Assembly: GCF_024508315.1 (NCBI RefSeq)
Contig: NZ_CP101987.1
Location: 248,001-312,000, forward strand
Reading direction: 5' to 3'
Length of the DNA stretch: 64,000 nucleotides
Source of the DNA: Cellulomonas xiejunii
Lineage (GTDB): Bacteria; Actinomycetota; Actinomycetes; Actinomycetales; Cellulomonadaceae
A program made the translations under genes and the position numbers. Shown in pieces: positions 1-64,000 of the stretch. The notes below the pieces were generated by a model. That model saw nothing but the letters and a program-made list of their open reading frames with translations, was not told the DNA's origin and made no database searches. Each line of letters starts with the position of its first letter. Position 1 is the stretch's first letter.

Positions 1-411
1 GGAGTGCCGGACGGCACCATCGATGTCGCGTCCAGCGGGTACGGGATGCGGCGCATCCACCACGTGCGGCACGACGGGTCGGTGCGCCAGCTCGTGCCCG
101 ACCCGGCCTCGGCCGAGGGGTGGCGTGCCCGCCTGGACCGGACCCACCCGGCGCTGAGCCGCGCGCTGGCGCTCGCGTCGGCAAGCGTGCTGGTCGTCGC
201 GCTCGTGCTCGGCGTCCCGCAGGTCGTCGAGCAGCTCACCGCGATCCCGCCCGTGGCGCAGGCCGTCGGCGCGTGGACCAGCCCGTTCCGCCTGTCGGAG
301 ACGGCGAACATCGCGCTCGTGGTCGCGACGATCGCCGCGAGCACCGAGCGTGCGCTGCGGCTGCGCTACAGCCGCATCCTCGACGGCGGGTTCTTCGGCG
401 GCGACGAGTAG
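1..411 (+). CDS. Hypothetical membrane protein, probably 5'-truncated by the window edge
   Basis: The open frame runs from the first base to a TAG at 409-411. A GTG at position 4 could start it, but no ribosome site is visible because the sequence begins there, so the gene probably starts upstream. The visible 135 residues have a polar N-terminal part, a strongly hydrophobic segment (about residues 50-70, rich in Ala, Val and Leu), a second moderately hydrophobic segment near residues 95-112, and a short charged tail ending GGFFGGDE. I do not recognise the family. A small two-pass membrane protein is the most that can be said. Confidence 0.6.
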   Translation, partial: GVPDGTIDVASSGYGMRRIHHVRHDGSVRQLVPDPASAEGWRARLDRTHPALSRALALASASVLVVALVLGVPQVVEQLTAIPPVAQAVGAWTSPFRLSETANIALVVATIAASTERALRLRYSRILDGGFFGGDE

Positions 412-417
412 CGACCA

Positions 418-439
418 CCTCCCGCCCGAGGGCGGGTGG
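418..439. terminator. Candidate bidirectional hairpin between convergent genes
   Basis: CCCGCCC (421-427) and GGGCGGG (430-436) form a perfect inverted repeat just after the stop codon of the leftmost gene and before the 3' end of the convergent small membrane protein. There is no T-run, as is usual for terminator-like hairpins in very GC-rich actinobacteria. The two-base loop means the terminal pairs would open. Confidence 0.35.
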
Positions 440-472
440 CGCTGCCCGCCGGGCCGTCGTCCTGTGGGCGGG

Positions 473-703
473 TCACGCCTCGACGCGTCGCTCCGAGGGC
501 TTGCGTCCGCGCGGGTGACGGATCACCGAGATCGTGACAGCCAGCAGGAAGGCAGCCCCCGCGACCACCTGAGCGACCGTCAGGACGGTGCGGAGCCATG
601 ACTCCCCGCCGGCAAGCAGGTCCTCCAGGCCGAAGAAGAACAGCAGGCCGCCCGCCGAGAGGAGGATCAGCCGACCCTCGGTGGTGTCGACGTCGATCGT
701 CAT
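473..703 (-). CDS. Small two-pass membrane protein, unknown function
   Basis: This 76-residue protein starts at the ATG at 701-703, which has a good GAGGAG ribosome site about six bases upstream. A longer upstream extension of the frame is Arg/Pro-rich and looks non-coding, so the shorter start was chosen. Two hydrophobic segments (about residues 11-28 and 38-60) are separated by a short loop with Glu and Asp. The tail is basic (RHPRGRKPSERR), so by the positive-inside rule the C-terminus is probably cytoplasmic. I do not recognise a family. It is convergent with the preceding gene and stands alone. Confidence 0.7.
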   Translation of the reverse strand: MTIDVDTTEGRLILLSAGGLLFFFGLEDLLAGGESWLRTVLTVAQVVAGAAFLLAVTISVIRHPRGRKPSERRVEA

Positions 704-964
704 GACTGCTCCTCGAGGCGGCCGTCGCTGCGAGGGCAGCGATCTGAGAGACACCCGGCCTGGACGGGGGGCGTCGACCGGTCGGGATGGCGTCCTGTGC
801 TGTGAACAGCACGGCAGCATCCTCAGGGGTTGAGAGACCGGGCGTCAACGCCAAGGTGACGAAAGGCGCACGTCCCTCCGTGGCTCGAGGTCCGGTCGAT
901 GGCGCCACGGCCCGCCGGGTCCGGTCTGGGTGCAGGTGTCCCACCCCGGTGCCAGCATCGGGGG

Positions 965-1417
965 ATGAGCGACGACACCTTCGGCACCATCCCGCCCGGT
1001 GAGCGCGTCTCCAGCGGCGCTCCCCGCCTGCGCGCCACGTCGATCAGCATCAGCACCCCCCGTCCGCACGAGGCCGCGCGGTTCTACGCAAGGCTGCTCG
1101 GCGGGCGGATCACCGTGCTCGACGACGCGGCGCCGGACGACCCCGACGGCATCACCTGGGCCCAGGTCCAGCCCCTGCCGGGGGACGTGGGCATGACGAT
1201 CAACCTCGAGCACGAGCGTGAGTGGAGCCCACCGGTGTGGCCCGCTCGGCCCGGCGAGCAGCGCTCGACCCAGCACCTGGACGTCCAGGTCGACGACCTG
1301 CCCGCGGCCGTGGCGTGGGCGCTGGAGTGCGGCGCACGGGAGGCGTCGCCCCAGCCGCAGGACGACGTGCGGGTCATGCTCGACCCCGACGGCCACCCGT
1401 TCTGCCTGTTCCTGTGA
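965..1417 (+). CDS. VOC / glyoxalase-fold protein
   Basis: This 150-residue protein has the vicinal-oxygen-chelate pattern. A beta-alpha-beta module begins SISISTPRPHEAARFYARLLGG and ends in a DPDGHPFCLFL strand, which is the usual C-terminus of glyoxalase/bleomycin-resistance-like proteins. His and Glu residues at the canonical metal positions are only partly evident, so the substrate is unknown. The ATG at 965 was preferred over an in-frame extension because the upstream residues look like read-through of non-coding DNA. The stop overlaps the GTG of the next gene (GTGA), suggesting a two-gene operon. Confidence 0.8.
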   Translation: MSDDTFGTIPPGERVSSGAPRLRATSISISTPRPHEAARFYARLLGGRITVLDDAAPDDPDGITWAQVQPLPGDVGMTINLEHEREWSPPVWPARPGEQRSTQHLDVQVDDLPAAVAWALECGAREASPQPQDDVRVMLDPDGHPFCLFL

Positions 1418-2523
1418 GCGACTCGACGCGGCCAGCCGTGACCGTGCCGCAGGCCCTCGCCTGGCGGCTGCGGCGGCACGGCCTGCTGGAGCCCGGGGCG
1501 GCCACGGCCGAGGACGTGGTGGGCGGGCTCGTCGCGGTCGCCGCGCAGTCCGACGTCGACCTCGCGGTGCGGACGCGGCAGGCGGCACAGGCGGAGGGGG
1601 AGGTCGCCGCGGCGCTCGCGGACGGCCGGCTGATCCGCACGTTCACCTTCCGCGGCAGCGTGCACGTCATGACGCCGGACGACGCGGCGGTGCACCTGGC
1701 GGTCCGGGGCTCCGGCCGGCAGTGGGAGCTGCGGAGCTGGCGCGAGCACTACGGCCTCGAACCCGAGGACTGGCCGGCCTTCCGCGCGACCGTCCGCGAG
1801 ATCCTCGACGACGGCCCGCTGACCCACGACGAGCTGGTCGCGGCGCTCACCGCACGGCCCGCGTACCGGCACCTCGAGCAGGCGGTCGAGGGCGGCGCGT
1901 GGGCCCTGCTCAAGGCGCTCGCCTGGCAGGGCGACCTCTGCCTGGGACCCACCCGCGACCGTCGGACGACGCTGCAGACGCTCGCGCACGTGCCGGGGTG
2001 GCCGGGCATCCCGGACCTCGACGACGCCGGGCGCCGCGCGGTCATGGCGTACGTCCGCGCGTACGGCCCCGCGACGCCCGACGGCCTGCAGTACTGGCTC
2101 GGCAGCGGGCTGAGCGCGGGACGGCGGCTGGCGAAGTGGACCGCCGACGCGGCCGACAGGCTGACGACCGTGCAGGTCGGCGGCCGCGACGCGCTGGTGC
2201 TGCGCGAGGACCTCGACGACCTGCTCGCCGCCGAGCCGACCGATGCGGTGCGGCTGCTGCCCGGCTACGACCAGTGGGTGCTCGGGCCCGGCACGGCGGA
2301 CCGCGACGTCGTCCCGCCCGCGCGGCGTACCGCCGCGACCCGCGGGACACCGCTGGTGGTCGCCGGCGGCGTGGTCGTCGGGACGTGGGCCGAGCGCGAC
2401 GGCGACCTGACCGTGCGGTGGGACGGCGAGGGGCCGGCGGCGCGGAGCGCGCTCGACGAGGGCGTCGACCGGCTGTCGGTGGGCCTCGGTCGTCCACTGC
2501 GGGTCACCGTCGAGGCGGGGTAG
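1414..2523 (+). CDS. Winged-helix DNA-binding domain protein (AlkZ-like family)
   Basis: This 369-residue protein resembles the actinobacterial winged-helix family related to the AlkZ/YcaQ DNA glycosylases. Features include the N-terminal VPQALAWRLRRHGLLEP helix, an ALADGRLIRTFTFRGSVHVMTPDD segment, a DGPLTHDELVAAL wing region, and a C-terminal LLPGYDQWVLG motif. The AlkZ family excises alkylated or crosslinked bases, but many members are annotated only as DNA-binding, so a repair role is inference. The GTG start overlaps the stop of the VOC gene by four bases and gives the frame its natural beginning. Confidence 0.75.
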   Translation: MSDSTRPAVTVPQALAWRLRRHGLLEPGAATAEDVVGGLVAVAAQSDVDLAVRTRQAAQAEGEVAAALADGRLIRTFTFRGSVHVMTPDDAAVHLAVRGSGRQWELRSWREHYGLEPEDWPAFRATVREILDDGPLTHDELVAALTARPAYRHLEQAVEGGAWALLKALAWQGDLCLGPTRDRRTTLQTLAHVPGWPGIPDLDDAGRRAVMAYVRAYGPATPDGLQYWLGSGLSAGRRLAKWTADAADRLTTVQVGGRDALVLREDLDDLLAAEPTDAVRLLPGYDQWVLGPGTADRDVVPPARRTAATRGTPLVVAGGVVVGTWAERDGDLTVRWDGEGPAARSALDEGVDRLSVGLGRPLRVTVEAG

Positions 2524-2658
2524 CGCGAGCGGTCCGACTGCCGGGGCCCCTCGCTGCGCGGCCCCGCACCTGAGCCCCGGTGGGGGACTGCCACGCTCGG
2601 CAGCGGTGACCCGGGCAGGGCTACCGTCGAGTGGGACCCCACGGAAGGACCACCGGCG

Positions 2659-3426
2659 ATGGCGCTGCTGACCTGTCACTTCTTCTCCGAGGCGCTGGGC
2701 GTGAGCACGGCCGTGACCGTGCTGCTGCCCGAGTCGGCCCGGGGCCAGATCGGCATGGGCGGGGTGGAGACCACCGGCCCGCCACCCGTGCTCTACCTGC
2801 TGCACGGCCTGAGCGACGACGAGACGATCTGGCTGCGCCGCACGTCGATCGAGCGGTACGTCGCCGAGCGGGGGATCGCGGTGGTGATGCCGCGCGTGGG
2901 GCGGTCGTTCTACGCGGACGAGGCTCACGGCAGCGCGTACTGGACCTTCCTGTCCGAGGAGCTGCCGCGGGCCGTGCAGCACTTCTTCCGCGTCTCCGAC
3001 CGGCGCGAGGACACGTTCGTCGCGGGCCTGTCGATGGGCGGGTACGGGGCGTTCAAGTGGGCGCTGCGCCAGCCGTGGCGGTTCGCCGCGGCGGCGAGCC
3101 TGTCCGGGGCGCTGGTCGTCGGCGGGGAACGCGCCCGGTACCTGCGGGACGAGCTCATGCCTCACGTGTGGGGCGGTGCGGACCCGGCCGGTACCGACGA
3201 CGACCTGCTGGCGCTGCTCGATCGCGCCGACCCGGCGTCGCTGCCCGCGCTGTACGCGACGTGCGGGGCGCAGGACGACCTCGTCGACACGCAGCACGCG
3301 TTCGTCGAGCGGGCGGCGGCGCGGGGTGTCGCGGTGGACGCGCACCTGCACCCCGGCGGGCACGACTGGGCGTACTGGGACGAGCACGTCCAGCGCGTCC
3401 TCGACTGGCTACCGATGCGCGGCTGA
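2659..3426 (+). CDS. Esterase-D-like alpha/beta hydrolase
   Basis: This 255-residue enzyme belongs to the esterase D / Est1E group. The oxyanion region LYLLHGLSDDE lies near residues 45-54, the nucleophile elbow GLSMGGYG has Ser125, an acid QDDLVDT is near residue 208, and a GGHDWAYW motif near 237 supplies the catalytic His. Family members hydrolyse short acyl, acetyl or feruloyl esters, or S-formylglutathione. There is no signal peptide, so it is probably cytoplasmic. The ATG at 2659 follows a GGAAGGA ribosome site. It is a single gene with no obvious functional partner nearby. Confidence 0.85.
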   Translation: MALLTCHFFSEALGVSTAVTVLLPESARGQIGMGGVETTGPPPVLYLLHGLSDDETIWLRRTSIERYVAERGIAVVMPRVGRSFYADEAHGSAYWTFLSEELPRAVQHFFRVSDRREDTFVAGLSMGGYGAFKWALRQPWRFAAAASLSGALVVGGERARYLRDELMPHVWGGADPAGTDDDLLALLDRADPASLPALYATCGAQDDLVDTQHAFVERAAARGVAVDAHLHPGGHDWAYWDEHVQRVLDWLPMRG

Positions 3427-3720
3427 GCTGGTCGGCCGCGCGGTCCGGGGATGGTCGGCCATCTCGACGTCCCGACTCTCCGGCGCATCAGGCGGGGGTC
3501 CAGCACCTCCGCGCGGACGGATCTGTGGACCATCACCGCGAGAGGCACAACCTTCGTGGCCTTGGCGGGGTCGGTGCCCCCGGCGGCTCGCCTCGGTCTG
3601 CGTGGATGGTGCCGCTCGCCGCTGAAGTGGTCACATCTCCACCCTCGGGGGTCGTGTAGTGGTCACATGTGTGACCACTACACGACGGGCTCCGCCAAGC
3701 GGGTGTCCCGGACGGTGCGG
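3427..3720. other. Intergenic region with palindromic repeat; no gene seen
   Basis: These 294 bases lie between the convergent esterase and alpha/beta hydrolase genes. Frames on both strands have no family signal. The only structure seen is a cluster of GTGGTCACA-type repeats at 3624-3686, which are listed separately. Confidence 0.6.
3624..3686. repeat. GTGGTCACA palindrome cluster, copy 1
   Basis: A perfect inverted repeat occupies 3651-3686: the 17-base arm GTCGTGTAGTGGTCACA, a two-base centre TG, and the exact reverse complement. A further half-copy, GAAGTGGTCACA, lies at 3624-3635 in the same orientation as the left arm. The same core occurs in an intergenic gap at 47447-47510. It could act as a terminator between converging genes, but the sharing of a specific core between distant sites suggests a dispersed repeat or protein-binding site. 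Confidence 0.7.
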
Positions 3721-4473
3721 TCACCGATGGCGGTGCTGTGCACCTTCGGCACCCAGGACCTCGGCGAGCTCCACCGGACGGCTCACCATCGGCCAGTGCC
3801 ACGTCGGCAGCTCGACGTAGGTCCAGTCGCCGTCGACCATGTCCGCGAACAGCGGGACCTGCTGCGCCATCTGCTGCAGCTGCTCGACGCCGAAGGTGCA
3901 CAGCACCGCCGTGCGGGGCAGGTGCCGCCAGGCGCCGGTGAGCGCGACGGGCTCGGTCGCGGTGCGCCACGGCTGCGGCTGCGAGCCGGTGACCAGCGCG
4001 GCGACCGTCGCGTCGTCGACCTCGGGCACGTCGGCGGCGAGCGCGGCCCACGGGGGCGGCGGGAGTCGCCAGCCCTCGCCCTCCCCCTGGACCCGTCGCT
4101 CGTCGGCGGCGCGGGCGTCAGGTCCCCCGAAGTCGGCCTGGGCCGTGCCGTCCGGCAGGGGGCCGGAGTCGACGTAGACCAGTCGCGCGACGCGTCCCGG
4201 CACGCGGTCGGCCGCGCCGGTGGTCACGAGCGCGCCGTAGCTGTGGCCGACGAGCACGACGTCGTGCAGGTCCTGCTCCTCGAGCAGGCGCACGACGTCG
4301 TCGACGTGGGTCGTCAGGTCGGTCTGCGGGGAAGCGAGGTCGGCGCGCTCGCCCATGCCGGTGAGGTCGACGGCGTGCACGACGTGACCCTGCTCGCGCA
4401 GTGCGTCGGCGACGGGGCGCCAGACCGCAGCGCCGAGCCAGAAGCCGGGGACGAGGACGTAGGTGGTGGTCAT
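3721..4473 (-). CDS. Alpha/beta hydrolase (EstC / salicylate-esterase-like)
   Basis: This 250-residue cytoplasmic hydrolase begins MTTTYVLVPGFWLGAAVW, typical of the EstC-like family. The nucleophile elbow VGHSYGA has Ser78, and TWHWPMV near residue 231 carries the likely catalytic His. The start is the ATG at 4471-4473; a longer frame runs into the divergent WYL gene and is a shadow. The last residues (AEGAQHRHR) are coded by an inverted copy of 22 bases from the middle of the same gene, so the C-terminus may have been rearranged. The shared 81-base divergent promoter region suggests control by the WYL regulator. Confidence 0.8.
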   Translation of the reverse strand: MTTTYVLVPGFWLGAAVWRPVADALREQGHVVHAVDLTGMGERADLASPQTDLTTHVDDVVRLLEEQDLHDVVLVGHSYGALVTTGAADRVPGRVARLVYVDSGPLPDGTAQADFGGPDARAADERRVQGEGEGWRLPPPPWAALAADVPEVDDATVAALVTGSQPQPWRTATEPVALTGAWRHLPRTAVLCTFGVEQLQQMAQQVPLFADMVDGDWTYVELPTWHWPMVSRPVELAEVLGAEGAQHRHR

Positions 4474-4486
4474 GGATCCGACGCTA

Positions 4487-4512
4487 GGGTGGATTGTGGA
4501 CAGAATCCGCCC
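4487..4512. promoter_or_regulatory. Candidate operator between hydrolase and WYL regulator
   Basis: GGGTGGATT (4487-4495) and AATCCGCCC (4504-4512) form an inverted repeat with one mismatch and an eight-base spacer. It sits in the 81-base gap between two divergent genes, one of which encodes a DNA-binding regulator. This is the usual place for an autoregulatory operator, but binding is inference. Confidence 0.4.
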
Positions 4513-4554
4513 GGTATCCCGAGCCCGTCCGGCAGGGCCGCTCGGAGGGAGGCC

Positions 4555-5514
4555 GTGAGCCGCCCGACCGCCCGCGTGCTCGCGCTGCTCGAGCTCCTCC
4601 AGACGGGCCGCCTGCGCACGGTCGGTGACCTCGCGGACCGGCTCGGCGTCGACGAGCGCACCGTGCGGCGCTACGCCGACCACCTCGCCGACCTCGGCAT
4701 CCCCGTCGAGGCGCAGCGCGGCCGGTACGGCGGGTACCGGCTCGCGCCCGGGCACAAGCTGCCGCCGCTCATGCTCACGGACGACGAGGCCGTCGCCGTC
4801 GTCCTGGGCCTCACCGTCGCCGAGCGCGCCGGGCTCGCGAGCACCGGCCAGACGGCGACGGCGAGCGCCCTGGCCAAGGTCTCGCGCGTCCTGCCGCGGC
4901 CCCTGAGCCGGCGGATCGACAGCCTGCTGGCGACCGCGCAGTTCACCGCCCCGGCGCGCTCCGCCGCCCCGACCGGCGCCGACACGCTCCTCGCGCTCGC
5001 CTCCGCGGCGCAGGCGCGACGCACCGTCACGATCGCCTACACCGCCTGGGACGGGCGGGAGTCGCGGCGCGAGGTCGACGTCTACGGCCTGGTCCTGCAC
5101 TCCGGCCGCTGGTACGTCACCGGCCACGACCACGGCCGTGACGACGTCCGGACGTTCCGTCTGGACCGCGTCACGGCGGTCGAGCAGGGCGCCGGCTCGT
5201 ACGTGGTGCCCGCCGACTTCGACGCCGGCACGCACGTCGTCGCGGGCATCGGGGCGGTGCAGTGGGCACACGAGGTCACCGTGGTGCTGCGGACCACCCT
5301 GGCGCAGGCGCGCGAGCGGTTGCCGAGGAGCGTGGGGCGCCTCAGCGAGCACGCCGACGGAGTCCTGCTGGAGACGCGGGCCGAGCGCCTCGACGGCATG
5401 GCCGCCATGCTGGCCGGGCTCGGCTGGGAGTTCGAGGTGCTCTCGCCGGACGCCCTGCGCGACGAGGTCCTCGTCCTGGCGGAGCGCCTCCGCGCGGGGG
5501 CGGCGCGGCGCTGA
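4555..5514 (+). CDS. WYL-domain transcriptional regulator (DeoR-type HTH)
   Basis: This 319-residue protein has an N-terminal HTH_11-type winged helix (about residues 5-60, RVLALLELLQTGRLRTVGDLADRLGVDERTVRRYADHL in outline). A WYL sensor domain follows (about 140-230), containing SGRWYVTGHDH and TFRLDRV, then a WCX-like C-terminal region. Such proteins are ligand- or nucleic-acid-responsive regulators, often acting on neighbouring genes. The GTG at 4555 was chosen because GGAGGGAGG lies immediately upstream. The likely target is the divergent hydrolase, with autoregulation through the repeat in the gap. Confidence 0.88.
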   Translation: MSRPTARVLALLELLQTGRLRTVGDLADRLGVDERTVRRYADHLADLGIPVEAQRGRYGGYRLAPGHKLPPLMLTDDEAVAVVLGLTVAERAGLASTGQTATASALAKVSRVLPRPLSRRIDSLLATAQFTAPARSAAPTGADTLLALASAAQARRTVTIAYTAWDGRESRREVDVYGLVLHSGRWYVTGHDHGRDDVRTFRLDRVTAVEQGAGSYVVPADFDAGTHVVAGIGAVQWAHEVTVVLRTTLAQARERLPRSVGRLSEHADGVLLETRAERLDGMAAMLAGLGWEFEVLSPDALRDEVLVLAERLRAGAARR

Positions 5515-5563
5515 TCTGGACGAACGTCCACCGGCCGGGCCGCCGCCGTCCTGCGGACGGCCC

Positions 5564-5591
5564 TTGACGAATCCTCCTCTTCGCGTAGGTT
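5564..5591 (+). promoter_or_regulatory. Promoter of the siderophore operon
   Basis: A -35 like TTGACG (5564-5569) is followed after 16 bases by a -10 like TAGGTT (5586-5591). The desA GTG lies about 75 bases downstream, with AGGGGGAG as ribosome site. The -10 falls inside the first iron-box-like sequence, so a bound repressor would block RNA polymerase. Confidence 0.5.
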
Positions 5592-5623
5592 AGGCCCGCC
5601 TCACTTAGGTGAGCCTCACTCGC
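5586..5623 (+). promoter_or_regulatory. Tandem DtxR/IdeR-type iron-box candidates
   Basis: TAGGTTAGGCCCGCCTCAC (5586-5604) and TTAGGTGAGCCTCACTCGC (5605-5623) both resemble the known 19-base actinobacterial iron box TTAGGTTAGGCTAACCTAA, the first in its left half and the second around a perfect GTGAGCCTCAC palindrome. Together they cover the -10 and likely transcript start. Repression by iron-loaded DtxR/IdeR is inference from the family and the downstream siderophore genes. Confidence 0.6.
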
Positions 5624-5666
5624 GCCCCGTCCGACGGGACGTGTCCGTCCAGGGGGAGTACCACGC

Positions 5667-7121
5667 GTGCACGAGCTGCTGTCCGCCGCGAGCGCCGACG
5701 CCTACGTCGACGCCATGCGCGGCACCGTCGACCGGGTCGCCACCCGGTTCCGCACCACCACCCGCCCGTTCTCCGGTGCGAGCCGCGAGCACCTGCAGTC
5801 GCTCGTCGACGCGGTCGACCTCGACGGCCCGGGTCGCGGCACGGCCGCCGCCCTGCGTGAGGTCGACGAGCTGTTCGCCCAGCACGCCGTCTGGTTCCAC
5901 GACCCGGCGTACACCGCGCACCTCAACTGCCCCGTCGCGCTGCCCGCCGTGGCCGCCGAGGCCGTGCTCGCCGCGATCAACCCCAGCGTCGACACGTACG
6001 ACCAGTCGACCGTCGGCACCCTCATGGAGCGGCGGGTCGTCGCGTGGACGGCAGCGCGCATCGGCTTCCTCGCGGGCGGCGGCGTCTTCACGTCGGGCGG
6101 CACGCAGTCGAACCTCCAGGCGCTGCTGCTGGCGCGCGAGCACGCGCTCGCCACCGCGCCGGGCGTCACGCTGCGCGACCTCGTCGTGCTCGCCACCGCG
6201 TCGAGCCACTTCTCCGTGCAGCGCTCGGCGTACCTGCTGGGCATGGCGCCCGACGCGGTCCGTCTCGTCCCCGTCGACGAGCGCGGCCGCATGCGCCCCG
6301 ACGCCCTGGCGATCGCGCTGCGGCACGTCGCGGACGACGGACGGCACGCAGCGGCCGTCGTCGCCACGGCCGGGACGACCGACCGCGGGTGCGTCGACCC
6401 GCTCGCCGGCATCGCCGACGTGTGCGACACCGCCGACGCGTGGCTGCACGTCGACGCCGCCTACGGCTGCGGCCTCCTCGTCAGCCGCACCCGCCGGCCC
6501 CTGCTCGACGGCATCGAGCGCGCCCGGTCCGTGACCGTCGACTTCCACAAGGCGTTCTTCCAGCCCGTGTCGTCCTCGGCGCTGGTCGTGCGGCACGCAT
6601 CCGACCTGCGGCTCGTCGCGCACCACCACGACTACCTCAACCCCGCGGGCGAGGACGAGCCCAACCAGGTCGACGTCTCCCTGCAGACCACGCGCCGGTT
6701 CGACGCCCTCAAGCTGTGGACCACGCTGCGTGCGCTCGGGGCCGACCGCATCGGGGAGATGGTCGACGCGACCCTCGACCTCGCGGCGGCCGTCCACGCG
6801 CTCGTGGACGGCGACCCGGACCTGCGCCTGCTCGCGCCGACCGACCTGTCGACCGTCCTGTTCCGCTACCAGCCCGACGGCCTCGACGACGCCCGCGCCG
6901 ACGCGCTCGTCGGGCAGGTGCGTCGCGTGCTGTTCGGCTCCGGCCGCGCGCTCGTCGCCCGCACGACCCTCGACGGCCGCCCGTGCCTCAAGCTCACGCT
7001 GCTCAACCCCGACACGACGGTCGCCGACGTGCGGCACGTCCTCGAGCTCGTCCGGCAGGTGGCCGCGGCGCTGCTCGAGGGCGACGACCTGCTGCGCCCC
7101 GACGTGGCGGTGGCGCTGTGA
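5667..7121 (+). CDS. desA: Lysine decarboxylase DesA-like (PLP group II decarboxylase)
   Basis: This 484-residue PLP-dependent decarboxylase would make cadaverine from lysine as the first step of desferrioxamine synthesis. The HVDAAYG motif (residues 261-267) supplies the PLP-binding Asp263, and VDFHKAFFQP places the Schiff-base Lys at residue 295. FTSGGTQSNL (141-150) binds phosphate. Length and motifs match DesA, though the related diaminobutyrate decarboxylases look similar, so substrate rests on context. The GTG start has AGGGGGAG eight bases upstream. It is the first gene of a six-gene run in which each gene overlaps the next. Confidence 0.88.
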   Translation: MHELLSAASADAYVDAMRGTVDRVATRFRTTTRPFSGASREHLQSLVDAVDLDGPGRGTAAALREVDELFAQHAVWFHDPAYTAHLNCPVALPAVAAEAVLAAINPSVDTYDQSTVGTLMERRVVAWTAARIGFLAGGGVFTSGGTQSNLQALLLAREHALATAPGVTLRDLVVLATASSHFSVQRSAYLLGMAPDAVRLVPVDERGRMRPDALAIALRHVADDGRHAAAVVATAGTTDRGCVDPLAGIADVCDTADAWLHVDAAYGCGLLVSRTRRPLLDGIERARSVTVDFHKAFFQPVSSSALVVRHASDLRLVAHHHDYLNPAGEDEPNQVDVSLQTTRRFDALKLWTTLRALGADRIGEMVDATLDLAAAVHALVDGDPDLRLLAPTDLSTVLFRYQPDGLDDARADALVGQVRRVLFGSGRALVARTTLDGRPCLKLTLLNPDTTVADVRHVLELVRQVAAALLEGDDLLRPDVAVAL

Positions 7122-8488
7122 CCGCGACGGCACCCGCCCCGGACGCCCGCGTCCACGACCTCGTCGGGGTCGGCATCGGCCCGTTCAACCTCGGCCTCGC
7201 GGCGCTCGCGGCACCGCTCGACCTCGACACCGTCTTCCTCGACAGGGCCGAGGAGTTCCGCTGGCACCCGGGGATGATGCTCGAGGGCGCCACGATCCAG
7301 GTGCCGTTCCTCGCCGACCTCGTCACCATGGCCGACCCCACCAGCCCGTACTCGTTCCTCGCGTGGCTCAAGGCCACCGGGCGGCTGTACGCGTTCTACA
7401 TCCGCGAGAGCTTCTACCCGCTGCGCGCCGAGTACGACGCGTACTGCCGGTGGGTCGCGGACCAGCTCCCGGCCCTGCGGTGGGGACGGACCGTCACGTC
7501 CGTCGAGGTCGACCCCCACGACGACGACCTGTACGTGGTGCACGCGCGCACCGCCGCGGGTGTCGAGTCGTACCGGACGCGGCACGTCGTCCTCGGGGTC
7601 GGCACGCAGCCCGTCGTCCCGGCGGCGCTGCGCGGGCTCGACGGGCCGGTCGTGCACTCGGCCGACTACCTGACGCACCGCGACGCGCTGCGGGCCGCCG
7701 CGTCGGTCACCGTCGTCGGCTCGGGCCAGTCGGCGGCCGAGGTGTACCGCGACCTGTTGGAGGCCACCGGCCCGGGCGGGCAGCGCCTCGACTGGGTGAC
7801 GCGCTCGCCGCGGTTCTTCCCGATGGAGTACACGAAGCTGACGCTGGAGATGACGTCGCCCGAGTACACCGACCACTTCCACGCCCTTCCCGTGGACGTG
7901 CGCGACCGCCTCACGCGCGAGCAGCGCCACCTGTACAAGGGCATCAGCGCGGACCTCGTCGACGACATCTACGACGCCCTGTACCGCAAGAGCGCCACCG
8001 GCCCCGTGCCCACGACCCTGCTCACCGGCACCGAGGTGCTCGGCGCCACGTGGGACGGCGAGCGGTACACGCTGCGGCTGCGGCACGCGACCGGCGTCGA
8101 GCACGAGCGCACCACCGACGCCCTCGTCCTGGCCACCGGCTACGCCGCACAGGTGCCGGACGTCGTCCTCGGCATCGCGCACCGCCTCGCGTGGGACGAT
8201 CGCGGACGGCTGGACGTCGCCCGCGACTACTCGGTCGACGGCGGACGGAGGAGGGTCTTCGTGCAGAACGGCGAGGAGCACACGCACGGGCTCACCGCGC
8301 CCGACCTCGGCTTCGGCCCGTGGCGGTCGTCCGCGATCCTCGCAGCCGTGTGCGGGCGTGACGTCTACCCGCGTGAGCAGCGGATCGCGTTCCAGGAGTT
8401 CGGCGTGCCCACGGGGACGCACCCGGCGCCCGCAGGCACGGTGCGGGCCGCCGGTGCCGTCGCGCTCGCCGACGAGGCGCACCCGTGA
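7118..8488 (+). CDS. desB: Cadaverine/lysine N-hydroxylase DesB-like
   Basis: This 456-residue flavin-dependent N-monooxygenase of the IucD/PvdA/DesB family would convert cadaverine to N-hydroxycadaverine. The FAD site GVGIGPFN is at residues 17-24, the NADPH site GSGQSAAE at 201-208, and the family ATGY motif at 339-342. The KLTLEM and YKGIS segments are also typical. Its GTG start overlaps the desA stop (GTGA), so translation is probably coupled. Substrate choice (cadaverine rather than lysine or ornithine) follows from the preceding decarboxylase and the DesD-type synthetase downstream. Confidence 0.88.
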   Translation: MTATAPAPDARVHDLVGVGIGPFNLGLAALAAPLDLDTVFLDRAEEFRWHPGMMLEGATIQVPFLADLVTMADPTSPYSFLAWLKATGRLYAFYIRESFYPLRAEYDAYCRWVADQLPALRWGRTVTSVEVDPHDDDLYVVHARTAAGVESYRTRHVVLGVGTQPVVPAALRGLDGPVVHSADYLTHRDALRAAASVTVVGSGQSAAEVYRDLLEATGPGGQRLDWVTRSPRFFPMEYTKLTLEMTSPEYTDHFHALPVDVRDRLTREQRHLYKGISADLVDDIYDALYRKSATGPVPTTLLTGTEVLGATWDGERYTLRLRHATGVEHERTTDALVLATGYAAQVPDVVLGIAHRLAWDDRGRLDVARDYSVDGGRRRVFVQNGEEHTHGLTAPDLGFGPWRSSAILAAVCGRDVYPREQRIAFQEFGVPTGTHPAPAGTVRAAGAVALADEAHP

Positions 8489-9114
8489 CGGACTGGCGCA
8501 CGCAGGCGACCGAGCCGCTGTCCGCGCAGACAGTCCGCGAGGAGGCCTGGAAGCGCATCGGTCCCGTCCGGCTCGACCGCGTCGTCCCCGAACGTGACGC
8601 GCTGACGCTGCACCACTGGCTCACGCACCCCGCGTCGGCGTTCTGGCAGATGACCGAGCTCGGCCTCGACGACGTCCTGGCGTACCAGCAGCGCCTCGCG
8701 GAGTCGACGGACGAGCACGCGTGGATCGGCCGCGTCGCCGGGCGCCCGCGGTTCATGGTCGAGACGTACGACCCGGCGCGTGTCCTGCTCAAGGGCGTCT
8801 ACCGCGCGCGGGCGGGCGACGTCGGCATGCACCTGCTCGTCGCACCGCCGGACGGCCCGCGCCTGCACGGCCTCACCGACGCGGTCATGGCCGCGACCAT
8901 GCGGTTCTGCTTCGGCACGCTGCGCGCGCAGCGCGTCGTCGTCGAGCCCGACGTGCGCAACACCGCCATCGCCGCCAAGAACGCCGCCGCGGGGTTCCGC
9001 GTGGTGCGCGAGATCGACCTGCCCGGCAAGCGTGCCGCGCTGTCGGTGTGCTCCCGCGACGACTTCGCGAGCAGCCGGCTCGGCGCCCGGACCATCCACG
9101 AGGATCACCGATGA
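8485..9114 (+). CDS. desC: Hydroxamate acyltransferase DesC-like
   Basis: This 209-residue protein of the IucB/MbtK/DesC acyltransferase family would transfer succinyl or acetyl from CoA to N-hydroxycadaverine. The N-terminal half has HHWLTHPASAFWQM. The C-terminal GNAT half has RVVVEPDVRNTAIAAKNAAAGF and EIDLPGKRAALSVC, the conserved acyl-CoA and substrate region of the family. It overlaps desB by four bases (GTGA) and desD by four. A second protein of the same family closes the operon, so the two may differ in acyl donor. Confidence 0.85.
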   Translation: MTDWRTQATEPLSAQTVREEAWKRIGPVRLDRVVPERDALTLHHWLTHPASAFWQMTELGLDDVLAYQQRLAESTDEHAWIGRVAGRPRFMVETYDPARVLLKGVYRARAGDVGMHLLVAPPDGPRLHGLTDAVMAATMRFCFGTLRAQRVVVEPDVRNTAIAAKNAAAGFRVVREIDLPGKRAALSVCSRDDFASSRLGARTIHEDHR

Positions 9115-10985
9115 CGCTCACCGACCTGCCCGTCTCGGCGCCCGCCGCGCCACCGTCGTCCGGCCCGCGTCCGGCGCACCGCCCGCCGCACCCCGCCGAC
9201 CACCTGACCCCCGAGCGCCTCGACGCGGCCCAGCGCCACCTCGTCACCAAGGCGCTCTCCGAGCTCGCGCACGAGCGCCTGCTCGCACCGGCGCTCGACC
9301 GCACCACCGGCGCCGGGGACGCGTCGCCGCAGGACGAGCGGGCGTACACCGTCGCGCTCGACGCCCCGTCCGGTGCGCGCACCGTCTACCGGTTCCGCGC
9401 CCGGCGGCTCGCGCTCGAGCACTGGGCGATCGACCGCGCGAGCCTGACGCGCGAGGTCGACGGGCGGGCCGTGCCGCTCGACGTCCTCGACCTCGTCCTG
9501 GAGCTGCAGCCGCTGCTGCGCATCCCCGACGACCTGCTGGCGCTGTACCTGGAGGAGCTGTCGTCGACGCTCGCGAGCGCCGCGTACCGGCGCGCGCACG
9601 GCGGTCCGACGAGCGCCGAGCTGCTCGACGCCGGCCTGGCAACCGTCGAGCAGGCGATGACCGAGGGGCACCCGTCGTTCGTCGCGAACAACGGCCGCAT
9701 CGGGTACGGCGTGAGCGAGCACGACGCGTACGCCCCCGAGGCGGGCCGGCCCGTGCGGCTCGTGTGGCTCGCCGTGCGGCGGGCCGTCAGCCACGTCGCG
9801 ACCGGTGCGGGCCTCACCGAGGACGCGCTGTACCGGCACGAGCTCGACGAGTCGACGCGCGAGCGCTTCACGGACCACCTGCACGGCCTGGGCCTCGACC
9901 CCGCCGACTACCGCTACCTGCCCGTGCACCCGTGGCAGTGGGAGCACCGCGTCGCGGTGACGTTCGCACCCGACGTGGCCCGTCGCGACCTCGTCCTGCT
10001 GGGCGAGTCCGACGACGTCTACCGCGCGCAGCAGTCGGTCCGCACGTTCCTCAACGTCGACCGCCCCGACCGGCACTACGTGAAGACGGCCGTCGCGATC
10101 CAGAACATGGGGTTCCTGCGCGGCCTGTCCCCGGCGTACATGCGCGCGACGCCCGCGATCAACGACTGGGTCGCGGACCTCGTGGACACGGACCCCGAGC
10201 TCGTCGCCTGCGGGGTGCGCGTGCTGCGCGAGCGCGCGTCCATCGGCTACACCGGCGACGTCTACCACCGCACCCCGCGGCCCAACGCGCACCGCAAGAT
10301 GCTCGCTGCGCTGTGGCGTGAGCAGCCGTTCGCGTTCCTCGCGCCGGGGCAGCGCGCGACGACGATGGCGGCGCTGCTTCACCGGGACGCGTCCGGTGAC
10401 GCCTACGCGACCGCGGCCGTCCGCGCGTCCGGCCTCGACCCGGCCGACTGGTTGCGCGCCTACCTGCGCGTCTACCTGCGTCCGCTCGTGCACTGCCTGC
10501 GCGCGCACGACCTGGCGTTCATGCCGCACGGCGAGAACGTGCTGATCGTGTGGCAGGACCACGTGCCGGTCGGCGCGCTGCTCAAGGACATCGGCGAGGA
10601 GGTCGCCGTCCTGTCGAGGCGCCCGCTGCCGCCGGACGTCGAGCGCGTCCGTGCCGTCGTCGACGACGACGAGAAGGCGCTGGCGATCTTCACCGACGTG
10701 TTCGACGGCGTCCTGCGGCACCTCGCCGCGATCCTCGTCACCGACGGCGTGCTGGCGGAGGACACGTTCTGGGGCGTCGTCGCCGAGACGATCGACGCGC
10801 ACCACGCCGACCACCCGGACCTGCCGTCGGGGGTCGACCTGCGCGCGCCGCGGTTCGCGCACTCGTGCCTCAACCGCCTGCAGCTGCGCAACACGCTGCA
10901 GATGGTGGACCTGGCGGACCAGTCGTCGTCCCTCATCTACGCCGGGACGCTGGCCAACCCGGTCGCGCGCGACGGCGGTGCGTGA
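9111..10985 (+). CDS. desD: NIS siderophore synthetase DesD-like (IucA/IucC family)
   Basis: This 624-residue NRPS-independent siderophore synthetase would oligomerise and macrocyclise N-hydroxy-N-succinylcadaverine with ATP. Family signatures are the N-terminal GHPSFVANNGRIGYG (residues 186-200), YLPVHPWQWEH (about 269-279), a nucleotide-binding HYVKTAVAIQNMG region (about 322-334), and LAFMPHGENVLIVWQ in the C-terminal FhuF-like part (HGEN near 473-476). Length is normal. The ATG overlaps desC as ATGA. No export or uptake genes follow within the window. Confidence 0.9.
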   Translation: MTLTDLPVSAPAAPPSSGPRPAHRPPHPADHLTPERLDAAQRHLVTKALSELAHERLLAPALDRTTGAGDASPQDERAYTVALDAPSGARTVYRFRARRLALEHWAIDRASLTREVDGRAVPLDVLDLVLELQPLLRIPDDLLALYLEELSSTLASAAYRRAHGGPTSAELLDAGLATVEQAMTEGHPSFVANNGRIGYGVSEHDAYAPEAGRPVRLVWLAVRRAVSHVATGAGLTEDALYRHELDESTRERFTDHLHGLGLDPADYRYLPVHPWQWEHRVAVTFAPDVARRDLVLLGESDDVYRAQQSVRTFLNVDRPDRHYVKTAVAIQNMGFLRGLSPAYMRATPAINDWVADLVDTDPELVACGVRVLRERASIGYTGDVYHRTPRPNAHRKMLAALWREQPFAFLAPGQRATTMAALLHRDASGDAYATAAVRASGLDPADWLRAYLRVYLRPLVHCLRAHDLAFMPHGENVLIVWQDHVPVGALLKDIGEEVAVLSRRPLPPDVERVRAVVDDDEKALAIFTDVFDGVLRHLAAILVTDGVLAEDTFWGVVAETIDAHHADHPDLPSGVDLRAPRFAHSCLNRLQLRNTLQMVDLADQSSSLIYAGTLANPVARDGGA

Positions 10986-13171
10986 TGGCGTTCGAGGTCT
11001 TCCGGGACGACTGGGGCGTGCCGCACGTGCGCGCGTCCGACGAGCACTCCCTCGCGTACGGGCAGGGCTGGGTGACCGCGCGGGACCGCACGTGGCAGGT
11101 GCAGGCCGACCGTTGGCGTGCCGAGGGCCGGCTCGCCGAGCACCTCGGTGACGGCGGCATCGCGTGGGACGTCGTCGCGCACCGCCTGCGGCTGCCGGAC
11201 CTGGCGCAACGCGCGTACGCCGCGCTCGGCGACGACGACCGCGCGTGGGTCGACGCGTACACGGCCGGGGTGAACGCCGGGCTCGCATCGTCGTCGCCGC
11301 CGGTCGAGGTCGACGAGCTCGACAGGGTGCTCGGCGGCACCACGCCCGACGACCCGTGGCCCGCGTGGGCGCCGCTGGGCGTCTTCCTCGTCAACCACGC
11401 GCTGTTCTCGACGTTCCCGCGCGTGCTGTGGCACGACCACCTGGTGCGCGCCGCCCGGTACTCCGGTCACCCCGGGCTCGCCGACGTCGACCCCCTGGAC
11501 CTCGTGCGGCTGTTCGACCCTGCCGCCGACGGGCCGACCAGCGGGTCCAACGCGTGGGCCCTGCACGGCTCGCGGACCGCGACGGGTGTGCCGCTGCTCG
11601 CGGGCGACCCGCACCGCGTCCTGGAGCTGCCCGGGCCGTACCAGCAGATCCGCCTCGCGTGCCCCGAGTACGACGTCCTCGGGCTCGCGTTCCCCGGTGT
11701 CCCCGGGCTGCCGCACTTCGGTCACACCGGCACCGCCGCGTGGGGCATCACCAACGCCGCCGCGCACGCCGCCGAGCTGTACCGCGAGCTGCTGCTGCGC
11801 GACGACGACGGGTGGCAGGCGTTCGGCCCGCACGGCGTGGAGCCCGTCACCTCCCACACCGTGCACGTGCGCGTACGTGGCGGCGAGCCGCTGACGGTCG
11901 ACGTCCTGGAGACCGCCCGCGGGCCCGTCGTCGTGCGGGGCATGCCGCCGGGACGTCCCGTCGACCAGGACGGCGTCGTCACCGGAGCGCTGCCGCGCGC
12001 CGGGCTCGAGGAGGCGCGGTCCGTGCGGCTGCAGGCGCAGGTCGACGCGGACCTCGGGTTCGCGTGCCTGCGCCCGCTGCTGCGCGCCCGCACGGCGCAC
12101 GACGTCGCCGCGGCGCTCACCGGCTGGGTCGACCCCGTCAACCGCGTCCTGGCCGCCGACTCGACGGGGACGGTGCTGACGTTCGACGCGGGCCGCGTGG
12201 CCGACCGCGCGCCGGACGACCGCCTGCTGTCGTTGCGCGCGTGGGACCCCACGCACGCCCCGCGTCCGTGGCGCGCCCTGGCCGCGCCGGGCGAGGTCAC
12301 GGACGTCGCCGTCGACGCGAACGAGCGACCGGCCGCCGCGGACCGCGACCACGGCAGCGTCTACGCACCGGACCGCGCGGCCCGCATCGCCGACCTGCTC
12401 GCCGGGCGGGCGGCGTGGCACGTCGGCGACCTCGGTGACGTCCACGGCGACACGCACTGGGCGGGGGCGGGACGCTTGCTGCGGCACGTCGCGGGTCTCG
12501 ACGATCTGAGCCCGGCGGCGGCCGCCGTCCGTGACGGGCTGCTGGCGTGGGACCTGCACATGGCCGCGGAGTCCCCGCAGGCCGCGCTGCTCGCGGACCT
12601 GCGCGCCGTGCTGGTCGCCCGCCTCGTCGACGAGCCGGCCGTCAGCGCGCTCGGGGCCTCGCACTTCGCCGGCCCGGCGTTCGACGCGTGGTTCAGCCTG
12701 CGCGGGCGGGTCGGGGCGGCGCTGCCCGCGCTGCTCGGACGTGCCGACCTGGGCATCGACGGGCCTGCGCACGTGCGGGCCGCGCTGGAGGAGGTCGCCG
12801 CGCTCGCGGACGGCGGCACCTGGGGCGCGCGGCACACCGTGCTCCCGGCCCACCTGCTGGCGGACGTGCCGGGGGCGGCCGTGCCCGTCGTCCCGGCGCT
12901 GCCGCTCGGCGGTGACCAGGACACCGTGCGCTGCACCGGGACGGTCCCCGGCGTGACCGACGGCGCCTTCCGCGGCTCGGTGGCCCGGTGGGTGTGGGAC
13001 CTGCAGGACCGCTCGCGCAGCCGCTGGGGAGTGCCGTTCGGCAGCAGCGGTGACCCGCGCAGCCCGCACTTCGCGGACCAGCACGCGACGTGGGCGGTGG
13101 CGGGGACCGTCGAGGTCGTGACCGACTGGGCGCGGCTGACCCCCGAGCCGCCGGCGGGGGAGGGGGAGTGA
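10985..13171 (+). CDS. Penicillin-acylase-like Ntn hydrolase in the siderophore operon
   Basis: This 728-residue penicillin acylase (S45) family protein shares one base with the desD stop (TGATG). The alpha-chain region starts at once with FRDDWGVPHVRASDEHSLAYGQGW. TSGSNAW gives Ser188 as the expected autocatalytic N-terminal nucleophile of the beta chain, followed by the GDPHR motif. Unlike most secreted acylases, including PvdQ of Pseudomonas, it shows no signal peptide, so it is probably cytoplasmic. Penicillin-amidase-like genes are known beside some Streptomyces desferrioxamine clusters. Here it may trim, load or edit an N-acyl group on the siderophore, which is inference. Confidence 0.82.
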   Translation: MAFEVFRDDWGVPHVRASDEHSLAYGQGWVTARDRTWQVQADRWRAEGRLAEHLGDGGIAWDVVAHRLRLPDLAQRAYAALGDDDRAWVDAYTAGVNAGLASSSPPVEVDELDRVLGGTTPDDPWPAWAPLGVFLVNHALFSTFPRVLWHDHLVRAARYSGHPGLADVDPLDLVRLFDPAADGPTSGSNAWALHGSRTATGVPLLAGDPHRVLELPGPYQQIRLACPEYDVLGLAFPGVPGLPHFGHTGTAAWGITNAAAHAAELYRELLLRDDDGWQAFGPHGVEPVTSHTVHVRVRGGEPLTVDVLETARGPVVVRGMPPGRPVDQDGVVTGALPRAGLEEARSVRLQAQVDADLGFACLRPLLRARTAHDVAAALTGWVDPVNRVLAADSTGTVLTFDAGRVADRAPDDRLLSLRAWDPTHAPRPWRALAAPGEVTDVAVDANERPAAADRDHGSVYAPDRAARIADLLAGRAAWHVGDLGDVHGDTHWAGAGRLLRHVAGLDDLSPAAAAVRDGLLAWDLHMAAESPQAALLADLRAVLVARLVDEPAVSALGASHFAGPAFDAWFSLRGRVGAALPALLGRADLGIDGPAHVRAALEEVAALADGGTWGARHTVLPAHLLADVPGAAVPVVPALPLGGDQDTVRCTGTVPGVTDGAFRGSVARWVWDLQDRSRSRWGVPFGSSGDPRSPHFADQHATWAVAGTVEVVTDWARLTPEPPAGEGE

Positions 13172-13782
13172 GCGTCGGGACGGGCGCGGTGGGCCTGACG
13201 GCGGCGTGGGCCGGGCGCCCCGGCGGGTCCGTGCTCGACGAGCGGTCCGTCGACGGCCTCGGCGTGCTGACCACCGCGGTGCTCGACCTCGATGCCGACA
13301 TCCCGACGCTGCACGCCTGGTGCACGGCCCGCGGCACGGCGTTCTGGGGGCTGGGCGGGCTGTCGGTCGACGAGCTCCGGGAGACCTACGCGGTGGTCGA
13401 CGCGATGGCGCACCACCACGCGCTGCTCGTGCGGATCGACGGTGCGCCGGTTGCGCTCGTGCAGGCGTACGAGCCCGCGCACGACCCGGTGGGGGAGGTG
13501 TACGACGTGCAGCCCGGCGACCTCGGCGCGCACGTGCTCGTCGGTGCCCGGCCCCCGCGGCCGGTCACGGGCTACTCCGCGCGGCTCTTGCGCGAGATGT
13601 GCCAGGTGCTGGCGGACGGCACGGGCGCGACACGAATCGTCGGCGAGCCCGACGCCCGCAACACCGCTCTGCTGCGCGTGGTCGAACGGGTCGGCTTCAC
13701 CCTCGGCCCCGAGGTCGACCTGCCGACCAAGCGAGCGCGCCTGACGTTCTACGAGGTCACGCCCCAGCCGTCGGTGAGCTAG
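13168..13782 (+). CDS. Second IucB/DesC-type acyltransferase
   Basis: This 204-residue protein shares with the DesC-like protein upstream the C-terminal pattern GEPDARNTALLRVVERVGF followed by EVDLPTKRARLTFYE, so it belongs to the same siderophore acyltransferase family. The N-terminal FWGLGGLSVDELRETYAVVD also parallels that family. The GTG start overlaps the acylase stop by four bases. The 3' end overlaps the convergent hydrolase gene by four bases and closes the operon. A different acyl donor for capping or for a mixed siderophore is a reasonable but untested role. Confidence 0.8.
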   Translation: MSVGTGAVGLTAAWAGRPGGSVLDERSVDGLGVLTTAVLDLDADIPTLHAWCTARGTAFWGLGGLSVDELRETYAVVDAMAHHHALLVRIDGAPVALVQAYEPAHDPVGEVYDVQPGDLGAHVLVGARPPRPVTGYSARLLREMCQVLADGTGATRIVGEPDARNTALLRVVERVGFTLGPEVDLPTKRARLTFYEVTPQPSVS

Positions 13783-14636
13783 CCGGCGACCGCCTGCGCG
13801 AGCTCGACCACCTCGTCCGCGAGGCGGGGCCCGAACCAGATCGCGTCGTTGTGCCCGGCTCCGGGCACCACCACCTCGCCCTGCAGGTTGCCCACGCGCG
13901 CCGCGAGCTCCGCCGAGAGCCGCGACGGCACGACGTCGTCGGCGGTGCCGTACAGCACGCGCACCGGCACGTCGCTGCCCTCCAGGTGCTCGGCGCTCGC
14001 GAAGCGGTCACGCAGGATCAGCCCGACGGGCAGGAAGGGGTACTGCGCGCGCCCGACGTCCACGAGCGACGTGAACGGGGACCGCAGCAGGATGCCCGCG
14101 GGCGGGTCCGTCGTCGCCAGCCGCGCCGCCACGCCGGTGCCGATCGACTCCGCGACGTACAGCGTCCGCGTCGGCTCGAAGCCCTCGCCGCGCAGCGCTG
14201 CGGCCGCCGCCCGGGCGTCGCTGGCCAGCCCCTGCTCGCTGGGTCGCCCCGGGTTGCCGCCGTACCCGCGGTACTCCAGGAGCAGCACCGTGAACCCTCT
14301 GGCGGCGATCTGCTGCGCGACACCGAGTCGACCCAGCCGGTTGCCGCCGTTGCCCGGCAGGTACAGGACGGCGACCTCCCGGTCCTCACCCGCGGGCGGC
14401 ACGAGCCACGCCGCCAGGTCCAGGCCGTCATCGGTCCGCAGCACGAGGTCACGTGCGCCGGGCACGCGGTCGGCGACCGTGCCGGCGTCGGCCCGGTCCG
14501 GGAAGTAGATGAGGGCGCGCTGCAGCACGGTGACCAGTGTGACGACGAGCGCGACGACGGCGAGCACCGTCAGGAGGAGCCAGGCCGGGCGCCGGCCTGC
14601 CTCGGTCGACCCCTGACGTCGACCCACGCGGCTCAC
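13779..14636 (-). CDS. Membrane-anchored alpha/beta hydrolase (BEM46-like)
   Basis: This 285-residue protein has a basic start, one transmembrane helix (about residues 19-40), then the signature YFPDRAD of the BEM46/YqkD-type serine hydrolases. An oxyanion segment YLPGNGGNR, a nucleophile elbow VAESIGTG, an acid in YGTADDVVP and a C-terminal GAGHNDAIW His motif follow. The catalytic domain probably faces outside, tethered to the membrane. The GTG start has GGGAGG just upstream. The substrate is unknown. Its stop overlaps the stop region of the convergent siderophore operon. Confidence 0.8.
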   Translation of the reverse strand: MSRVGRRQGSTEAGRRPAWLLLTVLAVVALVVTLVTVLQRALIYFPDRADAGTVADRVPGARDLVLRTDDGLDLAAWLVPPAGEDREVAVLYLPGNGGNRLGRLGVAQQIAARGFTVLLLEYRGYGGNPGRPSEQGLASDARAAAAALRGEGFEPTRTLYVAESIGTGVAARLATTDPPAGILLRSPFTSLVDVGRAQYPFLPVGLILRDRFASAEHLEGSDVPVRVLYGTADDVVPSRLSAELAARVGNLQGEVVVPGAGHNDAIWFGPRLADEVVELAQAVAG

Positions 14637-14749
14637 GACGGCCTCCCTCGATCGGCGGCGACGGGTTCGACGCTAGCGTGCTGGACGGGTGCTTCCTGGG
14701 GCAAGGAGAGGAGGCACCACCTGATCGCGGTTGGCGGGCTCCGTCCCTC

Positions 14750-14778
14750 TTGACCGGCTTCTCCGTCAGTCGTAACTT
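14750..14778 (+). promoter_or_regulatory. Promoter of arsR-type gene, placed for a leaderless transcript
   Basis: TTGACC (14750-14755), a 17-base spacer and TAACTT (14773-14778) make a good sigma-70-type promoter. The -10 ends seven bases before the GTG at 14786, so transcription would begin at or next to the start codon. No ribosome site is seen, as expected for a leaderless message. Confidence 0.55.
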
Positions 14779-14805
14779 ACCGTTCGTGACGACTTACGGA
14801 ACGGT
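14775..14805 (+). promoter_or_regulatory. Candidate ArsR-family operator
   Basis: Seven-base inverted arms ACCGTTC (14779-14785) and GAACGGT (14799-14805) flank the start codon. The near-identical direct repeats ACTTACCG (14775-14782) and ACTTACGG (14792-14799) interleave with them. Overlap with the -10 and +1 fits autorepression by the encoded regulator. Confidence 0.4.
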
Positions 14806-15112
14806 CCTCGACGCGCTGGGCGACCCGACGCGTCGCAGCGTCCTGGAGCTGGTCGCGGAGCGGCCGCAGCCGGTCGGCGAGCTCGCCGCACGCCTGCCCG
14901 TGAGTCGGCCGGCCGTCTCGCAGCACCTGCGCGTGCTGAAGGACGCCGGCCTCGTCACCGACACCGCTGTCGGGACCCAGCGCGTCTACCGGCTTGACAC
15001 CCGCGGCGTCGCGGCCCTGCGCGCCTACCTGGACCGGTTCTGGGACGACTCGCTCGCCGCGTACGCCCGTGCAGTCGAGCAGGACCCCGCCGCACCCGAG
15101 GAGAGACCATGA
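14786..15112 (+). CDS. ArsR-family winged-helix repressor
   Basis: This 108-residue regulator has the ArsR fold throughout: LDALGDPTRRSVLELVAERPQPVGELAARLPVSRPAVSQHL in outline (residues 6-48), with RPAVSQHLRVLKDAGLV as recognition helix and a wing at GTQRVYRLDTRG. No Cys-rich metal site is visible, so it belongs to the non-metal subgroup that commonly pairs with an AHSA1/SRPBCC gene, as here. The GTG at 14786 is chosen for promoter position and because the upstream extension has no family similarity. ATGA overlap couples it to the next gene. Confidence 0.85.
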   Translation: MTTYGTVLDALGDPTRRSVLELVAERPQPVGELAARLPVSRPAVSQHLRVLKDAGLVTDTAVGTQRVYRLDTRGVAALRAYLDRFWDDSLAAYARAVEQDPAAPEERP

Positions 15113-15627
15113 GCACCGAGCAGCAGGTCGGCACCACCAGCCCGGTCCCCGCGGGCGACACCGCGCCGATCGTCCGGACCCTCACCGTCGCCGCGTCCCC
15201 CGAGCGCGCGTTCGACGTCTTCACCGCCGGGATGGCGCGCTGGTGGAAGGGCGACTACCACCTGGGCGACCAGCCGTTCGTCGACGTCGTCGTCGAGCCC
15301 CGCGAGGGCGGTCGCTGGTACGAGCGCGACGCCGACGGGGCCGAGTGCACGTGGGGCCGCGTGCTCGCCTGGGAGCCGCCGGGTCGGTTGGTGCTGGCGT
15401 GGCAGATCGGCTCCGACTGGGCGTACGACCCCGGGCTGCTCACCGAGGTCGAGGTGCGGTTCACGGGCATGACGGGCGCGGACGGCGCCGTCACGACACG
15501 TGTCGACTTCGAGCACTGCGGTCTCGAGGCGTACGCGAAGCGGGCCGTGGAGATGCGCGCGTCCCTCGGTTCGCCCGGCGGGTGGGGCGGCCTGCTGGAG
15601 GACTTTGCGACTGCAACGGCCGGCTGA
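15109..15627 (+). CDS. SRPBCC (AHSA1-type) protein
   Basis: This 172-residue START-like protein has IVRTLTVAASPERAFDVFTAGMARWW at the N-terminus, a GGRWYERDADGAECTWGRVLAWEPPGRLVLAWQI core (in outline) and a C-terminal helix ending GGWGGLLEDFA, all typical of AHSA1-like domains. Such proteins bind hydrophobic ligands and are commonly co-transcribed with an ArsR repressor; ligand and process are unknown. The ATG overlaps the repressor stop as ATGA. Confidence 0.85.
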   Translation: MSTEQQVGTTSPVPAGDTAPIVRTLTVAASPERAFDVFTAGMARWWKGDYHLGDQPFVDVVVEPREGGRWYERDADGAECTWGRVLAWEPPGRLVLAWQIGSDWAYDPGLLTEVEVRFTGMTGADGAVTTRVDFEHCGLEAYAKRAVEMRASLGSPGGWGGLLEDFATATAG

Positions 15628-15663
15628 TCCGGTCCGTCATCGGCTCGATGCCCAGTCCCGCCA

Positions 15664-16239
15664 TCACTCTCCCGCACGAAGCGAGCGCAGACGCTCGGCA
15701 AACTCGGGTGCGCCCGCAGTAGCGATCCTGTCGATCAGGTCATGGGCGGTGACCGGCGGATTCTTCTTGCTCGCCGCGGTGCGGCCGAACGCCTCCAGGA
15801 CGTCGCGGCGTCGGCGCGCGAGCAGGTCGACCAGGAACTCGTCCGAGGTGATGACCGCGACGCCGGCGGCGAGGACGGGCTCCGTGCGCAGGTGCTTCAT
15901 GTTGCGGGTCAGCAGCACGTCGACGTCACCGTGGATCGCTGCCGCTGCGTGCGCGCGGTCGTCAGGGTCGGGTGAGAGGTCGTCGGTGATCTTGTCCCGG
16001 TAGAGGGCAGGGTCGATGCGGTACCTCCCGAAGTGCTGGCGCACGGCAGCGCTGACCGACGCCGCAGACTCTGTCGTGCGTCGGCCCTCACGGACGATGA
16101 CGTCCTCCCACTCGGCGAGGACCTCATCGGTCCACACCCAGGTGAACAGGAGATCCTCGGCCAGGGTGAGCAGGACGTCCATGATCGTGAACGGGAACAG
16201 CTCGCTCGTGTCGATGAAGACCCGTGGGAGGCGGGCCAC
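15664..16239 (-). CDS. PIN-domain toxin of a type II toxin-antitoxin pair
   Basis: This 191-residue protein has a PIN ribonuclease fold. FIDTSELFPF carries the first catalytic Asp (residue 10). A TDEVLAEWEDVIV segment holds acidic residues, and DPDDRAHAAAAIHGDVDVLLTRNMKHL contains the later acidic cluster. PIN toxins cleave tRNA, rRNA or mRNA. It starts four bases after the antitoxin stop with a GTG codon. Antitoxin first and toxin second is the usual order. A C-terminal extension of about 50 residues after the core is longer than minimal VapC. Confidence 0.8.
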   Translation of the reverse strand: MARLPRVFIDTSELFPFTIMDVLLTLAEDLLFTWVWTDEVLAEWEDVIVREGRRTTESAASVSAAVRQHFGRYRIDPALYRDKITDDLSPDPDDRAHAAAAIHGDVDVLLTRNMKHLRTEPVLAAGVAVITSDEFLVDLLARRRRDVLEAFGRTAASKKNPPVTAHDLIDRIATAGAPEFAERLRSLRAGE

Positions 16240-16243
16240 CTAC

Positions 16244-16624
16244 CTATGCCCCGAGAGCTGCGCGGATCGCGTCGGCGCCGGTCCGGCGCTCTTCGCGCTC
16301 GGTGGCGACATCCACGACGTCCTGCACGCGGATGCGGCGGTGTCGGCTGCCGGGAAGGCGGCGGAAGGGGAGGACGCCGTCCTCGCACAAGCGGTCGACG
16401 AACTGCCGTGTCACACCGAGTATCTGTGCCGCCTTCGCGGGGCTGACCTCGTCCTCGGCGCGCAGCACCACGACGCGCGCACCGTGCGCGACATCATCGA
16501 GCAACGCGCGCATGGCCGCCTCGACCGGAGTGTCGCCCACCAGTCGGTCCGCCAGTTCTCTGGCGCCGGACCGGATGACCGGGTCCGCAGGGTCGAGAGT
16601 CGTGGAGTGCGCGTGTGCCGCCAT
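16244..16624 (-). CDS. Excisionase-type HTH antitoxin
   Basis: This 126-residue protein has an N-terminal helical part and a MerR/excisionase-like HTH: VSPAKAAQILGVTRQFVDRLCEDGVLPFRRLPGSRHRRI in outline (about residues 66-105). This type is frequently paired with PIN toxins. The ATG at 16622-16624 was chosen because a strong promoter ends six bases upstream, implying a leaderless mRNA with the ATG at its 5' end. Longer in-frame extensions run through the promoter and are rejected. The protein probably binds the palindrome in its own promoter. Confidence 0.82.
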   Translation of the reverse strand: MAAHAHSTTLDPADPVIRSGARELADRLVGDTPVEAAMRALLDDVAHGARVVVLRAEDEVSPAKAAQILGVTRQFVDRLCEDGVLPFRRLPGSRHRRIRVQDVVDVATEREERRTGADAIRAALGA

Positions 16625-16630
16625 GCGTCG

Positions 16631-16658
16631 ATTGTAGGCGCATCTGCAATAACAGCAA
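16631..16658 (-). promoter_or_regulatory. Promoter of the toxin-antitoxin operon
   Basis: Read on the minus strand, TTGCTG (16653-16658), a 16-base spacer and TACAAT (16631-16636) form a near-consensus promoter. The expected start point is at or next to the antitoxin ATG (16624), giving a leaderless transcript. Confidence 0.65.
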
Positions 16659-16676
16659 CCACGTGGTGCGTGCTGT
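16652..16676. promoter_or_regulatory. Palindromic operator of the toxin-antitoxin operon
   Basis: A perfect ten-base palindrome ACCACGTGGT (16658-16667) is flanked by ACAGCA (16652-16657) and TGCTGT (16671-16676), also an inverted pair. It covers the -35 of the antitoxin promoter, the expected place for autorepression by the toxin-antitoxin complex. Confidence 0.55.
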
Positions 16677-16739
16677 GAGTGGGGTGCCCACGACCGCCAG
16701 ACACCGCGCCGCACACGGTCACGTCGACGTCCGAGCTCC

Positions 16740-17711
16740 TCAGGCCTCGCCGTCCCACCACGCCAGGACGCGGGCGGCGTGGAACGTCAGCCACCGGGAC
16801 GGCTCGCCCGGCGGCACGTCGACCTCGAACCACGCGCGCCCCGGCAGGCGGTGCTCCTGCAGCCACGTGCCGTCGGGCTGCCGGGCGGCGCGCACGGTCT
16901 CGACCGCCTCCGCGAGGCGCGCGTCGGGCGCGGTGCCGTCGTGCAGCGCCGCCGCTCGGAAGTGGTCGAGGGCGTTCAGGGTGCTGAACCGCCAGCGGAA
17001 CGGGTAGCAGAACACCGTGACCCACGGGCCGAGCGGCTCACCGTCGGTCACACGGCGCAGCAGCCGGCGCTCGAGCAGGTACTCCTCACCGGCGTGCCGG
17101 GCAGCGCGCAGCGCGTCGGAGCCGGTCGCGGCCTCGTACGACAGCAGGCCCTTCACCGTGTTGAGGGTCGAGTGCACCGACGAGCGCGTGGAACCCTCCA
17201 CCCATTCGCAGTTCCAGCCGCCGTCGGGCAGCCGGTGCTCGGGGAACCACGCCGCGAGCCCGCTGACGTCCGCGCCGAGCCACGCCCCGTTCGCGAGCGT
17301 GAAGGCGTTGATGCAGCAGTCGACCTCGCCGACCCAGTACGGCTCGTCGTTGTACTCCCAGCGGCTGTTCGCTTGCAGCCGCTCGGCCGTGCCCGCGAGC
17401 ACACCGGCGTCGAGCCCCCAGTCGCGCAGCGTGTTGAGGGTCCACGTCGTCGCGGTCCACGGTTGACCCGCGCCGGGCTGCGCCTCGGGCCCCTCGAAGT
17501 CGAAGCCGCGCGGGAAGTACGCACCGCCCGCCCACTGGCCGTCGTCGTCCTGCAGCGCGAGCAGCCGGGCACCGAACCCCTCGGTGGCGACGCGCGCCCG
17601 GGTCGCCCGCCAGACCTCCTCGGGCGCACCGACGAGGTCACGCTCGACCTGCCACCGCAACGCAGGATCGGAGTCGAGGAGCCAGTCGAGCAAGGTGGGT
17701 TCGAGGGCCAT
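16740..17711 (-). CDS. Squalene-cyclase-like alpha-toroid protein
   Basis: This 323-residue protein is built of helical repeats with QxxDGxW-type turns: LQDDDGQWAGGAYF, RLPDGGWNCEW and RQPDGTWLQEHRL. These are features of the prenyltransferase / squalene-oxidase repeat superfamily. It is about half the length of true squalene-hopene cyclases, and no DxDD-type acid motif was noticed, so it is unlikely to be a complete terpene cyclase. Short cytosolic toroids of this kind are common in Actinobacteria without a known function. The start is the ATG at 17709-17711. No terpene or isoprenoid genes lie nearby. Confidence 0.7.
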   Translation of the reverse strand: MALEPTLLDWLLDSDPALRWQVERDLVGAPEEVWRATRARVATEGFGARLLALQDDDGQWAGGAYFPRGFDFEGPEAQPGAGQPWTATTWTLNTLRDWGLDAGVLAGTAERLQANSRWEYNDEPYWVGEVDCCINAFTLANGAWLGADVSGLAAWFPEHRLPDGGWNCEWVEGSTRSSVHSTLNTVKGLLSYEAATGSDALRAARHAGEEYLLERRLLRRVTDGEPLGPWVTVFCYPFRWRFSTLNALDHFRAAALHDGTAPDARLAEAVETVRAARQPDGTWLQEHRLPGRAWFEVDVPPGEPSRWLTFHAARVLAWWDGEA

Positions 17712-17901
17712 GGTCCACGGTAGCGAGGGACGGTGACACGGAGGGGTGAGGACCCGAGCGGCGTCACATCAGACCTGGAGGCTGACGACCCGCCACGCAC
17801 CTGGTGCACTGATCAGGTGCGGCCTCCGGGTGGTGCGGGAGCCCCGAGTTCGTGGCCCGTCCGCGTGTCCGCGGGGCACGTCACACCCTGAGTTCGACAG
17901 T

Positions 17902-18708
17902 TCAGCCATCGAGACGGTCGTAGACCCGCCCGGGAACCAGCACTCCGACACTCTCCTGCCACGTGGGGTGCGGGTGCACGCGCAGGGAGAAGCTGTCCCT
18001 GAGAAAGTTGTTGAGGTTCAGCACGAGGTCGACCTCGTCGTACGCGTTGAGAGCGATGTCGCGCACCCGCCACCTCAACCTGACGTTGCCTGTCAGGAGA
18101 TGAACCGCACGCGGGGTGCCGAGTTCATGTGCTGGGAGTGTCTTGGTCCATGTCAAGGTCGTCTCGGCGCGCGGGCGGACCACGACTCCGTCCGCATCGA
18201 GGCCGTGCAACTCGCCACCTGCTCCGTCGACCAGGGCGACCCGGGCAATGTAGTCCGACGGATTCTCCAGGTGGATCGTTACGTGGACTCGGAAGACCTG
18301 GCCTTCGCGCTGGAAATCCGAGACGTCTTGCGCTTCGTCGAGGTCGCCCCATCGGCGTCGACCGGCGTCCAGGGGAAGGAGTTCTTGGATGAACGCTTCT
18401 TTGGCTGCCCCCGGGGTTGCCCTGATGAGCACGGTCGGCATCGTCGCGTCGACTCGCTGCTCCGCGGCGCGACGGACAGCGAGAGTGACGTCGCGTCTCT
18501 GTTCCTCACCTAGCGCGCGCGCCCGGTCTGCTTCTTGTCTGGCAACATCCAGCTGACCCTCTGTGAGCTGGACTTGTCTGGTCGAGGCCTCAGCCTGCTT
18601 CTTCGTCCAGTGGGCAGCGCGTCCTGCGAAGTAGCCCGCGACCGCGGCCGCCACGAACGTCAGTACTCCAGTCGCTGCGCCGATCCAGTCCGTCACGGTT
18701 GGCTCCAT
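17902..18708 (-). CDS. Orphan membrane-anchored coiled-coil protein
   Basis: This 268-residue protein starts at the ATG at 18706-18708. An N-terminal transmembrane helix (about residues 8-27, IGAATGVLTFVAAAVAGYFAG) is followed by a charged helix rich in Glu, Gln and Arg (about 30-80), a likely coiled coil. A mostly beta C-terminal domain (about 90-260) has a FRVHVTIHLENPSDYIARVALVDG strand pattern. I do not recognise the family. Its codon use is less GC-extreme than the neighbours, and it lies between a toxin-antitoxin pair and a gene remnant, so it may have been acquired by transfer. Confidence 0.65.
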   Translation of the reverse strand: MEPTVTDWIGAATGVLTFVAAAVAGYFAGRAAHWTKKQAEASTRQVQLTEGQLDVARQEADRARALGEEQRRDVTLAVRRAAEQRVDATMPTVLIRATPGAAKEAFIQELLPLDAGRRRWGDLDEAQDVSDFQREGQVFRVHVTIHLENPSDYIARVALVDGAGGELHGLDADGVVVRPRAETTLTWTKTLPAHELGTPRAVHLLTGNVRLRWRVRDIALNAYDEVDLVLNLNNFLRDSFSLRVHPHPTWQESVGVLVPGRVYDRLDG

Positions 18709-18956
18709 CGTGAAACGGTAGCGACCGTACCGACCCGCAGAAGTGGTGAAGTGGTCTGCTGTCGAGCACGAGCCGGTCGAGGGGCGCGGGGCAGCACCGG
18801 GTGGGCTGACGGTCCGGTCCGGGCGGCGGGAGCCGCCGCGGCCCACTCGACGCCGCCGATCCCGCGCAGGCGGTCGAGCACGGTCGTGTCGACGCCGGCC
18901 GTGACGTCCGCGCGGGCGACGACGGTGCGTGTGCCCGCCGAGTCGACGTGGTCCAT
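18709..18956 (-). pseudogene. Possible FtsX-like ABC permease remnant
   Basis: On the minus strand a frame from an ATG at 18954-18956 reads HVDSAGTRTVVARADVTAG and then RLRGIGGVEWA. This resembles the extracellular start of FtsX/MacB-type permeases (a 'DxAGxRxVVVRAD...GLxxxxVxRLxxLxGVEWA' pattern from memory). After about 45 residues the frame loses similarity and runs Pro/Arg-rich. No transmembrane helices or ATPase partner are nearby. It may be a short relic, or chance. Confidence 0.3.
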
Positions 18957-18996
18957 CACGGTCGACGGGTTCTGACGGAGCCGTCGACGGCCGACG

Positions 18997-21300
18997 TCAG
19001 CGGCGGTCGGCCAGCCGGTCGCGCAGCAGGACGGCGATGTCGGCGACCTCGGGGACCCCGACCTGCGGCTGCGCCGGGGCGGCAGCAGCCCGACGTGGTC
19101 CGGCGGGCTCCTGCGTACCGGTCGTCGCAGCGCCGGGGGCGGGACGCGTGCCGCGGTTGACGGGCGTCGTCCCGTCCTGCGGCGCGTCGTCGTGCGACGC
19201 CCGCGCGTGCGCCGCGACGCCGTCACTGAGCATGACCGTGCAGAACGGGCACGCCGTGGCGATGGCGCTCGCACCTGTCGCGACGGCCTCGGCGGCGCGG
19301 ACCGTGCCGATGCGCTCGCCGATCGTCTCCTCCATCCACATGCGTGCGCCGCCCGCACCGCAGCAGAACGACGTCTCGCGGTTGCGCGGCATCTCGGCGA
19401 GCGTGACGCCGGCCGCGGCCAGCAGCTCGCGCGGCGGCTCGTACACCTGGTTGTGACGGCCCAGGTAGCAGGGGTCGTGGTACGTCACGGTGGTCCCGTC
19501 GGCGTCCTCGCCCACGCCCGGCGCGAACCGCAGCCGCCCCTCGCCGACGAGCGTGTCGAGCAGCTGCGTGTGGTGGACCACCTCGTACCGGCCGCCCATC
19601 GCGGGGTACTCGCGGGAGATCGTGTTGAAGCAGTGCGCGCACGTGACGACGATGCGCTGCGCGCCGACCTCGTTCAGGGTCTCGACGTTCTGCGCCGCGA
19701 GCATCTGGTACAGCGCCTCGTTGCCCGCGCGCCGGGCGGGGTCGCCCGTGCACGTCTCGCCGTCGCCGAGCACCGCGAACGTGACGCCAGCGGCGTGCAG
19801 CAGCTCGGCCACCGCGCGCGTCGTCTTCTTGGCGCGGTCCTCGAAGGCTCCGGCGCAGCCGACCCAGAACAGCCAGTCGACCTCGGCGGTGGACTCCAGG
19901 TCGACCCCGACGACCGGCACGTCGAACTCCAGGCCCTTGGCCCAGTCGAGGCGCTGGCGCGCGGGCAGGCCCCACGGGTTGCCGCGCCGCTCCATCTTGG
20001 TGAACGTGCCGCCCAGCTCGGCAGGGAACGCCGACTCCATGAGCGTCTGGTAGCGGCGGATGTCGACGATGGTGTCGACGTGCTCGATGTCGACGGGGCA
20101 CTGCTGCACGCACGCGCCGCACATCGTGCACGCCCACAGCACGTCGGGGTCGATGACGCCGGACGCGACCAGGTCGACGCCCAGGTGCGGGTCCGCCAGC
20201 GCGTCGGCCGACGCCCCCGCGGCGCGCGCCGCCTGCACGTACGGCGCGGTGGCGGCCGCGTGGTCGCGCAGCGCGAGCGTCAGCAGCTTGGGGCTCAGCG
20301 GCTTGCCGGTCGCCCACGCGGGGCACTGGTCCTGGCAGCGGCCGCACTCGGTGCACGTCGCGACGTCGAGCAGCCCCTTCCAGGGCAGGTCCTCGATGGC
20401 GCCGACGCCCAGGCGCAGGTCCTCGGGCAGGTCGTCGACGGCCGTGAGGTCGAGCGGCTCGCCCGCGGCGTCCCGCAGCGGCACGAGCGGGCCCAGCGCG
20501 GGCGCACCGTCCGGCTCCCGGCGGGCGTACACGTTGACGATCGCGAGGAACCGGTGCCACGCCACGCCCATCGTGGGCAGCATCCCGACGACGACGAACC
20601 ACGCCATCGACACCAGGATCTTCACCAGCGCGACGACGACCACGGCCGTCGCCAGCGCGTCCGGCGACGCCGACGTCCACGCCGACCCGAACCACGCGGT
20701 GAGCGGGAAGTGCAGCGCGGTGGCCCACGCCTCGCCGTCCTGCACCCCGAGCGCGTACTCCAGCCCACGCAGCACCAGCACCGCGACGACGACCAGCAGG
20801 ATCGTCGCCTCGACGACGTACGCCCACACCTGGTTGGACCCGAAGAACCGGGACCGCCGTTGCGTGACCTCCGACTCGTCCGCACGCGGACGCACGCGCT
20901 GCCGCAGCACGATCAGGTACCCGATGCCCAGCAGCCCCAGCCACGCGAACGCCTCGACCGCCCACTCGAGCGGCGCCCAGTGGCCGACGAGCGGCAGCCC
21001 GTACCGCGGGTCCACGAGCTGCCCGTAGCCCGTCAGCAGCGTGACGACCAGCACGGGGAACGACACCATGACGACCCAGTGCGCCGCCCGCACGGCCGGA
21101 CGCTGCTGGAACCGCCCGTGGCCGAGCACCTCGCGCACGAGCGTCGCGAGCCGCGGCCCGACGGGCGCCCAGCGTCCCGGCAGCGGACGGCCCGTGCGCA
21201 CGGTCCGTACGATGGCGACGACGCCCCGGGCGAACACCGCCACACCCACCACCGTCGCCACTGCCGCCAGCACGACCGCCACCACCTGCAACGCGTCCAC
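18997..21300 (-). CDS. Membrane Fe-S oxidoreductase (heterodisulfide-reductase-like)
   Basis: This 767-residue fusion has an N-terminal nitrate-reductase-gamma-like membrane part with several helices (about residues 5-255), two ferredoxin-type 4Fe-4S sites (CTECGRCQDQCP near 316-327 and CTMCGACVQQCP near 391-402), and a C-terminal HdrD/GlpC-like part with two CCG domains (WVGCAGAF, CAHCFN, HDPCYLGR, FCCGAGGARMW). It probably passes electrons between a soluble donor, such as an electron-transfer flavoprotein, and membrane quinone. The last 90 residues are Ala/Pro-rich and poorly conserved. The start is GTG at 21300. An iron-box-like half site lies just upstream. Confidence 0.85.
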   Translation of the reverse strand: MDALQVVAVVLAAVATVVGVAVFARGVVAIVRTVRTGRPLPGRWAPVGPRLATLVREVLGHGRFQQRPAVRAAHWVVMVSFPVLVVTLLTGYGQLVDPRYGLPLVGHWAPLEWAVEAFAWLGLLGIGYLIVLRQRVRPRADESEVTQRRSRFFGSNQVWAYVVEATILLVVVAVLVLRGLEYALGVQDGEAWATALHFPLTAWFGSAWTSASPDALATAVVVVALVKILVSMAWFVVVGMLPTMGVAWHRFLAIVNVYARREPDGAPALGPLVPLRDAAGEPLDLTAVDDLPEDLRLGVGAIEDLPWKGLLDVATCTECGRCQDQCPAWATGKPLSPKLLTLALRDHAAATAPYVQAARAAGASADALADPHLGVDLVASGVIDPDVLWACTMCGACVQQCPVDIEHVDTIVDIRRYQTLMESAFPAELGGTFTKMERRGNPWGLPARQRLDWAKGLEFDVPVVGVDLESTAEVDWLFWVGCAGAFEDRAKKTTRAVAELLHAAGVTFAVLGDGETCTGDPARRAGNEALYQMLAAQNVETLNEVGAQRIVVTCAHCFNTISREYPAMGGRYEVVHHTQLLDTLVGEGRLRFAPGVGEDADGTTVTYHDPCYLGRHNQVYEPPRELLAAAGVTLAEMPRNRETSFCCGAGGARMWMEETIGERIGTVRAAEAVATGASAIATACPFCTVMLSDGVAAHARASHDDAPQDGTTPVNRGTRPAPGAATTGTQEPAGPRRAAAAPAQPQVGVPEVADIAVLLRDRLADRR

Positions 21301-21302
21301 GC

Positions 21303-21313
21303 GGCCAACCTAA
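21303..21313 (-). promoter_or_regulatory. Possible DtxR/IdeR half-site at the Fe-S oxidoreductase start
   Basis: GGCCAACCTAA on the plus strand matches ten of eleven bases of the right half of the consensus iron box (GGCTAACCTAA), three bases from the oxidoreductase start codon. The other half does not match, so regulation by iron is only a suggestion. Confidence 0.25.
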
Positions 21314-21700
21314 CGTCCCGGCCCGGCGCGCACGTGGGTCGCCCGGACCGCGGTCACGACGACCCGTGCGGGATCGGCAGGCCGCGGCGCGCGTGGTGTC
21401 GCGCACACCGCGTCATGCCGGGCCGTGACCGGGGAGCACGCTCAGCGGTTGGTAATATCGACGCGTTCCCAGCACCCACCACGACGCTCCCGACCAGCGG
21501 GAACCCGACGGCCAGCGCCCCGGGTCCGCCTGCAGGGTCGACGGCGCCGCGCGTGGTCGCACCTTCCCAACTTCGGGCCGCGGCCCCGGGTCTCGCGTGA
21601 GCGAGTTCGGACCGCGCCCCCGGCCCGTCGTCGTCGTCGGGTCGGACCACACAGGACCTGACCGACCGACCACCCGCCCCCGACACGGACGGAGCCGGAC
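21314..21700 (+). other. Long leader region upstream of the Mrp operon
   Basis: About 390 bases separate the divergent Fe-S oxidoreductase and mrpA. TAATAT at 21453-21458 is an unusually AT-rich hexamer for this genome and a good -10 candidate, although no clear -35 is seen at the right distance. If used, the transcript would have a leader of roughly 235 bases with several GC-rich inverted segments. No small frame in it looks like a gene, and no known riboswitch core was recognised. Confidence 0.4.
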
Positions 21701-24700
21701 GTGCTGCTGCTGCTGACGATTCACCTCGCAGCGGCCCTCGTCGCGCCCGTGCTCTTCCGCTGGTGGGGGCGTCGCGCGTTCTGGGCGCTGGCGCTGGCGC
21801 CCGCGTCGGCGGTCGTGTGGGCGCTGTCGTGGACGGGGGAGGTGCAGTCCGGCAACGGCCCGGCCGAGCTCGTCGAGTGGGTGCCCGCGCTGGGCCTCGA
21901 CCTGAGCTTCCGGCTCGACACGCTGTCGTGGCTCATGACGGTCGTCGTCGGGGGCGTCGGCGCGCTCGTCCTGGTCTACTGCGCGGCGTACTTCTCGCCG
22001 ACCGCGTCCGGGCTCGGCAGGTTCGGCGGGGTGTTCACCGCGTTCGCCGGCTCGATGCTCGGCCTCGTCACCGCCGACGACATGCTGCTGATGTTCGTGT
22101 TCTGGGAACTCACGACCGTCACGTCGTACCTGCTCATCGGGCACTACGCGGACCGCAAGGCGAGCCGTCGCGCCGCCATGCAGGCGATCATCGTGACCAC
22201 CGCAGGCGGCCTGGCGATGCTCGTCGGCGTCGTCATCCTGGGCCAGGCGGCGGGCACGTACTCGATGTCGGCGGTCATCGCCGACCCCCCGGCGGCGTCC
22301 TCCGCGGTGGTCGCCGCGGTCGCGTGCCTGCTCGCGGGCGCCGCGACCAAGTCCGCGCTGATCCCGTTCCACTTCTGGCTGCCCGCGGCCATGGCCGCGC
22401 CGACGCCCGTGAGCGCGTACCTGCACGCCGCGGCCATGGTGAAGGCCGGCGTCTACCTGGTCGCCCGGTTCGCCCCCGCGTACTCCGAGTTGCCGGTGTG
22501 GCGCTGGACGATCGTGGTGCTCGGCTGCGGGACGCTGCTGCTCGGCGGGTACCGCGCCCTGCGCCAGCACGACCTCAAGCTCGTGCTCGCGTTCGGCACC
22601 GTGAGCCAGCTCGGCCTGATCATCCTGCTCGTCGGCCTGGGCACGCAGGCGACCGCGCTCGCGGGCCTGGCGATGCTCGGCGCCCACGCGATGTTCAAGG
22701 CGGCGCTGTTCCTCGTCGTCGGCACGGTCGACGTCGCGTGCGGCACCCGTGACCTGCGGCGCCTGTCCGGCGTGGGGCGTGCCCTGCCGTGGACCGCGCT
22801 CGCCGGTGGCCTGGCCACCGCGTCGATGATCGGGCTGCCGCCGTTCGCGGGGTACGTCGCCAAGGAGGCCGGCCTCGAGGGGGTCGCCCACCTCGAGGAC
22901 GGCACGGTCGGCTGGATCGTCCTGGCGGCCGTCGTCGTCGGGTCGGCGCTGACCGTCGCGTACGGGCTGCGGTTCTGGTGGGGCGCGTTCGCGACCAAGG
23001 ACGCGCTCGTGCCGCAGTCCAAGACGCAGGACTCCGAGGGCATCGCCACCACGACGTCGCTCGCCGCCGGCGGGGACGAGTCCGTCGAGCCGGCGCCCGT
23101 GACGCGCCCGTCGTTCGTGCTGACGTGGCCCGCGCTGATCCTGTCGTTCCTCGGGCTGGCCGTCGCGCTGCTGCCGCAGCTCGGTGAGCACCTGCTCGCG
23201 CCGTACGCGGCGACGTACCCGGTCGGCGAGCCCGGGCACCTGCTGCTGTGGGGCGGCTTCGGCCTCGTGCTGTGGCTCACGGTCGGCATCCTCGGCGCCG
23301 GGGGCCTGCTGTTCCTCGTGCGCGACAAGGTCGAGCGGTGGCAGGCGCGCGTGCCGCACCTGCTCGAGGCCGACCACACCTACCGCCGGGCGATGCGCAA
23401 GCTCGACGACCTCGCGGCCGACGTCACGGCCGTCACGCAGCGTGGTTCGCTGCCCCTGTACCTCGGCGTCATCCTGTTCACCTGGGTCGTGTCGGTCGGG
23501 TCGGCGCTGATCGTCGGCACGTCGCTGCCCACCGAGGTCCGCCCGTGGGACTACGCGGCGCAGACGGTGTTCGCGGGGGCGGCGATCGTCTCGGCGATCC
23601 TCGTGGCGCGCGCCCGCCGGCGCCTCAAGGCGGTCATCCTCGCGGGCATCAGCGGGTACTCGATCGCCGGCATGTTCCTGCTCTACGGCGCCCCCGACCT
23701 CGCGGTCACCCAGGTGCTCGTGGAGACGATCACGCTCGTCGTGTTCGTGCTCGTGCTCCGCCGGCTCCCCCCGTACTTCTCGGACCGCCCGCTGGCGACG
23801 TCCCGGTGGCTGCGGCTCGGGCTGGGACTGGCCGTCGGCCTCGTCGTCGCCGGGGTCGCGCTGGTCGCACCCTCGGCCCGCATCCACGCGCCCGTGTCCG
23901 CGGACTTCGCGACCGAGGCCTACGAGTTCGGCGGCGGCAAGAACATCGTGAACGTGACGCTCGTCGACATCCGCGCCTGGGACACGATGGGTGAGATCTC
24001 GGTGCTGCTCGTGGCCGCGACCGGCGTCGCCTCCCTGGTCTTCCTGTCCGCCCGCGGCGGCCGGATCTTCCGCGAGCGCGAGGCGCCCGCCGACCGCGCC
24101 GTGTGGGGCGGGACGCCGGACCCGATGGCCTCGCTGCGCCGCCCGAGCAGTGCGCCGGCGCAGGCCGCCCCCGACGTCGAGGCACCCACGACGCCGGTGC
24201 GTGGCACCAACCGGGCCGTGGGGTCACGCGCCCGCGAGTGGCTGCGTGCGGGGCGCACGGTCGCGCCGCAGCGTCGCTCGGTCATCTTCGAGGTCGTCGT
24301 ACGGCTGCTGTTCCACACGATGATCGTGTACTCCGCGTTCCTGCTGTTCAGCGGGCACAACCAGCCCGGCGGCGGGTTCGCCGCCGGCCTGGTGACGGGC
24401 ATCGCGCTGGCCGTGCGCTACCTCGCCGGCGGGCGCTACGAGCTGGGCGAGGCCGCGCCCGTGCAGCCCGGCGTGCTGCTCGGGACGGGCCTGTTCCTGT
24501 CGGCCGGCGTCGGCCTCGTCGCGCTGTTCGTCGGCGGCAACGTGCTGGAGTCCTGGATCCTCGAGTTCCACCTCCCGATCTGGGGGGAGGTCAAGCTCGT
24601 CACCAGCCTGTTCTTCGACGTGGGGGTGTACCTGGTGGTCGTCGGGCTCGTGCTCGACATCCTGCGCAGCGTGGGCGCCGAGATCGACCGCCGCGCCGAG

Positions 24701-24829
24701 ACCGGGGAGGACGACGTCGCCGAGCACGCCGTCAGCGGCTACGACCACGTCGTGGTCGCGCGGGGGCAGGGCGACGGCTCCGGCCCGCCGACCGACCGGG
24801 GCGGCACGAACGCGGGGGTGGTCCCGTGA
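21701..24829 (+). CDS. mrpA: Mrp Na+/H+ antiporter subunit A fused to subunit B
   Basis: This 1042-residue protein is longer than MrpA alone (about 770-800). It begins as a NuoL/ND5-like proton-translocating subunit with many transmembrane helices; [21 protein letters not shown], the Lys-containing [34 protein letters not shown] region (in outline) and the MrpA C-terminal extension are present. From about residue 865 it continues as an MnhB/DUF4040-type domain ([34 protein letters not shown], in outline), replacing a separate mrpB gene. A linker of about 80 polar residues joins the halves. The GTG start has GGAG six bases upstream. It is first in a six-gene overlapping operon. Confidence 0.9.
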   Translation: [1042 protein letters not shown]

Positions 24830-25368
24830 CCGACGTCGTCATGAGCCCCAACATCGTGTTCGTCGTGACGATCGGCGTGCTGTTCACCGTCGGCGTCTAC
24901 CTCGTCCTCGAGCGCAGCCTGACGCGGATCCTGCTGGGCATCGTCCTGCTCGGCAACGGCACGAACCTGCTGATCCTCGTCGCGGGCGGGGCCGCGGGGG
25001 CGCCGCCGATCATCGGGGTCGCGTCCGACCGGCCGATGAGCGACCCGCTGCCGCAGGCCCTCATCCTCACGGCGATCGTCATCACGCTCGGGCTGACCGC
25101 GTTCCTGCTCGCGATGGCCTACCGGTCGTGGCAGCTGCACCGTCACGACGAGGTGCAGGACGACGTCGAGGACCGCCGCATCGTGCGCCTCGCGGCGCGC
25201 GACGAGCGCGCCTTCGAGGACGCCGACACCGAGTCCGACGGCGAGACGCTCGACGAGGAGGCCGCCACCGCGCGTGACGAGATGGACGAGGGCGGCGCGT
25301 TCGACGACGCACCGTCAGAGCCGCCGCCGCCACGCACCGACCACACGCACCGGGAGGAGGGACGATGA
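24826..25368 (+). CDS. mrpC: Mrp antiporter subunit C with long acidic tail
   Basis: This 180-residue NuoK-like subunit has three transmembrane helices in the first 105 residues (VTIGVLFTVGVYLVLERSL, ILLGIVLLGNGTNLLILVAGG, ALILTAIVITLGLTAFLLAMAYR). Standard MrpC is about 110-125 residues. Here a tail of about 70 residues, rich in Asp, Glu and Arg, follows. The GTG at 24826 overlaps the mrpA stop. An ATG five codons later (24841) is an alternative start. Confidence 0.88.
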   Translation: MTDVVMSPNIVFVVTIGVLFTVGVYLVLERSLTRILLGIVLLGNGTNLLILVAGGAAGAPPIIGVASDRPMSDPLPQALILTAIVITLGLTAFLLAMAYRSWQLHRHDEVQDDVEDRRIVRLAARDERAFEDADTESDGETLDEEAATARDEMDEGGAFDDAPSEPPPPRTDHTHREEGR

Positions 25369-26966
25369 CCGACTGGAGCTGGCTCGTCCCCCTGCCCGTG
25401 GTGCTGCCGCTGTCGGCCGCGGGCCTGGCGCTCGCGCTGTACCGCCGCCCGCGCCTGCAGCGCATCGTCACGCTCGTGACGCTGACGCTCGTGGCCGCGG
25501 TGTCGGCCACGCTGCTCGTGATCGCGGACGCCGGGCCGGTCGTCGTCGAGGTCGGCGACTGGGCGGCGCCCGTCGGGATCAGCCTCGTCGCGGACCGCCT
25601 GTCGGCGCTGATGCTCACGGTGTCGTCGGTCGTGATCCTGTGCGTCCTCGTCTACTCCCTGGCACAGGGCCGGGAGGACGGCGAGCGCTTCGCGCCCATC
25701 TCGATCTTCCACCCCACGTACCTCGTGCTGTCCGCGGGCGTCGCGAACGCGTTCCTGTCGGGGGACCTGTTCAACATCTACGTGGGCTTCGAGATCCTGC
25801 TGGCCGCGTCGTACGTGCTCATCACGCTGTCCGGCACGACGGAGCGCATCCGCGCGGGCACGATCTACGTCGTCGTCGCGATCCTGTCGTCCGTGCTGTT
25901 CCTCGTCGCGATCGCCGCGATCTACGCGGCCGTCGGCACGGTGAACCTCGCACAGCTCGCGATCCGGCTGCAGGAGATCGACCCGGGCGTGCGGCTCGTG
26001 CTGCAGTCGATGCTGCTCCTCGCGTTCGGCATCAAGGCGGCCGTGTTCCCGCTGTCGTCCTGGCTGCCGGACTCCTACCCGACGGCTCCGGCACCCGTCA
26101 CGGCCGTGTTCGCGGGCCTGCTCACCAAGGTCGGCGTCTACGCGATCATCCGCACCCAGACGCTGCTGTTCCCCGGCGGGCAGCTCGACGACATCCTGCT
26201 GTGGGTCGCGCTGGCGACCATGCTCGTGGGCATCCTCGGTGCCGTCGCGCAGGACGACGTCAAACGTCTGCTGTCGTTCACCCTGGTGAGCCACATCGGG
26301 TACATGATGTTCGGCATCGCGCTCGGCAGCGTCCACGGCTGGACCGCGGCCATCTACTACGTCGCGCACCACATCACCGTGCAGACGGCGCTGTTCCTCG
26401 TCGTCGGCCTCGTCGAACGCTTCGGCGGGACGACGTCGCTGGACCGCCTCGGCGGCCTCGCGAAGATGACGCCGGTCCTGGCCGTGCTGTTCTTCGTGCC
26501 CGCCATGAACCTGGGCGGGATCCCGCCGTTCTCCGGGTTCCTCGGCAAGGTCGGGCTGCTGGAGGCGGGTGTCGAGGTGGGGACGCCGGTGGCGTACGCG
26601 CTCGTCGCCGGGTCCGTCGTCACGTCGCTGCTGACGCTGTACGCGCTGATCAAGGCGTGGAACAAGGCGTTCTGGCAGAGCCCGCCCGAGGAGCTGCCGG
26701 CCAACCGCGTGCCCGTCATGATGGTCGCGCCGACCGCGGCGCTCGTCGTGTTCAGCCTCGCGCTGACCGTCTTCGCCGGTCCGCTGTACGCGTACACGGG
26801 CCGCGCCGCGCAGACGCTGCAGTCCCGCTGGCCGTACATCGAGGCCGTCCTGCCCGACGGTCAGCGCGGCGAGGGCGAGTCGCAGCGCGCGGCCGAGGAC
26901 GCCACCGAGGACGCCACCGAGGACACCACCGAGGACGCGCCCCAGGACGCGGAGGTCGGCGGATGA
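25365..26966 (+). CDS. mrpD: Mrp antiporter subunit D
   Basis: This 533-residue NuoN/NuoM-like subunit has about 14 transmembrane helices and probably forms a proton channel partner to MrpA. Conserved parts include FNIYVGFEILLAASYVLITLSG with the key Glu, and KAAVFPLSSWLPDSYPTAPAPVTAVFAGLLTKVGVYAI (in outline) with Lys and Pro of the antiporter motif. Its C-terminal 35 residues are very acidic and come from a 12-base in-frame repeat coding TEDA units. It overlaps mrpC and mrpE by four bases each. Confidence 0.9.
   Translation: MTDWSWLVPLPVVLPLSAAGLALALYRRPRLQRIVTLVTLTLVAAVSATLLVIADAGPVVVEVGDWAAPVGISLVADRLSALMLTVSSVVILCVLVYSLAQGREDGERFAPISIFHPTYLVLSAGVANAFLSGDLFNIYVGFEILLAASYVLITLSGTTERIRAGTIYVVVAILSSVLFLVAIAAIYAAVGTVNLAQLAIRLQEIDPGVRLVLQSMLLLAFGIKAAVFPLSSWLPDSYPTAPAPVTAVFAGLLTKVGVYAIIRTQTLLFPGGQLDDILLWVALATMLVGILGAVAQDDVKRLLSFTLVSHIGYMMFGIALGSVHGWTAAIYYVAHHITVQTALFLVVGLVERFGGTTSLDRLGGLAKMTPVLAVLFFVPAMNLGGIPPFSGFLGKVGLLEAGVEVGTPVAYALVAGSVVTSLLTLYALIKAWNKAFWQSPPEELPANRVPVMMVAPTAALVVFSLALTVFAGPLYAYTGRAAQTLQSRWPYIEAVLPDGQRGEGESQRAAEDATEDATEDTTEDAPQDAEVGG
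26901..26936 (+). repeat. 12-base tandem repeat in the mrpD 3' end
   Basis: GCCACCGAGGAC occurs twice (26901-26912, 26913-26924), followed by ACCACCGAGGAC (26925-26936). It keeps frame and codes ATED/TTED units in an acidic cytoplasmic tail. Confidence 0.85.
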
Positions 26967-27538
26967 GCCTGCACCCGCGCCGCACCGGCTGGCGCTTCCA
27001 GTGGGCGACGATCGCCTGGCTCACCGTCGTGTGGGTGCTGCTGTGGGGCGACGTCACCTGGGGCAACATCGTCAACGGCGCCCTGCTCGGCCTGCTCGTG
27101 ACGGTGGGCCTGCGGATGACTCCCGTCGACTTCCGCGGACGCGTGCACCCGCTCGGGCTGCTGGTCCTGCTGGGACGGTTCGCGCTCGACCTGGTCAGGG
27201 CGTCGTTCGAGGTCAGCATCGTCGCGCTGCGCCCCCGGTACACGCCGCGGGGTGCGGTCATCTGCGTGCAGCTGCGCAGCCACTCCGACCTGTACCTGAC
27301 CATGACGGCCGAGCTCGTGTCCCTCGTGCCGGGGTCGATCATCGTCGAGGCGCACCGCCTCACGGGTCGCCTGTACGTGCACGTCCTCGACGTGGAGACC
27401 AGCGGCGGGGTCGAGAAGGCCCGGCAGTCGGTCCTCGACCAGGAGGCGCGGGTGCTGCGGGCGCTCGCGTCCGACGAGGAGCTGGCGGACGCCGGTCTGC
27501 AGCGCCGGGGCCGTGACCGGGAGGTGGCGTCACGATGA
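26963..27538 (+). CDS. mrpE: Mrp antiporter subunit E
   Basis: This 191-residue protein has the MrpE pattern: two N-terminal helices (about residues 9-50), then FALDLVRASFEVSIVALRPR, the conserved GAVICVQLRSHSDLYLTMTAELVSLVPGSIIVE segment (in outline), and LYVHVLDVE. It is an essential accessory subunit for antiporter assembly. ATGA overlaps on both sides indicate coupled translation. The charged tail after about residue 150 is short and ordinary. Confidence 0.9.
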   Translation: MSLHPRRTGWRFQWATIAWLTVVWVLLWGDVTWGNIVNGALLGLLVTVGLRMTPVDFRGRVHPLGLLVLLGRFALDLVRASFEVSIVALRPRYTPRGAVICVQLRSHSDLYLTMTAELVSLVPGSIIVEAHRLTGRLYVHVLDVETSGGVEKARQSVLDQEARVLRALASDEELADAGLQRRGRDREVASR

Positions 27539-28086
27539 GCCCGATCGACGTGGTCGTCGTGGTCGGCGGCGTGCTGCTGACCCTCGGTGCCGCCCTGGCG
27601 ATCGTGCGGGCGGAGAAGGGCCCGTCGATCCTCGACCGCACGGTCGCGCTCGACATCGTCGTCACGACGATGATCGCCGGCGTCGCGCTGTACGCCGCGT
27701 ACTTCCGACGCGCGGACGTCGTGCCGCTGCTCGTGGTGCTCTCGCTCGTCGGGTTCGTCGGGTCGGTCACCGTCGCGCGCTTCGCGGCCGTCGAGCCCGA
27801 GGGCGAGGGCCGCGTCCGCACGCGCGAGGAGGTCGCCGCCGAGGAGGCGGAGAAGCGCCGCCTCGAGCAGCAGGAGGAGGAGGCTCGCCGCCGGCGTCGT
27901 CGGGCCGTCGAGGACGAGGTGCGCGTGGCCGAGGACGAGCGGCGCGCGGCTGAGGACGAGCGGCGGGCGGTCGAGGACGAGAACCGTGCGGCCGAGGACG
28001 CCGTGGCCCCGAGCTCGCGGGACACCATCGAGGCGGAGCCGGACGACGAGCACCACGGTGGTCCGGCCGACGAGGAGGCGCGATGA
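27535..28086 (+). CDS. mrpF: Mrp antiporter subunit F with heptad-repeat tail
   Basis: This 183-residue protein contains the normal MrpF core in its first 90 residues: three helices with VRAEKGPSILDRTVALDIVVTTMIAG (in outline) and the conserved Asp. Family members are usually 85-100 residues. Here about 90 further residues are almost entirely Glu, Arg, Asp and Ala, with four seven-residue units of the type [AV]EDERRA. This tail is strongly predicted by eye to be a helical coiled coil in the cytoplasm. It overlaps mrpE and mrpG as ATGA. Confidence 0.88.
   Translation: MSPIDVVVVVGGVLLTLGAALAIVRAEKGPSILDRTVALDIVVTTMIAGVALYAAYFRRADVVPLLVVLSLVGFVGSVTVARFAAVEPEGEGRVRTREEVAAEEAEKRRLEQQEEEARRRRRRAVEDEVRVAEDERRAAEDERRAVEDENRAAEDAVAPSSRDTIEAEPDDEHHGGPADEEAR
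27907..27990 (+). repeat. 21-base tandem repeat coding heptads in mrpF
   Basis: Four consecutive 21-base units (27907-27927, 27928-27948, 27949-27969, 27970-27990) are variants of GCCGAGGACGAGCGGCGCGC plus one base. Each codes one [AV]EDE[VRN]RA-type heptad, so unit length matches a coiled-coil turn. Confidence 0.85.
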
Positions 28087-28469
28087 CGCCGGTGTGGGAG
28101 ACGGCGGCGGACGTCGTCTCGGTGATCTGCCTGCTGGGCGGTGCGTTCTTCGCGTTCGCCGCAGGCGTGGGTGCCCTGCGCTTCCCCGACCTGCTGGCGC
28201 GCATGCACGCCGGGACCAAGCCGCAGGTGCTGGGCCTGGTGCTCGTGCTGATCGGGCTGGCGCTGCGCCTGCGCGAGGGCGGCGCGGTGTGGGCGCTCGT
28301 GCTCGTCGCGGTCTTCCAGATGCTGACGGCGCCGGTCGCCGCGCACATGGTCGGGCGCGCGGGCTTCCGCACCGGGAAGGTCCGCAACGATCTGCTGGTG
28401 GTCGACGAGCTGTCGCGCGACCTGGACGACACCCAGTCGGGCGGACCGCGCCGCGACGAGGACGTCTGA
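28083..28469 (+). CDS. mrpG: Mrp antiporter subunit G
   Basis: This 128-residue protein has three hydrophobic helices and the family segment GALRFPDLLARMHAGTKPQVLGLVLVLIGLAL (in outline), with TAPVAAHMVGRAGF near residue 85. It closes the Mrp operon; the ATG overlaps mrpF as ATGA. The short tail contains Asp and Arg. The next gene is convergent, 19 bases away. Confidence 0.9.
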   Translation: MTPVWETAADVVSVICLLGGAFFAFAAGVGALRFPDLLARMHAGTKPQVLGLVLVLIGLALRLREGGAVWALVLVAVFQMLTAPVAAHMVGRAGFRTGKVRNDLLVVDELSRDLDDTQSGGPRRDEDV

Positions 28470-28488
28470 GCGGGTCGTCCGAGCAGCC

Positions 28489-29949
28489 TCAGCTCGCGAA
28501 GACCGATCGCACGCGGATCCCGAACTCGCGGCGCAGCGCGCGGCTCGCGGCGAACCACCCGCCGAGACCGTGGACGCCCGGACCCGGCGGGGTCGCGGCG
28601 GAGCACAGGTACACCCCGGCGACGCCGGCCGCGTAGGGGTCGAGCGCGGCCGTGGGCCGCGCGAACATCTGCTGCAGGCCGACCGCCCCCGTCGCGATGT
28701 CGCCCCCCACCCAGTTGGCGTTGTGGTGCGACATCTGCGAGGCGGGGACGCACCGCGACGCGACGACGACGTCGCGAAAGCCCGGCGCGTAGCGCTCGAC
28801 GTGCCGCGTGACCCCCTCCGTCACGTCCACGTCCGACCCGGCGGGCACGTGCGCGTACGTCCACAGCGGCCGCAGCCCGGCGTGCTCGCGGCCCGGGTCG
28901 ACGACGGACGGGTCGCTCGCGAGCACCATCGGCAGCTCGGCGTGCCGCCCCGCGTGCACGTCGGCCTCGGCGCGGGCCATCTCCGTCCGCGTGCCTCCGA
29001 CGTGCACGGTGCCCGCCCGGCCCACGTCGGGGTGCGCCCACGGCACCGGACCGTCCAGCACGAAGTCGACCTTGGCCGCGGCGTTCCCGTGCCGGTAACG
29101 CTCGAGCGCCGCGCGACGGCGCGCGGGCAGCTCGTCGCCCAGGACCTCCACGAGACCGCGCGGCGTCGTGTCGAACAGGTAGCAGCCGGCCGGGGGCAGG
29201 TCCCGGCGCGAGCGCACCGGGTGGTCCGTGACGACCGTGCCGCCGTGCGCGGCGAGGTCGTCGACGAGCGCCTGCACGATCGCACCCGACCCGCCCCGCG
29301 GGATGGGCCACCCCTGGCCGACGTGGGCGAGCGTCGCCAGCAGCAGCGCGGTCCCGGCGGCCGCGGGGCTGGGCAGGGGAGAGATCGCGTGCGCGGCGAC
29401 CCCGGTCAGCAGGGCCGGGGCGACGTCGCCGCGGAACCGTGCGCCCCAGGCGGGTGTCCCCTGCTCGAGCACGCCGAGGCCGAACCGCAGCGCACCGGGA
29501 AGCCCGGCGGGCAGCAGCCCGGCGGGCAGGGTGCGCTTGTCGAACAGCGCCGCGCGCACGACGTCGGGACTGCGTCGCGACAGCTCACCGACGAGCGAGC
29601 GCCACGCCGGGCCGTCCTCACCCAGGTCGGCGACCGTCCGGTCGAGGTCGTGCCAGGCGAGGCCGGCGCGGCCGCCCGGGAGCGGCTGCGCGAACGACAC
29701 CTCGGGGACCAGCAGGTCGACGCGCCGCTCGAGCCCGAACGCCTGGAAGAACGGCGACGCCCACGCCATGGGGTGGACGGCGGAGCACACGTCGTGGACC
29801 ACGCCGTCGGCGAGGCCGAGATCGAGCGTGCGGGCGCCGCCGCCCACGGTCGGCTGGGCCTCGAGCACCGTGACCGACAGGCCCGCACGAGCCATCGTGA
29901 CCGCAGCGGCAAGACCGTTGGGGCCGGAACCGACGACGACGACGTCCAT
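28489..29949 (-). CDS. Phytoene-desaturase-like FAD oxidoreductase
   Basis: This 486-residue flavoprotein starts MDVVVVGSGPNGLAAAVTMARAGLSVTVLEAQPTVGGGART (in outline), the dinucleotide-binding signature of the CrtI/amine-oxidase superfamily. It ends with a C-terminal FAD motif (YLCSAATPPGPGVHGLGGWFAASRALR, in outline). It resembles the CrtI-related NAD(P)/FAD-dependent oxidoreductases that lie outside carotenoid clusters, and no other carotenoid genes are seen here. Substrate is unknown. The ATG at 29947-29949 was chosen because the frame upstream overlaps the next gene in another frame. Confidence 0.8.
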   Translation of the reverse strand: MDVVVVGSGPNGLAAAVTMARAGLSVTVLEAQPTVGGGARTLDLGLADGVVHDVCSAVHPMAWASPFFQAFGLERRVDLLVPEVSFAQPLPGGRAGLAWHDLDRTVADLGEDGPAWRSLVGELSRRSPDVVRAALFDKRTLPAGLLPAGLPGALRFGLGVLEQGTPAWGARFRGDVAPALLTGVAAHAISPLPSPAAAGTALLLATLAHVGQGWPIPRGGSGAIVQALVDDLAAHGGTVVTDHPVRSRRDLPPAGCYLFDTTPRGLVEVLGDELPARRRAALERYRHGNAAAKVDFVLDGPVPWAHPDVGRAGTVHVGGTRTEMARAEADVHAGRHAELPMVLASDPSVVDPGREHAGLRPLWTYAHVPAGSDVDVTEGVTRHVERYAPGFRDVVVASRCVPASQMSHHNANWVGGDIATGAVGLQQMFARPTAALDPYAAGVAGVYLCSAATPPGPGVHGLGGWFAASRALRREFGIRVRSVFAS

Positions 29950-29966
29950 GGCGGGGCGCCGGAGCG

Positions 29967-30236
29967 CTAGTGGCGAGCGCGCCCGGCGAGCTTCGCGGCG
30001 CCGCGCGTCGCGAGGACGCGGGACAGCGAGATGGCGGCACCGCTGATCGCGGCGGCGGCGGCGACCTCGCTGAACTTGATGTCGTCGGCGGTCGAGTCGG
30101 GCGAGGGCAGCTCGTGGCCCTTCGCCTTCTTCCAGGCCGCGTTGATGATCTTCTGCACGGCCCACGCCGCGATGAGGGTGACACCCGCACCGACGATCTT
30201 CGCCGTCATCGACTGCTTCTGCCCGTCGTCCGACAT
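29967..30236 (-). CDS. DUF4235 small membrane protein
   Basis: This 89-residue protein matches DUF4235. The N-terminal helix KIVGAGVTLIAAWAVQKIINAAWKKAKGHELP (in outline) is followed by a polar turn with DDIKFSEVAAAAAISGAAISLSRVLATRGAAKLAGR (in outline). The family is nearly restricted to Actinobacteria and its function is unknown. The ATG has GGAGGT eight bases upstream. It lies 17 bases upstream of the CrtI-like gene in the same direction and may be co-transcribed with it. Confidence 0.85.
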   Translation of the reverse strand: MSDDGQKQSMTAKIVGAGVTLIAAWAVQKIINAAWKKAKGHELPSPDSTADDIKFSEVAAAAAISGAAISLSRVLATRGAAKLAGRARH

Positions 30237-30372
30237 GGCACCTCCTGTGTGTGGGTCCGGGACGACGCTACCGGTCGCGAGCCGAACGCACAGGTCGACG
30301 GGGCGTTCGAGATCGGTCCACCCGCTCCGCGGCGCCGTCGACGGACCGCCCTCGGGAAGGGCGGTCCGGGGC

Positions 30373-30378
30373 TAGGAT
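30373..30378 (+). promoter_or_regulatory. -10 element of the thiamine-uptake operon
   Basis: TAGGAT lies 14 bases upstream of the first conserved stem of the TPP aptamer, a fitting start position for a riboswitch transcript. No convincing -35 is seen at 16-18 bases. Confidence 0.4.
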
Positions 30379-30391
30379 CGTCGCGAACGAC

Positions 30392-30490
30392 AGGGGAGCG
30401 TCGACCCGCCGGTGACGGCGGGACGGACGCTGAGAGTGCGGACCGCCGCAGACCCTCGAACCTGATCCGGGTGATACCGGCGTAGGGAGT
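30392..30490 (+). ncRNA. TPP (THI-element) riboswitch aptamer
   Basis: Hallmarks of the thiamine-pyrophosphate aptamer appear in order: the AGGGGAGC P1/P2 start, a CTGAGAG J2/3 motif at 30430-30436, CCCTCGAACCTGATCCGG (30453-30470), and GATACCGGCGTAGGGA (30473-30488) closing P1. It lies directly upstream of thiB-thiP-thiQ and should turn expression off when thiamine pyrophosphate is plentiful. A GC-rich P3 arm (30401-30425) fits the family. Confidence 0.93.
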
Positions 30491-30515
30491 CGGGCTTTCT
30501 CTCCTCCCGTGCCCT

Positions 30516-30571
30516 CACCTGTGGCTGCGCCACGGGTGGCGGTACGGGACCCCTCCGACGACTGACGGAGG
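30516..30571 (+). promoter_or_regulatory. TPP riboswitch expression platform: SD-sequestering hairpin
   Basis: A ten-pair hairpin CACCTGTGGC/GCCACGGGTG (30516-30525 and 30529-30538, one G-U) lies after the aptamer and has no T-run. Further on, CCTCCG (30552-30557) can pair perfectly with CGGAGG (30566-30571), which contains the ribosome site of thiB. This suggests control at translation initiation. Confidence 0.55.
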
Positions 30572-30582
30572 ACGACCACCAC

Positions 30583-31683
30583 ATGGCCACCCCCAGCCCT
30601 CGCAGGTCCCCGGACGTCCGCCGCGCTGCGCTCGGTGCGGCGACGTGCGCGGCGCTCCTGACGCTGACCGCGTGCTCCGCCACCGGAGGTGCGACGCCCG
30701 ACGCGACCCCCGGCGGCGCCGGGTCCGTGACGCTCGTGACCCACGAGTCGTTCGCGCTCTCCGAGGGCCTGCTCGAGCAGTTCGAGGAGGACAGCGGCCT
30801 GGACGTGCAGGTCGTGCAGCAGGCCGACTCCGGCGCGCTGGTCAACCAGCTCGTCCTCACCAAGGACGCGCCGCTGGGCGACCTCGTCTACGGCATCGAC
30901 AACGCGTTCGCGTCGCGCGCGCTCGACGAGGGCGTCGTCGTCGCGTCCGAGCTCACCGCTCCCGCGGCCACCGACGCGGCCGCGTACGCCGTCCCGGGTG
31001 ACGACGCCGGTGCGCTGACCGCGATCGACTTCGGTGACGTGTGCCTCAACGTCGACACCGCGTGGTTCGCGGAGCAGGGCGTGCCCGAGCCGACGACCCT
31101 GGACTCGCTGCTCGACCCGGCGTACCGCGACCTCGTGGTCGTGCCGGACCCCGTGACGTCCTCCCCGGGTCTGGCGTTCCTGCTCGCGAGCGTCGGGGCG
31201 TTCGGCGAGGAGGGCTGGGTCGACTACTGGGCCGGCCTGCGCGACAACGGGCTGAAGGTCGCCGACGGCTGGACCGAGGCGTACTACACGGACTTCACCG
31301 CCGGCGGAGGTGACGGGCCGCGTCCCGTGGTCGTGTCCTACGCGTCGTCGCCGCCGTTCACCGTCCCCGAGGGCGGCGACGCGCCCACGACCCGTGCCCT
31401 GCTCGACACGTGCTTCCGGCAGGTCGAGTACGCCGGGGTGCTGGCCGGGGCGGCCAACCCCGAGGGTGCCGCACGGCTCCTCGACTTCCTGCTGTCCGAC
31501 GAGGTGCAGGCGGACGTCCCCGCGTCGATGTACATGTACCCCGTGAGCTCGGCCGTCGAGCTGCCCGACGACTGGACGCGCTGGGCGCCGCTGGCGGACG
31601 CGCCGTTCGACGTCGCGCCCGCGGACATCGCCACCCACCGGGAGCGCTGGCTCACGCAGTGGTCCGACACCGTGATCGGCTGA
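30583..31683 (+). CDS. thiB: Thiamine-binding lipoprotein of ABC importer
   Basis: This 366-residue substrate-binding protein has a lipoprotein signal: basic start, hydrophobic core and lipobox LTAC with Cys31. The mature part matches ThiB/TbpA: VTLVTHESFALSEGLLEQFEEDSGLDVQVVQQADSGALVNQLVLTKDAP (in outline) and VVVPDPVTSSPGLAFLLA. It would be lipid-anchored outside the membrane and deliver thiamine or its phosphates to ThiP. Translation is probably controlled by the riboswitch upstream. The gene starts the three-gene thi operon. Confidence 0.92.
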   Translation: MATPSPRRSPDVRRAALGAATCAALLTLTACSATGGATPDATPGGAGSVTLVTHESFALSEGLLEQFEEDSGLDVQVVQQADSGALVNQLVLTKDAPLGDLVYGIDNAFASRALDEGVVVASELTAPAATDAAAYAVPGDDAGALTAIDFGDVCLNVDTAWFAEQGVPEPTTLDSLLDPAYRDLVVVPDPVTSSPGLAFLLASVGAFGEEGWVDYWAGLRDNGLKVADGWTEAYYTDFTAGGGDGPRPVVVSYASSPPFTVPEGGDAPTTRALLDTCFRQVEYAGVLAGAANPEGAARLLDFLLSDEVQADVPASMYMYPVSSAVELPDDWTRWAPLADAPFDVAPADIATHRERWLTQWSDTVIG

Positions 31684-31685
31684 CC

Positions 31686-33416
31686 GTGCCGACCGCCCTC
31701 GCCGACCGACCCGCCGCGCGCACCGCGGCGGGTCCGTCGGCGCGCCCGCCCCGGCGGTGGCCGGGCCGGGCGGGGTGGGCGCTCGCGGTCGGGGTACCGC
31801 TGCTGTTCCTCACGGCGTTCTTCGTGTGGCCGGTCCTGGAGATCGTCGGGCGGGGGTTCCTCACCGACGGCCGCCTCGACCTCGGCGGGTTCGGTGACGT
31901 GTTCGCGCGCCCGCGCACGTGGCGCGTCGTGGGCCAGACGCTCGCGCAGGCCGCGCTCGGCACGGCCGGGGCCGTGCTGCTCGGGATCCCCGGCGCGTAC
32001 CTGCTGTACCGCTGCCGGTTCCGGGGGCGCGGCGCCCTGCGCGCGTTCGTCACCGTGCCGTTCGTGCTGCCCACGGTCGTGGTCGGTGTCGCGTTCCGCT
32101 CGCTGCTGGTCGACGGCGGCCTGCTCGGCGGGCTGGGCCTGGACGGCACGTTCGCCGCGATCGTCCTGGCGCTCGTGTTCTTCAACTACGCGGTCGTGGT
32201 GCGCACGGTCGGCGGCATGTGGGAGAGGCTCGACCCCCGCGCCGAGCAGGCGGCCCGGGCGCTCGGGGCGTCCCCGTGGCGCGTGCTGCGGACCGTCACC
32301 CTGCCGGCGCTGGGCCCCGCGATCGCGTCGGCCGCGTCCCTGGTCTTCCTGTTCTGCGCAACGGCGTTCGGGACCGTCCTCGTCCTCGGCGGACGCCGGT
32401 ACGGGACCGTCGAGACGGAGATCTGGATCCAGACCACCCAGTTCCTCGACCTGCGGGCCGCAGCCGTGCTGTCGGTCGTGCAGCTGGTCGTCGTGGTCGG
32501 CGCCCTGGCGTTCGCCGGCCGCGCGCGCGCCCGGACGGAGCGTGCGCTGACGCTCGGGGTCCCGTCCGTGACGGCCCACCCGGTGCGGCTGCGCGACCCG
32601 CTCGACGCCGTGGCCGTCGTCGTCACCGTCGTCACCGCCGGCGGCCTGCTCGCGCTGCCGCTGCTCAACCTCGTGATCCGCTCCCTGCGCACGCCGCGCG
32701 GCTGGGGGCTCGACAACTACGCCGCGCTGGGCGTCCCGCAGGACACGCTCGCGGTGTCCGCGTGGCAGGCCGCCGGCACGTCCGTGCGCACGGCCGTCGA
32801 CGCGACGCTCATCGCCCTGGTCGTCGGCGGGCTCGTCGCGCTCGTCGTGTCGCGGCGCCCCCGCACCCCGTCGGCCCGCCGCGCCGTCGCCGGCCTCGAC
32901 GCGCTGTTCATGCTGCCGCTCGGGGTGTCGGCCGTGACCGTCGGGTTCGGGTTCCTCGTGTCCATGGACGCGCCGCTGGGCCTGCCGGTGGACCTGCGCG
33001 CCTCACCCGTGCTGGTCGCCGTCGCGCAGGCGGTCGTCGCCGTGCCGCTGGTCGTGCGGACCGTGCTGCCCGTGCTGCGCGCGATCGACCCGCGCCAGCG
33101 GGAGGTCGCCGCGACGCTCGGTGCGGCGCCCGGCCGCGTGCTGCGCACCGTGGACCTCGCGGTCGCCCTGCGGGCCGTGGGCCTCGCGCTCGGGTTCGCC
33201 TTCGCGGTGTCCCTGGGGGAGTTCGGTGCCACGTCGTTCCTCGCGCGACCGCAGGAGCCGACGCTGCCCGTCGTCATCTTCCGGCTGCTGGGCCGCCCCG
33301 GCGCCGAGAACTACGGGGCCGCGCTCGCGGCGTCCGTGCTGCTGGCCGCCCTGACTGCGGGTGTCGTGGCCGTGTGCGAGCGGCTGCGCCGCCCGGGGAT
33401 CGGAGGTGCGTGGTGA
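31686..33416 (+). CDS. thiP: Thiamine ABC importer permease
   Basis: This 576-residue fused permease has about 12 transmembrane helices in two halves, each with a binding-protein-dependent EAA-type loop: ARALGASPWRVLRTVTLPALGPAI (about residues 195-218) and AATLGAAPGRVLRTVDLAVALRAVG (about 475-500). This two-in-one layout is typical of ThiP and of the iron FbpB-type permeases; the TPP switch and ThiB decide the substrate. The GTG start follows the thiB stop by two bases. Confidence 0.9.
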   Translation: MPTALADRPAARTAAGPSARPPRRWPGRAGWALAVGVPLLFLTAFFVWPVLEIVGRGFLTDGRLDLGGFGDVFARPRTWRVVGQTLAQAALGTAGAVLLGIPGAYLLYRCRFRGRGALRAFVTVPFVLPTVVVGVAFRSLLVDGGLLGGLGLDGTFAAIVLALVFFNYAVVVRTVGGMWERLDPRAEQAARALGASPWRVLRTVTLPALGPAIASAASLVFLFCATAFGTVLVLGGRRYGTVETEIWIQTTQFLDLRAAAVLSVVQLVVVVGALAFAGRARARTERALTLGVPSVTAHPVRLRDPLDAVAVVVTVVTAGGLLALPLLNLVIRSLRTPRGWGLDNYAALGVPQDTLAVSAWQAAGTSVRTAVDATLIALVVGGLVALVVSRRPRTPSARRAVAGLDALFMLPLGVSAVTVGFGFLVSMDAPLGLPVDLRASPVLVAVAQAVVAVPLVVRTVLPVLRAIDPRQREVAATLGAAPGRVLRTVDLAVALRAVGLALGFAFAVSLGEFGATSFLARPQEPTLPVVIFRLLGRPGAENYGAALAASVLLAALTAGVVAVCERLRRPGIGGAW

Positions 33417-34504
33417 GCGACGGTCTGCAGGTCGCCGACGTCGTCGTGCGGTACGCGGGTGCGGCGGGGCCGGCCGTCGACGGCGTGGACCTCGCCGTGC
33501 CGACCGGTGAGGTCGTGGCCCTGCTCGGGCCGTCCGGGTGCGGCAAGTCCTCGCTGCTGCGCGCCGTCGCGGGGCTCGAGCCGCTGAGCGGCGGCGACGT
33601 CGCGTGGGACGGGGTGTCCGTCGTCGACGTGCCCGTGCACCGGCGCGGGTTCGGCCTGCTGTTCCAGGACGGGCAGCTCTTCGCGCACCGGGACGTGGCC
33701 GGCAACGTCGCGTACGGCCTGCCCGAGCGGCGTGACCGCGCGGCGCGCGAGGCCCGCGTCGCCGAGCTGCTCGACCTCGTCGGTCTGCCCGGCACGCAGC
33801 GTCGGGACGTCGCGACGCTGTCCGGTGGCGAGCGCCAGCGCGTCGCCCTCGCGCGTGCCCTGGCGCCCCGGCCCCGCCTGCTGCTGCTCGACGAGCCGCT
33901 GTCCGCGCTCGACCGCGCCCTGCGCGAGCGGCTCGCGCTCGACCTGCGGGACGTCCTGGTCGCCACCGGCACGACCGCGCTGTTCGTCACGCACGACCAG
34001 GACGAGGCGTTCGCCGTCGCCGACCGCGTCGCCGTGATGGATGCGGGCCGGCTGCTGCAGGTCGCCGCACCCGGTGCGCTGTGGGCGCGCCCGGCGTCCC
34101 GGCGCGTCGCGGCGTTCCTCGGGTACGAGGCGTTCGTCGACGTGCCCGCGCCCGGCGCGGACGTGCCGACCGCCGTGCGTGCGCTCGTCGACGCGGCGCG
34201 TGACGCCGGCGTCGCGCTGCTGCCCGCCGGCGGGGTGCTCGCGCTCGCGGCGGGTGCGTTCGTCGTCGCCCCGGACCTGTCCCCGGAGGCGTCCCCGCGC
34301 CTCGCGGCGTCCGGGGACGCCGGCCCGGGCGTCACGGGGGTCGTGGAGGTGCTGCGCTCGCGACGCGGGCGGACCGAGGTGGTCGTCGACGTCGACGCGG
34401 TCGGACGCCTGAGCGCGCTCGCGCCCGCCGGGTGGACGTGCGCACCCGGTACACGCGTCCCCCTGCGCGTCGATTCCGCTGCGGTGGCGGGGCTGCCCGG
34501 CTAA
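33413..34504 (+). CDS. thiQ: Thiamine ABC importer ATPase
   Basis: This 363-residue ATPase has Walker A GPSGCGKS near residues 40-47, signature LSGGERQRVALARAL near 137-151, Walker B LLLLDEPLSALD near 158-169, and the His switch VTHDQDEA. It is longer than minimal ThiQ (about 230) because of a C-terminal TOBE-like regulatory domain of about 110 residues, as in many actinobacterial importers. The GTG overlaps the thiP stop. It energises thiamine uptake. Confidence 0.9.
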   Translation: MSDGLQVADVVVRYAGAAGPAVDGVDLAVPTGEVVALLGPSGCGKSSLLRAVAGLEPLSGGDVAWDGVSVVDVPVHRRGFGLLFQDGQLFAHRDVAGNVAYGLPERRDRAAREARVAELLDLVGLPGTQRRDVATLSGGERQRVALARALAPRPRLLLLDEPLSALDRALRERLALDLRDVLVATGTTALFVTHDQDEAFAVADRVAVMDAGRLLQVAAPGALWARPASRRVAAFLGYEAFVDVPAPGADVPTAVRALVDAARDAGVALLPAGGVLALAAGAFVVAPDLSPEASPRLAASGDAGPGVTGVVEVLRSRRGRTEVVVDVDAVGRLSALAPAGWTCAPGTRVPLRVDSAAVAGLPG

Positions 34505-34558
34505 CGTCGGGAAGGGACAGCGGAGTCCCGTCCCACCGAGAGCAGCGAGGTGAACGCC

Positions 34559-35320
34559 ATGGCCTTCGAGCGTCGTGAGGTCGTCTCCGTCGACATCGAG
34601 TCCCCCGTCGCGACCGTGTGGCAGCACCTGCGCGACCCGCGCCTCGTCCGCAGGTGGTTCGGCTGGGACCACGACGGGCTGGACGCCGAGATCCGCGAGA
34701 TCTTCGTGGACGACGCGCACGAGGTGCACCACCACGCCGAAGGGCGCACGACGCGCTCGCTGTCGTGGCGCAACCACGACCGGCTGACCGTCACGGCCCG
34801 CGACGACGAGCCCGCCCGCACGCACGTCGCGGTGACGCGGCCCAGCCACGACGGGCTGTCGACGTTCGACGGGGTCTTCGACGAGGTGGACGAGGGCTGG
34901 ATGCAGTTCGTCCACCAGCTCGCGTTCGCGCTCGAGGTGCACCCGGGCCAGGACCGCGTGACGCTCGTGTCGCACGGCATGGACGCCGGCACGCGCAGCG
35001 ACCCGCTGCTGTTCCGCGCGGGCCTGCACGGCGTGCGCGGCCTGCCGGTCCGTGGTCACGTCGCGGCGACCCGCCCCGACGGGTCGCGCGTCGGCGGCAC
35101 GGTGTTCTACAAGGGCGAGTACCAGGTGGGGATCCACCTGCACGGCATCGCGCAGTCGCTGCTGGTCCTCGTCATGCGCCCCGCCGTCGAACGGCCGCCG
35201 CACGGCACCGTCGACGCGACGCTGTCCACGTACGGCCTGGACGAGGCGGTGCTCAGCGAGGCGCGGCAGCGCTGGTCGGGCTGGTGGGCGCTGGGCCGCC
35301 CGACGGCGTCCGCGCACTGA
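34559..35320 (+). CDS. SRPBCC-fold protein
   Basis: This 253-residue protein starts FERREVVSVDIESPVATVWQHLRDPRLVRRWFGWD (in outline), typical of START/SRPBCC ligand-binding proteins, and continues with an AHSA1-like domain and a C-terminal half of unclear fold. An in-frame GTG nine bases upstream is possible, but the ATG at 34559 has AGCGAGG at a good distance. There is no ArsR partner here. Function unknown. Confidence 0.75.
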   Translation: MAFERREVVSVDIESPVATVWQHLRDPRLVRRWFGWDHDGLDAEIREIFVDDAHEVHHHAEGRTTRSLSWRNHDRLTVTARDDEPARTHVAVTRPSHDGLSTFDGVFDEVDEGWMQFVHQLAFALEVHPGQDRVTLVSHGMDAGTRSDPLLFRAGLHGVRGLPVRGHVAATRPDGSRVGGTVFYKGEYQVGIHLHGIAQSLLVLVMRPAVERPPHGTVDATLSTYGLDEAVLSEARQRWSGWWALGRPTASAH

Positions 35321-35381
35321 CCCCACGGTTCGACCGACCCCACGGGTCGACCGACCCCACGGGTCGACCGACCCCACGGCT
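35321..35381. repeat. 17-base tandem repeat between convergent genes
   Basis: The unit CCCCACGGGTCGACCGA occurs three times (35321-35337, 35338-35354, 35355-35371; the first copy has T for G at one site), with a partial fourth copy to 35381. Each junction contains GGGTCG-AC-CGACCC, so every unit can fold into a short hairpin. It fills the whole gap between the SRPBCC gene and the convergent GNAT gene, so it may be a two-way terminator that grew by slippage. Confidence 0.85.
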
Positions 35382-36484
35382 CACAGGCTGCGCTGCCACA
35401 CCCCGCAGCCGCCCGCGGGCCGGAACCCCAGGTCGATGTTGATCGCGAGCATCCAGCGGTTCTCCTCGGCGTTCCACGTGCTGATGCGCCGCACCGACGG
35501 CCGCTGCTCGACGAGCCGCTGCAGCTGGACCGCCTTGACCAGCATGCCGAGCCGGTGGCCGCGGTGCTCCCGGTCGACCAGCGTGTCCCCCTGCCCGGCG
35601 AACTCGTCGGTGTGCGGCGGGATCATCAGCTGTGAGTACGCGACGAGCCGGCCCGACGGCACGTGCTCCACCGCCGTGGTCAGCAGGTGCTCGCCGCGGC
35701 CGAGCGTCTGGGCGTCGTCCCGCAGCACGCGGGCCGCGTCCCACACCTCCTGCTCGACGTCGAGCGCCCCGGACGGCTCGTCCTCGCTCATGCTGACGTG
35801 CAGCGCGGCCATCTGCTCCACCAACGACGCGGGCGTCGCGTCGACCCACGTCACCGGGCGGTAGTCGGGGCCCGCGGCCGCGGCGGCACGGGCGCGGTGC
35901 TCCTCGAGGACCGCGAGGTCGAGCGGCAGGTCCAGACGCGAGTGGCGCACGACCTGCTCGAGGGTCCACCCGCGCGCGAGCGCGAACCGCACCGGCACGT
36001 CGGTGCCGGACACGAGCCCCTCGCCGGTGGGCGCGGCCAGCGTCCCGGGGCCCGGGGGCGGCTCCACGGCCTGCTCGGTCTCCGTCATCAGACGCGTGCG
36101 ACCCTCGGCGCGGGCGGCGTCGCACGCCGCGGTGTGCAGCGCGTCGCCGATGCCACGGCCCCGGTGCCCGGGCCGCACGCCCATCTCCAGCCAGCCCCTG
36201 TGGGTGTTGTCCGCGAGCGGCAGGTCCAGCCGTGCGAAGCCCAGGACGCGGCCGGGGTCGGCGGCGTCCGCGGACTCGTCGACCGCGACGAACCGCAGCC
36301 GCCGGCTGTCGACCTGGTGCTGCAGCTGGGACAGCGCGCGGAGCGGCGTGGTCGCGAAGTCGTCGCTGCCCCACGCCGCGCGGATCGCCTCGTTCTGGGC
36401 GTCCACCATGCCGTGCAGCAGCCACGCGCCGGGGGAGTCGAGGGACGTCGGCACGGGCAGCTCACGGATCGACCACGTCGTCAT
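35381..36484 (-). CDS. Tandem GNAT acetyltransferase
   Basis: This 367-residue protein carries two GNAT folds. The first (about residues 50-150) has GWLEMGVRPGHRGRGIGDALHTAA, with the acetyl-CoA loop RPGHRGRGIG. The second (about 215-365) has TLVDREHRGHRLGMLVKAV with loop REHRGHRLG and a final NAEENRWMLAINIDLGFRPAG. Double GNATs of this pattern are common in Actinobacteria and include mycothiol-synthase relatives, but the substrate here is unknown. The start is the ATG at 36482-36484. Confidence 0.82.
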   Translation of the reverse strand: MTTWSIRELPVPTSLDSPGAWLLHGMVDAQNEAIRAAWGSDDFATTPLRALSQLQHQVDSRRLRFVAVDESADAADPGRVLGFARLDLPLADNTHRGWLEMGVRPGHRGRGIGDALHTAACDAARAEGRTRLMTETEQAVEPPPGPGTLAAPTGEGLVSGTDVPVRFALARGWTLEQVVRHSRLDLPLDLAVLEEHRARAAAAAGPDYRPVTWVDATPASLVEQMAALHVSMSEDEPSGALDVEQEVWDAARVLRDDAQTLGRGEHLLTTAVEHVPSGRLVAYSQLMIPPHTDEFAGQGDTLVDREHRGHRLGMLVKAVQLQRLVEQRPSVRRISTWNAEENRWMLAINIDLGFRPAGGCGVWQRSL

Positions 36485-36560
36485 GCCCCCACGATCCGTG
36501 GTGCGCACCCGCACGTCGACGTCTTTTCGACGTTCCACGGCCGGGGCCTAGCCTGCGGAC

Positions 36561-37199
36561 ATGCCGTGGTGGGAAGTCGTCGGGTGGGCCGGGTCCGTGC
36601 TGGTCGTCGTGTCGCTGATGCAGGCACGCGTGTGGCGGTTCCGGGTCATGAACCTCGTCGGTGCCGTCCTGGCGACGGCGTACAACGCGATGTTCGGCAT
36701 CTGGGCGTTCGCCGCGATGAACGGTGCCATCGCCGTCATCGACGTCTACTGGCTGTGGCGGCTGCGCCGCGAGCGGTCCGACGCGAACGTCTACGCGGTG
36801 GTCGAGGTCGCCCCCGACGACGCGTACCTGCGGCACGTCCTGGCGGTGCACGCCGACGACGTCGCGCGGCACCGGAGCGTGCCGGGGGACGACGCCGCCG
36901 GTGGGGACGCGACGGGCGCGGAGCTGGCGTTCCTCGTGGTGCGCGGGGACGAGACGGTCGGCGTGGTGCTGGTGCGTGACCGCGGCGACGGCTCCGGGGT
37001 GGTCGTGCTGGACTGGGTGACCCCGCGGTTCCGCGACTTCACCCCGGGGGAGTTCGTCTACCGCGACTCGGACGTGTTCGCCGCGCATGGCCTGAGCCGG
37101 CTCGTCGTGCCGACCGCGCCGCCCGGATCGGCGCCGTACCTGCAGCGCGTCGGCTTCCGGCGTGCCGAGGACGACGCGTGGGAGCGTGCCGTCGCCTGA
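36561..37199 (+). CDS. YgjV-like membrane protein fused to a GNAT-like domain
   Basis: This 212-residue protein begins with a small membrane region (about residues 1-72): WWEVVGWAGSVLVVVSLMQ, MNLVGAVLATAYNAMFGIWAFAAMN and IDVYWLWRLRR, resembling the YgjV family of inner-membrane proteins. From about residue 78 it continues into a soluble domain with GVVLVRDRGDGSGVVVLDWVTPRFRDF and a final YLQRVGFRRAEDDAWER, similar to the end of GNAT proteins, although a clear acetyl-CoA loop is absent. It is divergent from the double GNAT. Function unknown. Confidence 0.7.
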   Translation: MPWWEVVGWAGSVLVVVSLMQARVWRFRVMNLVGAVLATAYNAMFGIWAFAAMNGAIAVIDVYWLWRLRRERSDANVYAVVEVAPDDAYLRHVLAVHADDVARHRSVPGDDAAGGDATGAELAFLVVRGDETVGVVLVRDRGDGSGVVVLDWVTPRFRDFTPGEFVYRDSDVFAAHGLSRLVVPTAPPGSAPYLQRVGFRRAEDDAWERAVA

Positions 37200-37245
37200 C
37201 CGTCGCCCCGTGGCGTTGCGGAACCCTGATGTCTAGAGTTCGGCC

Positions 37246-38469
37246 ATGCGAACTTCTGCGCCCGCCACGACCCGCGGCGCCGCGCTGCTCGGCCCCGCGT
37301 TCGTCGCGGCCATCGCCTACGTCGACCCCGGCAACGTCGCCGCGAACCTCACCGCCGGCGCGCGCTACGGCTACCTGCTGCTGTGGGTGCTCGTGGCCGC
37401 CAACGCCATGGCCGTGCTGGTCCAGTACCAGTCCGCGAAGCTCGGCCTCGTCACGGGCCAGACGCTGCCCGGCGTGCTGGGTGGCCGGCTGCGACGCGGG
37501 CCGCGTCTCGCGTTCTGGGCCCAGGCCGAGATTGTCGCCGCGGCCACCGACGTCGCCGAGGTGGTGGGCGGCGCCATCGCCCTGTACCTGCTGTTCGGCG
37601 TCCCGCTGCCGCTCGGCGGGCTGATCGTCGGTGTCGCGTCGATCGTGCTGCTCGCGACGCAGGACCGGTACGGCCAGCGTCGTTTCGAGGCCGTCGTCGT
37701 GGCGCTGCTCGTCGTCATCACCGTGGGGTTCCTGGCCGGGCTGATCGTCTCCCCGCCCGGCGCGGGCGGCGTGCTCGGCGGGCTCGTCCCGCGGTTCGCC
37801 GGGACCGACTCGGTGCTGCTCGCCGCGAGCATGCTGGGGGCGACCGTCATGCCGCACGCCATCTACGTGCACTCGGCGCTCGCGCGGGACCGGCACGGGC
37901 GCGCGCCCGAGGGGCCGGCGCGTCGCCGTCTGCTGCGCGCCACGCGCTGGGACGTCGCCGTCGCGCTGGTCGTGGCCGGTGCCGTCAACATCGGCCTGCT
38001 CCTGCTCGCCGCGTCCGGGCTGCAGGGAGCCGAGGGCACCGACACGATCGAGGGCGCGCACGCCGCGATCGTCGGCGCGCTGGGCCCGGCGGTCGGGCTG
38101 GCGTTCGCGATCGGCCTGCTCGCGTCGGGGCTCGCGTCGACGTCCGTGGGCGCCTACGCGGGCGCGACGATCATGGAGGGCCTGCTGCGCCGGCGCTTCC
38201 CGCTGCTGCTGCGCCGGGTCGTCACGCTGGTGCCGGCGATCGTGCTGCTCGCCCTCGGCGCGGACCCCACGTGGACGCTCGTGCTCAGCCAGGTCGTCCT
38301 CAGCTTCGGCATCCCGTTCGCCCTGGTCCCGCTCGTGCGGTACGGCCGCGACCGCGGGCTCATGGGCGCCGACCGCAACGGGCCGTGGCTGCACGCCGTG
38401 CTGTGCGTCGTCGTCGGGCTGGTGGTCCTGCTCAACGTGGCGCTGCTGGTGCTCCTCCTCGTCGCGTGA
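37246..38469 (+). CDS. mntH: Nramp-family divalent metal (Mn2+/Fe2+) transporter
   Basis: This 407-residue protein has about 11 transmembrane helices. The Nramp metal motif DPGN occurs in YVDPGNVAANLTAG (about residues 26-39), and the helix-6 motif appears as ATVMPHAIYVHSAL. Together these give the Asp, Asn and Met ligands of the metal site. It imports Mn2+ or Fe2+ with protons. The start ATG has no strong ribosome site; AGTTCG/CGAACT flank it as a short inverted repeat. No MntR or iron box was recognised. The stop is three bases from a convergent gene. Confidence 0.9.
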   Translation: MRTSAPATTRGAALLGPAFVAAIAYVDPGNVAANLTAGARYGYLLLWVLVAANAMAVLVQYQSAKLGLVTGQTLPGVLGGRLRRGPRLAFWAQAEIVAAATDVAEVVGGAIALYLLFGVPLPLGGLIVGVASIVLLATQDRYGQRRFEAVVVALLVVITVGFLAGLIVSPPGAGGVLGGLVPRFAGTDSVLLAASMLGATVMPHAIYVHSALARDRHGRAPEGPARRRLLRATRWDVAVALVVAGAVNIGLLLLAASGLQGAEGTDTIEGAHAAIVGALGPAVGLAFAIGLLASGLASTSVGAYAGATIMEGLLRRRFPLLLRRVVTLVPAIVLLALGADPTWTLVLSQVVLSFGIPFALVPLVRYGRDRGLMGADRNGPWLHAVLCVVVGLVVLLNVALLVLLLVA

Positions 38470-38472
38470 GCC

Positions 38473-38925
38473 TCACGGGCGGTGCACGTCGCTCACCAGC
38501 AGGTCCACCGTGACGACCGTCTCCGGCAGGTCGGGGTCACCCAGCACGGTGCGCAGGTGGTCCGCCACCGTGCGGCGCACGTCCCCGGCCAGCGGCTCGA
38601 TCGGCTGCAGGTAGGTGACCGACAGCTCGACGACCGCCTCGTCCAGCGCGTCGTCGGCACGGGTGCGGAACGCCAGGCGGCGCACCCGCAGGCGCGGGTC
38701 GGGGTCCAGTGCTGTGCGCAGCGACGTCCGCAGCACGTCGGACGTCACGGTGAACGGGCCCTCGGCGTGCCGGCCCCGCACCGGCTGCGACGGGCGCAGC
38801 GCCCCGAGGGCGGCGGCCAGCCCGCGGGGGCCGACGGTCACCCAGCCCTCGTCGGTGTGCTGCCGCAGCTGCGTGGTGGCGAGGTCGAGCAGATCCTCCG
38901 TGCCGGGTCGGTCCCTCAGCGCCAT
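38473..38925 (-). CDS. Asp23-like protein downstream of the sigma factor
   Basis: This 150-residue protein ends with a strand pattern ETVVTVDLLVSDVHRP that parallels the end of the Asp23 protein across the divergent promoter (EVNISVNDVHLP). A preceding helix (LAGDVRRTVADHLRTVLG) also fits an Asp23/Gls24 alpha-beta domain. The N-terminal 80 residues are not recognised. It overlaps the end of the sigma-factor gene by ten bases, so the two are co-transcribed. A role in the same envelope-stress module is inferred from position. Confidence 0.65.
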   Translation of the reverse strand: MALRDRPGTEDLLDLATTQLRQHTDEGWVTVGPRGLAAALGALRPSQPVRGRHAEGPFTVTSDVLRTSLRTALDPDPRLRVRRLAFRTRADDALDEAVVELSVTYLQPIEPLAGDVRRTVADHLRTVLGDPDLPETVVTVDLLVSDVHRP

Positions 38926-39617
38926 GCGGCGAACCTCCTGCTCAGCGAGTGGCGGGCGCGCTCCAGGGAGCCGCGCACCGCAGCGTGGGTGGTCTGCAGC
39001 ACGTGGGCGGCGTCGCCGTAGGACATGCCCTCGACCTCCACCAGCAGCCACACAGCGCGCTGCGGTCCGGGCAGGTCCGCGAGCGCACGGTCCAGCGCCG
39101 CACGCAGGTCGGTCGCGAGCAGGTGCTCCACGGGCTCGTCGCCGGCGGGTGCCTGCGGCGGGGGGCGGGCGTCGTCCGCGACGGGGACGGCGGCGTGCGC
39201 CCGGCGGCGTGCCGCGCGGCGCACGCAGTTGGTCTGGATGCCGAACAGCCACGTGCGCACGCTGGAGTCTCCGCGGTAGCGATCGGCACCGAGCCACGCG
39301 GCAGTCAGCGCGTCCTGCACCGCGTCCTCCGCGTCCTGGGGCGACGGGGCGAGGCGCCGGGCGTAGCGGTACAGCGCGGCGCCGTGCCGTGCGACGAGCG
39401 TGGCGAACGCCGCGTGGTCGCCCAGCCCGGCGCGTTCCACGAGCGTGTCGTCGGTGCGGTCGTCGGTGCGGTCGTCCCAGCTCGCGGGGTCCGGGGTCGG
39501 GGGCTGCGCGGGAGCGGGGTGCGCGCGTGGTGCTGCAGGCGGGGCGGGGGCGTCCGGAAGCACGGTGTGACGTGGGTCACACTCCGTCTGCCGTGACGAT
39601 GCCGCGCGGGAGGGCAC
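38916..39617 (-). CDS. Sigma-70 family (ECF-type) sigma factor of the Asp23 cluster
   Basis: The frame codes 233 residues. Region 2 is at about residues 75-130 (YRYARRLAPSPQDAEDAVQDALTAAWLGADRYRG in outline) and region 4 at about 175-228 (LPGPQRAVWLLVEVEGMSYGDAAHVLQTTHAAVRGSLERARHSL in outline). The first 55 residues are Pro/Ala-rich and do not match the family, so the true start may be a later GTG such as the one at 39559-39561. No anti-sigma gene is recognised; the co-transcribed Asp23-like protein could serve as a partner. It is divergent from the Asp23 operon and likely drives it. Confidence 0.78.
   Translation of the reverse strand: MPSRAASSRQTECDPRHTVLPDAPAPPAAPRAHPAPAQPPTPDPASWDDRTDDRTDDTLVERAGLGDHAAFATLVARHGAALYRYARRLAPSPQDAEDAVQDALTAAWLGADRYRGDSSVRTWLFGIQTNCVRRAARRRAHAAVPVADDARPPPQAPAGDEPVEHLLATDLRAALDRALADLPGPQRAVWLLVEVEGMSYGDAAHVLQTTHAAVRGSLERARHSLSRRFAAWR
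39564..39579. promoter_or_regulatory. CRP/GlxR-like TGTGA-N6-TCACA site
   Basis: TGTGA-CGTGGG-TCACA is a perfect match to the cAMP-receptor-type consensus used by actinobacterial Crp/GlxR. It lies inside the longest reading of the sigma gene, but just upstream of the alternative GTG start at 39561. Occurrence by chance cannot be excluded. Confidence 0.35.
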
Positions 39618-39626
39618 TCACCCAGT

Positions 39627-39665
39627 GTCGGCGTCCCCCGGCCGAACGGCACCCGGGACGCCGAC
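39627..39665. promoter_or_regulatory. 11-base inverted repeat in the Asp23 divergent promoter
   Basis: GTCGGCGTCCC (39627-39637) and GGGACGCCGAC (39655-39665) are perfect inverted arms with a 17-base spacer, centred in the gap between the sigma factor and the Asp23 operon. It may be an operator or a leader hairpin of the Asp23 transcript. Confidence 0.5.
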
Positions 39666-39705
39666 GACCTCTGCACGACCCCGGACCACCGCACCAGGAG
39701 CACCG

Positions 39706-40206
39706 ATGAGCGAGCAGACGACCACCCCGGCCACCGTCACCGAGAACCGCGCACCGCGCGTGGGCAACAGCGGCACCAGCGGCGCGCCCCACTCCAGCGC
39801 GACACCCCTGCAGACCAAGTTGGGCACGACGACCATCGCCGACGGCGTCGTCGCGAAGATCGCGGGCATCGCCGCCTCCGACGTCGCCGGCGTCTACGCG
39901 CTCGGTGGTGGCACCGCACGCGCGTTCAGCGCGATCCGCGAGCGCATCCCCGGCGGCACGACCAACCACGCGCAGGGCATCAGCGTCGAGGTGGGCGAGC
40001 AGGAGGCCGCCGTCGACGTGGACCTCGTCGCCGAGTACGGCGTGTCGGTCGTCGACCTGGCCGAGGGCGTGCGACGCAACATCATCGCGTCCGTCGAGCG
40101 TATGACAGGGCTGCGCGTCATCGAGGTGAACATCTCCGTCAACGACGTCCACCTGCCGCAGGACGACCCGCAGCCCGAGCCCGCACCGCAGCCGCGCGTC
40201 GCATGA
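39706..40206 (+). CDS. Asp23/Gls24 family envelope stress protein
   Basis: This 166-residue protein has a polar N-terminal 40 residues, then the Asp23 domain: GTTTIADGVVAKIAGIAASDVAGVYALGG, followed by GISVEVGEQEAAVDVDLVAEYGVSVVDLAEGVRRNIIASVERMTGLRVIEVNISVNDVHL (both in outline). Asp23 proteins form a peripheral layer on the inner membrane in Firmicutes and respond to cell-wall stress. The ATG has AGGAG six bases upstream. It is first in a five-gene operon and overlaps the next gene by four bases. Confidence 0.9.
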   Translation: MSEQTTTPATVTENRAPRVGNSGTSGAPHSSATPLQTKLGTTTIADGVVAKIAGIAASDVAGVYALGGGTARAFSAIRERIPGGTTNHAQGISVEVGEQEAAVDVDLVAEYGVSVVDLAEGVRRNIIASVERMTGLRVIEVNISVNDVHLPQDDPQPEPAPQPRVA

Positions 40207-40649
40207 CGACGGACCCGGTGCCGCCGGCCCTCGGCGGGCCGGACCTCGGGCCGCCGGTCCCCGGGCCGCCGGTCCCCGGGCCGCCCGTCCTCGGGCCGCC
40301 GGACCTCGCGCCGCCGGTCCTCGGGCCGCCGGACCTCGCGCCGCCGGTCCTCGGGCCGCCGGACCTCGCGCCGCCGGACCTCGCCGAGCTCGCCGCTGCG
40401 GCGGCGCTCGCGGTGCCCGGTGTCGCCGGCCTGTACCCGGGGGCGTTCGGGGAGATCGCCACCCACCTGCCCGGGCGACGCGTGGCGGGCGTGCGCAGGC
40501 GCAGCACCGCGGACGGCACGTCGATCGACGTGCACGTCGTGGCCCTGCTCGGCGGTGACCTGCGTGAGCTCGCCGCTGCCGTGCACCGCGCCGTGCGTGG
40601 CGCCGTCGGCGGAGAGGTGCACGTCGCCATCGACGACCTCGTGCCCTAG
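40203..40649 (+). CDS. Asp23-like protein with proline-rich repeat
   Basis: This 148-residue protein has an N-terminal proline-rich stretch (about residues 7-60) made of GPPVL, GPPDL and APPVL units in a ten-residue period. A compact domain of about 85 residues follows: LAAAAALAVPGVAGLYPG, then TSIDVHVVALLGGDLRELAAAVHRAVRGAVGGEVHVAIDDL (in outline), with the helix-strand layout of a short Asp23 domain. The ATG overlaps the previous stop (ATGA). The proline-rich part could be a spacer or protein-binding arm at the envelope. Confidence 0.7.
   Translation: MTTDPVPPALGGPDLGPPVPGPPVPGPPVLGPPDLAPPVLGPPDLAPPVLGPPDLAPPDLAELAAAAALAVPGVAGLYPGAFGEIATHLPGRRVAGVRRRSTADGTSIDVHVVALLGGDLRELAAAVHRAVRGAVGGEVHVAIDDLVP
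40230..40380 (+). repeat. 15/30-base tandem repeat coding a proline-rich region
   Basis: Two identical 30-base units (40291-40320 and 40321-40350) and a third with one change (40351-40380) are preceded by degenerate 15-base units (from about 40230). All stay in frame and code GPPDLAPPVL-type decapeptides. Confidence 0.9.
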
Positions 40650-40740
40650 CCGCACCACCGCACCACCGCATCTCCGCACCACCGCATCCCCGGACGACCG
40701 TCCGCCCGCACCACGCACGTCCCGAACCGAGGAGCACCCC

Positions 40741-40920
40741 ATGTCCCTGTCCATTGCCGGTCTGCTGACCGGGCTGCTGCTCGCCCTCGCGGCGGTCGTC
40801 GGCGGCTTCAACGGCTTCCTGCTCGCCCTCGTGCTCGGCGCCGTCGGGTGGCTCGTGGGTGCGGTCGTGGAGGGCCGGATCGACGCGTCCGTCCTCACCG
40901 GCGGTGGTCGCCGTGGCTGA
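40741..40920 (+). CDS. Small membrane protein (DUF2273-like)
   Basis: This 59-residue protein has two hydrophobic helices, GLLTGLLLALAAVVGGFNGFLLALVLGAVGWLVGAVVEG in outline, and a short basic tail. It resembles the DUF2273 proteins that accompany Asp23 and AmaP in Firmicutes and Actinobacteria. The ATG has GAGGAGC seven bases upstream. It probably helps tether Asp23 to the membrane, which is inference from the family. Confidence 0.8.
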   Translation: MSLSIAGLLTGLLLALAAVVGGFNGFLLALVLGAVGWLVGAVVEGRIDASVLTGGGRRG

Positions 40921-40957
40921 CGTCGCCGTGGCTGACGTCGCCGTGGCCGACGTCCCG
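40913..40957 (+). repeat. 15-base tandem repeat over an Asp23 gene start
   Basis: GTGGCTGACGTCGCC occurs twice exactly (40913-40927, 40928-40942), with a third diverged copy (40943-40957). Each unit begins with GTG in frame, so each could serve as a start codon. Confidence 0.85.
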
Positions 40958-41305
40958 CCCGCTACGGCACCCGAGGCGCGCGGCACGCTGACGGTGAGCG
41001 ACCGGGTCGTGCAGAAGGTCGCCCGGGCCGCCGCCTCGCGGGTCCACGGGGTGGTCGAGACGACCTCCGGCCTGCTGGGGCGCGACCTGCCGCACGCGTC
41101 GGCGCACACCCACGGCACGCGCGCGCAGGTCCAGGTGGACGTCGCGCTCGCGTGGCCCGCGCCCGCGGCCGGCACCGCACGGCGGGTACGGGACGCGGTC
41201 GAGGACGCCGTCCTGCGGTACGCCGGGGTCCGGGCCGACCGGGTCGACGTGCGCGTCGTGGCGGTCACCGACCCCGCGCCCCTGGTCGCGGAGCGTGTGC
41301 GATGA
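40913..41305 (+). CDS. Second full Asp23/Gls24 family protein
   Basis: This protein of about 130 residues has an Asp23 domain: GTLTVSDRVVQKVARAAASRVHGVVETTSG, RAQVQVDVALAWPAPAAGTARRVRDAVEDAVLRYAGVRADRVDVRVVAV (both in outline). Its N-terminus consists of VADVA units coded by a 15-base repeat. The GTG at 40913 overlaps the previous gene by eight bases; a GTG at 40904 is an equally possible start. It is the third Asp23-type protein of this operon. Confidence 0.82.
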   Translation: MADVAVADVAVADVPPATAPEARGTLTVSDRVVQKVARAAASRVHGVVETTSGLLGRDLPHASAHTHGTRAQVQVDVALAWPAPAAGTARRVRDAVEDAVLRYAGVRADRVDVRVVAVTDPAPLVAERVR

Positions 41306-41949
41306 GCGCGGCCACCGAGGCGCGCGGCGCCCGGGCCCGGCACGTCGACGCGCCGGTGGGCGCCCCGGCCGCCGACGCGCCCGCAGCGGTCGAGCCCGTG
41401 CCGTTCGCACCGCCCCGCCCGGTCGGGGCCGTCGGCTGGGTCGGCGTCGTCCTGGCCCTGATCGTGCTGGCCGTCGCCGTCGTGCTGGTGCACGACGGGC
41501 TCGTGGCCCTCGGGGTGCTCGGGGGTGAGCCGTGGGTCGTGGCGGCCGCCGACGCGGTCGGCGAGATCAGGCCCACGTGGCAGGTCGCGCTCGTCGGGCT
41601 GGTCCTCGCGCTCGCCGGGCTGCGGCTCCTCGTCATCGCGCTGGCCCGGCGGCGACGCCCGGGGATCCCGCTGGCGGCCGGTGGCGGGCAGTACCTGCTC
41701 GGCGTCGACGTCGCGCGGCTCGCGTCCGGTGCTGCCGCGCAGGTCGACGGCGTGCTCGACGTCCGCAGCACCTGGGGGCGGCGCACCGTCCGGGTCGACG
41801 CGACCACCGACGGCGACGCCGGGACGGACGAGCGCATCCAGGCCGCCGTCACCGAGCGGCTCGGCGCGCTCGCCGACGCCCCGCGCGTGGTCGTGCACAG
41901 CCGGCGCGCGCGCCGTGACGACGACGCGGCGAGCGGCGGTGCGCGGTGA
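41302..41949 (+). CDS. DUF6286-like membrane protein of the Asp23 cluster
   Basis: This 215-residue protein has an Ala/Pro-rich N-terminus, two transmembrane helices (about residues 47-65 and 94-113), and a C-terminal domain of about 90 residues with YLLGVDVARLASGAAAQVDGVLDVRSTWGRRTVRVDATTDG (in outline). It resembles the actinobacterial DUF6286 family found with Asp23 genes; that identification is from memory. The C-terminal domain has an Asp23-like strand order. The ATG overlaps the previous gene as ATGA. Confidence 0.7.
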   Translation: MSAATEARGARARHVDAPVGAPAADAPAAVEPVPFAPPRPVGAVGWVGVVLALIVLAVAVVLVHDGLVALGVLGGEPWVVAAADAVGEIRPTWQVALVGLVLALAGLRLLVIALARRRRPGIPLAAGGGQYLLGVDVARLASGAAAQVDGVLDVRSTWGRRTVRVDATTDGDAGTDERIQAAVTERLGALADAPRVVVHSRRARRDDDAASGGAR

Positions 41950-42527
41950 ACCGCGGGCTGCGCGGGCTGAACCGCGTCGTCGCGTTCGTCGTCGGCCTCC
42001 CCCTGGTCGTCGTGGGCGTCGCCGCCGTGCTGTGGTGGACGGGGACGCTGCGCGACGTGTGGCCGCAGACCCCCGACGTGCTCGACCCCCGGCGGGTCCA
42101 GGAGGTCGTCGACACCGGGTGGTTCGGCGGGGTCGCTGCCGCCTGCGGGGTCGTGCTCGCGCTGCTCGCACTGTGGTGGCTGGCGGCGCACCTCGCGTCG
42201 CCGCGCGTCGGCACCCTGCGGCTGCCCGGGTCGGGTGCGGACGGGCGACTCACGCTGGACGGGTCCGCGCTCGGGGGGCACGTCGCGGAGCAGGCTCGTC
42301 GGTTGCCCGGCGTCGTGGGAGCGCGCAGCGTGATCGACCGCGAGGCGGGACGCCACGTGCTCGTCTCGACGCTGCAGGTCGATCCCGACGCGGACCTGCC
42401 GAGCCTCGCGGACGAGGTGGCCACGCTCGTCACGCGGGCGCGGGACGTCGCGGAGGTCCCCGGTCTGGCGGCACGCACCCGGCTGGCCGTGCGGCGGCGT
42501 GCGGGCGGGAGCCCGCGCGTGCGCTGA
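41946..42527 (+). CDS. AmaP-like alkaline-shock membrane anchor
   Basis: This 193-residue protein has two transmembrane helices (about residues 8-30 and 58-78), separated by an external loop (GTLRDVWPQTPDVLDPRRVQE). A cytoplasmic Asp23-like domain follows, with GRLTLDGSALGGHVAEQARRLPGVVGARSVIDREAGRHVLVSTLQVDPDAD (in outline). This layout is that of AmaP, the anchor that holds Asp23 to the membrane in Staphylococcus. The GTG overlaps the previous stop by four bases. It is last in the operon and convergent with the sigma-factor gene 12 bases away. Confidence 0.72.
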   Translation: MNRGLRGLNRVVAFVVGLPLVVVGVAAVLWWTGTLRDVWPQTPDVLDPRRVQEVVDTGWFGGVAAACGVVLALLALWWLAAHLASPRVGTLRLPGSGADGRLTLDGSALGGHVAEQARRLPGVVGARSVIDREAGRHVLVSTLQVDPDADLPSLADEVATLVTRARDVAEVPGLAARTRLAVRRRAGGSPRVR

Positions 42528-42539
42528 CGGGTGGCCCGG

Positions 42540-43832
42540 TCAGGGCGTCGCCGACCGCGCCTCCGCCAGACGTGCCTGGAGGTGGTGGCGCTCGGCGGTG
42601 TCCGGGACCAGCGTGAGCGCGCGCTCGAGCTCCGCGACGGCGTCCGCGCCGCGGCCCGCGCGCAGCAGCAGCTCACCGCGGACGGCGGGCAGCCGGTGGT
42701 GGTGGGCGAGGGCGTCGTCGAGGCCGTCGAGGACCGCCAGGCCCGCGTCCGGGCCGTCGGCCTCCGCGACCGCGACAGCGCGCGCGAGCCGCACGACCGG
42801 CGAGCCGGTGCGGGTCTCCAGCTGCGCGTAGAGACGCGCGATGACGTCCCACCGGGTGTCGGCCGCGGTCGGGGCCGTCGCGTGCTCGGCCGCCGCGAGC
42901 GCCTGCAGCCGGTGGTCCTCCGCGAGCCCGTCGAGCGCCGGGACGGCGGCCAGCAGCGCGACGCCCTCCCGGATGTCCTCGGTGTGCCAGCGCGCGCGGT
43001 CCTGGTCGGGCAGCAGCACCAGGCGGCCGTCGTCGTCCAGGCGCGCGTCCCGCCGGGAGTGCTGCAGCAGCATCAGCGCGAGCAGCACCCGCACGCGCGG
43101 TGAGCCACCCAGCAGGAGGTCGAGCTCGCGCGTGAGGCGCACGGCCTCGTCGGCCAGGTCGACGCGCAGGCCGCCCGGGACGTCGGCGGGCTGGTACCCG
43201 GCCGTGAACAGCAGGTAGAGCACGGTCGTCACCGCGTCGAGCCGCTCGGCGAGCTGCCCGGGCGGCGGCACGACGAACGGCACGCCCGTGGTCGCCAGCC
43301 GCTTCTTGGCCCGCGTGAGCCGCGCCGACATCGCGGTGTGCTGGACCAGCTGCAGGCGCGCGATGTCGGCGGTCCCCAGCCCGACGACGAACCGCAGCGT
43401 CATCGCGACCCGGTCCGCCGGGGCGAGCGCCGGGTGGCAGCACGTCAGGACGAGGCGCAGCTGCTCGTCGGCGACGTGCGCGCCGGGGTCCTGCGCCGCG
43501 GCGGCCAGTGCGCGCATCTCGTCGTCGACGACCATGAGCGGCTCCTTGCGCCGGTGGACCGCCTGCGCGCGCAGCCGGTCCAGCACCCGGCGGCGCGCGG
43601 ACGTCAGGAGCCACGCCCCGGGGTTGGCGGGCACGCCGTCGCGCGGCCAGGTGCGCGCGGCGGCCTCGAACGCGTCACCCGCCGCGTCCTCGGCCAGGTC
43701 GGGGCTGGCGAACTGCGCGACGAGCAGCGCGACGACGTGCGACCAGTGCGCGCGCCACGCGGCGCCCAGGGCGTGCGTGACGTCCGCCCCCGGCGCGCCG
43801 GTGGACGGGGGCGGCGTCGCGTCCGACCTCAC
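42540..43832 (-). CDS. ECF sigma factor with DUF6596 C-terminal region
   Basis: This 430-residue protein has sigma region 2 (about residues 30-100) with SPDLAEDAAGDAFEAAARTWPRDGVPANPGAWLLTSARRRVLDRLR (in outline). Region 4 (about 125-185) has LTCCHPALAPADRVAMTLRFVVGLGTADIARLQLVQHTAMSARLTRAKKRL (in outline), and a TPR-like C-terminal half of 240 residues follows. This is the YCII-associated ECF group that lacks a classical anti-sigma factor. The GTG start overlaps the YCII gene stop (GTGA), and that pairing is the hallmark of the group. Confidence 0.88.
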   Translation of the reverse strand: MRSDATPPPSTGAPGADVTHALGAAWRAHWSHVVALLVAQFASPDLAEDAAGDAFEAAARTWPRDGVPANPGAWLLTSARRRVLDRLRAQAVHRRKEPLMVVDDEMRALAAAAQDPGAHVADEQLRLVLTCCHPALAPADRVAMTLRFVVGLGTADIARLQLVQHTAMSARLTRAKKRLATTGVPFVVPPPGQLAERLDAVTTVLYLLFTAGYQPADVPGGLRVDLADEAVRLTRELDLLLGGSPRVRVLLALMLLQHSRRDARLDDDGRLVLLPDQDRARWHTEDIREGVALLAAVPALDGLAEDHRLQALAAAEHATAPTAADTRWDVIARLYAQLETRTGSPVVRLARAVAVAEADGPDAGLAVLDGLDDALAHHHRLPAVRGELLLRAGRGADAVAELERALTLVPDTAERHHLQARLAEARSATP

Positions 43833-44170
43833 GGCTCGACGCACTCCCGGATCTCGTGCGTCGTCTCCGGCAGCAGGCGCACCAGGTCGACGAGCGTGCG
43901 CTCGTCGGGCGCCTCGACCAGGTAGAAGCCACCGAGCTGCTCGGTGGTCTCCGCGAAGGGCCCGTCGGTGACGTCGGTGACGTCCCCGGTGTGCCGGACG
44001 GTGCGTGCCGACGCCACCCCGGTGAGGGCCTCGCCCGCGAGGATCGTCACGCCGGCCGCCTGTGCCCGACGAGCGAACTCCTCGTGCCCACGGACGTACC
44101 GGGCGCGCCCTGCGGCGTCGGCGCTGCGGTACGTCTCCTCGTCCTCGTAGACGAGGACCACCAGCTTCAC
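43829..44170 (-). CDS. YCII-domain protein (DGPF type)
   Basis: This 113-residue protein starts KLVVLVYEDEETYRSAD and contains VTDVTDGPFAETTEQLGGFYLVEAPD, the signature of the YCII/DGPF family. It is co-encoded with the ECF sigma factor that follows with a four-base overlap. Such proteins are thought to modulate the sigma factor or act as small enzymes; the mechanism is not settled. The start is the GTG at 44170. It overlaps a shorter relative upstream by four bases. Confidence 0.87.
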   Translation of the reverse strand: MKLVVLVYEDEETYRSADAAGRARYVRGHEEFARRAQAAGVTILAGEALTGVASARTVRHTGDVTDVTDGPFAETTEQLGGFYLVEAPDERTLVDLVRLLPETTHEIRECVEP

Positions 44171-44325
44171 GGTGCACCCACCGTGACGCCGGCCGCGTCG
44201 GGGTCCGCGGTGCGGACCCGGTAGTACCCGCCGAGATGCTCGGTGGTCTCGGCGTACGCGGCCGCCACGTCGAAGTCGGCGTCGGGGTCGCCCCACAGCA
44301 GCAGCAGGTAGGTGGTCGTCGTCAT
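44167..44325 (-). CDS. Mini YCII-like protein, internally shortened
   Basis: This 52-residue frame begins TTTYLLLLWGDPDAD, as a YCII protein does, then passes directly to YAETTEHLGGYYRVRTADPDAAG, the segment that in the next gene follows the DGPF motif. About 45 residues between the first strand and that segment, including DGPF, are missing, and the C-terminal helix is cut short. Four-base overlap with the YCII gene and a normal ATG suggest it is translated. It may be a decaying duplicate or a minimal partner. Confidence 0.55.
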   Translation of the reverse strand: MTTTTYLLLLWGDPDADFDVAAAYAETTEHLGGYYRVRTADPDAAGVTVGAP

Positions 44326-44412
44326 CTCGCCTCCAGCACGTCCCGGGGCACCCACTGTGCCCGTTCACCTCCATGACGCGCGACGACCCGTGATTTCGAC
44401 GGCGTGGCGGCC

Positions 44413-45999
44413 TCAGCGTGTGACGGCGGCACCCCGCGCGACCAGCCCGGCCTTGTCGGACAGCGCGACCTCCTTCATGAGGAAGGCGATCGCGAACCCG
44501 ATGACGCCCAGCGGCACCAGGTACCAGAACGCAGGCGCCAGCGCGTCGGTGTACGCGTCGACGACGATCTCGCGCAGCGACTCCGGCAGCCGCTGGACGA
44601 GCTCGGGCGTCAGGGAGTCGGCGCCGAAGCCCTGCGGGACGTCACCCGGGGGCGCGTCCTTCACGGCGTCGGCCAGCCGGGTCGTGAGGTTCGTGGTGAA
44701 GACGGTGGAGAACACGCTCGTGCCGACCGCCGCGCCGATCTCGCGCAGGAAGTTGTTGGTGGACGTCGCGACACCGACCAGGTCGGGGGCCACGGCGTTC
44801 TGCACGGCGATGACGATGGTCTGCATCACGAAGCCCAGGCCGAGGCCGAGGACGAAGATCATGGCGCCGAACGTCACCATCGAGATGTCGGGCGTCAGCC
44901 GGGTGAGCAGCGCGAGCCCCACGGTCGCGATGCCCATGCCGAGGATCGGGTAGATCTTGTAGCGCCCGCGCGCGGAGATGAGCACGCCGGACCCGAGCGA
45001 GGTGATCATCAGGCCGACCGTCATCGGCAGCATCAGCAGCCCCGCGTCGGTGGCGTCGTACCCGCGTGCCATCTGCAGGAACGTCGGCAGGAACGACAGG
45101 GCCGCGAACATCGTCATGCCGAACAGCAGGGCGATCGTGACGGACACGGAGAACGTGCGGCTGCGGAACAGTCGCAGCGGGATCAGCGGGTCCGCCACCT
45201 TCGTCTCGACGACGAGGAACGCGGCCAGGGCCACGACGGTCAGCACCACGAGGCCAGGGAGCAGCGGGTCGCCCCAGTCGTACCGGCCTTCCGGCGTGAT
45301 GGAGCTCCAGCTGGTGAACAGGACGATGCCGGCGGTCGTGGCCGCCATGAGGACGGCCCCACCGAGGTCGAAGCGTGCGCTCGGCGTGCGCGAGGGCAGC
45401 CGCAGCCGGAACCACGCGACCGCGAGAGCCACGAGCCCGATCGGCACGTTCAGCCAGAAGCACCACCGCCACCCGGGGCCGTCGGTGAACCAGCCGCCCA
45501 GGAGCGGCCCGGCGACCGTCGCGACGCCGAAGACCGCACCCATCGGTCCCATGTACTTGCCGCGGTCCCGCGCGGAGACGATGTCCGCGATGATCGCCTG
45601 GCTGAGGATCACCAGCCCGCCGGCGCCCAGGCCTTGGACGGACCGCCACACGACGAGGTCGGTGAAGCTCTGCGAGAGCGCCGAGCCCGTCGACCCGACG
45701 ACGAAGATCGCCACCGCGAGAAGGAACGGCCGCCGGCGTCCGCGCAGGTCACCGATCTTCCCGTAGATCGGCATGACGATCGCGATCGCCAGCAGGTAGG
45801 CGGTGACGATCCAGCCCTCGTGCTGGGCCGCCCGCAGGTCGCCGACGATCGTGGGCAGCGCGGTGCTCACGACCGACTGGTCGAGGGCCGACAGGAACAT
45901 CGCCGCCAGCAGGGCGCTGAAGATCACGTACACCGTGCGGGGGGACAGGACGAGCTCCGGCTCGCCCGCCGCTGCCGTGGATCGCGTGGTGCTGCTCAT
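44413..45999 (-). CDS. MFS drug exporter, DHA2 family (EmrB/QacA type)
   Basis: This 528-residue transporter has 14 predicted helices. Motif A-like GKIGDLRGRRRPFL follows helix 2, DQSVVSTALPTIVGDL lies in helix 1, and motif C-like GPLLGGWFTD in helix 5. It is expected to export lipophilic cations or drugs with protons. The ATG at 45997-45999 was chosen over a longer frame that overlaps the divergent promoter; GGACCCGTCG precedes it without a strong ribosome site. A long polar insert (about 445-480) lies before the last helix. Confidence 0.88.
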   Translation of the reverse strand: MSSTTRSTAAAGEPELVLSPRTVYVIFSALLAAMFLSALDQSVVSTALPTIVGDLRAAQHEGWIVTAYLLAIAIVMPIYGKIGDLRGRRRPFLLAVAIFVVGSTGSALSQSFTDLVVWRSVQGLGAGGLVILSQAIIADIVSARDRGKYMGPMGAVFGVATVAGPLLGGWFTDGPGWRWCFWLNVPIGLVALAVAWFRLRLPSRTPSARFDLGGAVLMAATTAGIVLFTSWSSITPEGRYDWGDPLLPGLVVLTVVALAAFLVVETKVADPLIPLRLFRSRTFSVSVTIALLFGMTMFAALSFLPTFLQMARGYDATDAGLLMLPMTVGLMITSLGSGVLISARGRYKIYPILGMGIATVGLALLTRLTPDISMVTFGAMIFVLGLGLGFVMQTIVIAVQNAVAPDLVGVATSTNNFLREIGAAVGTSVFSTVFTTNLTTRLADAVKDAPPGDVPQGFGADSLTPELVQRLPESLREIVVDAYTDALAPAFWYLVPLGVIGFAIAFLMKEVALSDKAGLVARGAAVTR

Positions 46000-46204
46000 C
46001 GACGGGTCCTCTCGCGAGCCGAGCACGCGAGACGCAGGGCCGAGCACGTCCCCCCGAGGCTCGCCTCCTGTCGAGTGTCCGCCCGGCCCCGAGGCGCCGC
46101 AACAGACCGCGGGGCGGCCTCCGGGTGCGGGTCGCGGTACCCCGTGCCTACGGTGGCGGACGCCCGGCCACCCCGGGTTCCCCCCCACGAACGAGGAGGC
46201 ACAC

Positions 46205-46771
46205 ATGTCCGACACGGACCTCAGCAGCCGCCGCGTGCTGGCCGTCGTCACCAACTACGGCGTCGAGCAGGACGAGCTCGTCGTCCCGGTGGAGCGCCTG
46301 CGCGCCGACGGTGCGACCGTCGACGTCGCGGCGGTCGACGACGCCCCGATCGAGACGCTCGTCGGCGACAAGGACCCCGGCCGCACCGTGCAGCCCACGA
46401 CGACGCTCGGCGCCGTCGACCCCGACGCGTACGACCTGCTGCTGGTCCCCGGCGGCACCCTCAACGCCGACAGCCTGCGCCTGCAGGGCGAGGCGGTGTC
46501 CCTGGTCAGGGCGTTCGCGTCGTCGGGACGCCCGGTCGCTGCGATCTGCCACGGCCCGTGGCTGCTGGTCGAGGCGGGCCTGGTGCAGGGCAAGCGCCTG
46601 ACGTCGTACCCGTCGCTGACCACCGACGTGCGCAACGCCGGCGGCACCTGGGTCGACGAGGAGGTCGTCGCGGACGACGCGGGCGGGTTCCGGCTCGTCA
46701 CGTCGCGCACCCCGGACGACCTGGACGCGTTCGTGCGTGAGATCGGCGCGGCGCTGTCCGTCACGGTCTGA
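46205..46771 (+). CDS. DJ-1/PfpI family protein
   Basis: This 188-residue protein has the PfpI fold with LLLVPGGTLNADSLR and the nucleophile elbow AAICHGPWLLVEAG, where Cys is the reactive residue, and a C-terminal LVTSRTPDDLDAFVREI. Members act as glyoxalase III-type deglycases, peptidases or chaperones; general stress protection is the usual inference. The ATG has GAGGAGG six bases upstream. It is divergent from the MFS exporter across a 205-base gap. Confidence 0.88.
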   Translation: MSDTDLSSRRVLAVVTNYGVEQDELVVPVERLRADGATVDVAAVDDAPIETLVGDKDPGRTVQPTTTLGAVDPDAYDLLLVPGGTLNADSLRLQGEAVSLVRAFASSGRPVAAICHGPWLLVEAGLVQGKRLTSYPSLTTDVRNAGGTWVDEEVVADDAGGFRLVTSRTPDDLDAFVREIGAALSVTV

Positions 46772-46922
46772 GGGCGGGCCACCCGCCGGCGTGGCCCGGC
46801 CGTCAGCGCGGCGCGAGGCTCACGTTCAGGCGGGTGGCTCGACCCTGCTCGTCGACGGTGGTGTGGACCGCCGAGACGGCAGAGGACTTCCGCCGGGCGC
46901 TCACCGGCCGCAGGATGGCGTC

Positions 46923-47426
46923 ATGCCCCTGGTGAGCGCCGCCCTGCTCCTGCACCACGGTCGCGGCGCCGACGCCCACGTGCTGGTCGCGCACATGGGC
47001 GGCCCGTTCTGGGCACGCAAGCAGGAGCGCGCGTGGTCGTTGCCCAAGGGACTGGTGGAACCGGGGGAGGACGTCGAGACGGCGGCCCGCCGCGAGTTCG
47101 CCGAGGAGCTCGGCGTGCCGCCGCCGGACGGTCCGGCGGTGGACCTCGGCACGTTCCGGTACACCTCCGGCAAGGTCGTGCACGTCCTGGCCGTCGAGGT
47201 CCCGGCCGCGCTCGTCGGGTCCCCTGACGACCCGGCGTGCCCCGACCTGACGACGCGGCCGGGGATCAGCACCGCCCAGGTCGAGTGGCCGCCGCGCTCC
47301 GGCCGACGCATCGACGTGCCCGAGGTGGACCGCGCCGCGTGGTTCCCGGTCGAGCAGGCGCGTCCGCTCCTGGTGGTCGGGCAGCAGCCGGTGCTCGACG
47401 CGCTGCTCGCCGCGACCACCACGTGA
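46923..47426 (+). CDS. NUDIX hydrolase
   Basis: This 167-residue protein has a complete NUDIX box: G-x5-E-x7-REFAEELG (GLVEPGEDVETAARREFAEE in outline), preceded by ERAWSLPKG. The metal-binding Glu residues are intact. It hydrolyses a nucleoside diphosphate linked to another group. The close WSLPKG and HMGGPFWARK context resembles the bacterial NUDIX proteins of the RppH/diadenosine type, but the substrate cannot be fixed. The ATG at 46923 begins the conserved strand at once. Confidence 0.85.
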   Translation: MPLVSAALLLHHGRGADAHVLVAHMGGPFWARKQERAWSLPKGLVEPGEDVETAARREFAEELGVPPPDGPAVDLGTFRYTSGKVVHVLAVEVPAALVGSPDDPACPDLTTRPGISTAQVEWPPRSGRRIDVPEVDRAAWFPVEQARPLLVVGQQPVLDALLAATTT

Positions 47427-47446
47427 GGCCCGACCCGCGACCGACG

Positions 47447-47510
47447 GCGGAAGTGGTCACACCTGCGACCACTTCCCGAGCCCCGGCGGTACGGATGTGA
47501 CCACTTCCGC
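47447..47510. repeat. GTGGTCACA palindrome cluster, copy 2
   Basis: GCGGAAGTGGTCACA (47447-47461) and its perfect reverse complement (47496-47510) flank a 34-base spacer, which contains another inverted partner GACCACTTCC (47467-47476). The core is the same as in the cluster at 3624-3686. Both lie just 3' of a gene in an intergenic gap. Confidence 0.7.
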
Positions 47511-47598
47511 GTCGGATCGCGGTGCCGCGTCACGCACCCGTGCGCAGCTGCTCCATCAGCAGGAAACAGGCGTGGCAAGCGTTCTCCTCCGAGGCGTG

Positions 47599-48198
47599 TC
47601 AGAGGGCGTCGGGACGGCGTTTCTGCGGGTAGGGCGTGCGGCCCCCCGCGAGGTCGGCGACGAAGCCGGCGATGCGACGCGCGCGCGTCTCGGGGCGCTT
47701 GGCCTGCCCGATGCGGGAGATGACCGCGAAGCGGTTGCCGGAGGTCAATGCGTCGAACCAGGCGCGGGCCGCGGGCACCGCGTCGAGCGCCGCCGTCAGG
47801 TCGTCGGGGACCTCGATCGTCGCCGGGCCGCGGTAGGCGGCCTCCCACCGGCCGTCGGCCTGCGCCGCGGTGACCTGGGCGCGGCCCGCGTCCTGCATGC
47901 GGCCCTCCCGCTCCAGGCGCTCGACACGCTCCACGTTGACGGCCGACCACGCGCTGCGGGCACGCCGCGGCGTCATCCGCTGGAAGCTGCTGTGCGCGTC
48001 GCGCCGCCGGGCCTGCCCGTCGATCCACCCGAAGCACAGGGCCTCCTCGACCGCCTGGACGTACGTCAGCGTCGTGACGTCGCCGCCCTTCTTGTGCAGG
48101 ACGAGCCACACGCCCGTCGGCTGGGCGTGGTGCTCGGTCAGCCAGGCGCGCCACGCGGACGCGTCGGGGAGCAGCAGCTCGGGCAGGTCGTCGGCCAC
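47599..48198 (-). CDS. YdeI / OmpD-associated family protein
   Basis: This 199-residue protein matches the YdeI family: AWRAWLTEHHAQPTGVWLVLHKKG, TYVQAVEEALCFGWIDGQARRRD and the C-terminal YdeI helix (KRPETRARRIAGFVADLAGGRTPYPQ). The family is widespread and small; roles in envelope or peptide resistance have been suggested in enterics. The start is GTG at 48198. After the stop the same frame continues open for a further 21 codons (47530-47595). Confidence 0.83.
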   Translation of the reverse strand: MADDLPELLLPDASAWRAWLTEHHAQPTGVWLVLHKKGGDVTTLTYVQAVEEALCFGWIDGQARRRDAHSSFQRMTPRRARSAWSAVNVERVERLEREGRMQDAGRAQVTAAQADGRWEAAYRGPATIEVPDDLTAALDAVPAARAWFDALTSGNRFAVISRIGQAKRPETRARRIAGFVADLAGGRTPYPQKRRPDAL

Positions 48199-48233
48199 GG
48201 CGCCATCCTGCCGCGCACCACCGACACGCGCCC

Positions 48234-48812
48234 CTACTCGCCCGTCGCGCCGTCGACCGCCTCGCGCAGCAGGTCCGCGTGGCCGTTGTGCCGCGCGTAC
48301 TCCTCGATCATGTGGACGAGGATCCAGCGCAGCGTCACGGGCTCACCCGTGCCGTAGTGGCGTCGGCGGGACTCCTGGTCGAGCCCGCCCGCGGCCAGCG
48401 CCGCCGCCAGGGTCTGCTGCGAGCGCGCGACCGCCGCGTCCCACAGGGCGCGCAGCTCCTCCGGGGTGTCCTCGGCGGCGCTGTTCCACTCCCAGTCGCG
48501 GTCCGCCTTCCAGTCGGCCGACGCCCACGGCTCGACGCGCTCGTCGAGCCAGACCTCGGTGAACCAGTTGTCCTCGACCATCGCCAGGTGCTTGAGCAGC
48601 CCACCGAGCGTCATGGTCGTCGGCGGCAGCCGGTGGCGCAGGGCGTCGGCGTCTAGCCCGTCGGTCTTGAGCAGCAGCGTGCGGCGGTGGTAGTCGAGGA
48701 ACCCGAGCAGCGTGCCCGCCTCGTCGGCGCGGTGCGGCGGCTCGGTGCGCTCCGGGGTCAGGCGCTCGGGGGTCGCGATCCGGAGGGCTGGGGTCGTGTC
48801 GACGTCGTCCAC
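48234..48812 (-). CDS. DinB-family (DUF664) protein
   Basis: This 192-residue four-helix protein begins with LLGFLDYHRRTLLLKTDGLDADALRHRLPPTTMTLGGLLKHLAMVEDNWF (in outline) and ends LRWILVHMIEEYARHNGHADLLREAVDG (in outline). The three His positions of the DinB metal site (KHLAMVED, HMIEEYARHNGH) are present. It may be a mycothiol- or bacillithiol-dependent transferase; the substrate is unknown. The GTG at 48812 is the most likely start. It follows the MFS gene in the same direction by 32 bases. Confidence 0.83.
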   Translation of the reverse strand: MDDVDTTPALRIATPERLTPERTEPPHRADEAGTLLGFLDYHRRTLLLKTDGLDADALRHRLPPTTMTLGGLLKHLAMVEDNWFTEVWLDERVEPWASADWKADRDWEWNSAAEDTPEELRALWDAAVARSQQTLAAALAAGGLDQESRRRHYGTGEPVTLRWILVHMIEEYARHNGHADLLREAVDGATGE

Positions 48813-48844
48813 GTGCCCGACCCTGCCAGAACCCTCCGCGCAGG

Positions 48845-50104
48845 TCACGCGCTTTGCGGCGCGCCGGTCGCCGGCTGCGCGTCCGTGTGCGCGACGTGCC
48901 GCAGCTGCCGCCAGATCAGCACGACGAACACCGCGGACCCGACGCCTGCGAACCAGAACGGCGCCGTCACCCCCCACTGCTGCGCGAGCCACCCGCCGAT
49001 CGCGGCGCCCACCACCAGGCCGCCGAACGTCCCGATGAGGTTGACGCTGTTCACGCGTCCCTGCAGCGCGTGCGGCACGGCCCGCTGCCGGATGGTGATC
49101 GACGTCGTCCCCCACACGAACGCGTGGACACCGAACACGAAGAACACCGGCATCGCCACCCACGGGCTCGTGGCCAGGGCCAGCGCCAGGTGCGTGAGCG
49201 TCTCCAGGACCAGGCCCACCCGCATGATCGCGGTGAGGCTGACGCGCACCGTCAGCCACCCGTACGCGGCCACACCGACGAGCCCGCCGAGCGCCTGCGT
49301 GGTCGTCACCAGGCCGAAGCCCACGTCGCCGAGCCCGATCCGCTGCTGCGCGTAGAGCACCAGCACCGACCACGCGGCGCCGAACGTCACGTTGAAGATG
49401 AGGATCGTCAGGACGAGCGTGCGCACGGCCGGGTGGTGCCACGTCCACCGCAGGCCCTCGGCGATGTCGGCGCGGACGGTGGACCGCTCCTGCGTGGCGC
49501 GGCCGTGGGCGGGCAGGACGACGCGGGAGACGAGCACGACGCCGGCCGCCATGAGCACCGCCGCCCCGGCGAACGGCGACCACTGGCCCGCGGCGAACAG
49601 CGCCGCTCCCACCGGCGGGCCCGCCAGCTGGTTGAGGCCGATGAACCCGGCCTGGGTGCGCGCGTTGGCGACCACGAGGTCGTCACGACGCACGACCATG
49701 GGCACGAGCGTGCCGCTCACGTTGTCCGCGAACGTCTCGGCCGTCCCGAGCAGGAACAACGCCGCCAGGATCAGCCAGATCGGTGCGGCCTCGACGGCGA
49801 CGCAGGCCGCCAGCGCGGCGAGCACCACGACGCGCGCGCCGTCCATCGCCATGACCAGCCGCCGCCGGTCGACGCGGTCCGTGACGGCCCCCGCGAACAG
49901 GCCGAACAGCAGCGGTGGCAGCCACCCCAGCAGCGCGGCCAGCGCCACGAGGAACGCGTCGTCGGTGCGCGACGCGACGAGCAGGGGACCGGCGGCCAGC
50001 ACGATCCCGTCGCCGAGGTTCGAGGACCACGACGACGCGAGCAGCCAGCGGAACGGACGTCCGAGGCGCTCGGGCAGCAGGGTCTCGAGCACGCGTGCCG
50101 GCAC
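48845..50104 (-). CDS. MFS transporter (TMS/enterobactin-exporter-like)
   Basis: This 419-residue transporter has about 12 transmembrane helices. The pattern FRWLLASSWSSNLGDGIVLAAGPLLVASRTDDAFLVALAALLGWLPPLLFGLFAGAVTDRVDRRRL (in outline) is typical of the MFS_3 group that includes EntS and macrolide exporters. The motif DRVDRRRL after helix 2 is intact. The GTG at 50104 was chosen because the frame further upstream overlaps a divergent gene. It might export the siderophore, but it lies 35 kb from that operon, so this is speculative. Confidence 0.85.
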   Translation of the reverse strand: MPARVLETLLPERLGRPFRWLLASSWSSNLGDGIVLAAGPLLVASRTDDAFLVALAALLGWLPPLLFGLFAGAVTDRVDRRRLVMAMDGARVVVLAALAACVAVEAAPIWLILAALFLLGTAETFADNVSGTLVPMVVRRDDLVVANARTQAGFIGLNQLAGPPVGAALFAAGQWSPFAGAAVLMAAGVVLVSRVVLPAHGRATQERSTVRADIAEGLRWTWHHPAVRTLVLTILIFNVTFGAAWSVLVLYAQQRIGLGDVGFGLVTTTQALGGLVGVAAYGWLTVRVSLTAIMRVGLVLETLTHLALALATSPWVAMPVFFVFGVHAFVWGTTSITIRQRAVPHALQGRVNSVNLIGTFGGLVVGAAIGGWLAQQWGVTAPFWFAGVGSAVFVVLIWRQLRHVAHTDAQPATGAPQSA

Positions 50105-50180
50105 CGGGACAGGGTAGGTCGCCCGGTGCGTCGGCCCAGCAGGCCTTCCGGCCCCCGGGCGTCCCTGCCAGACTCCCGGC

Positions 50181-50810
50181 ATGACCCGTGACGACGCCTT
50201 CCTGCTGGCCGCCGACGCGGTCCTCGCCCTCGTCCAGCAGCCCGACGTGGCGGTCCGGTGGTCCGGGCCGAGCGCGCTGCCTGGCCTGGGCGTCGGCGGG
50301 CTGGCCGTCCACCTGGGCAACCAGGTGCTGCGCGCCGCCCAGGCCGTCACCAGCGACCCCGGGGACCTGCCCGTCCTGGCCGACGCCGACGAGCACTACG
50401 CCCGGTCGGCGTGGCCGACGGCCGCGCCGGAGGACCCCGTCAACGACCGCAGCGGCGACGAGACGGCCGCGCTCGACGGCCCGGGGGCGCTGCACGAGCG
50501 CATCACCGCCCACCGCGACGCGTTCCGGGACGCCGTGGCCAGCGGCGCGGCGCGTGACGTCGTGCCCGTGTCGTGGGCGGGCTGGGCGCTGCGCCGCGAG
50601 GACTTCCTGCTCACCCGCATGGTCGAGGTCGTCGTGCACGCCGACGACCTGGCGGCCAGCGTCGGGCTCGACACCCCCACGTTCCCCGACGAGGTCTTCG
50701 ACCCCGTGCGCGACCTGCTCGTGCGCCTGGCGGTCGCCCGGCACGGGCAGTCGCGGGTCGTCGCCGCCCTGACGCGACGCGAGCGCGCCGAGCCGATCCA
50801 CGCGTTCTGA
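50181..50810 (+). CDS. Maleylpyruvate-isomerase N-terminal-like protein
   Basis: This 209-residue protein has the DinB-like MDMPI_N fold: an N-terminal helix DDAFLLAADAVLALV, a GLAVHLGNQVLRAAQAV helix carrying the metal-site His, and LTRMVEVVVHADDLAASVG near residues 147-165, with the second His and Asp. Related actinobacterial enzymes use mycothiol. No catechol or gentisate genes are near, so the actual reaction is unknown. The ATG at 50181 begins the domain immediately. It lies three bases before the next gene and is probably co-transcribed with it. Confidence 0.8.
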   Translation: MTRDDAFLLAADAVLALVQQPDVAVRWSGPSALPGLGVGGLAVHLGNQVLRAAQAVTSDPGDLPVLADADEHYARSAWPTAAPEDPVNDRSGDETAALDGPGALHERITAHRDAFRDAVASGAARDVVPVSWAGWALRREDFLLTRMVEVVVHADDLAASVGLDTPTFPDEVFDPVRDLLVRLAVARHGQSRVVAALTRRERAEPIHAF

Positions 50811-50813
50811 GCG

Positions 50814-51701
50814 GTGAGCACCCCGGCCGGTTCCGGCGCGCGCTTCCCGCACGACGAGACGTACGGACCGCGGGCGGCCGCGACGATGCTCGCGCGGCAC
50901 CTGCCGGCGGACGCCGTGGACCAGTGGCTCGCCTGGGCGCTGCCGGCGCTCCGCCTGGTCCCGGCCGCGCCGCACGACGAGGTCGTGGCGCGCCTCGGCG
51001 GTGATCCCGACCTGCCCGACGGGGTCCCCTGGCCGGTGTGGGAGGGGCACGGGCCGCTCGGCTACGTCGGTGAGCTGGACTGCGCGGCGCTCGCGGGCGC
51101 GGGCGTGGCGGTCCCGGCGTCGGGGCGGCTGCTGTTCTTCTTCTTCGACGGCTCGTACGACGACTTCGAGGGCGTCGTCAGCATCTTCGACCCCGGGTCG
51201 GCGGCCGGTTCGCGGGTCCTGCACGTGCCCCAGGGCGTGGCGGCACAGCGGCGGAGCCCGCCCGACGAGCGGGTGCCGCGGCTGCGCGAGGTGCGCTGCA
51301 CGGCGCGTCGTGTCCTGACGTTCCCGTGCCGGGAGCTGCCGGTGGTCGAGGAGGCGCTCGAGCGGCTGGCCGGCCTGTCGCAGGACGACCGGTCGGCGGT
51401 CGACGCGCTCACCGACGCGCTGCTGGACTGGCCGGCTGAGCCGCGCCACCAGGTCGGCGGCCACGCGCACGCCGCTCAGGGCCCGGTCGAGCACGACGTC
51501 GCCGAGGGTGCGTTGCGCGCGGCCGGCGCCGCCGACCCCGACCGCGAGGCGATCGTGTCCGAGGTGACACGCTGGTCGCTGCTGCTGCAGCTCGACACGG
51601 ACGACGCCCTGGGGGCGATGTGGGACGACTGCGGAACCCTCGCGTGGTTCACGCGCGACGGCGACCCGACGGTCCACGGGTTCGCCTGGCAGTCGGCCTG
51701 A
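50814..51701 (+). CDS. DUF1963 (YwqG-like) protein
   Basis: This 295-residue protein has the DUF1963 pattern: RLGGDPDLPDGVPWPVWEGHGPLGYVGELDCAAL (in outline), GRLLFFFFDGSYDDFEG, and the C-terminal SLLLQLDTDDALGAMWDDCGTLAWFTRDGD (in outline). The family is of unknown function; in Bacillus the member YwqG sits in a polymorphic-toxin locus. No toxin gene is present here. The GTG start follows the preceding stop by three bases. Confidence 0.85.
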   Translation: MSTPAGSGARFPHDETYGPRAAATMLARHLPADAVDQWLAWALPALRLVPAAPHDEVVARLGGDPDLPDGVPWPVWEGHGPLGYVGELDCAALAGAGVAVPASGRLLFFFFDGSYDDFEGVVSIFDPGSAAGSRVLHVPQGVAAQRRSPPDERVPRLREVRCTARRVLTFPCRELPVVEEALERLAGLSQDDRSAVDALTDALLDWPAEPRHQVGGHAHAAQGPVEHDVAEGALRAAGAADPDREAIVSEVTRWSLLLQLDTDDALGAMWDDCGTLAWFTRDGDPTVHGFAWQSA

Positions 51702-51833
51702 GCTGCGCGCCACGCCGGCCGTCGCCGGCGCGCAGGCCCGGGATGCGCCGATTGGTCTTGTCCCGCGCGTCCTGGCGGCCCTAGGTTCGCGCCTGCGGCG
51801 GGGGACGTCGGGCGGCAGGCAGGGGCGAAGACG

Positions 51834-53767
51834 GTGACGAGCACGACGGACAGCGGTGCGGGCACGGACGCGGGCACGGACGCGGGCACGGACGCGGACG
51901 CCGTGCGTCCCACGCTGCGAGGGCTCGGGCGGCGGTGGCGGCAACGCCGCGAGGCCGCCGCGCACCTGCGCCGCCTGCTGCCGTACGCCCGCCCGGGGCT
52001 GGTGGCCCTCACCCTGGCGGTGCACGTCGTCGCCGGCGCGGCGCCCGTCGCGTTCATGGCGGGGACGGGCTTCGCGCTGCAGCGTGTGGTGACCGGCGAG
52101 CCCGCGACGGGGTGGCTCGCGGTGGCGCTGGTGGCGTTCGTCGTGCAGCAGCTGCTGGCGCCGGTGCAGCTCGTGCTGTCGCGCAAGGTGCAGCGCCGCG
52201 TCGACGCCGCCTGCATCGAGCGCCTGACGTCGTTCGCGTTCCACGGCGCCACGCTCGCGGGCCTCGAGCGGCCGGACGTCGCGGACCGGCTCGCGCAGGC
52301 GGAGGAGGCGTTCGAGCAGTGGACGCTCACGCCGGGCGCCGCGCTGGAGGGGGCGCTCGCGCTGACCGCCCGCTACACGCAGCTCGTCGGGGCGGTCGCG
52401 CTGCTCGCCGTGGTCGTCGGGCCGGGTGCGGCCGCCGCAGCGCTGGCGGTGGCGCTCGTGGCGCGCGTCGGGCAGACCGAGGGGTTCTTCCGCTGGGGCC
52501 GGCTCATCCGCTCGTTCGGGCCGCTGCGCCGCCGCGTCACGTACGTGCGGGAGCTGGCGACGGGCACGCGGGCGGCCAAGGAGATCCGCACGCTGGGGCT
52601 CGTCGGGTGGCTGGAGGACCGGTACGTCGCGGAGAACCGTGCCGTGCTGGAGCCGACGTGGCGGTGGCGCCGGGAGGTCTACGGGGCGCCGTTCGTCGTC
52701 TACGCGCTGGTGGCGGCCGTGGGGTCGGTGGTCGCGCTGCTGCTCGTGGCACGCTCCGGGGCGGACGTGGCGGCCGTGAGCATCGCGGTCCAGGCCGTCG
52801 CGCTGTGCGGACGGTTCGGCGTGATCTTCCCGGAGTCCGACGTCAAGCTCGTCTACGGGCGCAGCGCCTGGGAGGCGATGCTCGAGCTCGAGGACGCCGC
52901 CCGCCGCACGGGGGCACCCGCCCGGGCCGACGGCGCCGTCCTGCGTCCCGCGCGCGAGATCGCGCTGCGGGACGTGCGGTTCGGGTACACCCCCGACCGG
53001 CCGGTGCTCGACGGTCTCGACCTGGAGCTGCGCGTCGGCACGTCGACCGCACTGGTCGGCGTCAACGGCGCCGGCAAGACGACCCTCGTCAAGGTCCTCA
53101 CCGGCATGTACACCCCCGGCGCGGGGTCCGTGCTCGTCGACGGCACGGACCTGCGCGGGCTCGACCCCGACGCCTGGCAGCGCACCTTCGCCGCCACGTT
53201 CCAGGACTTCCTGCGGTACGAGCTGACGCTGCGCGAGAACGTGGCGATGGGCGCGATCGCGCACGTCGACGACGACGAGGGCGTGGCGGCCGAGCTGCGG
53301 CGGGTCGGCCTCGGTGACTGGCTCGACGGCCTGCCGCAGGGCCTGGACACGCCCCTGACGCGCGCGGTCCCCGGCGGGCGGGACCTCTCGGGCGGGCAGT
53401 GGCAGCGCGTCGCCCTGGCGCGCTCGCTGTTCGCGGTGCGGCACGGCGCGGGGGTCCTGGTGCTCGACGAGCCGACGGCGCAGCTCGACGCGCGCGGCGA
53501 GGCGGAGTTCTACGACACGTTCCTCGACCTCACGCGCGGCGTCACGAGCCTGGTGATCTCGCACCGGTTCTCCACCGTGCGCCGGGCCGACCGGATCGTC
53601 GTCCTGGACGGCGGCCGCGTCACCGAGGCCGGGACGCACGACGAGCTCGTCGCCCTGGGCGGCGAGTACGCGCGGATGTTCGAGGTGCAGGCGCGCCGGT
53701 TCACGGACGGGTCGCCCCCTGCGGGCCCGGCCGCCGGGCACGCCGACGACGACGTGGAGGTGGCACC

Positions 53768-53771
<4 letters not shown>
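51834..53771 (+). CDS. ABC exporter half-transporter 1
   Basis: This 645-residue protein has an N-terminal membrane domain with about six helices (residues 50-320) and an ATPase domain with Walker A VGVNGAGKTTL near 405-415, signature LSGGQWQRVALARSL near 518-532, Walker B VLVLDEPTAQLD and the His switch SHRFSTV. The first 22 residues contain three AGTD units from a 12-base repeat. With the next gene it forms a heterodimeric exporter of unknown substrate. The start is GTG at 51834. Confidence 0.87.
51858..51893 (+). repeat. 12-base tandem repeat at an ABC exporter N-terminus
   Basis: GCGGGCACGGAC occurs three times in succession (51858-51869, 51870-51881, 51882-51893), in frame, coding AGTD units in the disordered N-terminus. 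Confidence 0.85.
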
Positions 53772-55555
<1,784 letters not shown>

Positions 55556-55589
55556 GGCGGTCCTGGCCGTGAGGTGATGTGGCGCGACG

Positions 55590-56081
55590 TCAGGTGGCGT
55601 CGGGTGTCGCGTCGCGCGGCTCGCGCAGCCGCGCCATGTACATCCCCGGCGTCGTGGCCGAGAACCCGAAGCGCTCGTACAGCCCGTGCGCGTCGGCCGT
55701 GGCCAGCGCCACGCGCGGCAGGCCCATCGCGTCGAGGTGCGCCACGACGCCCGCCACCAGCGCCGTGCCGACGCCGTTGCCGCGCTCGGCCTCGTCGACG
55801 AACACGTCGCACAGCCACGCGAACGTCGCGCCGTCGGTGACGACGCGCGCGAACGCCGCCTGCCGGCCGGACGCCCGCTCGAGGACGCCGAAGCACAGGG
55901 ACGCGTCGATCGCGGCGTCCTGCACGTCGGCCGCGCGGCCGCGGGCCCAGTAGGAGCGCTCGGACAGCCAGCGGTGCACGGTCGGCCGGTCGACGTCGGC
56001 ACGATCGGCCGTGAACCGGTAGCGGGAGGTGTCCAGGCCGGGGGGCTGCGCGGAGCCCTGCGCCGTCTCGTCCGCCGTCAC
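55590..56081 (-). CDS. GNAT acetyltransferase
   Basis: This 163-residue protein has a GNAT fold with VFVDEAERGNGVGTALVAGVVAHLDAMGLPRVALATADAHGLYERFGF (in outline). The acetyl-CoA loop is AERGNGVG and the C-terminal LYERFGF motif is intact. It matches the group annotated as acetyltransferases with an N-terminal WLSERSYWARGR helix. Substrate unknown. The start is GTG at 56081; no strong ribosome site is seen. It is convergent with the ABC exporter. Confidence 0.85.
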   Translation of the reverse strand: MTADETAQGSAQPPGLDTSRYRFTADRADVDRPTVHRWLSERSYWARGRAADVQDAAIDASLCFGVLERASGRQAAFARVVTDGATFAWLCDVFVDEAERGNGVGTALVAGVVAHLDAMGLPRVALATADAHGLYERFGFSATTPGMYMARLREPRDATPDAT

Positions 56082-56150
56082 GGGCGCGAGGCTACCGGCG
56101 GCCCCGGCACCGGTCGAGGGGTGGCGTGAGCGCGCCGGCAGCCGTGGACG

Positions 56151-56357
56151 TCACGGCGTGGCGGTGAGCACGCCGGGCAGGTCGTCGAACCTCGCTCGCG
56201 GGTCGAGCGAGACCACGGCACGTCCGTGCTCGGCGGCGTGCGCCGCGATGGTCACGTCGTGCGCTCCGCGGGGGGTGCCCGTACGGCGGACGTGTGCCAG
56301 GAGCCGCGCGTGCTCGGCTGCGGTGCGCGCCGTGTAGTCGGTGGGTCGGCCCGTCAC
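56151..56357 (-). pseudogene. C-terminal fragment of a PIN-domain protein
   Basis: This 68-residue frame reads TARTAAEHARLLAHVRR, then GTPRGAHDVTIAAHAAEHGRAVVSLDPRARFDDLPGV. That matches the last third of VapC-type PIN proteins (G-x3-HD-x-x-IAA-x-A-x4-x-VV-x3-x-RFDDLPGV). The first two catalytic acidic residues and about 65 N-terminal residues are missing, so it cannot be an active toxin. A GTG overlaps the stop of the GGDEF-EAL gene (GTGA), so it may still be translated. No antitoxin gene is adjacent. Confidence 0.6.
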
Positions 56358-58189
56358 CCGCCCGACGCCGCCGGCGGGACCGCGTCGTCCGTCCGCCACG
56401 ACCTCGCCGCGAGCTCCGCCACGGGCATCGGGCCGCCGTAGTGGTAGCCCTGCGCCGCGGGGCAGCCGAGGTCCGCGAGCAGCCGCGCCTGCTCGGCGGT
56501 CTCGACGCCCTCGGCGATCACGAGCATGTCGAGCTCCGCGCACAGGTCGAGCAGCGCGCGGACCATCCCGGTGCGCCGGGCCGACGTCGTCAGCGACGTC
56601 AGGAACTGCCGGTCGAGCTTGAGGAAGTCGGCCGGCAGCTCGTCGAGACGGCTGAGGGACGAGAACCCGGTGCCGAAGTCGTCGATCGCCACGCGCACGC
56701 CGTCCTCCCGCAGGGCGCGCAGGGCGCGCAGCGCCGCCGGCCCGGACGCCTCCACGACGCTCTCGGTGACCTCCAGGACGAACTGCGTCCGCGGCCAGCC
56801 GGCCGCATCCAGCCCGGCCAGCACACGGTCGGCGTAGCGCTGCCCCACCAGCTCGCGCCCCGAGACGTTGACGCCCAGGGTCACCGGCCGCCCCCACGCC
56901 TCCTGCAGCACGTGGGCGTCCGCGCACGCGCGCCGCAGGACCGTGGCGCCGAGCAGGTCGATCACGCCCCCGTCCTCCGCGGCGGCCACGAACTCCAGCG
57001 GCTCCACGGGGCCGAGGCGCGGGTGGTCCCAGCGCGCCAGCGCCTCGACGGCGACCACGCTGCGCTCCGTGAGCGACACGATCGGCTGCAGCTCGACCCG
57101 CACCTCGTCGGCCGCCAGGGCGCGCGCGAGGTCGTCGACGAGCCGGCTGCGGCGCCGCTCGGCCAGCACCGTGCGGCCCCGCCCGGCCGCCTTGGCGGCG
57201 TACAGGGCGGCGTCGGTGCGGCGCAGCACCTGGGCCACCGTCTCGCCCTCGACGTGCTCGGCGACCCCGCACGAGACCGCCGCCGGCGCGGCGGCGCACA
57301 GCTGGTCCGCCACGGCGAGCGCCTGCGGCCCGGTCGCCCCGGGCAGCAGCACCGCGAACTCGTCGCCGCCCCGCCGTCCCAGCACCATGCCGGGCACGTC
57401 GAGCGCACGCCACGCGTCCGCGGTCTCCCGCAGCAGCTCGTCACCCGCCGCGTGCCCGCGCTCGTCGTTGACGAGCTTGAAGTGGTCGATGTCGACGAGC
57501 GCGAGGGACAGCGGCTGGGCGCGGCGCTCACGGCGCTCGACGGCGTGCTCGAGCGCGGCGTCCCAGGCGCGCCGGTCGGCCAGGCCCGTGAGGGCGTCGA
57601 CCCCCGCGGTCGACGCGTGCCGGGCGAGCACGCCGACCACCCACGCGACCCCCACCCACAGCACCACCAGCGCCGCGCAGACCAGCGCAGGCACGCGGTG
57701 CACCGCCAGCAACGGGACGACCTGGCACGCACCGGCGACCGTGACCAGGACCCACGCGTCCCCCCGCCGCAGGAAGAGCATCGACTCGATCGCGACGAGC
57801 ATGGCCATCGCCGCGGACGCCATCGCGAGCGCGAGGGTGGGGGACCTCGCCGTCCCGACGCCCAGCACGGCGGCACCGACGAGCACGGTGGCCGCGATGC
57901 CCCGCGCCGGGATCCGTGGCCCGAGGGCGAGCAGCACCGGTCCGGTCGCCACGGCAGCGAGCGCGAGCACCAGGAACGGGACGCCGTCGGTGCCCACGAC
58001 GCGCATGACGTCGAGCGAGAGCAGGGTCGCGGCGACCCCGCCGACGGTGAACAGGACTGCGGTGGTGCGCACCAGGACGTCGGACGTGCCGGTGCGCGTC
58101 GACGTTGCCACCTTGCCCACCTTCGGGGGCGACGCGCCGTTCGTCCAGGTGTGGGGTGCTCCGTCAGCCTCGGGCGGGCGGAGGATCAC
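56354..58189 (-). CDS. Membrane GGDEF-EAL cyclic-di-GMP protein
   Basis: This 611-residue protein has six to seven N-terminal helices (about residues 40-190), a diguanylate cyclase domain with RRGGDEFAVLLPG (GGDEF at 274-278), and a phosphodiesterase domain with EAL at 382-384 in VEALARW, DDFGTGFSSLSRL and VIAEGVETAEQA. Both active sites look complete. No inhibitory RxxD site lies five residues before GGDEF. The GTG at 58189 gives the longest reading; a GTG at 58111 with a better ribosome site is possible. It would make or degrade cyclic di-GMP in response to a membrane signal. Confidence 0.88.
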   Translation of the reverse strand: MILRPPEADGAPHTWTNGASPPKVGKVATSTRTGTSDVLVRTTAVLFTVGGVAATLLSLDVMRVVGTDGVPFLVLALAAVATGPVLLALGPRIPARGIAATVLVGAAVLGVGTARSPTLALAMASAAMAMLVAIESMLFLRRGDAWVLVTVAGACQVVPLLAVHRVPALVCAALVVLWVGVAWVVGVLARHASTAGVDALTGLADRRAWDAALEHAVERRERRAQPLSLALVDIDHFKLVNDERGHAAGDELLRETADAWRALDVPGMVLGRRGGDEFAVLLPGATGPQALAVADQLCAAAPAAVSCGVAEHVEGETVAQVLRRTDAALYAAKAAGRGRTVLAERRRSRLVDDLARALAADEVRVELQPIVSLTERSVVAVEALARWDHPRLGPVEPLEFVAAAEDGGVIDLLGATVLRRACADAHVLQEAWGRPVTLGVNVSGRELVGQRYADRVLAGLDAAGWPRTQFVLEVTESVVEASGPAALRALRALREDGVRVAIDDFGTGFSSLSRLDELPADFLKLDRQFLTSLTTSARRTGMVRALLDLCAELDMLVIAEGVETAEQARLLADLGCPAAQGYHYGGPMPVAELAARSWRTDDAVPPAASGG

Positions 58190-58223
58190 CCGCTCGTCAC
58201 CCTGCCGGGCGACGAGCGGCGGG

Positions 58224-59045
58224 TCAGCGGCGGAAGCCGCCCTCGGTGGACAGGACCTGGCCGACGACCCAGCGGCCGGCGTCGGAGACGAGCCACTCGA
58301 TGAGGCGCGCGGGGTCGTCGGGCTCGCCGAACCGGCCGCCGGGGAAGTGCGCGACGATCGCGGCCAGCTCCTCAGGGGAGCGCGCCTGCGCGTCGACGTC
58401 GAGGTAGCCCGTGTTGACGGGCCCGGGGTTGACGGTGTTCAGCAGGATGCCGCGGTCGGCGAGGTCGTGCGCGACCGAGGCGGTCACGCCCGCGAGCGCC
58501 GCCTTCGACGCCGCGTACGCGATCTCGTGCGGCATCGCACCGTGCACCTGCCCCGACGTCATCCACACGACGCGTCCGCCGGGACGTCCGTCGTGCTGCG
58601 CCGCGAACGCCTTGGTCGCCAGGAGCGTCGAGCGGGTGTTGACGGCCCAGTGGGCGTCGAGCGTCTCGGCGGTCTGCTCCGCCAGCGTGCCGTCACCGCC
58701 GCTGCGTGCGTGGTTGGCGACGAGCACGTCGAGGTGACCGAGCGCGTCGACGGCGCGTGCGACGAGCTCCTCGCCACCCGTGGGCGCCGCGAGGTCCAGG
58801 CTCGTCGCGGCGAGGCGGGCGCCCGGGACGAGCTCGGCCTCGAGCGCCGCGAGCACCGCCGGCACGTCGTCGCCGCCCCAGGGCTGCTCCGCGTCGTGCG
58901 GGGCCCAGTGCTGGACGAACACGTTGGCGCCCGCACGGGCCAGCCGGGAGGCGACCGCGAAGCCGATGCCGCGCCGTCGGCTCACGCCGGTCACGACGGC
59001 GGTCCGTCCTCGCAGGTCCTCGCTCACTCGCAGGTCCTCGCTCAT
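58224..59045 (-). CDS. SDR-family oxidoreductase
   Basis: This 273-residue short-chain dehydrogenase has TAVVTGVSRRRGIGFAVA (TGxxxxxGIG cofactor motif), VANHARSGG in place of the usual NNAG, a catalytic SGQ..Y..SK layout (MTSGQVHGAMPHEIAYAASKAAL, in outline), and a final WVVGQVLSTEGGFRR. The Ser, Tyr and Lys triad is present. Substrate unknown; it looks like the actinobacterial FabG-like SDRs. The ATG at 59043-59045 begins an 18-base duplication, so the N-terminus reads SEDLRVSEDLR. Confidence 0.85.
   Translation of the reverse strand: MSEDLRVSEDLRGRTAVVTGVSRRRGIGFAVASRLARAGANVFVQHWAPHDAEQPWGGDDVPAVLAALEAELVPGARLAATSLDLAAPTGGEELVARAVDALGHLDVLVANHARSGGDGTLAEQTAETLDAHWAVNTRSTLLATKAFAAQHDGRPGGRVVWMTSGQVHGAMPHEIAYAASKAALAGVTASVAHDLADRGILLNTVNPGPVNTGYLDVDAQARSPEELAAIVAHFPGGRFGEPDDPARLIEWLVSDAGRWVVGQVLSTEGGFRR
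59010..59045 (-). repeat. 18-base tandem duplication covering the SDR start codon
   Basis: Two units (59010-59027 and 59028-59045) differ at one base, the first letter of the start codon: ATGAGCGAGGACCTGCGA and GTGAGCGAGGACCTGCGA on the coding strand. Each unit begins with a usable start codon in frame. Confidence 0.85.
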
Positions 59046-59245
59046 GAGCGGCGACGCTAGACGGTCGGTCCGCCCCGGCGCACCCCGAATCCGCGTCGGC
59101 GCCTGCGGCCGCGGAACGCGCCGCGAATCGGGCACCCTTGCCCTCGCCCGCCCCGTAGGGTGTGCTCCGGCACGGACGTCGGGGGGCGAACCGTGCCGCC
59201 CGTGACGTGCGACGGTTCCTCCTGCTCCCCGCGGAAGGATGGGTC

Positions 59246-59785
59246 ATGGACGCCCGCCCGGTCCCCCAGCCCGCGCTCGACCGCATGGTCGACCCCGCCG
59301 GGCACCCCCTGGTCGTGGGCGTCGTCCCCGGGCAGGACCCGCTGGTCGTGCGCACCGCCGCGGCGTGGGGGCGGGCCGTCGGCGCCCCGTACCTGCACCT
59401 GGCCTACGTCGACCCCTCGCGCTACGTGGTGCACGAGCGGGCCGACGGCTCCGTGGCCCACATGTCGCTGGACCCCGACGGCCTCGACGACACCTGGCAG
59501 CGCGTCCGCGACGAGCTGCGCGCGCAGGCCGCCGAGCACCTCGCCGGGCAGCAGGTCGTGTGGCGCGTGCACTACCTCGCGGGGCGTCCGGACCGGGCGC
59601 TCACGCACCTGGCGCGGGCCGTCGACGCGTCCGCGATCGTCGTCGGCAGCCGGTCGGGGCGGCTGCGGGAGCTGCTGGAGGGGTCGATCGCCCTGCACCT
59701 CGGCTACCACCAGCACCGGCCGGTGCTGACCGTGCCGCTGAGCGTCGCCGACTGGCAGGACCCCCGGGCGCCGTGGCAGCGGTGA
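59246..59785 (+). CDS. Universal-stress-protein-like (UspA) protein
   Basis: This 179-residue protein has the Usp fold: HPLVVGVVPGQDPLVVRTAAAWGRAVGAPYLHLAYVD (in outline) at the start and ASAIVVGSRSGRLRELLEGSIALHLGYHQHRPVLTVPL (in outline) at the end. The ATP-binding G-x2-G-x9-G(S/T) motif is recognisable as GSRSGRLRELLEGS. The ATG at 59246 has GGAAGGA six bases upstream. It overlaps the first crcB gene as GTGA, so it is co-transcribed with the fluoride channel genes. Confidence 0.82.
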   Translation: MDARPVPQPALDRMVDPAGHPLVVGVVPGQDPLVVRTAAAWGRAVGAPYLHLAYVDPSRYVVHERADGSVAHMSLDPDGLDDTWQRVRDELRAQAAEHLAGQQVVWRVHYLAGRPDRALTHLARAVDASAIVVGSRSGRLRELLEGSIALHLGYHQHRPVLTVPLSVADWQDPRAPWQR

Positions 59786-60225
59786 CCTCGCCCGACCCGC
59801 TGCCGCTGCCCGTCGGGGCGCTGCTCGTCGCGGCCGGTGGCACCGTCGGCGTGCTCGCCCGCGCGCTGCTGACGCAGCCCGTCGCCCCCGGCGCCTGGCC
59901 GTGGCGCACCTTCGTGGTCAACGTCGTCGGCTCGCTCCTGCTCGGTGCGCTGCTGGCCGTGCTGCAGCGCGGTCCCGACGTCGGTCGGCGTCGGGCGGTG
60001 CGCCTCGGTGTCGGCACGGGCGTCCTCGGGGGGTTCACGACGTACAGCACGTTCGCGCTCGAGGTCGAGCAGCTGGTGGCGACCGGCCACGCCGCGACCG
60101 GCGTCGCCTACGCGCTGGGCAGCGTGGTGCTCGGCGTCGTGGCCGCGGGTGCCGGGCTCCTGCTCGTGGGCCGGGTGCTCGCCTTTCGACCGCCGCGCGA
60201 CGACGCAGCGGGCGGCCCGTCGTGA
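59782..60225 (+). CDS. crcB: CrcB/Fluc fluoride channel subunit 1
   Basis: This 147-residue membrane protein has four helices and the Fluc signatures GTVGVLARALL, WRTFVVNVVGSLLLGALL (with the conserved Asn) and GVLGGFTTYSTFALE (the GGxTTFSTF motif). Two such proteins form an antiparallel dual-topology channel that expels fluoride. The GTG overlaps the usp stop. The upstream region showed no recognised fluoride riboswitch. Confidence 0.9.
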   Translation: MTSPDPLPLPVGALLVAAGGTVGVLARALLTQPVAPGAWPWRTFVVNVVGSLLLGALLAVLQRGPDVGRRRAVRLGVGTGVLGGFTTYSTFALEVEQLVATGHAATGVAYALGSVVLGVVAAGAGLLLVGRVLAFRPPRDDAAGGPS

Positions 60226-60581
60226 TCGTCGTGGTCGCGCTCGCGGGCGGGCTGGGCGCGGCGACGCGGTTCGTCGTCGACACCGGGGTGTCCCGCGGTC
60301 GCGCCCGCTTGCCGCTGGGCACGCTCGTCGTCAACGTGACGGCGTGCCTGCTGCTGGGCGCGTTGACGGGGTGGCTGCTGGCGCACCCGGGGCACGACGG
60401 CGTGCGCGGGGTGGTCGGCGTGGGGTTCCTGGGCGGGTACTCGACGTTCAGCACCGCGAGCGTCGAGGCGGCGCGCCTGCTGCTCGCGGGCCGTGGCGCC
60501 GCCGGGGTGCTGCACGCGGTCGGCATGCTGGTCGCGTGCGTGGCGGCCGCGGTCGCGGGCCTCTGGCTCACGTCTCCCTGA
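60222..60581 (+). CDS. crcB: CrcB/Fluc fluoride channel subunit 2
   Basis: This 119-residue protein has four helices with GGLGAATRFVVD, PLGTLVVNVTACLLLGAL (conserved Asn) and GFLGGYSTFSTASVE. With the previous gene it makes the heterodimeric form of the fluoride channel found in Gram-positive bacteria, in which the two subunits insert in opposite orientation. The GTG overlaps the previous stop by four bases. Confidence 0.9.
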   Translation: MIVVVALAGGLGAATRFVVDTGVSRGRARLPLGTLVVNVTACLLLGALTGWLLAHPGHDGVRGVVGVGFLGGYSTFSTASVEAARLLLAGRGAAGVLHAVGMLVACVAAAVAGLWLTSP

Positions 60582-60783
60582 CCCGCCCCCGGGTGCGGAC
60601 GACCGAGAGCGGGCCGCGCCGTGTCACCAGGACGGCGCGACCCGCTCGACCCCCCGGACACCGGGGGAGGGACCCGTCCTGGAAGGCGCGGACCTGTCCG
60701 GGTCGGGAGGCGGTGGTGCTGCCCGGCAGCGGGTGCTGCCGGACGGTGCGACGGACGGCGGTGCCGTCAGCCGGTGGGTGTCG

Positions 60784-62103
60784 TCAGCGGGCGGTGCAGG
60801 TCAGCGTCGGCGTGGACGGCGTGCCGCTGCCGAGGAACCCGAACGACGCGCTCCCGTTGGCCGGGATGGAGCCGTTCCACGACACGTTGCTCACGACGAC
60901 CCGGTCACCCTGCGGTGCGAGCGTGCCGTTCCAGAGCTGCTGGATCTGGTTGGAGCCGGTCCAGCTGACCGTCCAGCCGGAGATCGCCGCGCCGGCGCGC
61001 ACCGTCACCTCGCCCTGGAACCCGCCGGGCCAGGAGTTGGTCGTGGTGTAGGTCGCGGTGCAGCCCGCCGAGGGCGGCGGCGTGGTGGTCGTCGGCGTCG
61101 GCGTCGGCGTGAACGTCGGCGTGACGGACGGCGTCGGGGTGGGGGTCTGCGTCGGCGTCACTGTCGGCGTCGGCGTCGGCGTGGGGGTCGACGTGTCCGT
61201 CGTCGAGCGCAGCGCCGTGAAGAACTGCCAGATCTCGCCCGGCACGTGCGACTGCTGCTTGCCGCGGTCGACGGCTGCCCACTGGTGGTCGCTGTCGTTG
61301 GCGATCCAGACGACCGGGAACCCGTCACGGCACTGGTAGGTCGTCTTGGTGTGCGCCTGGCCGCTGTTGCCTGCCGGCTCCGGTGCGTTCTGCGCCTGGC
61401 AGCCGTTGTTCCGCAGCGCGCGGTCCCGCAGGGCGCGACCCTGCGAGATGTTGAGGACGCTGTCGACGACGCCGTGCGAGCCGAGGTACGCGATGGGCTG
61501 CGTGCCGCCCTCGCAGCCGGACAGCTGCGCACCGTTGAGGACCGCGACGCCGCGGAAGACGTTCGCGCGGGCGCAGGCCAGCGCGTTGCTCATCCCGCCG
61601 CCGTAGCTGAAGCCGGTGGAGAACCGCTGGGACGTGTCGACGCACAGCGCGGCCTCGACGGTCCGCAGGATGTCGTCGATGAACGTGACGTCACGGCCGC
61701 CGTTGTTGGGCCACGCGTTGTCGATGCCCTGCGGCGCGATGAAGATCGTGCTGTTGTTGGCCAGCGGCTTCAGGCCGTAGAAGTTCTCGTTGACGACGTC
61801 CTGGGACGTGCCGTGCCACCAGTGGATCCCGAGCACCAGGCGGTACGCCTTGTTCGGGTCGTAGTTGGCGGGCACGTCGAGCCGGAACTGGCGCTGCTGG
61901 CCGCTGCTGGTGATCGTGTGGTTGCCGGTCGCCAGGCGCGGCGCGCTGCCGCAGCCGGCGGTGACGGCGGTGGGGACGACGCCGCCGGCCAGCGCCGCGA
62001 CGGGCGAGGCGGAGGCGGGCGTGACGAGGGCTCCGAGGACGAGGGCTGCGGCGGATGCCGCGATCACCGCCCGCAGGCGGGTGGGGGTGTGTCTGGGTCG
62101 CAC
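60784..62103 (-). CDS. Secreted PHB-depolymerase/feruloyl-esterase-like enzyme with CBM2
   Basis: This 439-residue protein has a signal peptide (residues 1-33, cleavage likely after ASA). An Esterase_PHB-like catalytic domain (about 50-310) has GFSYGGG with Ser166 and a His in SDHQWAAVDRG, and the oxyanion segment VLGIHWWHGTSQD. A Pro/Thr linker (about 312-345) leads to a C-terminal CBM2 cellulose-binding module (about 347-439) with CTATYTTTNSWPGGFQGEV, WTVSWTG and Trp residues for cellulose binding. It probably removes acyl or feruloyl groups from plant xylan. The start is GTG at 62103, with GGGAGG seven bases upstream. Confidence 0.88.
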   Translation of the reverse strand: MRPRHTPTRLRAVIAASAAALVLGALVTPASASPVAALAGGVVPTAVTAGCGSAPRLATGNHTITSSGQQRQFRLDVPANYDPNKAYRLVLGIHWWHGTSQDVVNENFYGLKPLANNSTIFIAPQGIDNAWPNNGGRDVTFIDDILRTVEAALCVDTSQRFSTGFSYGGGMSNALACARANVFRGVAVLNGAQLSGCEGGTQPIAYLGSHGVVDSVLNISQGRALRDRALRNNGCQAQNAPEPAGNSGQAHTKTTYQCRDGFPVVWIANDSDHQWAAVDRGKQQSHVPGEIWQFFTALRSTTDTSTPTPTPTPTVTPTQTPTPTPSVTPTFTPTPTPTTTTPPPSAGCTATYTTTNSWPGGFQGEVTVRAGAAISGWTVSWTGSNQIQQLWNGTLAPQGDRVVVSNVSWNGSIPANGSASFGFLGSGTPSTPTLTCTAR

Positions 62104-62291
62104 GGTGGGGTTCCTCCCTGGCGGTGCGTCGGCCGCGATGCCGGACGCAGGTCGACCGTGGGGTGGCGAACGTTCACGGTCCGGCGAATGTAGCGATACA
62201 CCACCCGCCCGGCGTAGGGGCCGAAACGGTTCGTACGCCAACGGATCCGGCGGTCCGCGCGGGACCGACGGCGCCACGCCGGGTCGCAGGC

Positions 62292-62888
62292 TCAGGGGCG
62301 CTGCCACACCATCGCGTACCGCCACAGCGGCAGCCGCCGCCAGCGCACCCCCGGCAGCACCTCGCGCGCGATCGCCCGCACCTCCGCGTAGGTGTGCGGG
62401 GGCGGCCAGAGCGTCGGTGCGGTGTGCTCCCAGTAGGTGCGGGTGCGGCGGAGCACCTGGTGCTGCGCGACCCCGGCGAGCTCCCAGGGGGCGTCCCGCC
62501 AGCCGACCGACCGGGCCATGCCCACGTCCACGAGCACGCCGCCGGGTGCGACCAGCGTCGACAGGCGTCGCAGGCCGTCGGCGAGGTCGGGCAGGTGGTG
62601 CAGGACCGCGACCGACGCGACGACGTCGAACGCCCCGGCCGGGAACGGCGCGTCCAGGGCGTCGCCGTGCATCCACGCGATGTCGTCACCCGCGGCCCGG
62701 GCGCGGGTCAGCACGTCCGCGTCCAGGTCGATGCCGACCACGTGCGGCACGCGTCGGCGCAGGTCCGCGGCGAGCAGCCCGTCACCCGTGCCCACGTCGA
62801 GCGCCGTACGCGCCTGCGCCGGGACCGCGTCGAGGACGAGCGGGTGGTAGTGGAGGTTGTGGTTCCACCTGTCCTGCGGCGAGCTCAC
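62292..62888 (-). CDS. Class I SAM-dependent methyltransferase
   Basis: This 198-residue protein has a Methyltransf_11-type core: TALDVGTGDGLLAADL (motif I, SAM binding), VVGIDLDADVLTRA (motif II acid), FDVVASVAVLHHLPDLADGL (motif IV region) and LVAPGGVLVDVGM. The substrate is unknown. The GTG start overlaps the stop of the GNAT gene by four bases, so the two are co-transcribed. Confidence 0.87.
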   Translation of the reverse strand: MSSPQDRWNHNLHYHPLVLDAVPAQARTALDVGTGDGLLAADLRRRVPHVVGIDLDADVLTRARAAGDDIAWMHGDALDAPFPAGAFDVVASVAVLHHLPDLADGLRRLSTLVAPGGVLVDVGMARSVGWRDAPWELAGVAQHQVLRRTRTYWEHTAPTLWPPPHTYAEVRAIAREVLPGVRWRRLPLWRYAMVWQRP

Positions 62889-63349
62889 GATGCCGCTCCC
62901 ACGACGGAGAGCCCAGGGGCGTACGCCATGAACGCGGTCTTGGTCCGCGACGTCAGGCCGCACGCCCGGTAGAAGGTGTGGACGTCCTCGCCGGTGGCTG
63001 CCGTCTGCAGCATGACCTTGTAGCAGCCGGCGTCCCACGCGCGCTGCAGCACGTCGCCGACCAGACGCCGGCCGTGACCGCGCCGCTGCACGGTCGCGTC
63101 GACGGCGACGTTCTCGACGACCGCCCAGGGTCGTCCCCCGCGCGAGAGGTTGGGCACGACGACCAGGCACGCGGTCGCGACCACCGCCCCGTCGTCCTCG
63201 AGCACCAGGACGTCGGTGCCCGGGGTGTCGAGGATGCGCTGCAGGATCCGGCGGGCCTCTGCCGGCGCGACGGGCGGCTCGTCGGGGTGGAGAACCCCGT
63301 ACAGGCGCTGGACAGCAGGGAGGTCGGCAAGGGTCGCGGCGCGGAGCAC
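62885..63349 (-). CDS. GNAT acetyltransferase
   Basis: This 154-residue protein has a complete GNAT fold: ATLADLPAVQRLYG, VENVAVDATVQRRGHGRRLVGDVLQRAWDAGCYKVML (in outline) with the acetyl-CoA loop QRRGHGRR, and FYRACGL near residue 132. Substrate unknown. It starts with a GTG at 63349 and overlaps the methyltransferase by four bases. Confidence 0.85.
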   Translation of the reverse strand: MLRAATLADLPAVQRLYGVLHPDEPPVAPAEARRILQRILDTPGTDVLVLEDDGAVVATACLVVVPNLSRGGRPWAVVENVAVDATVQRRGHGRRLVGDVLQRAWDAGCYKVMLQTAATGEDVHTFYRACGLTSRTKTAFMAYAPGLSVVGAAS

Positions 63350-63509
63350 GGCACGAACGTACCGAAACGGACAGGCCGCCGTGCCGTTCCCCCGGGGGCC
63401 GACGCGGCGGACACCTGATCGGCAGTGCCGGTCGGGCCGTGCAGGTGAGGAACGGTGTCGCAGGCACGAAAGGATTCCGGGCGCGACTCGATCGCCCTCT
63501 CGCGGGGAG

Positions 63510-64000
63510 TCAGGCGCGGGTGCCGTGGGTGCGCATCGCGTGCGCGACGGCGGCCGACTGGGCGTCGTCCTGCGTGGCCAGGCCGGCGACGACGCCCGCG
63601 TGGTCTGCCGCCGAGCGGTTCTGGCTGAGCTTCGCCTTGGCCTCGACGCGCTCGACCAGCACCTCGATGCCGACGACGGCCCGCAGCTGCTTCTCGACGA
63701 AGGCCTCCGGGGCGTCGGTGACGTGCCAGCGGTCGGCGCGGCCGGACTCGTGGTGGTCGGTGAGCAGCGTGACCGCCTCGTGCAGCCACGACGCGTCGGT
63801 GCGGACGCGGGCCCGGCCCGTCAGGTGCACGGCCGAGTAGTTCCACGTCGGGACCATGCGCCCGTGCTCGGCCTTGCTCGGGTACCAGGTGGGGGAGACG
63901 TACGCCTGCGGCCCCGTGACGACGGCCAGCGCGGGGGCGTCGTCGCCGATGGTCCGCCACTGCGGGTTGGCGCGCGCCATGTGCAGGACGAGCCGGTCGC
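63510..64000 (-). CDS. PaiB-like FMN-binding protein, 5' end beyond the window
   Basis: The visible 163 residues match the FMN-binding negative transcriptional regulator PaiB. The frame runs open to base 64000 and reads DRLVLHMARANPQWR, which in PaiB is about 45 residues from the start. VVTGPQAYVSPTWYPSK and VPTWNYSAVHLTG are the flavin-fold signatures, and the C-terminal AKLSQNRSAADHAGVVAGL is typical. PaiB proteins repress sporulation and protease genes in Bacillus; in Actinobacteria they are probably flavin/F420-type split-barrel proteins. An ATG at 63978-63980 is internal. Confidence 0.87.
   Translation of the reverse strand, partial: DRLVLHMARANPQWRTIGDDAPALAVVTGPQAYVSPTWYPSKAEHGRMVPTWNYSAVHLTGRARVRTDASWLHEAVTLLTDHHESGRADRWHVTDAPEAFVEKQLRAVVGIEVLVERVEAKAKLSQNRSAADHAGVVAGLATQDDAQSAAVAHAMRTHGTRA

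Follow-up and report, generated by a model that had tools for sequence, protein, structure and literature searches.

The gene at positions 10985-13171 of the window (the whole 64,000-nucleotide stretch of Cellulomonas xiejunii DNA analyzed here) is desG, which encodes an already reported acylase of the desferrioxamine pathway, and the gene downstream (13168-13782) is desH. DesG and DesH probably exchange succinyl for acetyl on a desferrioxamine building block, giving rise to desferrioxamine B, a drug used against iron overload. The window desG is an ordinary member of the DesG group. A preliminary description of this DNA had implied that the gene was a novelty, an impression that does not hold because desG and desH have already been published, along with their connection to desferrioxamine (PMC12161575).

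The desG product is 728 amino acids long, and its sole Pfam match is PF01804 (Penicil_amidase; E 8e-133, residues 4-718). The gene occupies fifth place in a run of six overlapping genes (desA-B-C-D-G-H) that spans positions 5667-13782:

5667..7121, + strand: desA, PLP-dependent decarboxylase; NCBIfam kin DABADecarRhbB (422 bits, below the model cut-off of 900) and relatives with the same gene order
7118..8488, + strand: desB, N-hydroxylase; NCBIfam kin histamine N-monooxygenase (380 bits, below the cut-off of 700)
8485..9114, + strand: desC, GNAT acyltransferase between desB and desD, separated from DesH by best-match comparison; no match in the NCBIfam search
9111..10985, + strand: desD, NIS synthetase; NCBIfam kin SbnF, SbnC and FslA, all below cut-off; co-occurs with desG
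10985..13171, + strand: desG, penicillin-acylase-family Ntn hydrolase with no visible signal peptide
13168..13782, + strand: desH, GNAT acyltransferase predicted to acetylate N-hydroxycadaverine; PF13523, E 1.2e-40

The DesA step is presumably the conversion of lysine to cadaverine, and we take DesC to be the succinylating acyltransferase. The one-base overlap of desD and desG noted in the preliminary description is correct in coordinates and frame (desD stop TGA at 10983-10985, desG ATG at 10985-10987). The GTG start of desH and the desG stop share 4 bases. Neither DesH (PF13523) on the 3' side of desG nor the overlap of all six genes had been mentioned in that description. Its view of the protein as a co-expressed, active-looking, cytoplasmic acylase of the desferrioxamine pathway is supported by the sequence data.

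The closest known system is the DesG/DesH pair of S. coelicolor (SCO4049/SCO4050), where a PF01804 amidase with a PF13523 GNAT after it is likewise tied to desABCD; control by an iron regulator may be a further common trait. S. coelicolor has a separate desJGH locus, however, while desG and desH of the window lie inside the desABCD operon (PMC12161575). The likeness to SCO4049/SCO4050 is drawn from their description; at six named Streptomyces loci, DesG shares 44-50% identity with the window DesG over the best segment. According to the 2025 study (PMC12161575), inactivation of S. coelicolor desG lowers desferrioxamine B about 1000-fold and that of desH about 16-fold, desferrioxamine E rises upon desG/desH inactivation, and complementation restores desferrioxamine B. 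The same source reports nine producers without desGH that make uncapped desferrioxamines only, and a Gordonia that has desG and lacks desH, yet still produces capped ones. It proposes that N-hydroxy-N-succinylcadaverine is desuccinylated by DesG and that the product is then acetylated by DesH. Its rule for desGH, a PF01804 gene within 1 kb of a PF13523 gene, describes the overlapping pair of the window. One role suggested in the preliminary description, editing of hydroxamates, comes near this published model, which is itself a proposal; another, removal of a protecting acyl group, found no support.

That description had also suggested looking for the same gene order in other genomes, and the des neighborhood does recur, with DesG after DesD in 40 of the 41 family loci fetched. 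Among 121 family genomes searched, DesD was found in 42/42 genomes with DesG, and DesG in 42/44 genomes with DesD (Fisher 1.5e-30, kinship ignored); the DesG cut-off behind these counts was chosen after a gap was seen between the worst DesG-type genome (5.9e-70) and the next (1.4e-26). The gap is less clean at class level, where G146 (3.3e-31) was kept and G490 (9.7e-28) left out. DesH adjoins DesG in 40/41 family loci, and DesD, DesG and DesH are found together (same strand, gaps below 600 bp) in 39/41, the other two being cut by a contig end. Fusion of DesG and DesH occurs in 11/41 family loci and 8/63 class loci. One GNAT best matched by the window DesC and another best matched by the window DesH were present in 63 of 100 loci, and the DesH-type GNAT was the nearer to DesG in 63/63 loci with both types. 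Two loci, L159 and L160, contain DesD and DesG, and DesH was not detected in them; orphan DesG-like genes occur in genomes without DesD. In a quick tree built with 53 of the rows, which had several open forks and long-branch warnings, a 46-row group at 100 holds all 36 DesGH-linked rows together with 6 orphans, 3 f11 rows and the solved structure 35sz. The family comparison supports the view that the window carries the same DesG/DesH system.

Residues were compared in 110 DesG-type rows (107 distinct), made up of 13 of the 14 named loci, 96 of the 104 loci with G handles and the window sequence itself. Five loci with a broken frame or a cut contig (L010, L112, L114, L116 and L162) were omitted from the counts; five more (L168, L174, L175, L176 and L180) were kept apart as paralogues. 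The relevant codons are:

11546..11548, + strand: Ser188, predicted nucleophile Ser1beta after cleavage between G187 and S188; 110/110 rows, and the beta chain of 35sz starts here
11615..11617, + strand: Arg211 (Arg24beta), acyl-pocket residue; 110/110 rows
11714..11716, + strand: His244 (His57beta); 110/110 rows, common to 35sz and 4hsr
12320..12322, + strand: Asn446, oxyanion-hole Asn (Asn242beta of 4hsr); 110/110 rows and 5/5 paralogues

The nucleophile motif pointed out in the preliminary description, G187-S188-N189, is invariant in 110/110 rows, as are Arg464 and Tyr32beta. The protein thus bears the marks of an S45 Ntn hydrolase: Ser1beta after Gly, the oxyanion Asn and a conserved Arg.

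The closest solved relative of the window DesG is PDB 35sz, deposited as 'Penicillin acylase family protein' with alpha and beta chains, for which no paper appeared among the search results listed. It shares Arg24 and His57 with the window protein, and the 532 aligned residues of its beta chain are identical to a stretch of locus L160, directly after a DesD homologue. This locus has a nocardichelin-like look, and its DesG and that of the window share 37% identity. The nearest solved families after 35sz are glutaryl acylase and D-succinylase. The Pseudomonas N176 cephalosporin/glutaryl acylase (4HSR) has Ser1beta, His23beta, Arg24beta, Tyr32beta, His57beta and Asn242beta in common with DesG; it differs in the residue at beta70 (His, compared with Asn in 110/110 DesG rows) and in its substrate, a beta-lactam side chain. 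Simulations of 4HSR reported in PMC6712217 place R24, Y32 and H57 among seven residues that stabilize the bound substrate. D-succinylase (7EBY/7EA4), which by name removes succinyl, also has Arg at beta24, but is more distant (E 1.1e-70 against the DesG profile) and lacks His57beta even though it does remove succinyl. An explicit alignment shows His57beta as an insertion with no counterpart in D-succinylase or penicillin G acylase.

E. coli penicillin G acylase has Phe at position beta24, and the Arg found there in DesG, 35sz, 4hsr and D-succinylase favors a substrate ending in a carboxylate (succinyl) rather than phenylacetyl. The argument falls short of proof because Phe57beta of penicillin G acylase does have a counterpart in DesG (beta58: Phe in 108/110 rows, Tyr in 2/110), so that only the change from Phe24 to Arg24 would count against a phenylacetyl pocket. 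Moreover, Arg24 and His57 recur in orphan DesG-like genes (L119, L142, L148 and L151) whose f34 genomes lack DesD, and in the paralogues L168 and L174, and therefore mark a clade wider than the desferrioxamine pathway.

These residues bear on an older hypothesis, echoed in the preliminary description, in which DesG works in the synthetic direction and adds phenylacetyl or other aryl groups to desferrioxamine. Aryl capping was proposed in print (Cruz-Morales 2017, as cited in PMC12161575, where desG is described in S. coelicolor), and the aromatic residue kept at beta58 suits it; Arg in place of Phe24 in 110/110 rows speaks moderately against such a pocket, and we consider this role distinctly unlikely. 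An unlikely possibility, too, is that DesG trims the terminal succinyl of linear dimers or trimers after DesD has acted, with DesH acetylating the end and the loss of the carboxylate blocking ring closure. A pocket that reads a carboxylate might take any terminal succinyl hydroxamate, DesG-DesH fusions are frequent, and desferrioxamine E rises when DesG is lost; the published model, however, works on the monomer (PMC12161575). That DesG edits the ends of linear succinyl-ended desferrioxamines as well as the monomer seems improbable to the same degree; if it did, a pocket whose arginine recognizes a free carboxylate would decide between ring and chain after assembly.

Highly improbable is a role of DesG in degrading or recycling imported ferrioxamines, or in maturation as described for PvdQ. 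The existence of orphan genes in genomes without DesD would fit, and PvdQ, a periplasmic enzyme, belongs to the S45 Ntn superfamily and acts in a siderophore pathway. The comparison with PvdQ made in the preliminary description stands at superfamily level and goes no closer, as the window protein scores 43 bits against the PvdQ model (NCBIfam NF051460, cut-off 950). Besides, loss of DesG lowers desferrioxamine B (PMC12161575), and no signal peptide was seen in a crude hydropathy scan of N-terminal extensions, as the preliminary description had claimed for the window gene. Siderophore scavenging was likewise weighed and, as with aryl capping and PvdQ-like maturation, ranked low.

In that scan, the 12-residue mean hydropathy never exceeded 1.8 in the 99 DesG-type loci whose N-terminus was covered (maximum 1.62, in L131), although the control is thin: among the five paralogues set aside, only L180, from the same genome as the window, passed (2.07). 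An in-frame stop was present within 15 codons upstream of the start in 28/99 loci. A looser scan (up to 60 codons upstream, start codon not required) gave values above 1.8 in the DesG loci L079, L116, L131 and L166, which we take as out-of-gene sequence, and also in the paralogues L175, L176 and L180. For the window desG, just two in-frame starts are available within 60 codons upstream, both of them GTG codons that lie inside desD, 1 and 40 codons ahead of the ATG.

Upstream of desA, a candidate regulatory region was detected:

5585..5623, no single strand: overlapping cluster of iron-box-like (DtxR/DmdR1-type) sites, by graded score against a 19-bp consensus

This interval takes in the top six scores of the window (three positions, each read on both strands). 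The best, 14/18 at 5585, compares with 13 for the five highest maxima of 30 shuffles, which were single-strand and mononucleotide and carry modest weight. Scores of at least 13 were found upstream of desA in 70/73 loci. Searches of the window with the full consensus allowing 3 mismatches, and with a looser pattern, found nothing. The case for an iron box upstream of desA is weak.

Altogether, we favor with good confidence a model in which desG belongs to a putatively iron-regulated desABCDGH operon and its product desuccinylates the monomer. The 728-residue precursor would fold in the cytoplasm and cleave itself at Gly187/Ser188 into an alpha/beta Ntn amidase with Ser1beta as nucleophile, as suggested by the conserved residues and the mature solved relative. 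The Arg24beta pocket would accept an acyl group ending in a carboxylate, so that N-hydroxy-N-succinylcadaverine made by DesC would lose its succinyl, and DesH would place acetyl on the freed N-hydroxycadaverine. DesD may then build in the acetylated monomer at the capped end of linear desferrioxamine B, so that ring-shaped desferrioxamine E is no longer its only product. The effect of desG in vivo was shown in S. coelicolor, where desuccinylation was proposed (PMC12161575), and we extend the model to Cellulomonas on the basis of orthology and gene order. It does not fully explain why loss of DesG costs more than loss of DesH.

The contribution of the present analysis is Arg24beta, a cheap and testable residue argument for a carboxylate-ended acyl substrate. 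With 35sz now linked to the DesG homologue of a siderophore cluster, the pocket argument can be tested on a solved protein. According to PMC12161575, the DesG/DesH pair largely sets the amount of desferrioxamine B that is made.

The gene at 10985-13171 of the window is an ordinary desG within an intact desABCDGH operon, and it forms a DesG-DesH pair with the gene that follows. The six genes, each overlapping its successor, are:

Genes of the desferrioxamine operon in the window
start 5667: desA
start 7118: desB
start 8485: desC
start 9111: desD (NIS synthetase)
10985-13171: desG (penicillin-acylase family)
13168-13782: desH (GNAT acyltransferase)

The preliminary description had proposed a real gene overlapping the desD stop by one base, and both the coordinates and the shared base were confirmed: the ATG of desG (10985) takes the final base of the TGA at 10983-10985. 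The desG stop codon shares bases with the GTG start of desH. The DesG product (728 aa) aligns with Penicil_amidase (PF01804) over its full length, residues 4-718 (E 8e-133), and DesH (204 aa) matches PF13523 (E 1.2e-40). With 97% across the best segment, Cellulomonas sp. KH9 is the closest named relative.

Iron-box-like sites were scored against a consensus. The window's six top scores cluster at 5585-5623, directly before desA; they represent three overlapping positions, each read on both strands, and the best reaches 14 of 18. By the same consensus, scores of at least 13 are found upstream of desA in 70 of 73 loci. Upstream of DesG they are found in 35 of 119 loci, those where DesG is not behind DesD, and the remaining loci score 8 to 11. 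A high score before desA, and before DesG only where it stands apart from DesD, is the pattern expected from one promoter per operon.

In a study of Streptomyces coelicolor (PMC12161575, PLoS Biol 2025), inactivation of desG (SCO4049) lowers the linear, acetyl-capped desferrioxamine (DFO) B about 1000-fold and raises the ring form DFO E. Inactivation of desH (SCO4050) lowers DFO B about 16-fold, again with an increase of DFO E, and DFO B is regained on complementation. The proposal made there is that DesG desuccinylates N-hydroxy-N-succinylcadaverine and DesH then acetylates the product; an earlier view held that desG makes phenylacetic-acid-capped derivatives. Where present, desG is described, citing Cruz-Morales 2017, as adjacent to the DFO cluster or in a distinct locus under DmdR1 control. 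As the pair and its desferrioxamine role are reported there, the central point of the preliminary description is already in print: cytoplasmic editing by an acylase comes near the published model. Neither its novelty nor the analogy with PvdQ found support.

A heuristic scan detected no signal peptide in 99 of 99 DesG-type loci; its positive control is thin, as the scan picked up 1 of 5 paralogues. A less strict N-terminal scan flagged a few DesG loci. The genome itself (one contig, 4.19 Mb) harbors a single further PF01804 match, at C1:909279-911648. This protein, encoded outside the window (G000; L180, L181), has a hydrophobic N-terminal stretch and Met at beta24, and is probably an exported, different acylase.

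The active site was examined in 110 aligned DesG-type proteins, numbering the beta chain from Ser188. G187, S188, N189, N446, R464 and R467 are invariant, as are Arg at beta24, Tyr at beta32 and His at beta57 (each 110/110). In an explicit alignment, Arg24beta is common to DesG, the solved penicillin acylase family protein 35sz, the cephalosporin/glutaryl acylase 4hsr and D-succinylase, whereas Phe takes this position in penicillin G acylase of E. coli. Outside DesG, only 35sz and 4hsr in this alignment have His57beta; compared with D-succinylase and penicillin G acylase it is an insertion. Phe57 of penicillin G acylase pairs with DesG beta58 (Phe in 108/110, Tyr in 2/110). Simulations of 4HSR (PMC6712217) show beta R24, Y32, H57, H70, H178, N242 and Y467 stabilising the substrate near attack. 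A table in PMC11241749 lists F24, L193, L193, F24, F24, R24, W24, V24, R305 and F24 at this position, the Arg columns (R24, R305) being, by their residue numbers, the 4HSR type and D-succinylase. We infer from sequence that Arg24beta points to a carboxylate-ended acyl group, e.g. succinyl, and it is moderate evidence against a phenylacetyl substrate. Its invariance, which we did not find in the open-licence literature on DesG, adds to the published record.

Among solved chains, those of 35sz are nearest to the window DesG (beta chain, E 3.7e-88). Its 532 aligned beta residues coincide letter for letter with the protein of L160:8001-10211 (genome G151), a DesG homologue directly behind a DesD homologue, with no DesH detected there. 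DesA-like, DesB-like and, by eye, carrier-protein-like genes are also present, and the locus resembles the nocardichelin type described for a Gordonia in PMC12161575. The deposited beta chain starts at the Ser; therefore, a DesG relative occurs cleaved at this junction. That 35sz is identical to a DesG homologue encoded in a siderophore cluster likewise adds to the published record; we did not find this link in the open-licence papers on DesG.

Orphan DesG-like genes with no adjoining DesH detected are found in genomes of group f34 (L142, L148 and L151, in G183, G339 and G246; L156; L169), and no DesD match was obtained in G183, G339 or G246. By eye, their neighbours are pirin-, MarR/GNAT-, FAD-oxidoreductase-, oligoribonuclease- and adenosine deaminase-like genes. 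Apparent single stop codons lie within some of the matches (G183, G339, G484). The f34 orphans retain Arg24beta and His57beta, as do L168 and L174; these residues therefore mark a clade wider than the desferrioxamine pathway, and another substrate or role is possible for the orphans. A DesG near the des-linked ones (53% identity) is found at L119:7992-10079 in G438, whose genome has no DesD match and whose 18 kb locus has no DesA-D or DesH match. A congener, G430, carries the operon complete (L121). The L119 gene is perhaps a remnant left by operon loss.

At the class level, 65 of 394 genomes have a DesG match at E<=1e-30, four of which (G509, G450, G140, G162) look like paralogues. In a hand tally, DesD at E<=1e-130 accompanies DesG in 57 of the remaining 61 and is absent from 4 (G438, G183, G339, G246); conversely, 28 of 85 genomes with such a DesD lack DesG at E<=1e-30. 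The 63 class loci comprise 14 with DesD-DesG-DesH together, 36 with DesG-DesH without adjoining DesD, 2 in which DesD-DesG is present but DesH went undetected, and 11 where DesG has neither neighbour, including four paralogues (L168, L174, L175, L176) and L158, where DesD lies ~8 kb upstream, just beyond the fetched stretch. Two GNAT genes, with best matches split between window DesC and DesH, are present in 63 of 100 loci examined, and the DesH type is the nearer one to DesG in 63/63.

In the family (121 genomes), DesG-type matches (E at most 5.9e-70, the following match being at 1.4e-26) occur in 42 genomes and DesD (E<=1e-60) in 44: both in 42, DesD only in 2, neither in 77 (Fisher p 1.5e-30, shared descent ignored). 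Besides the locus of the window, the 42nd, 41 family loci were fetched. DesD-DesG-DesH lie side by side on one strand with gaps <600 bp in 39 of these 41; L112 has DesD-DesG and then the contig end, and the contig of L114 opens with DesG-DesH. DesG-DesH fusions occur in 11/41 family and 8/63 class loci. G018 and G092 are the only family genomes with DesD but without a DesG-type match; if the DesG model is right, they would be expected to make uncapped desferrioxamines only.
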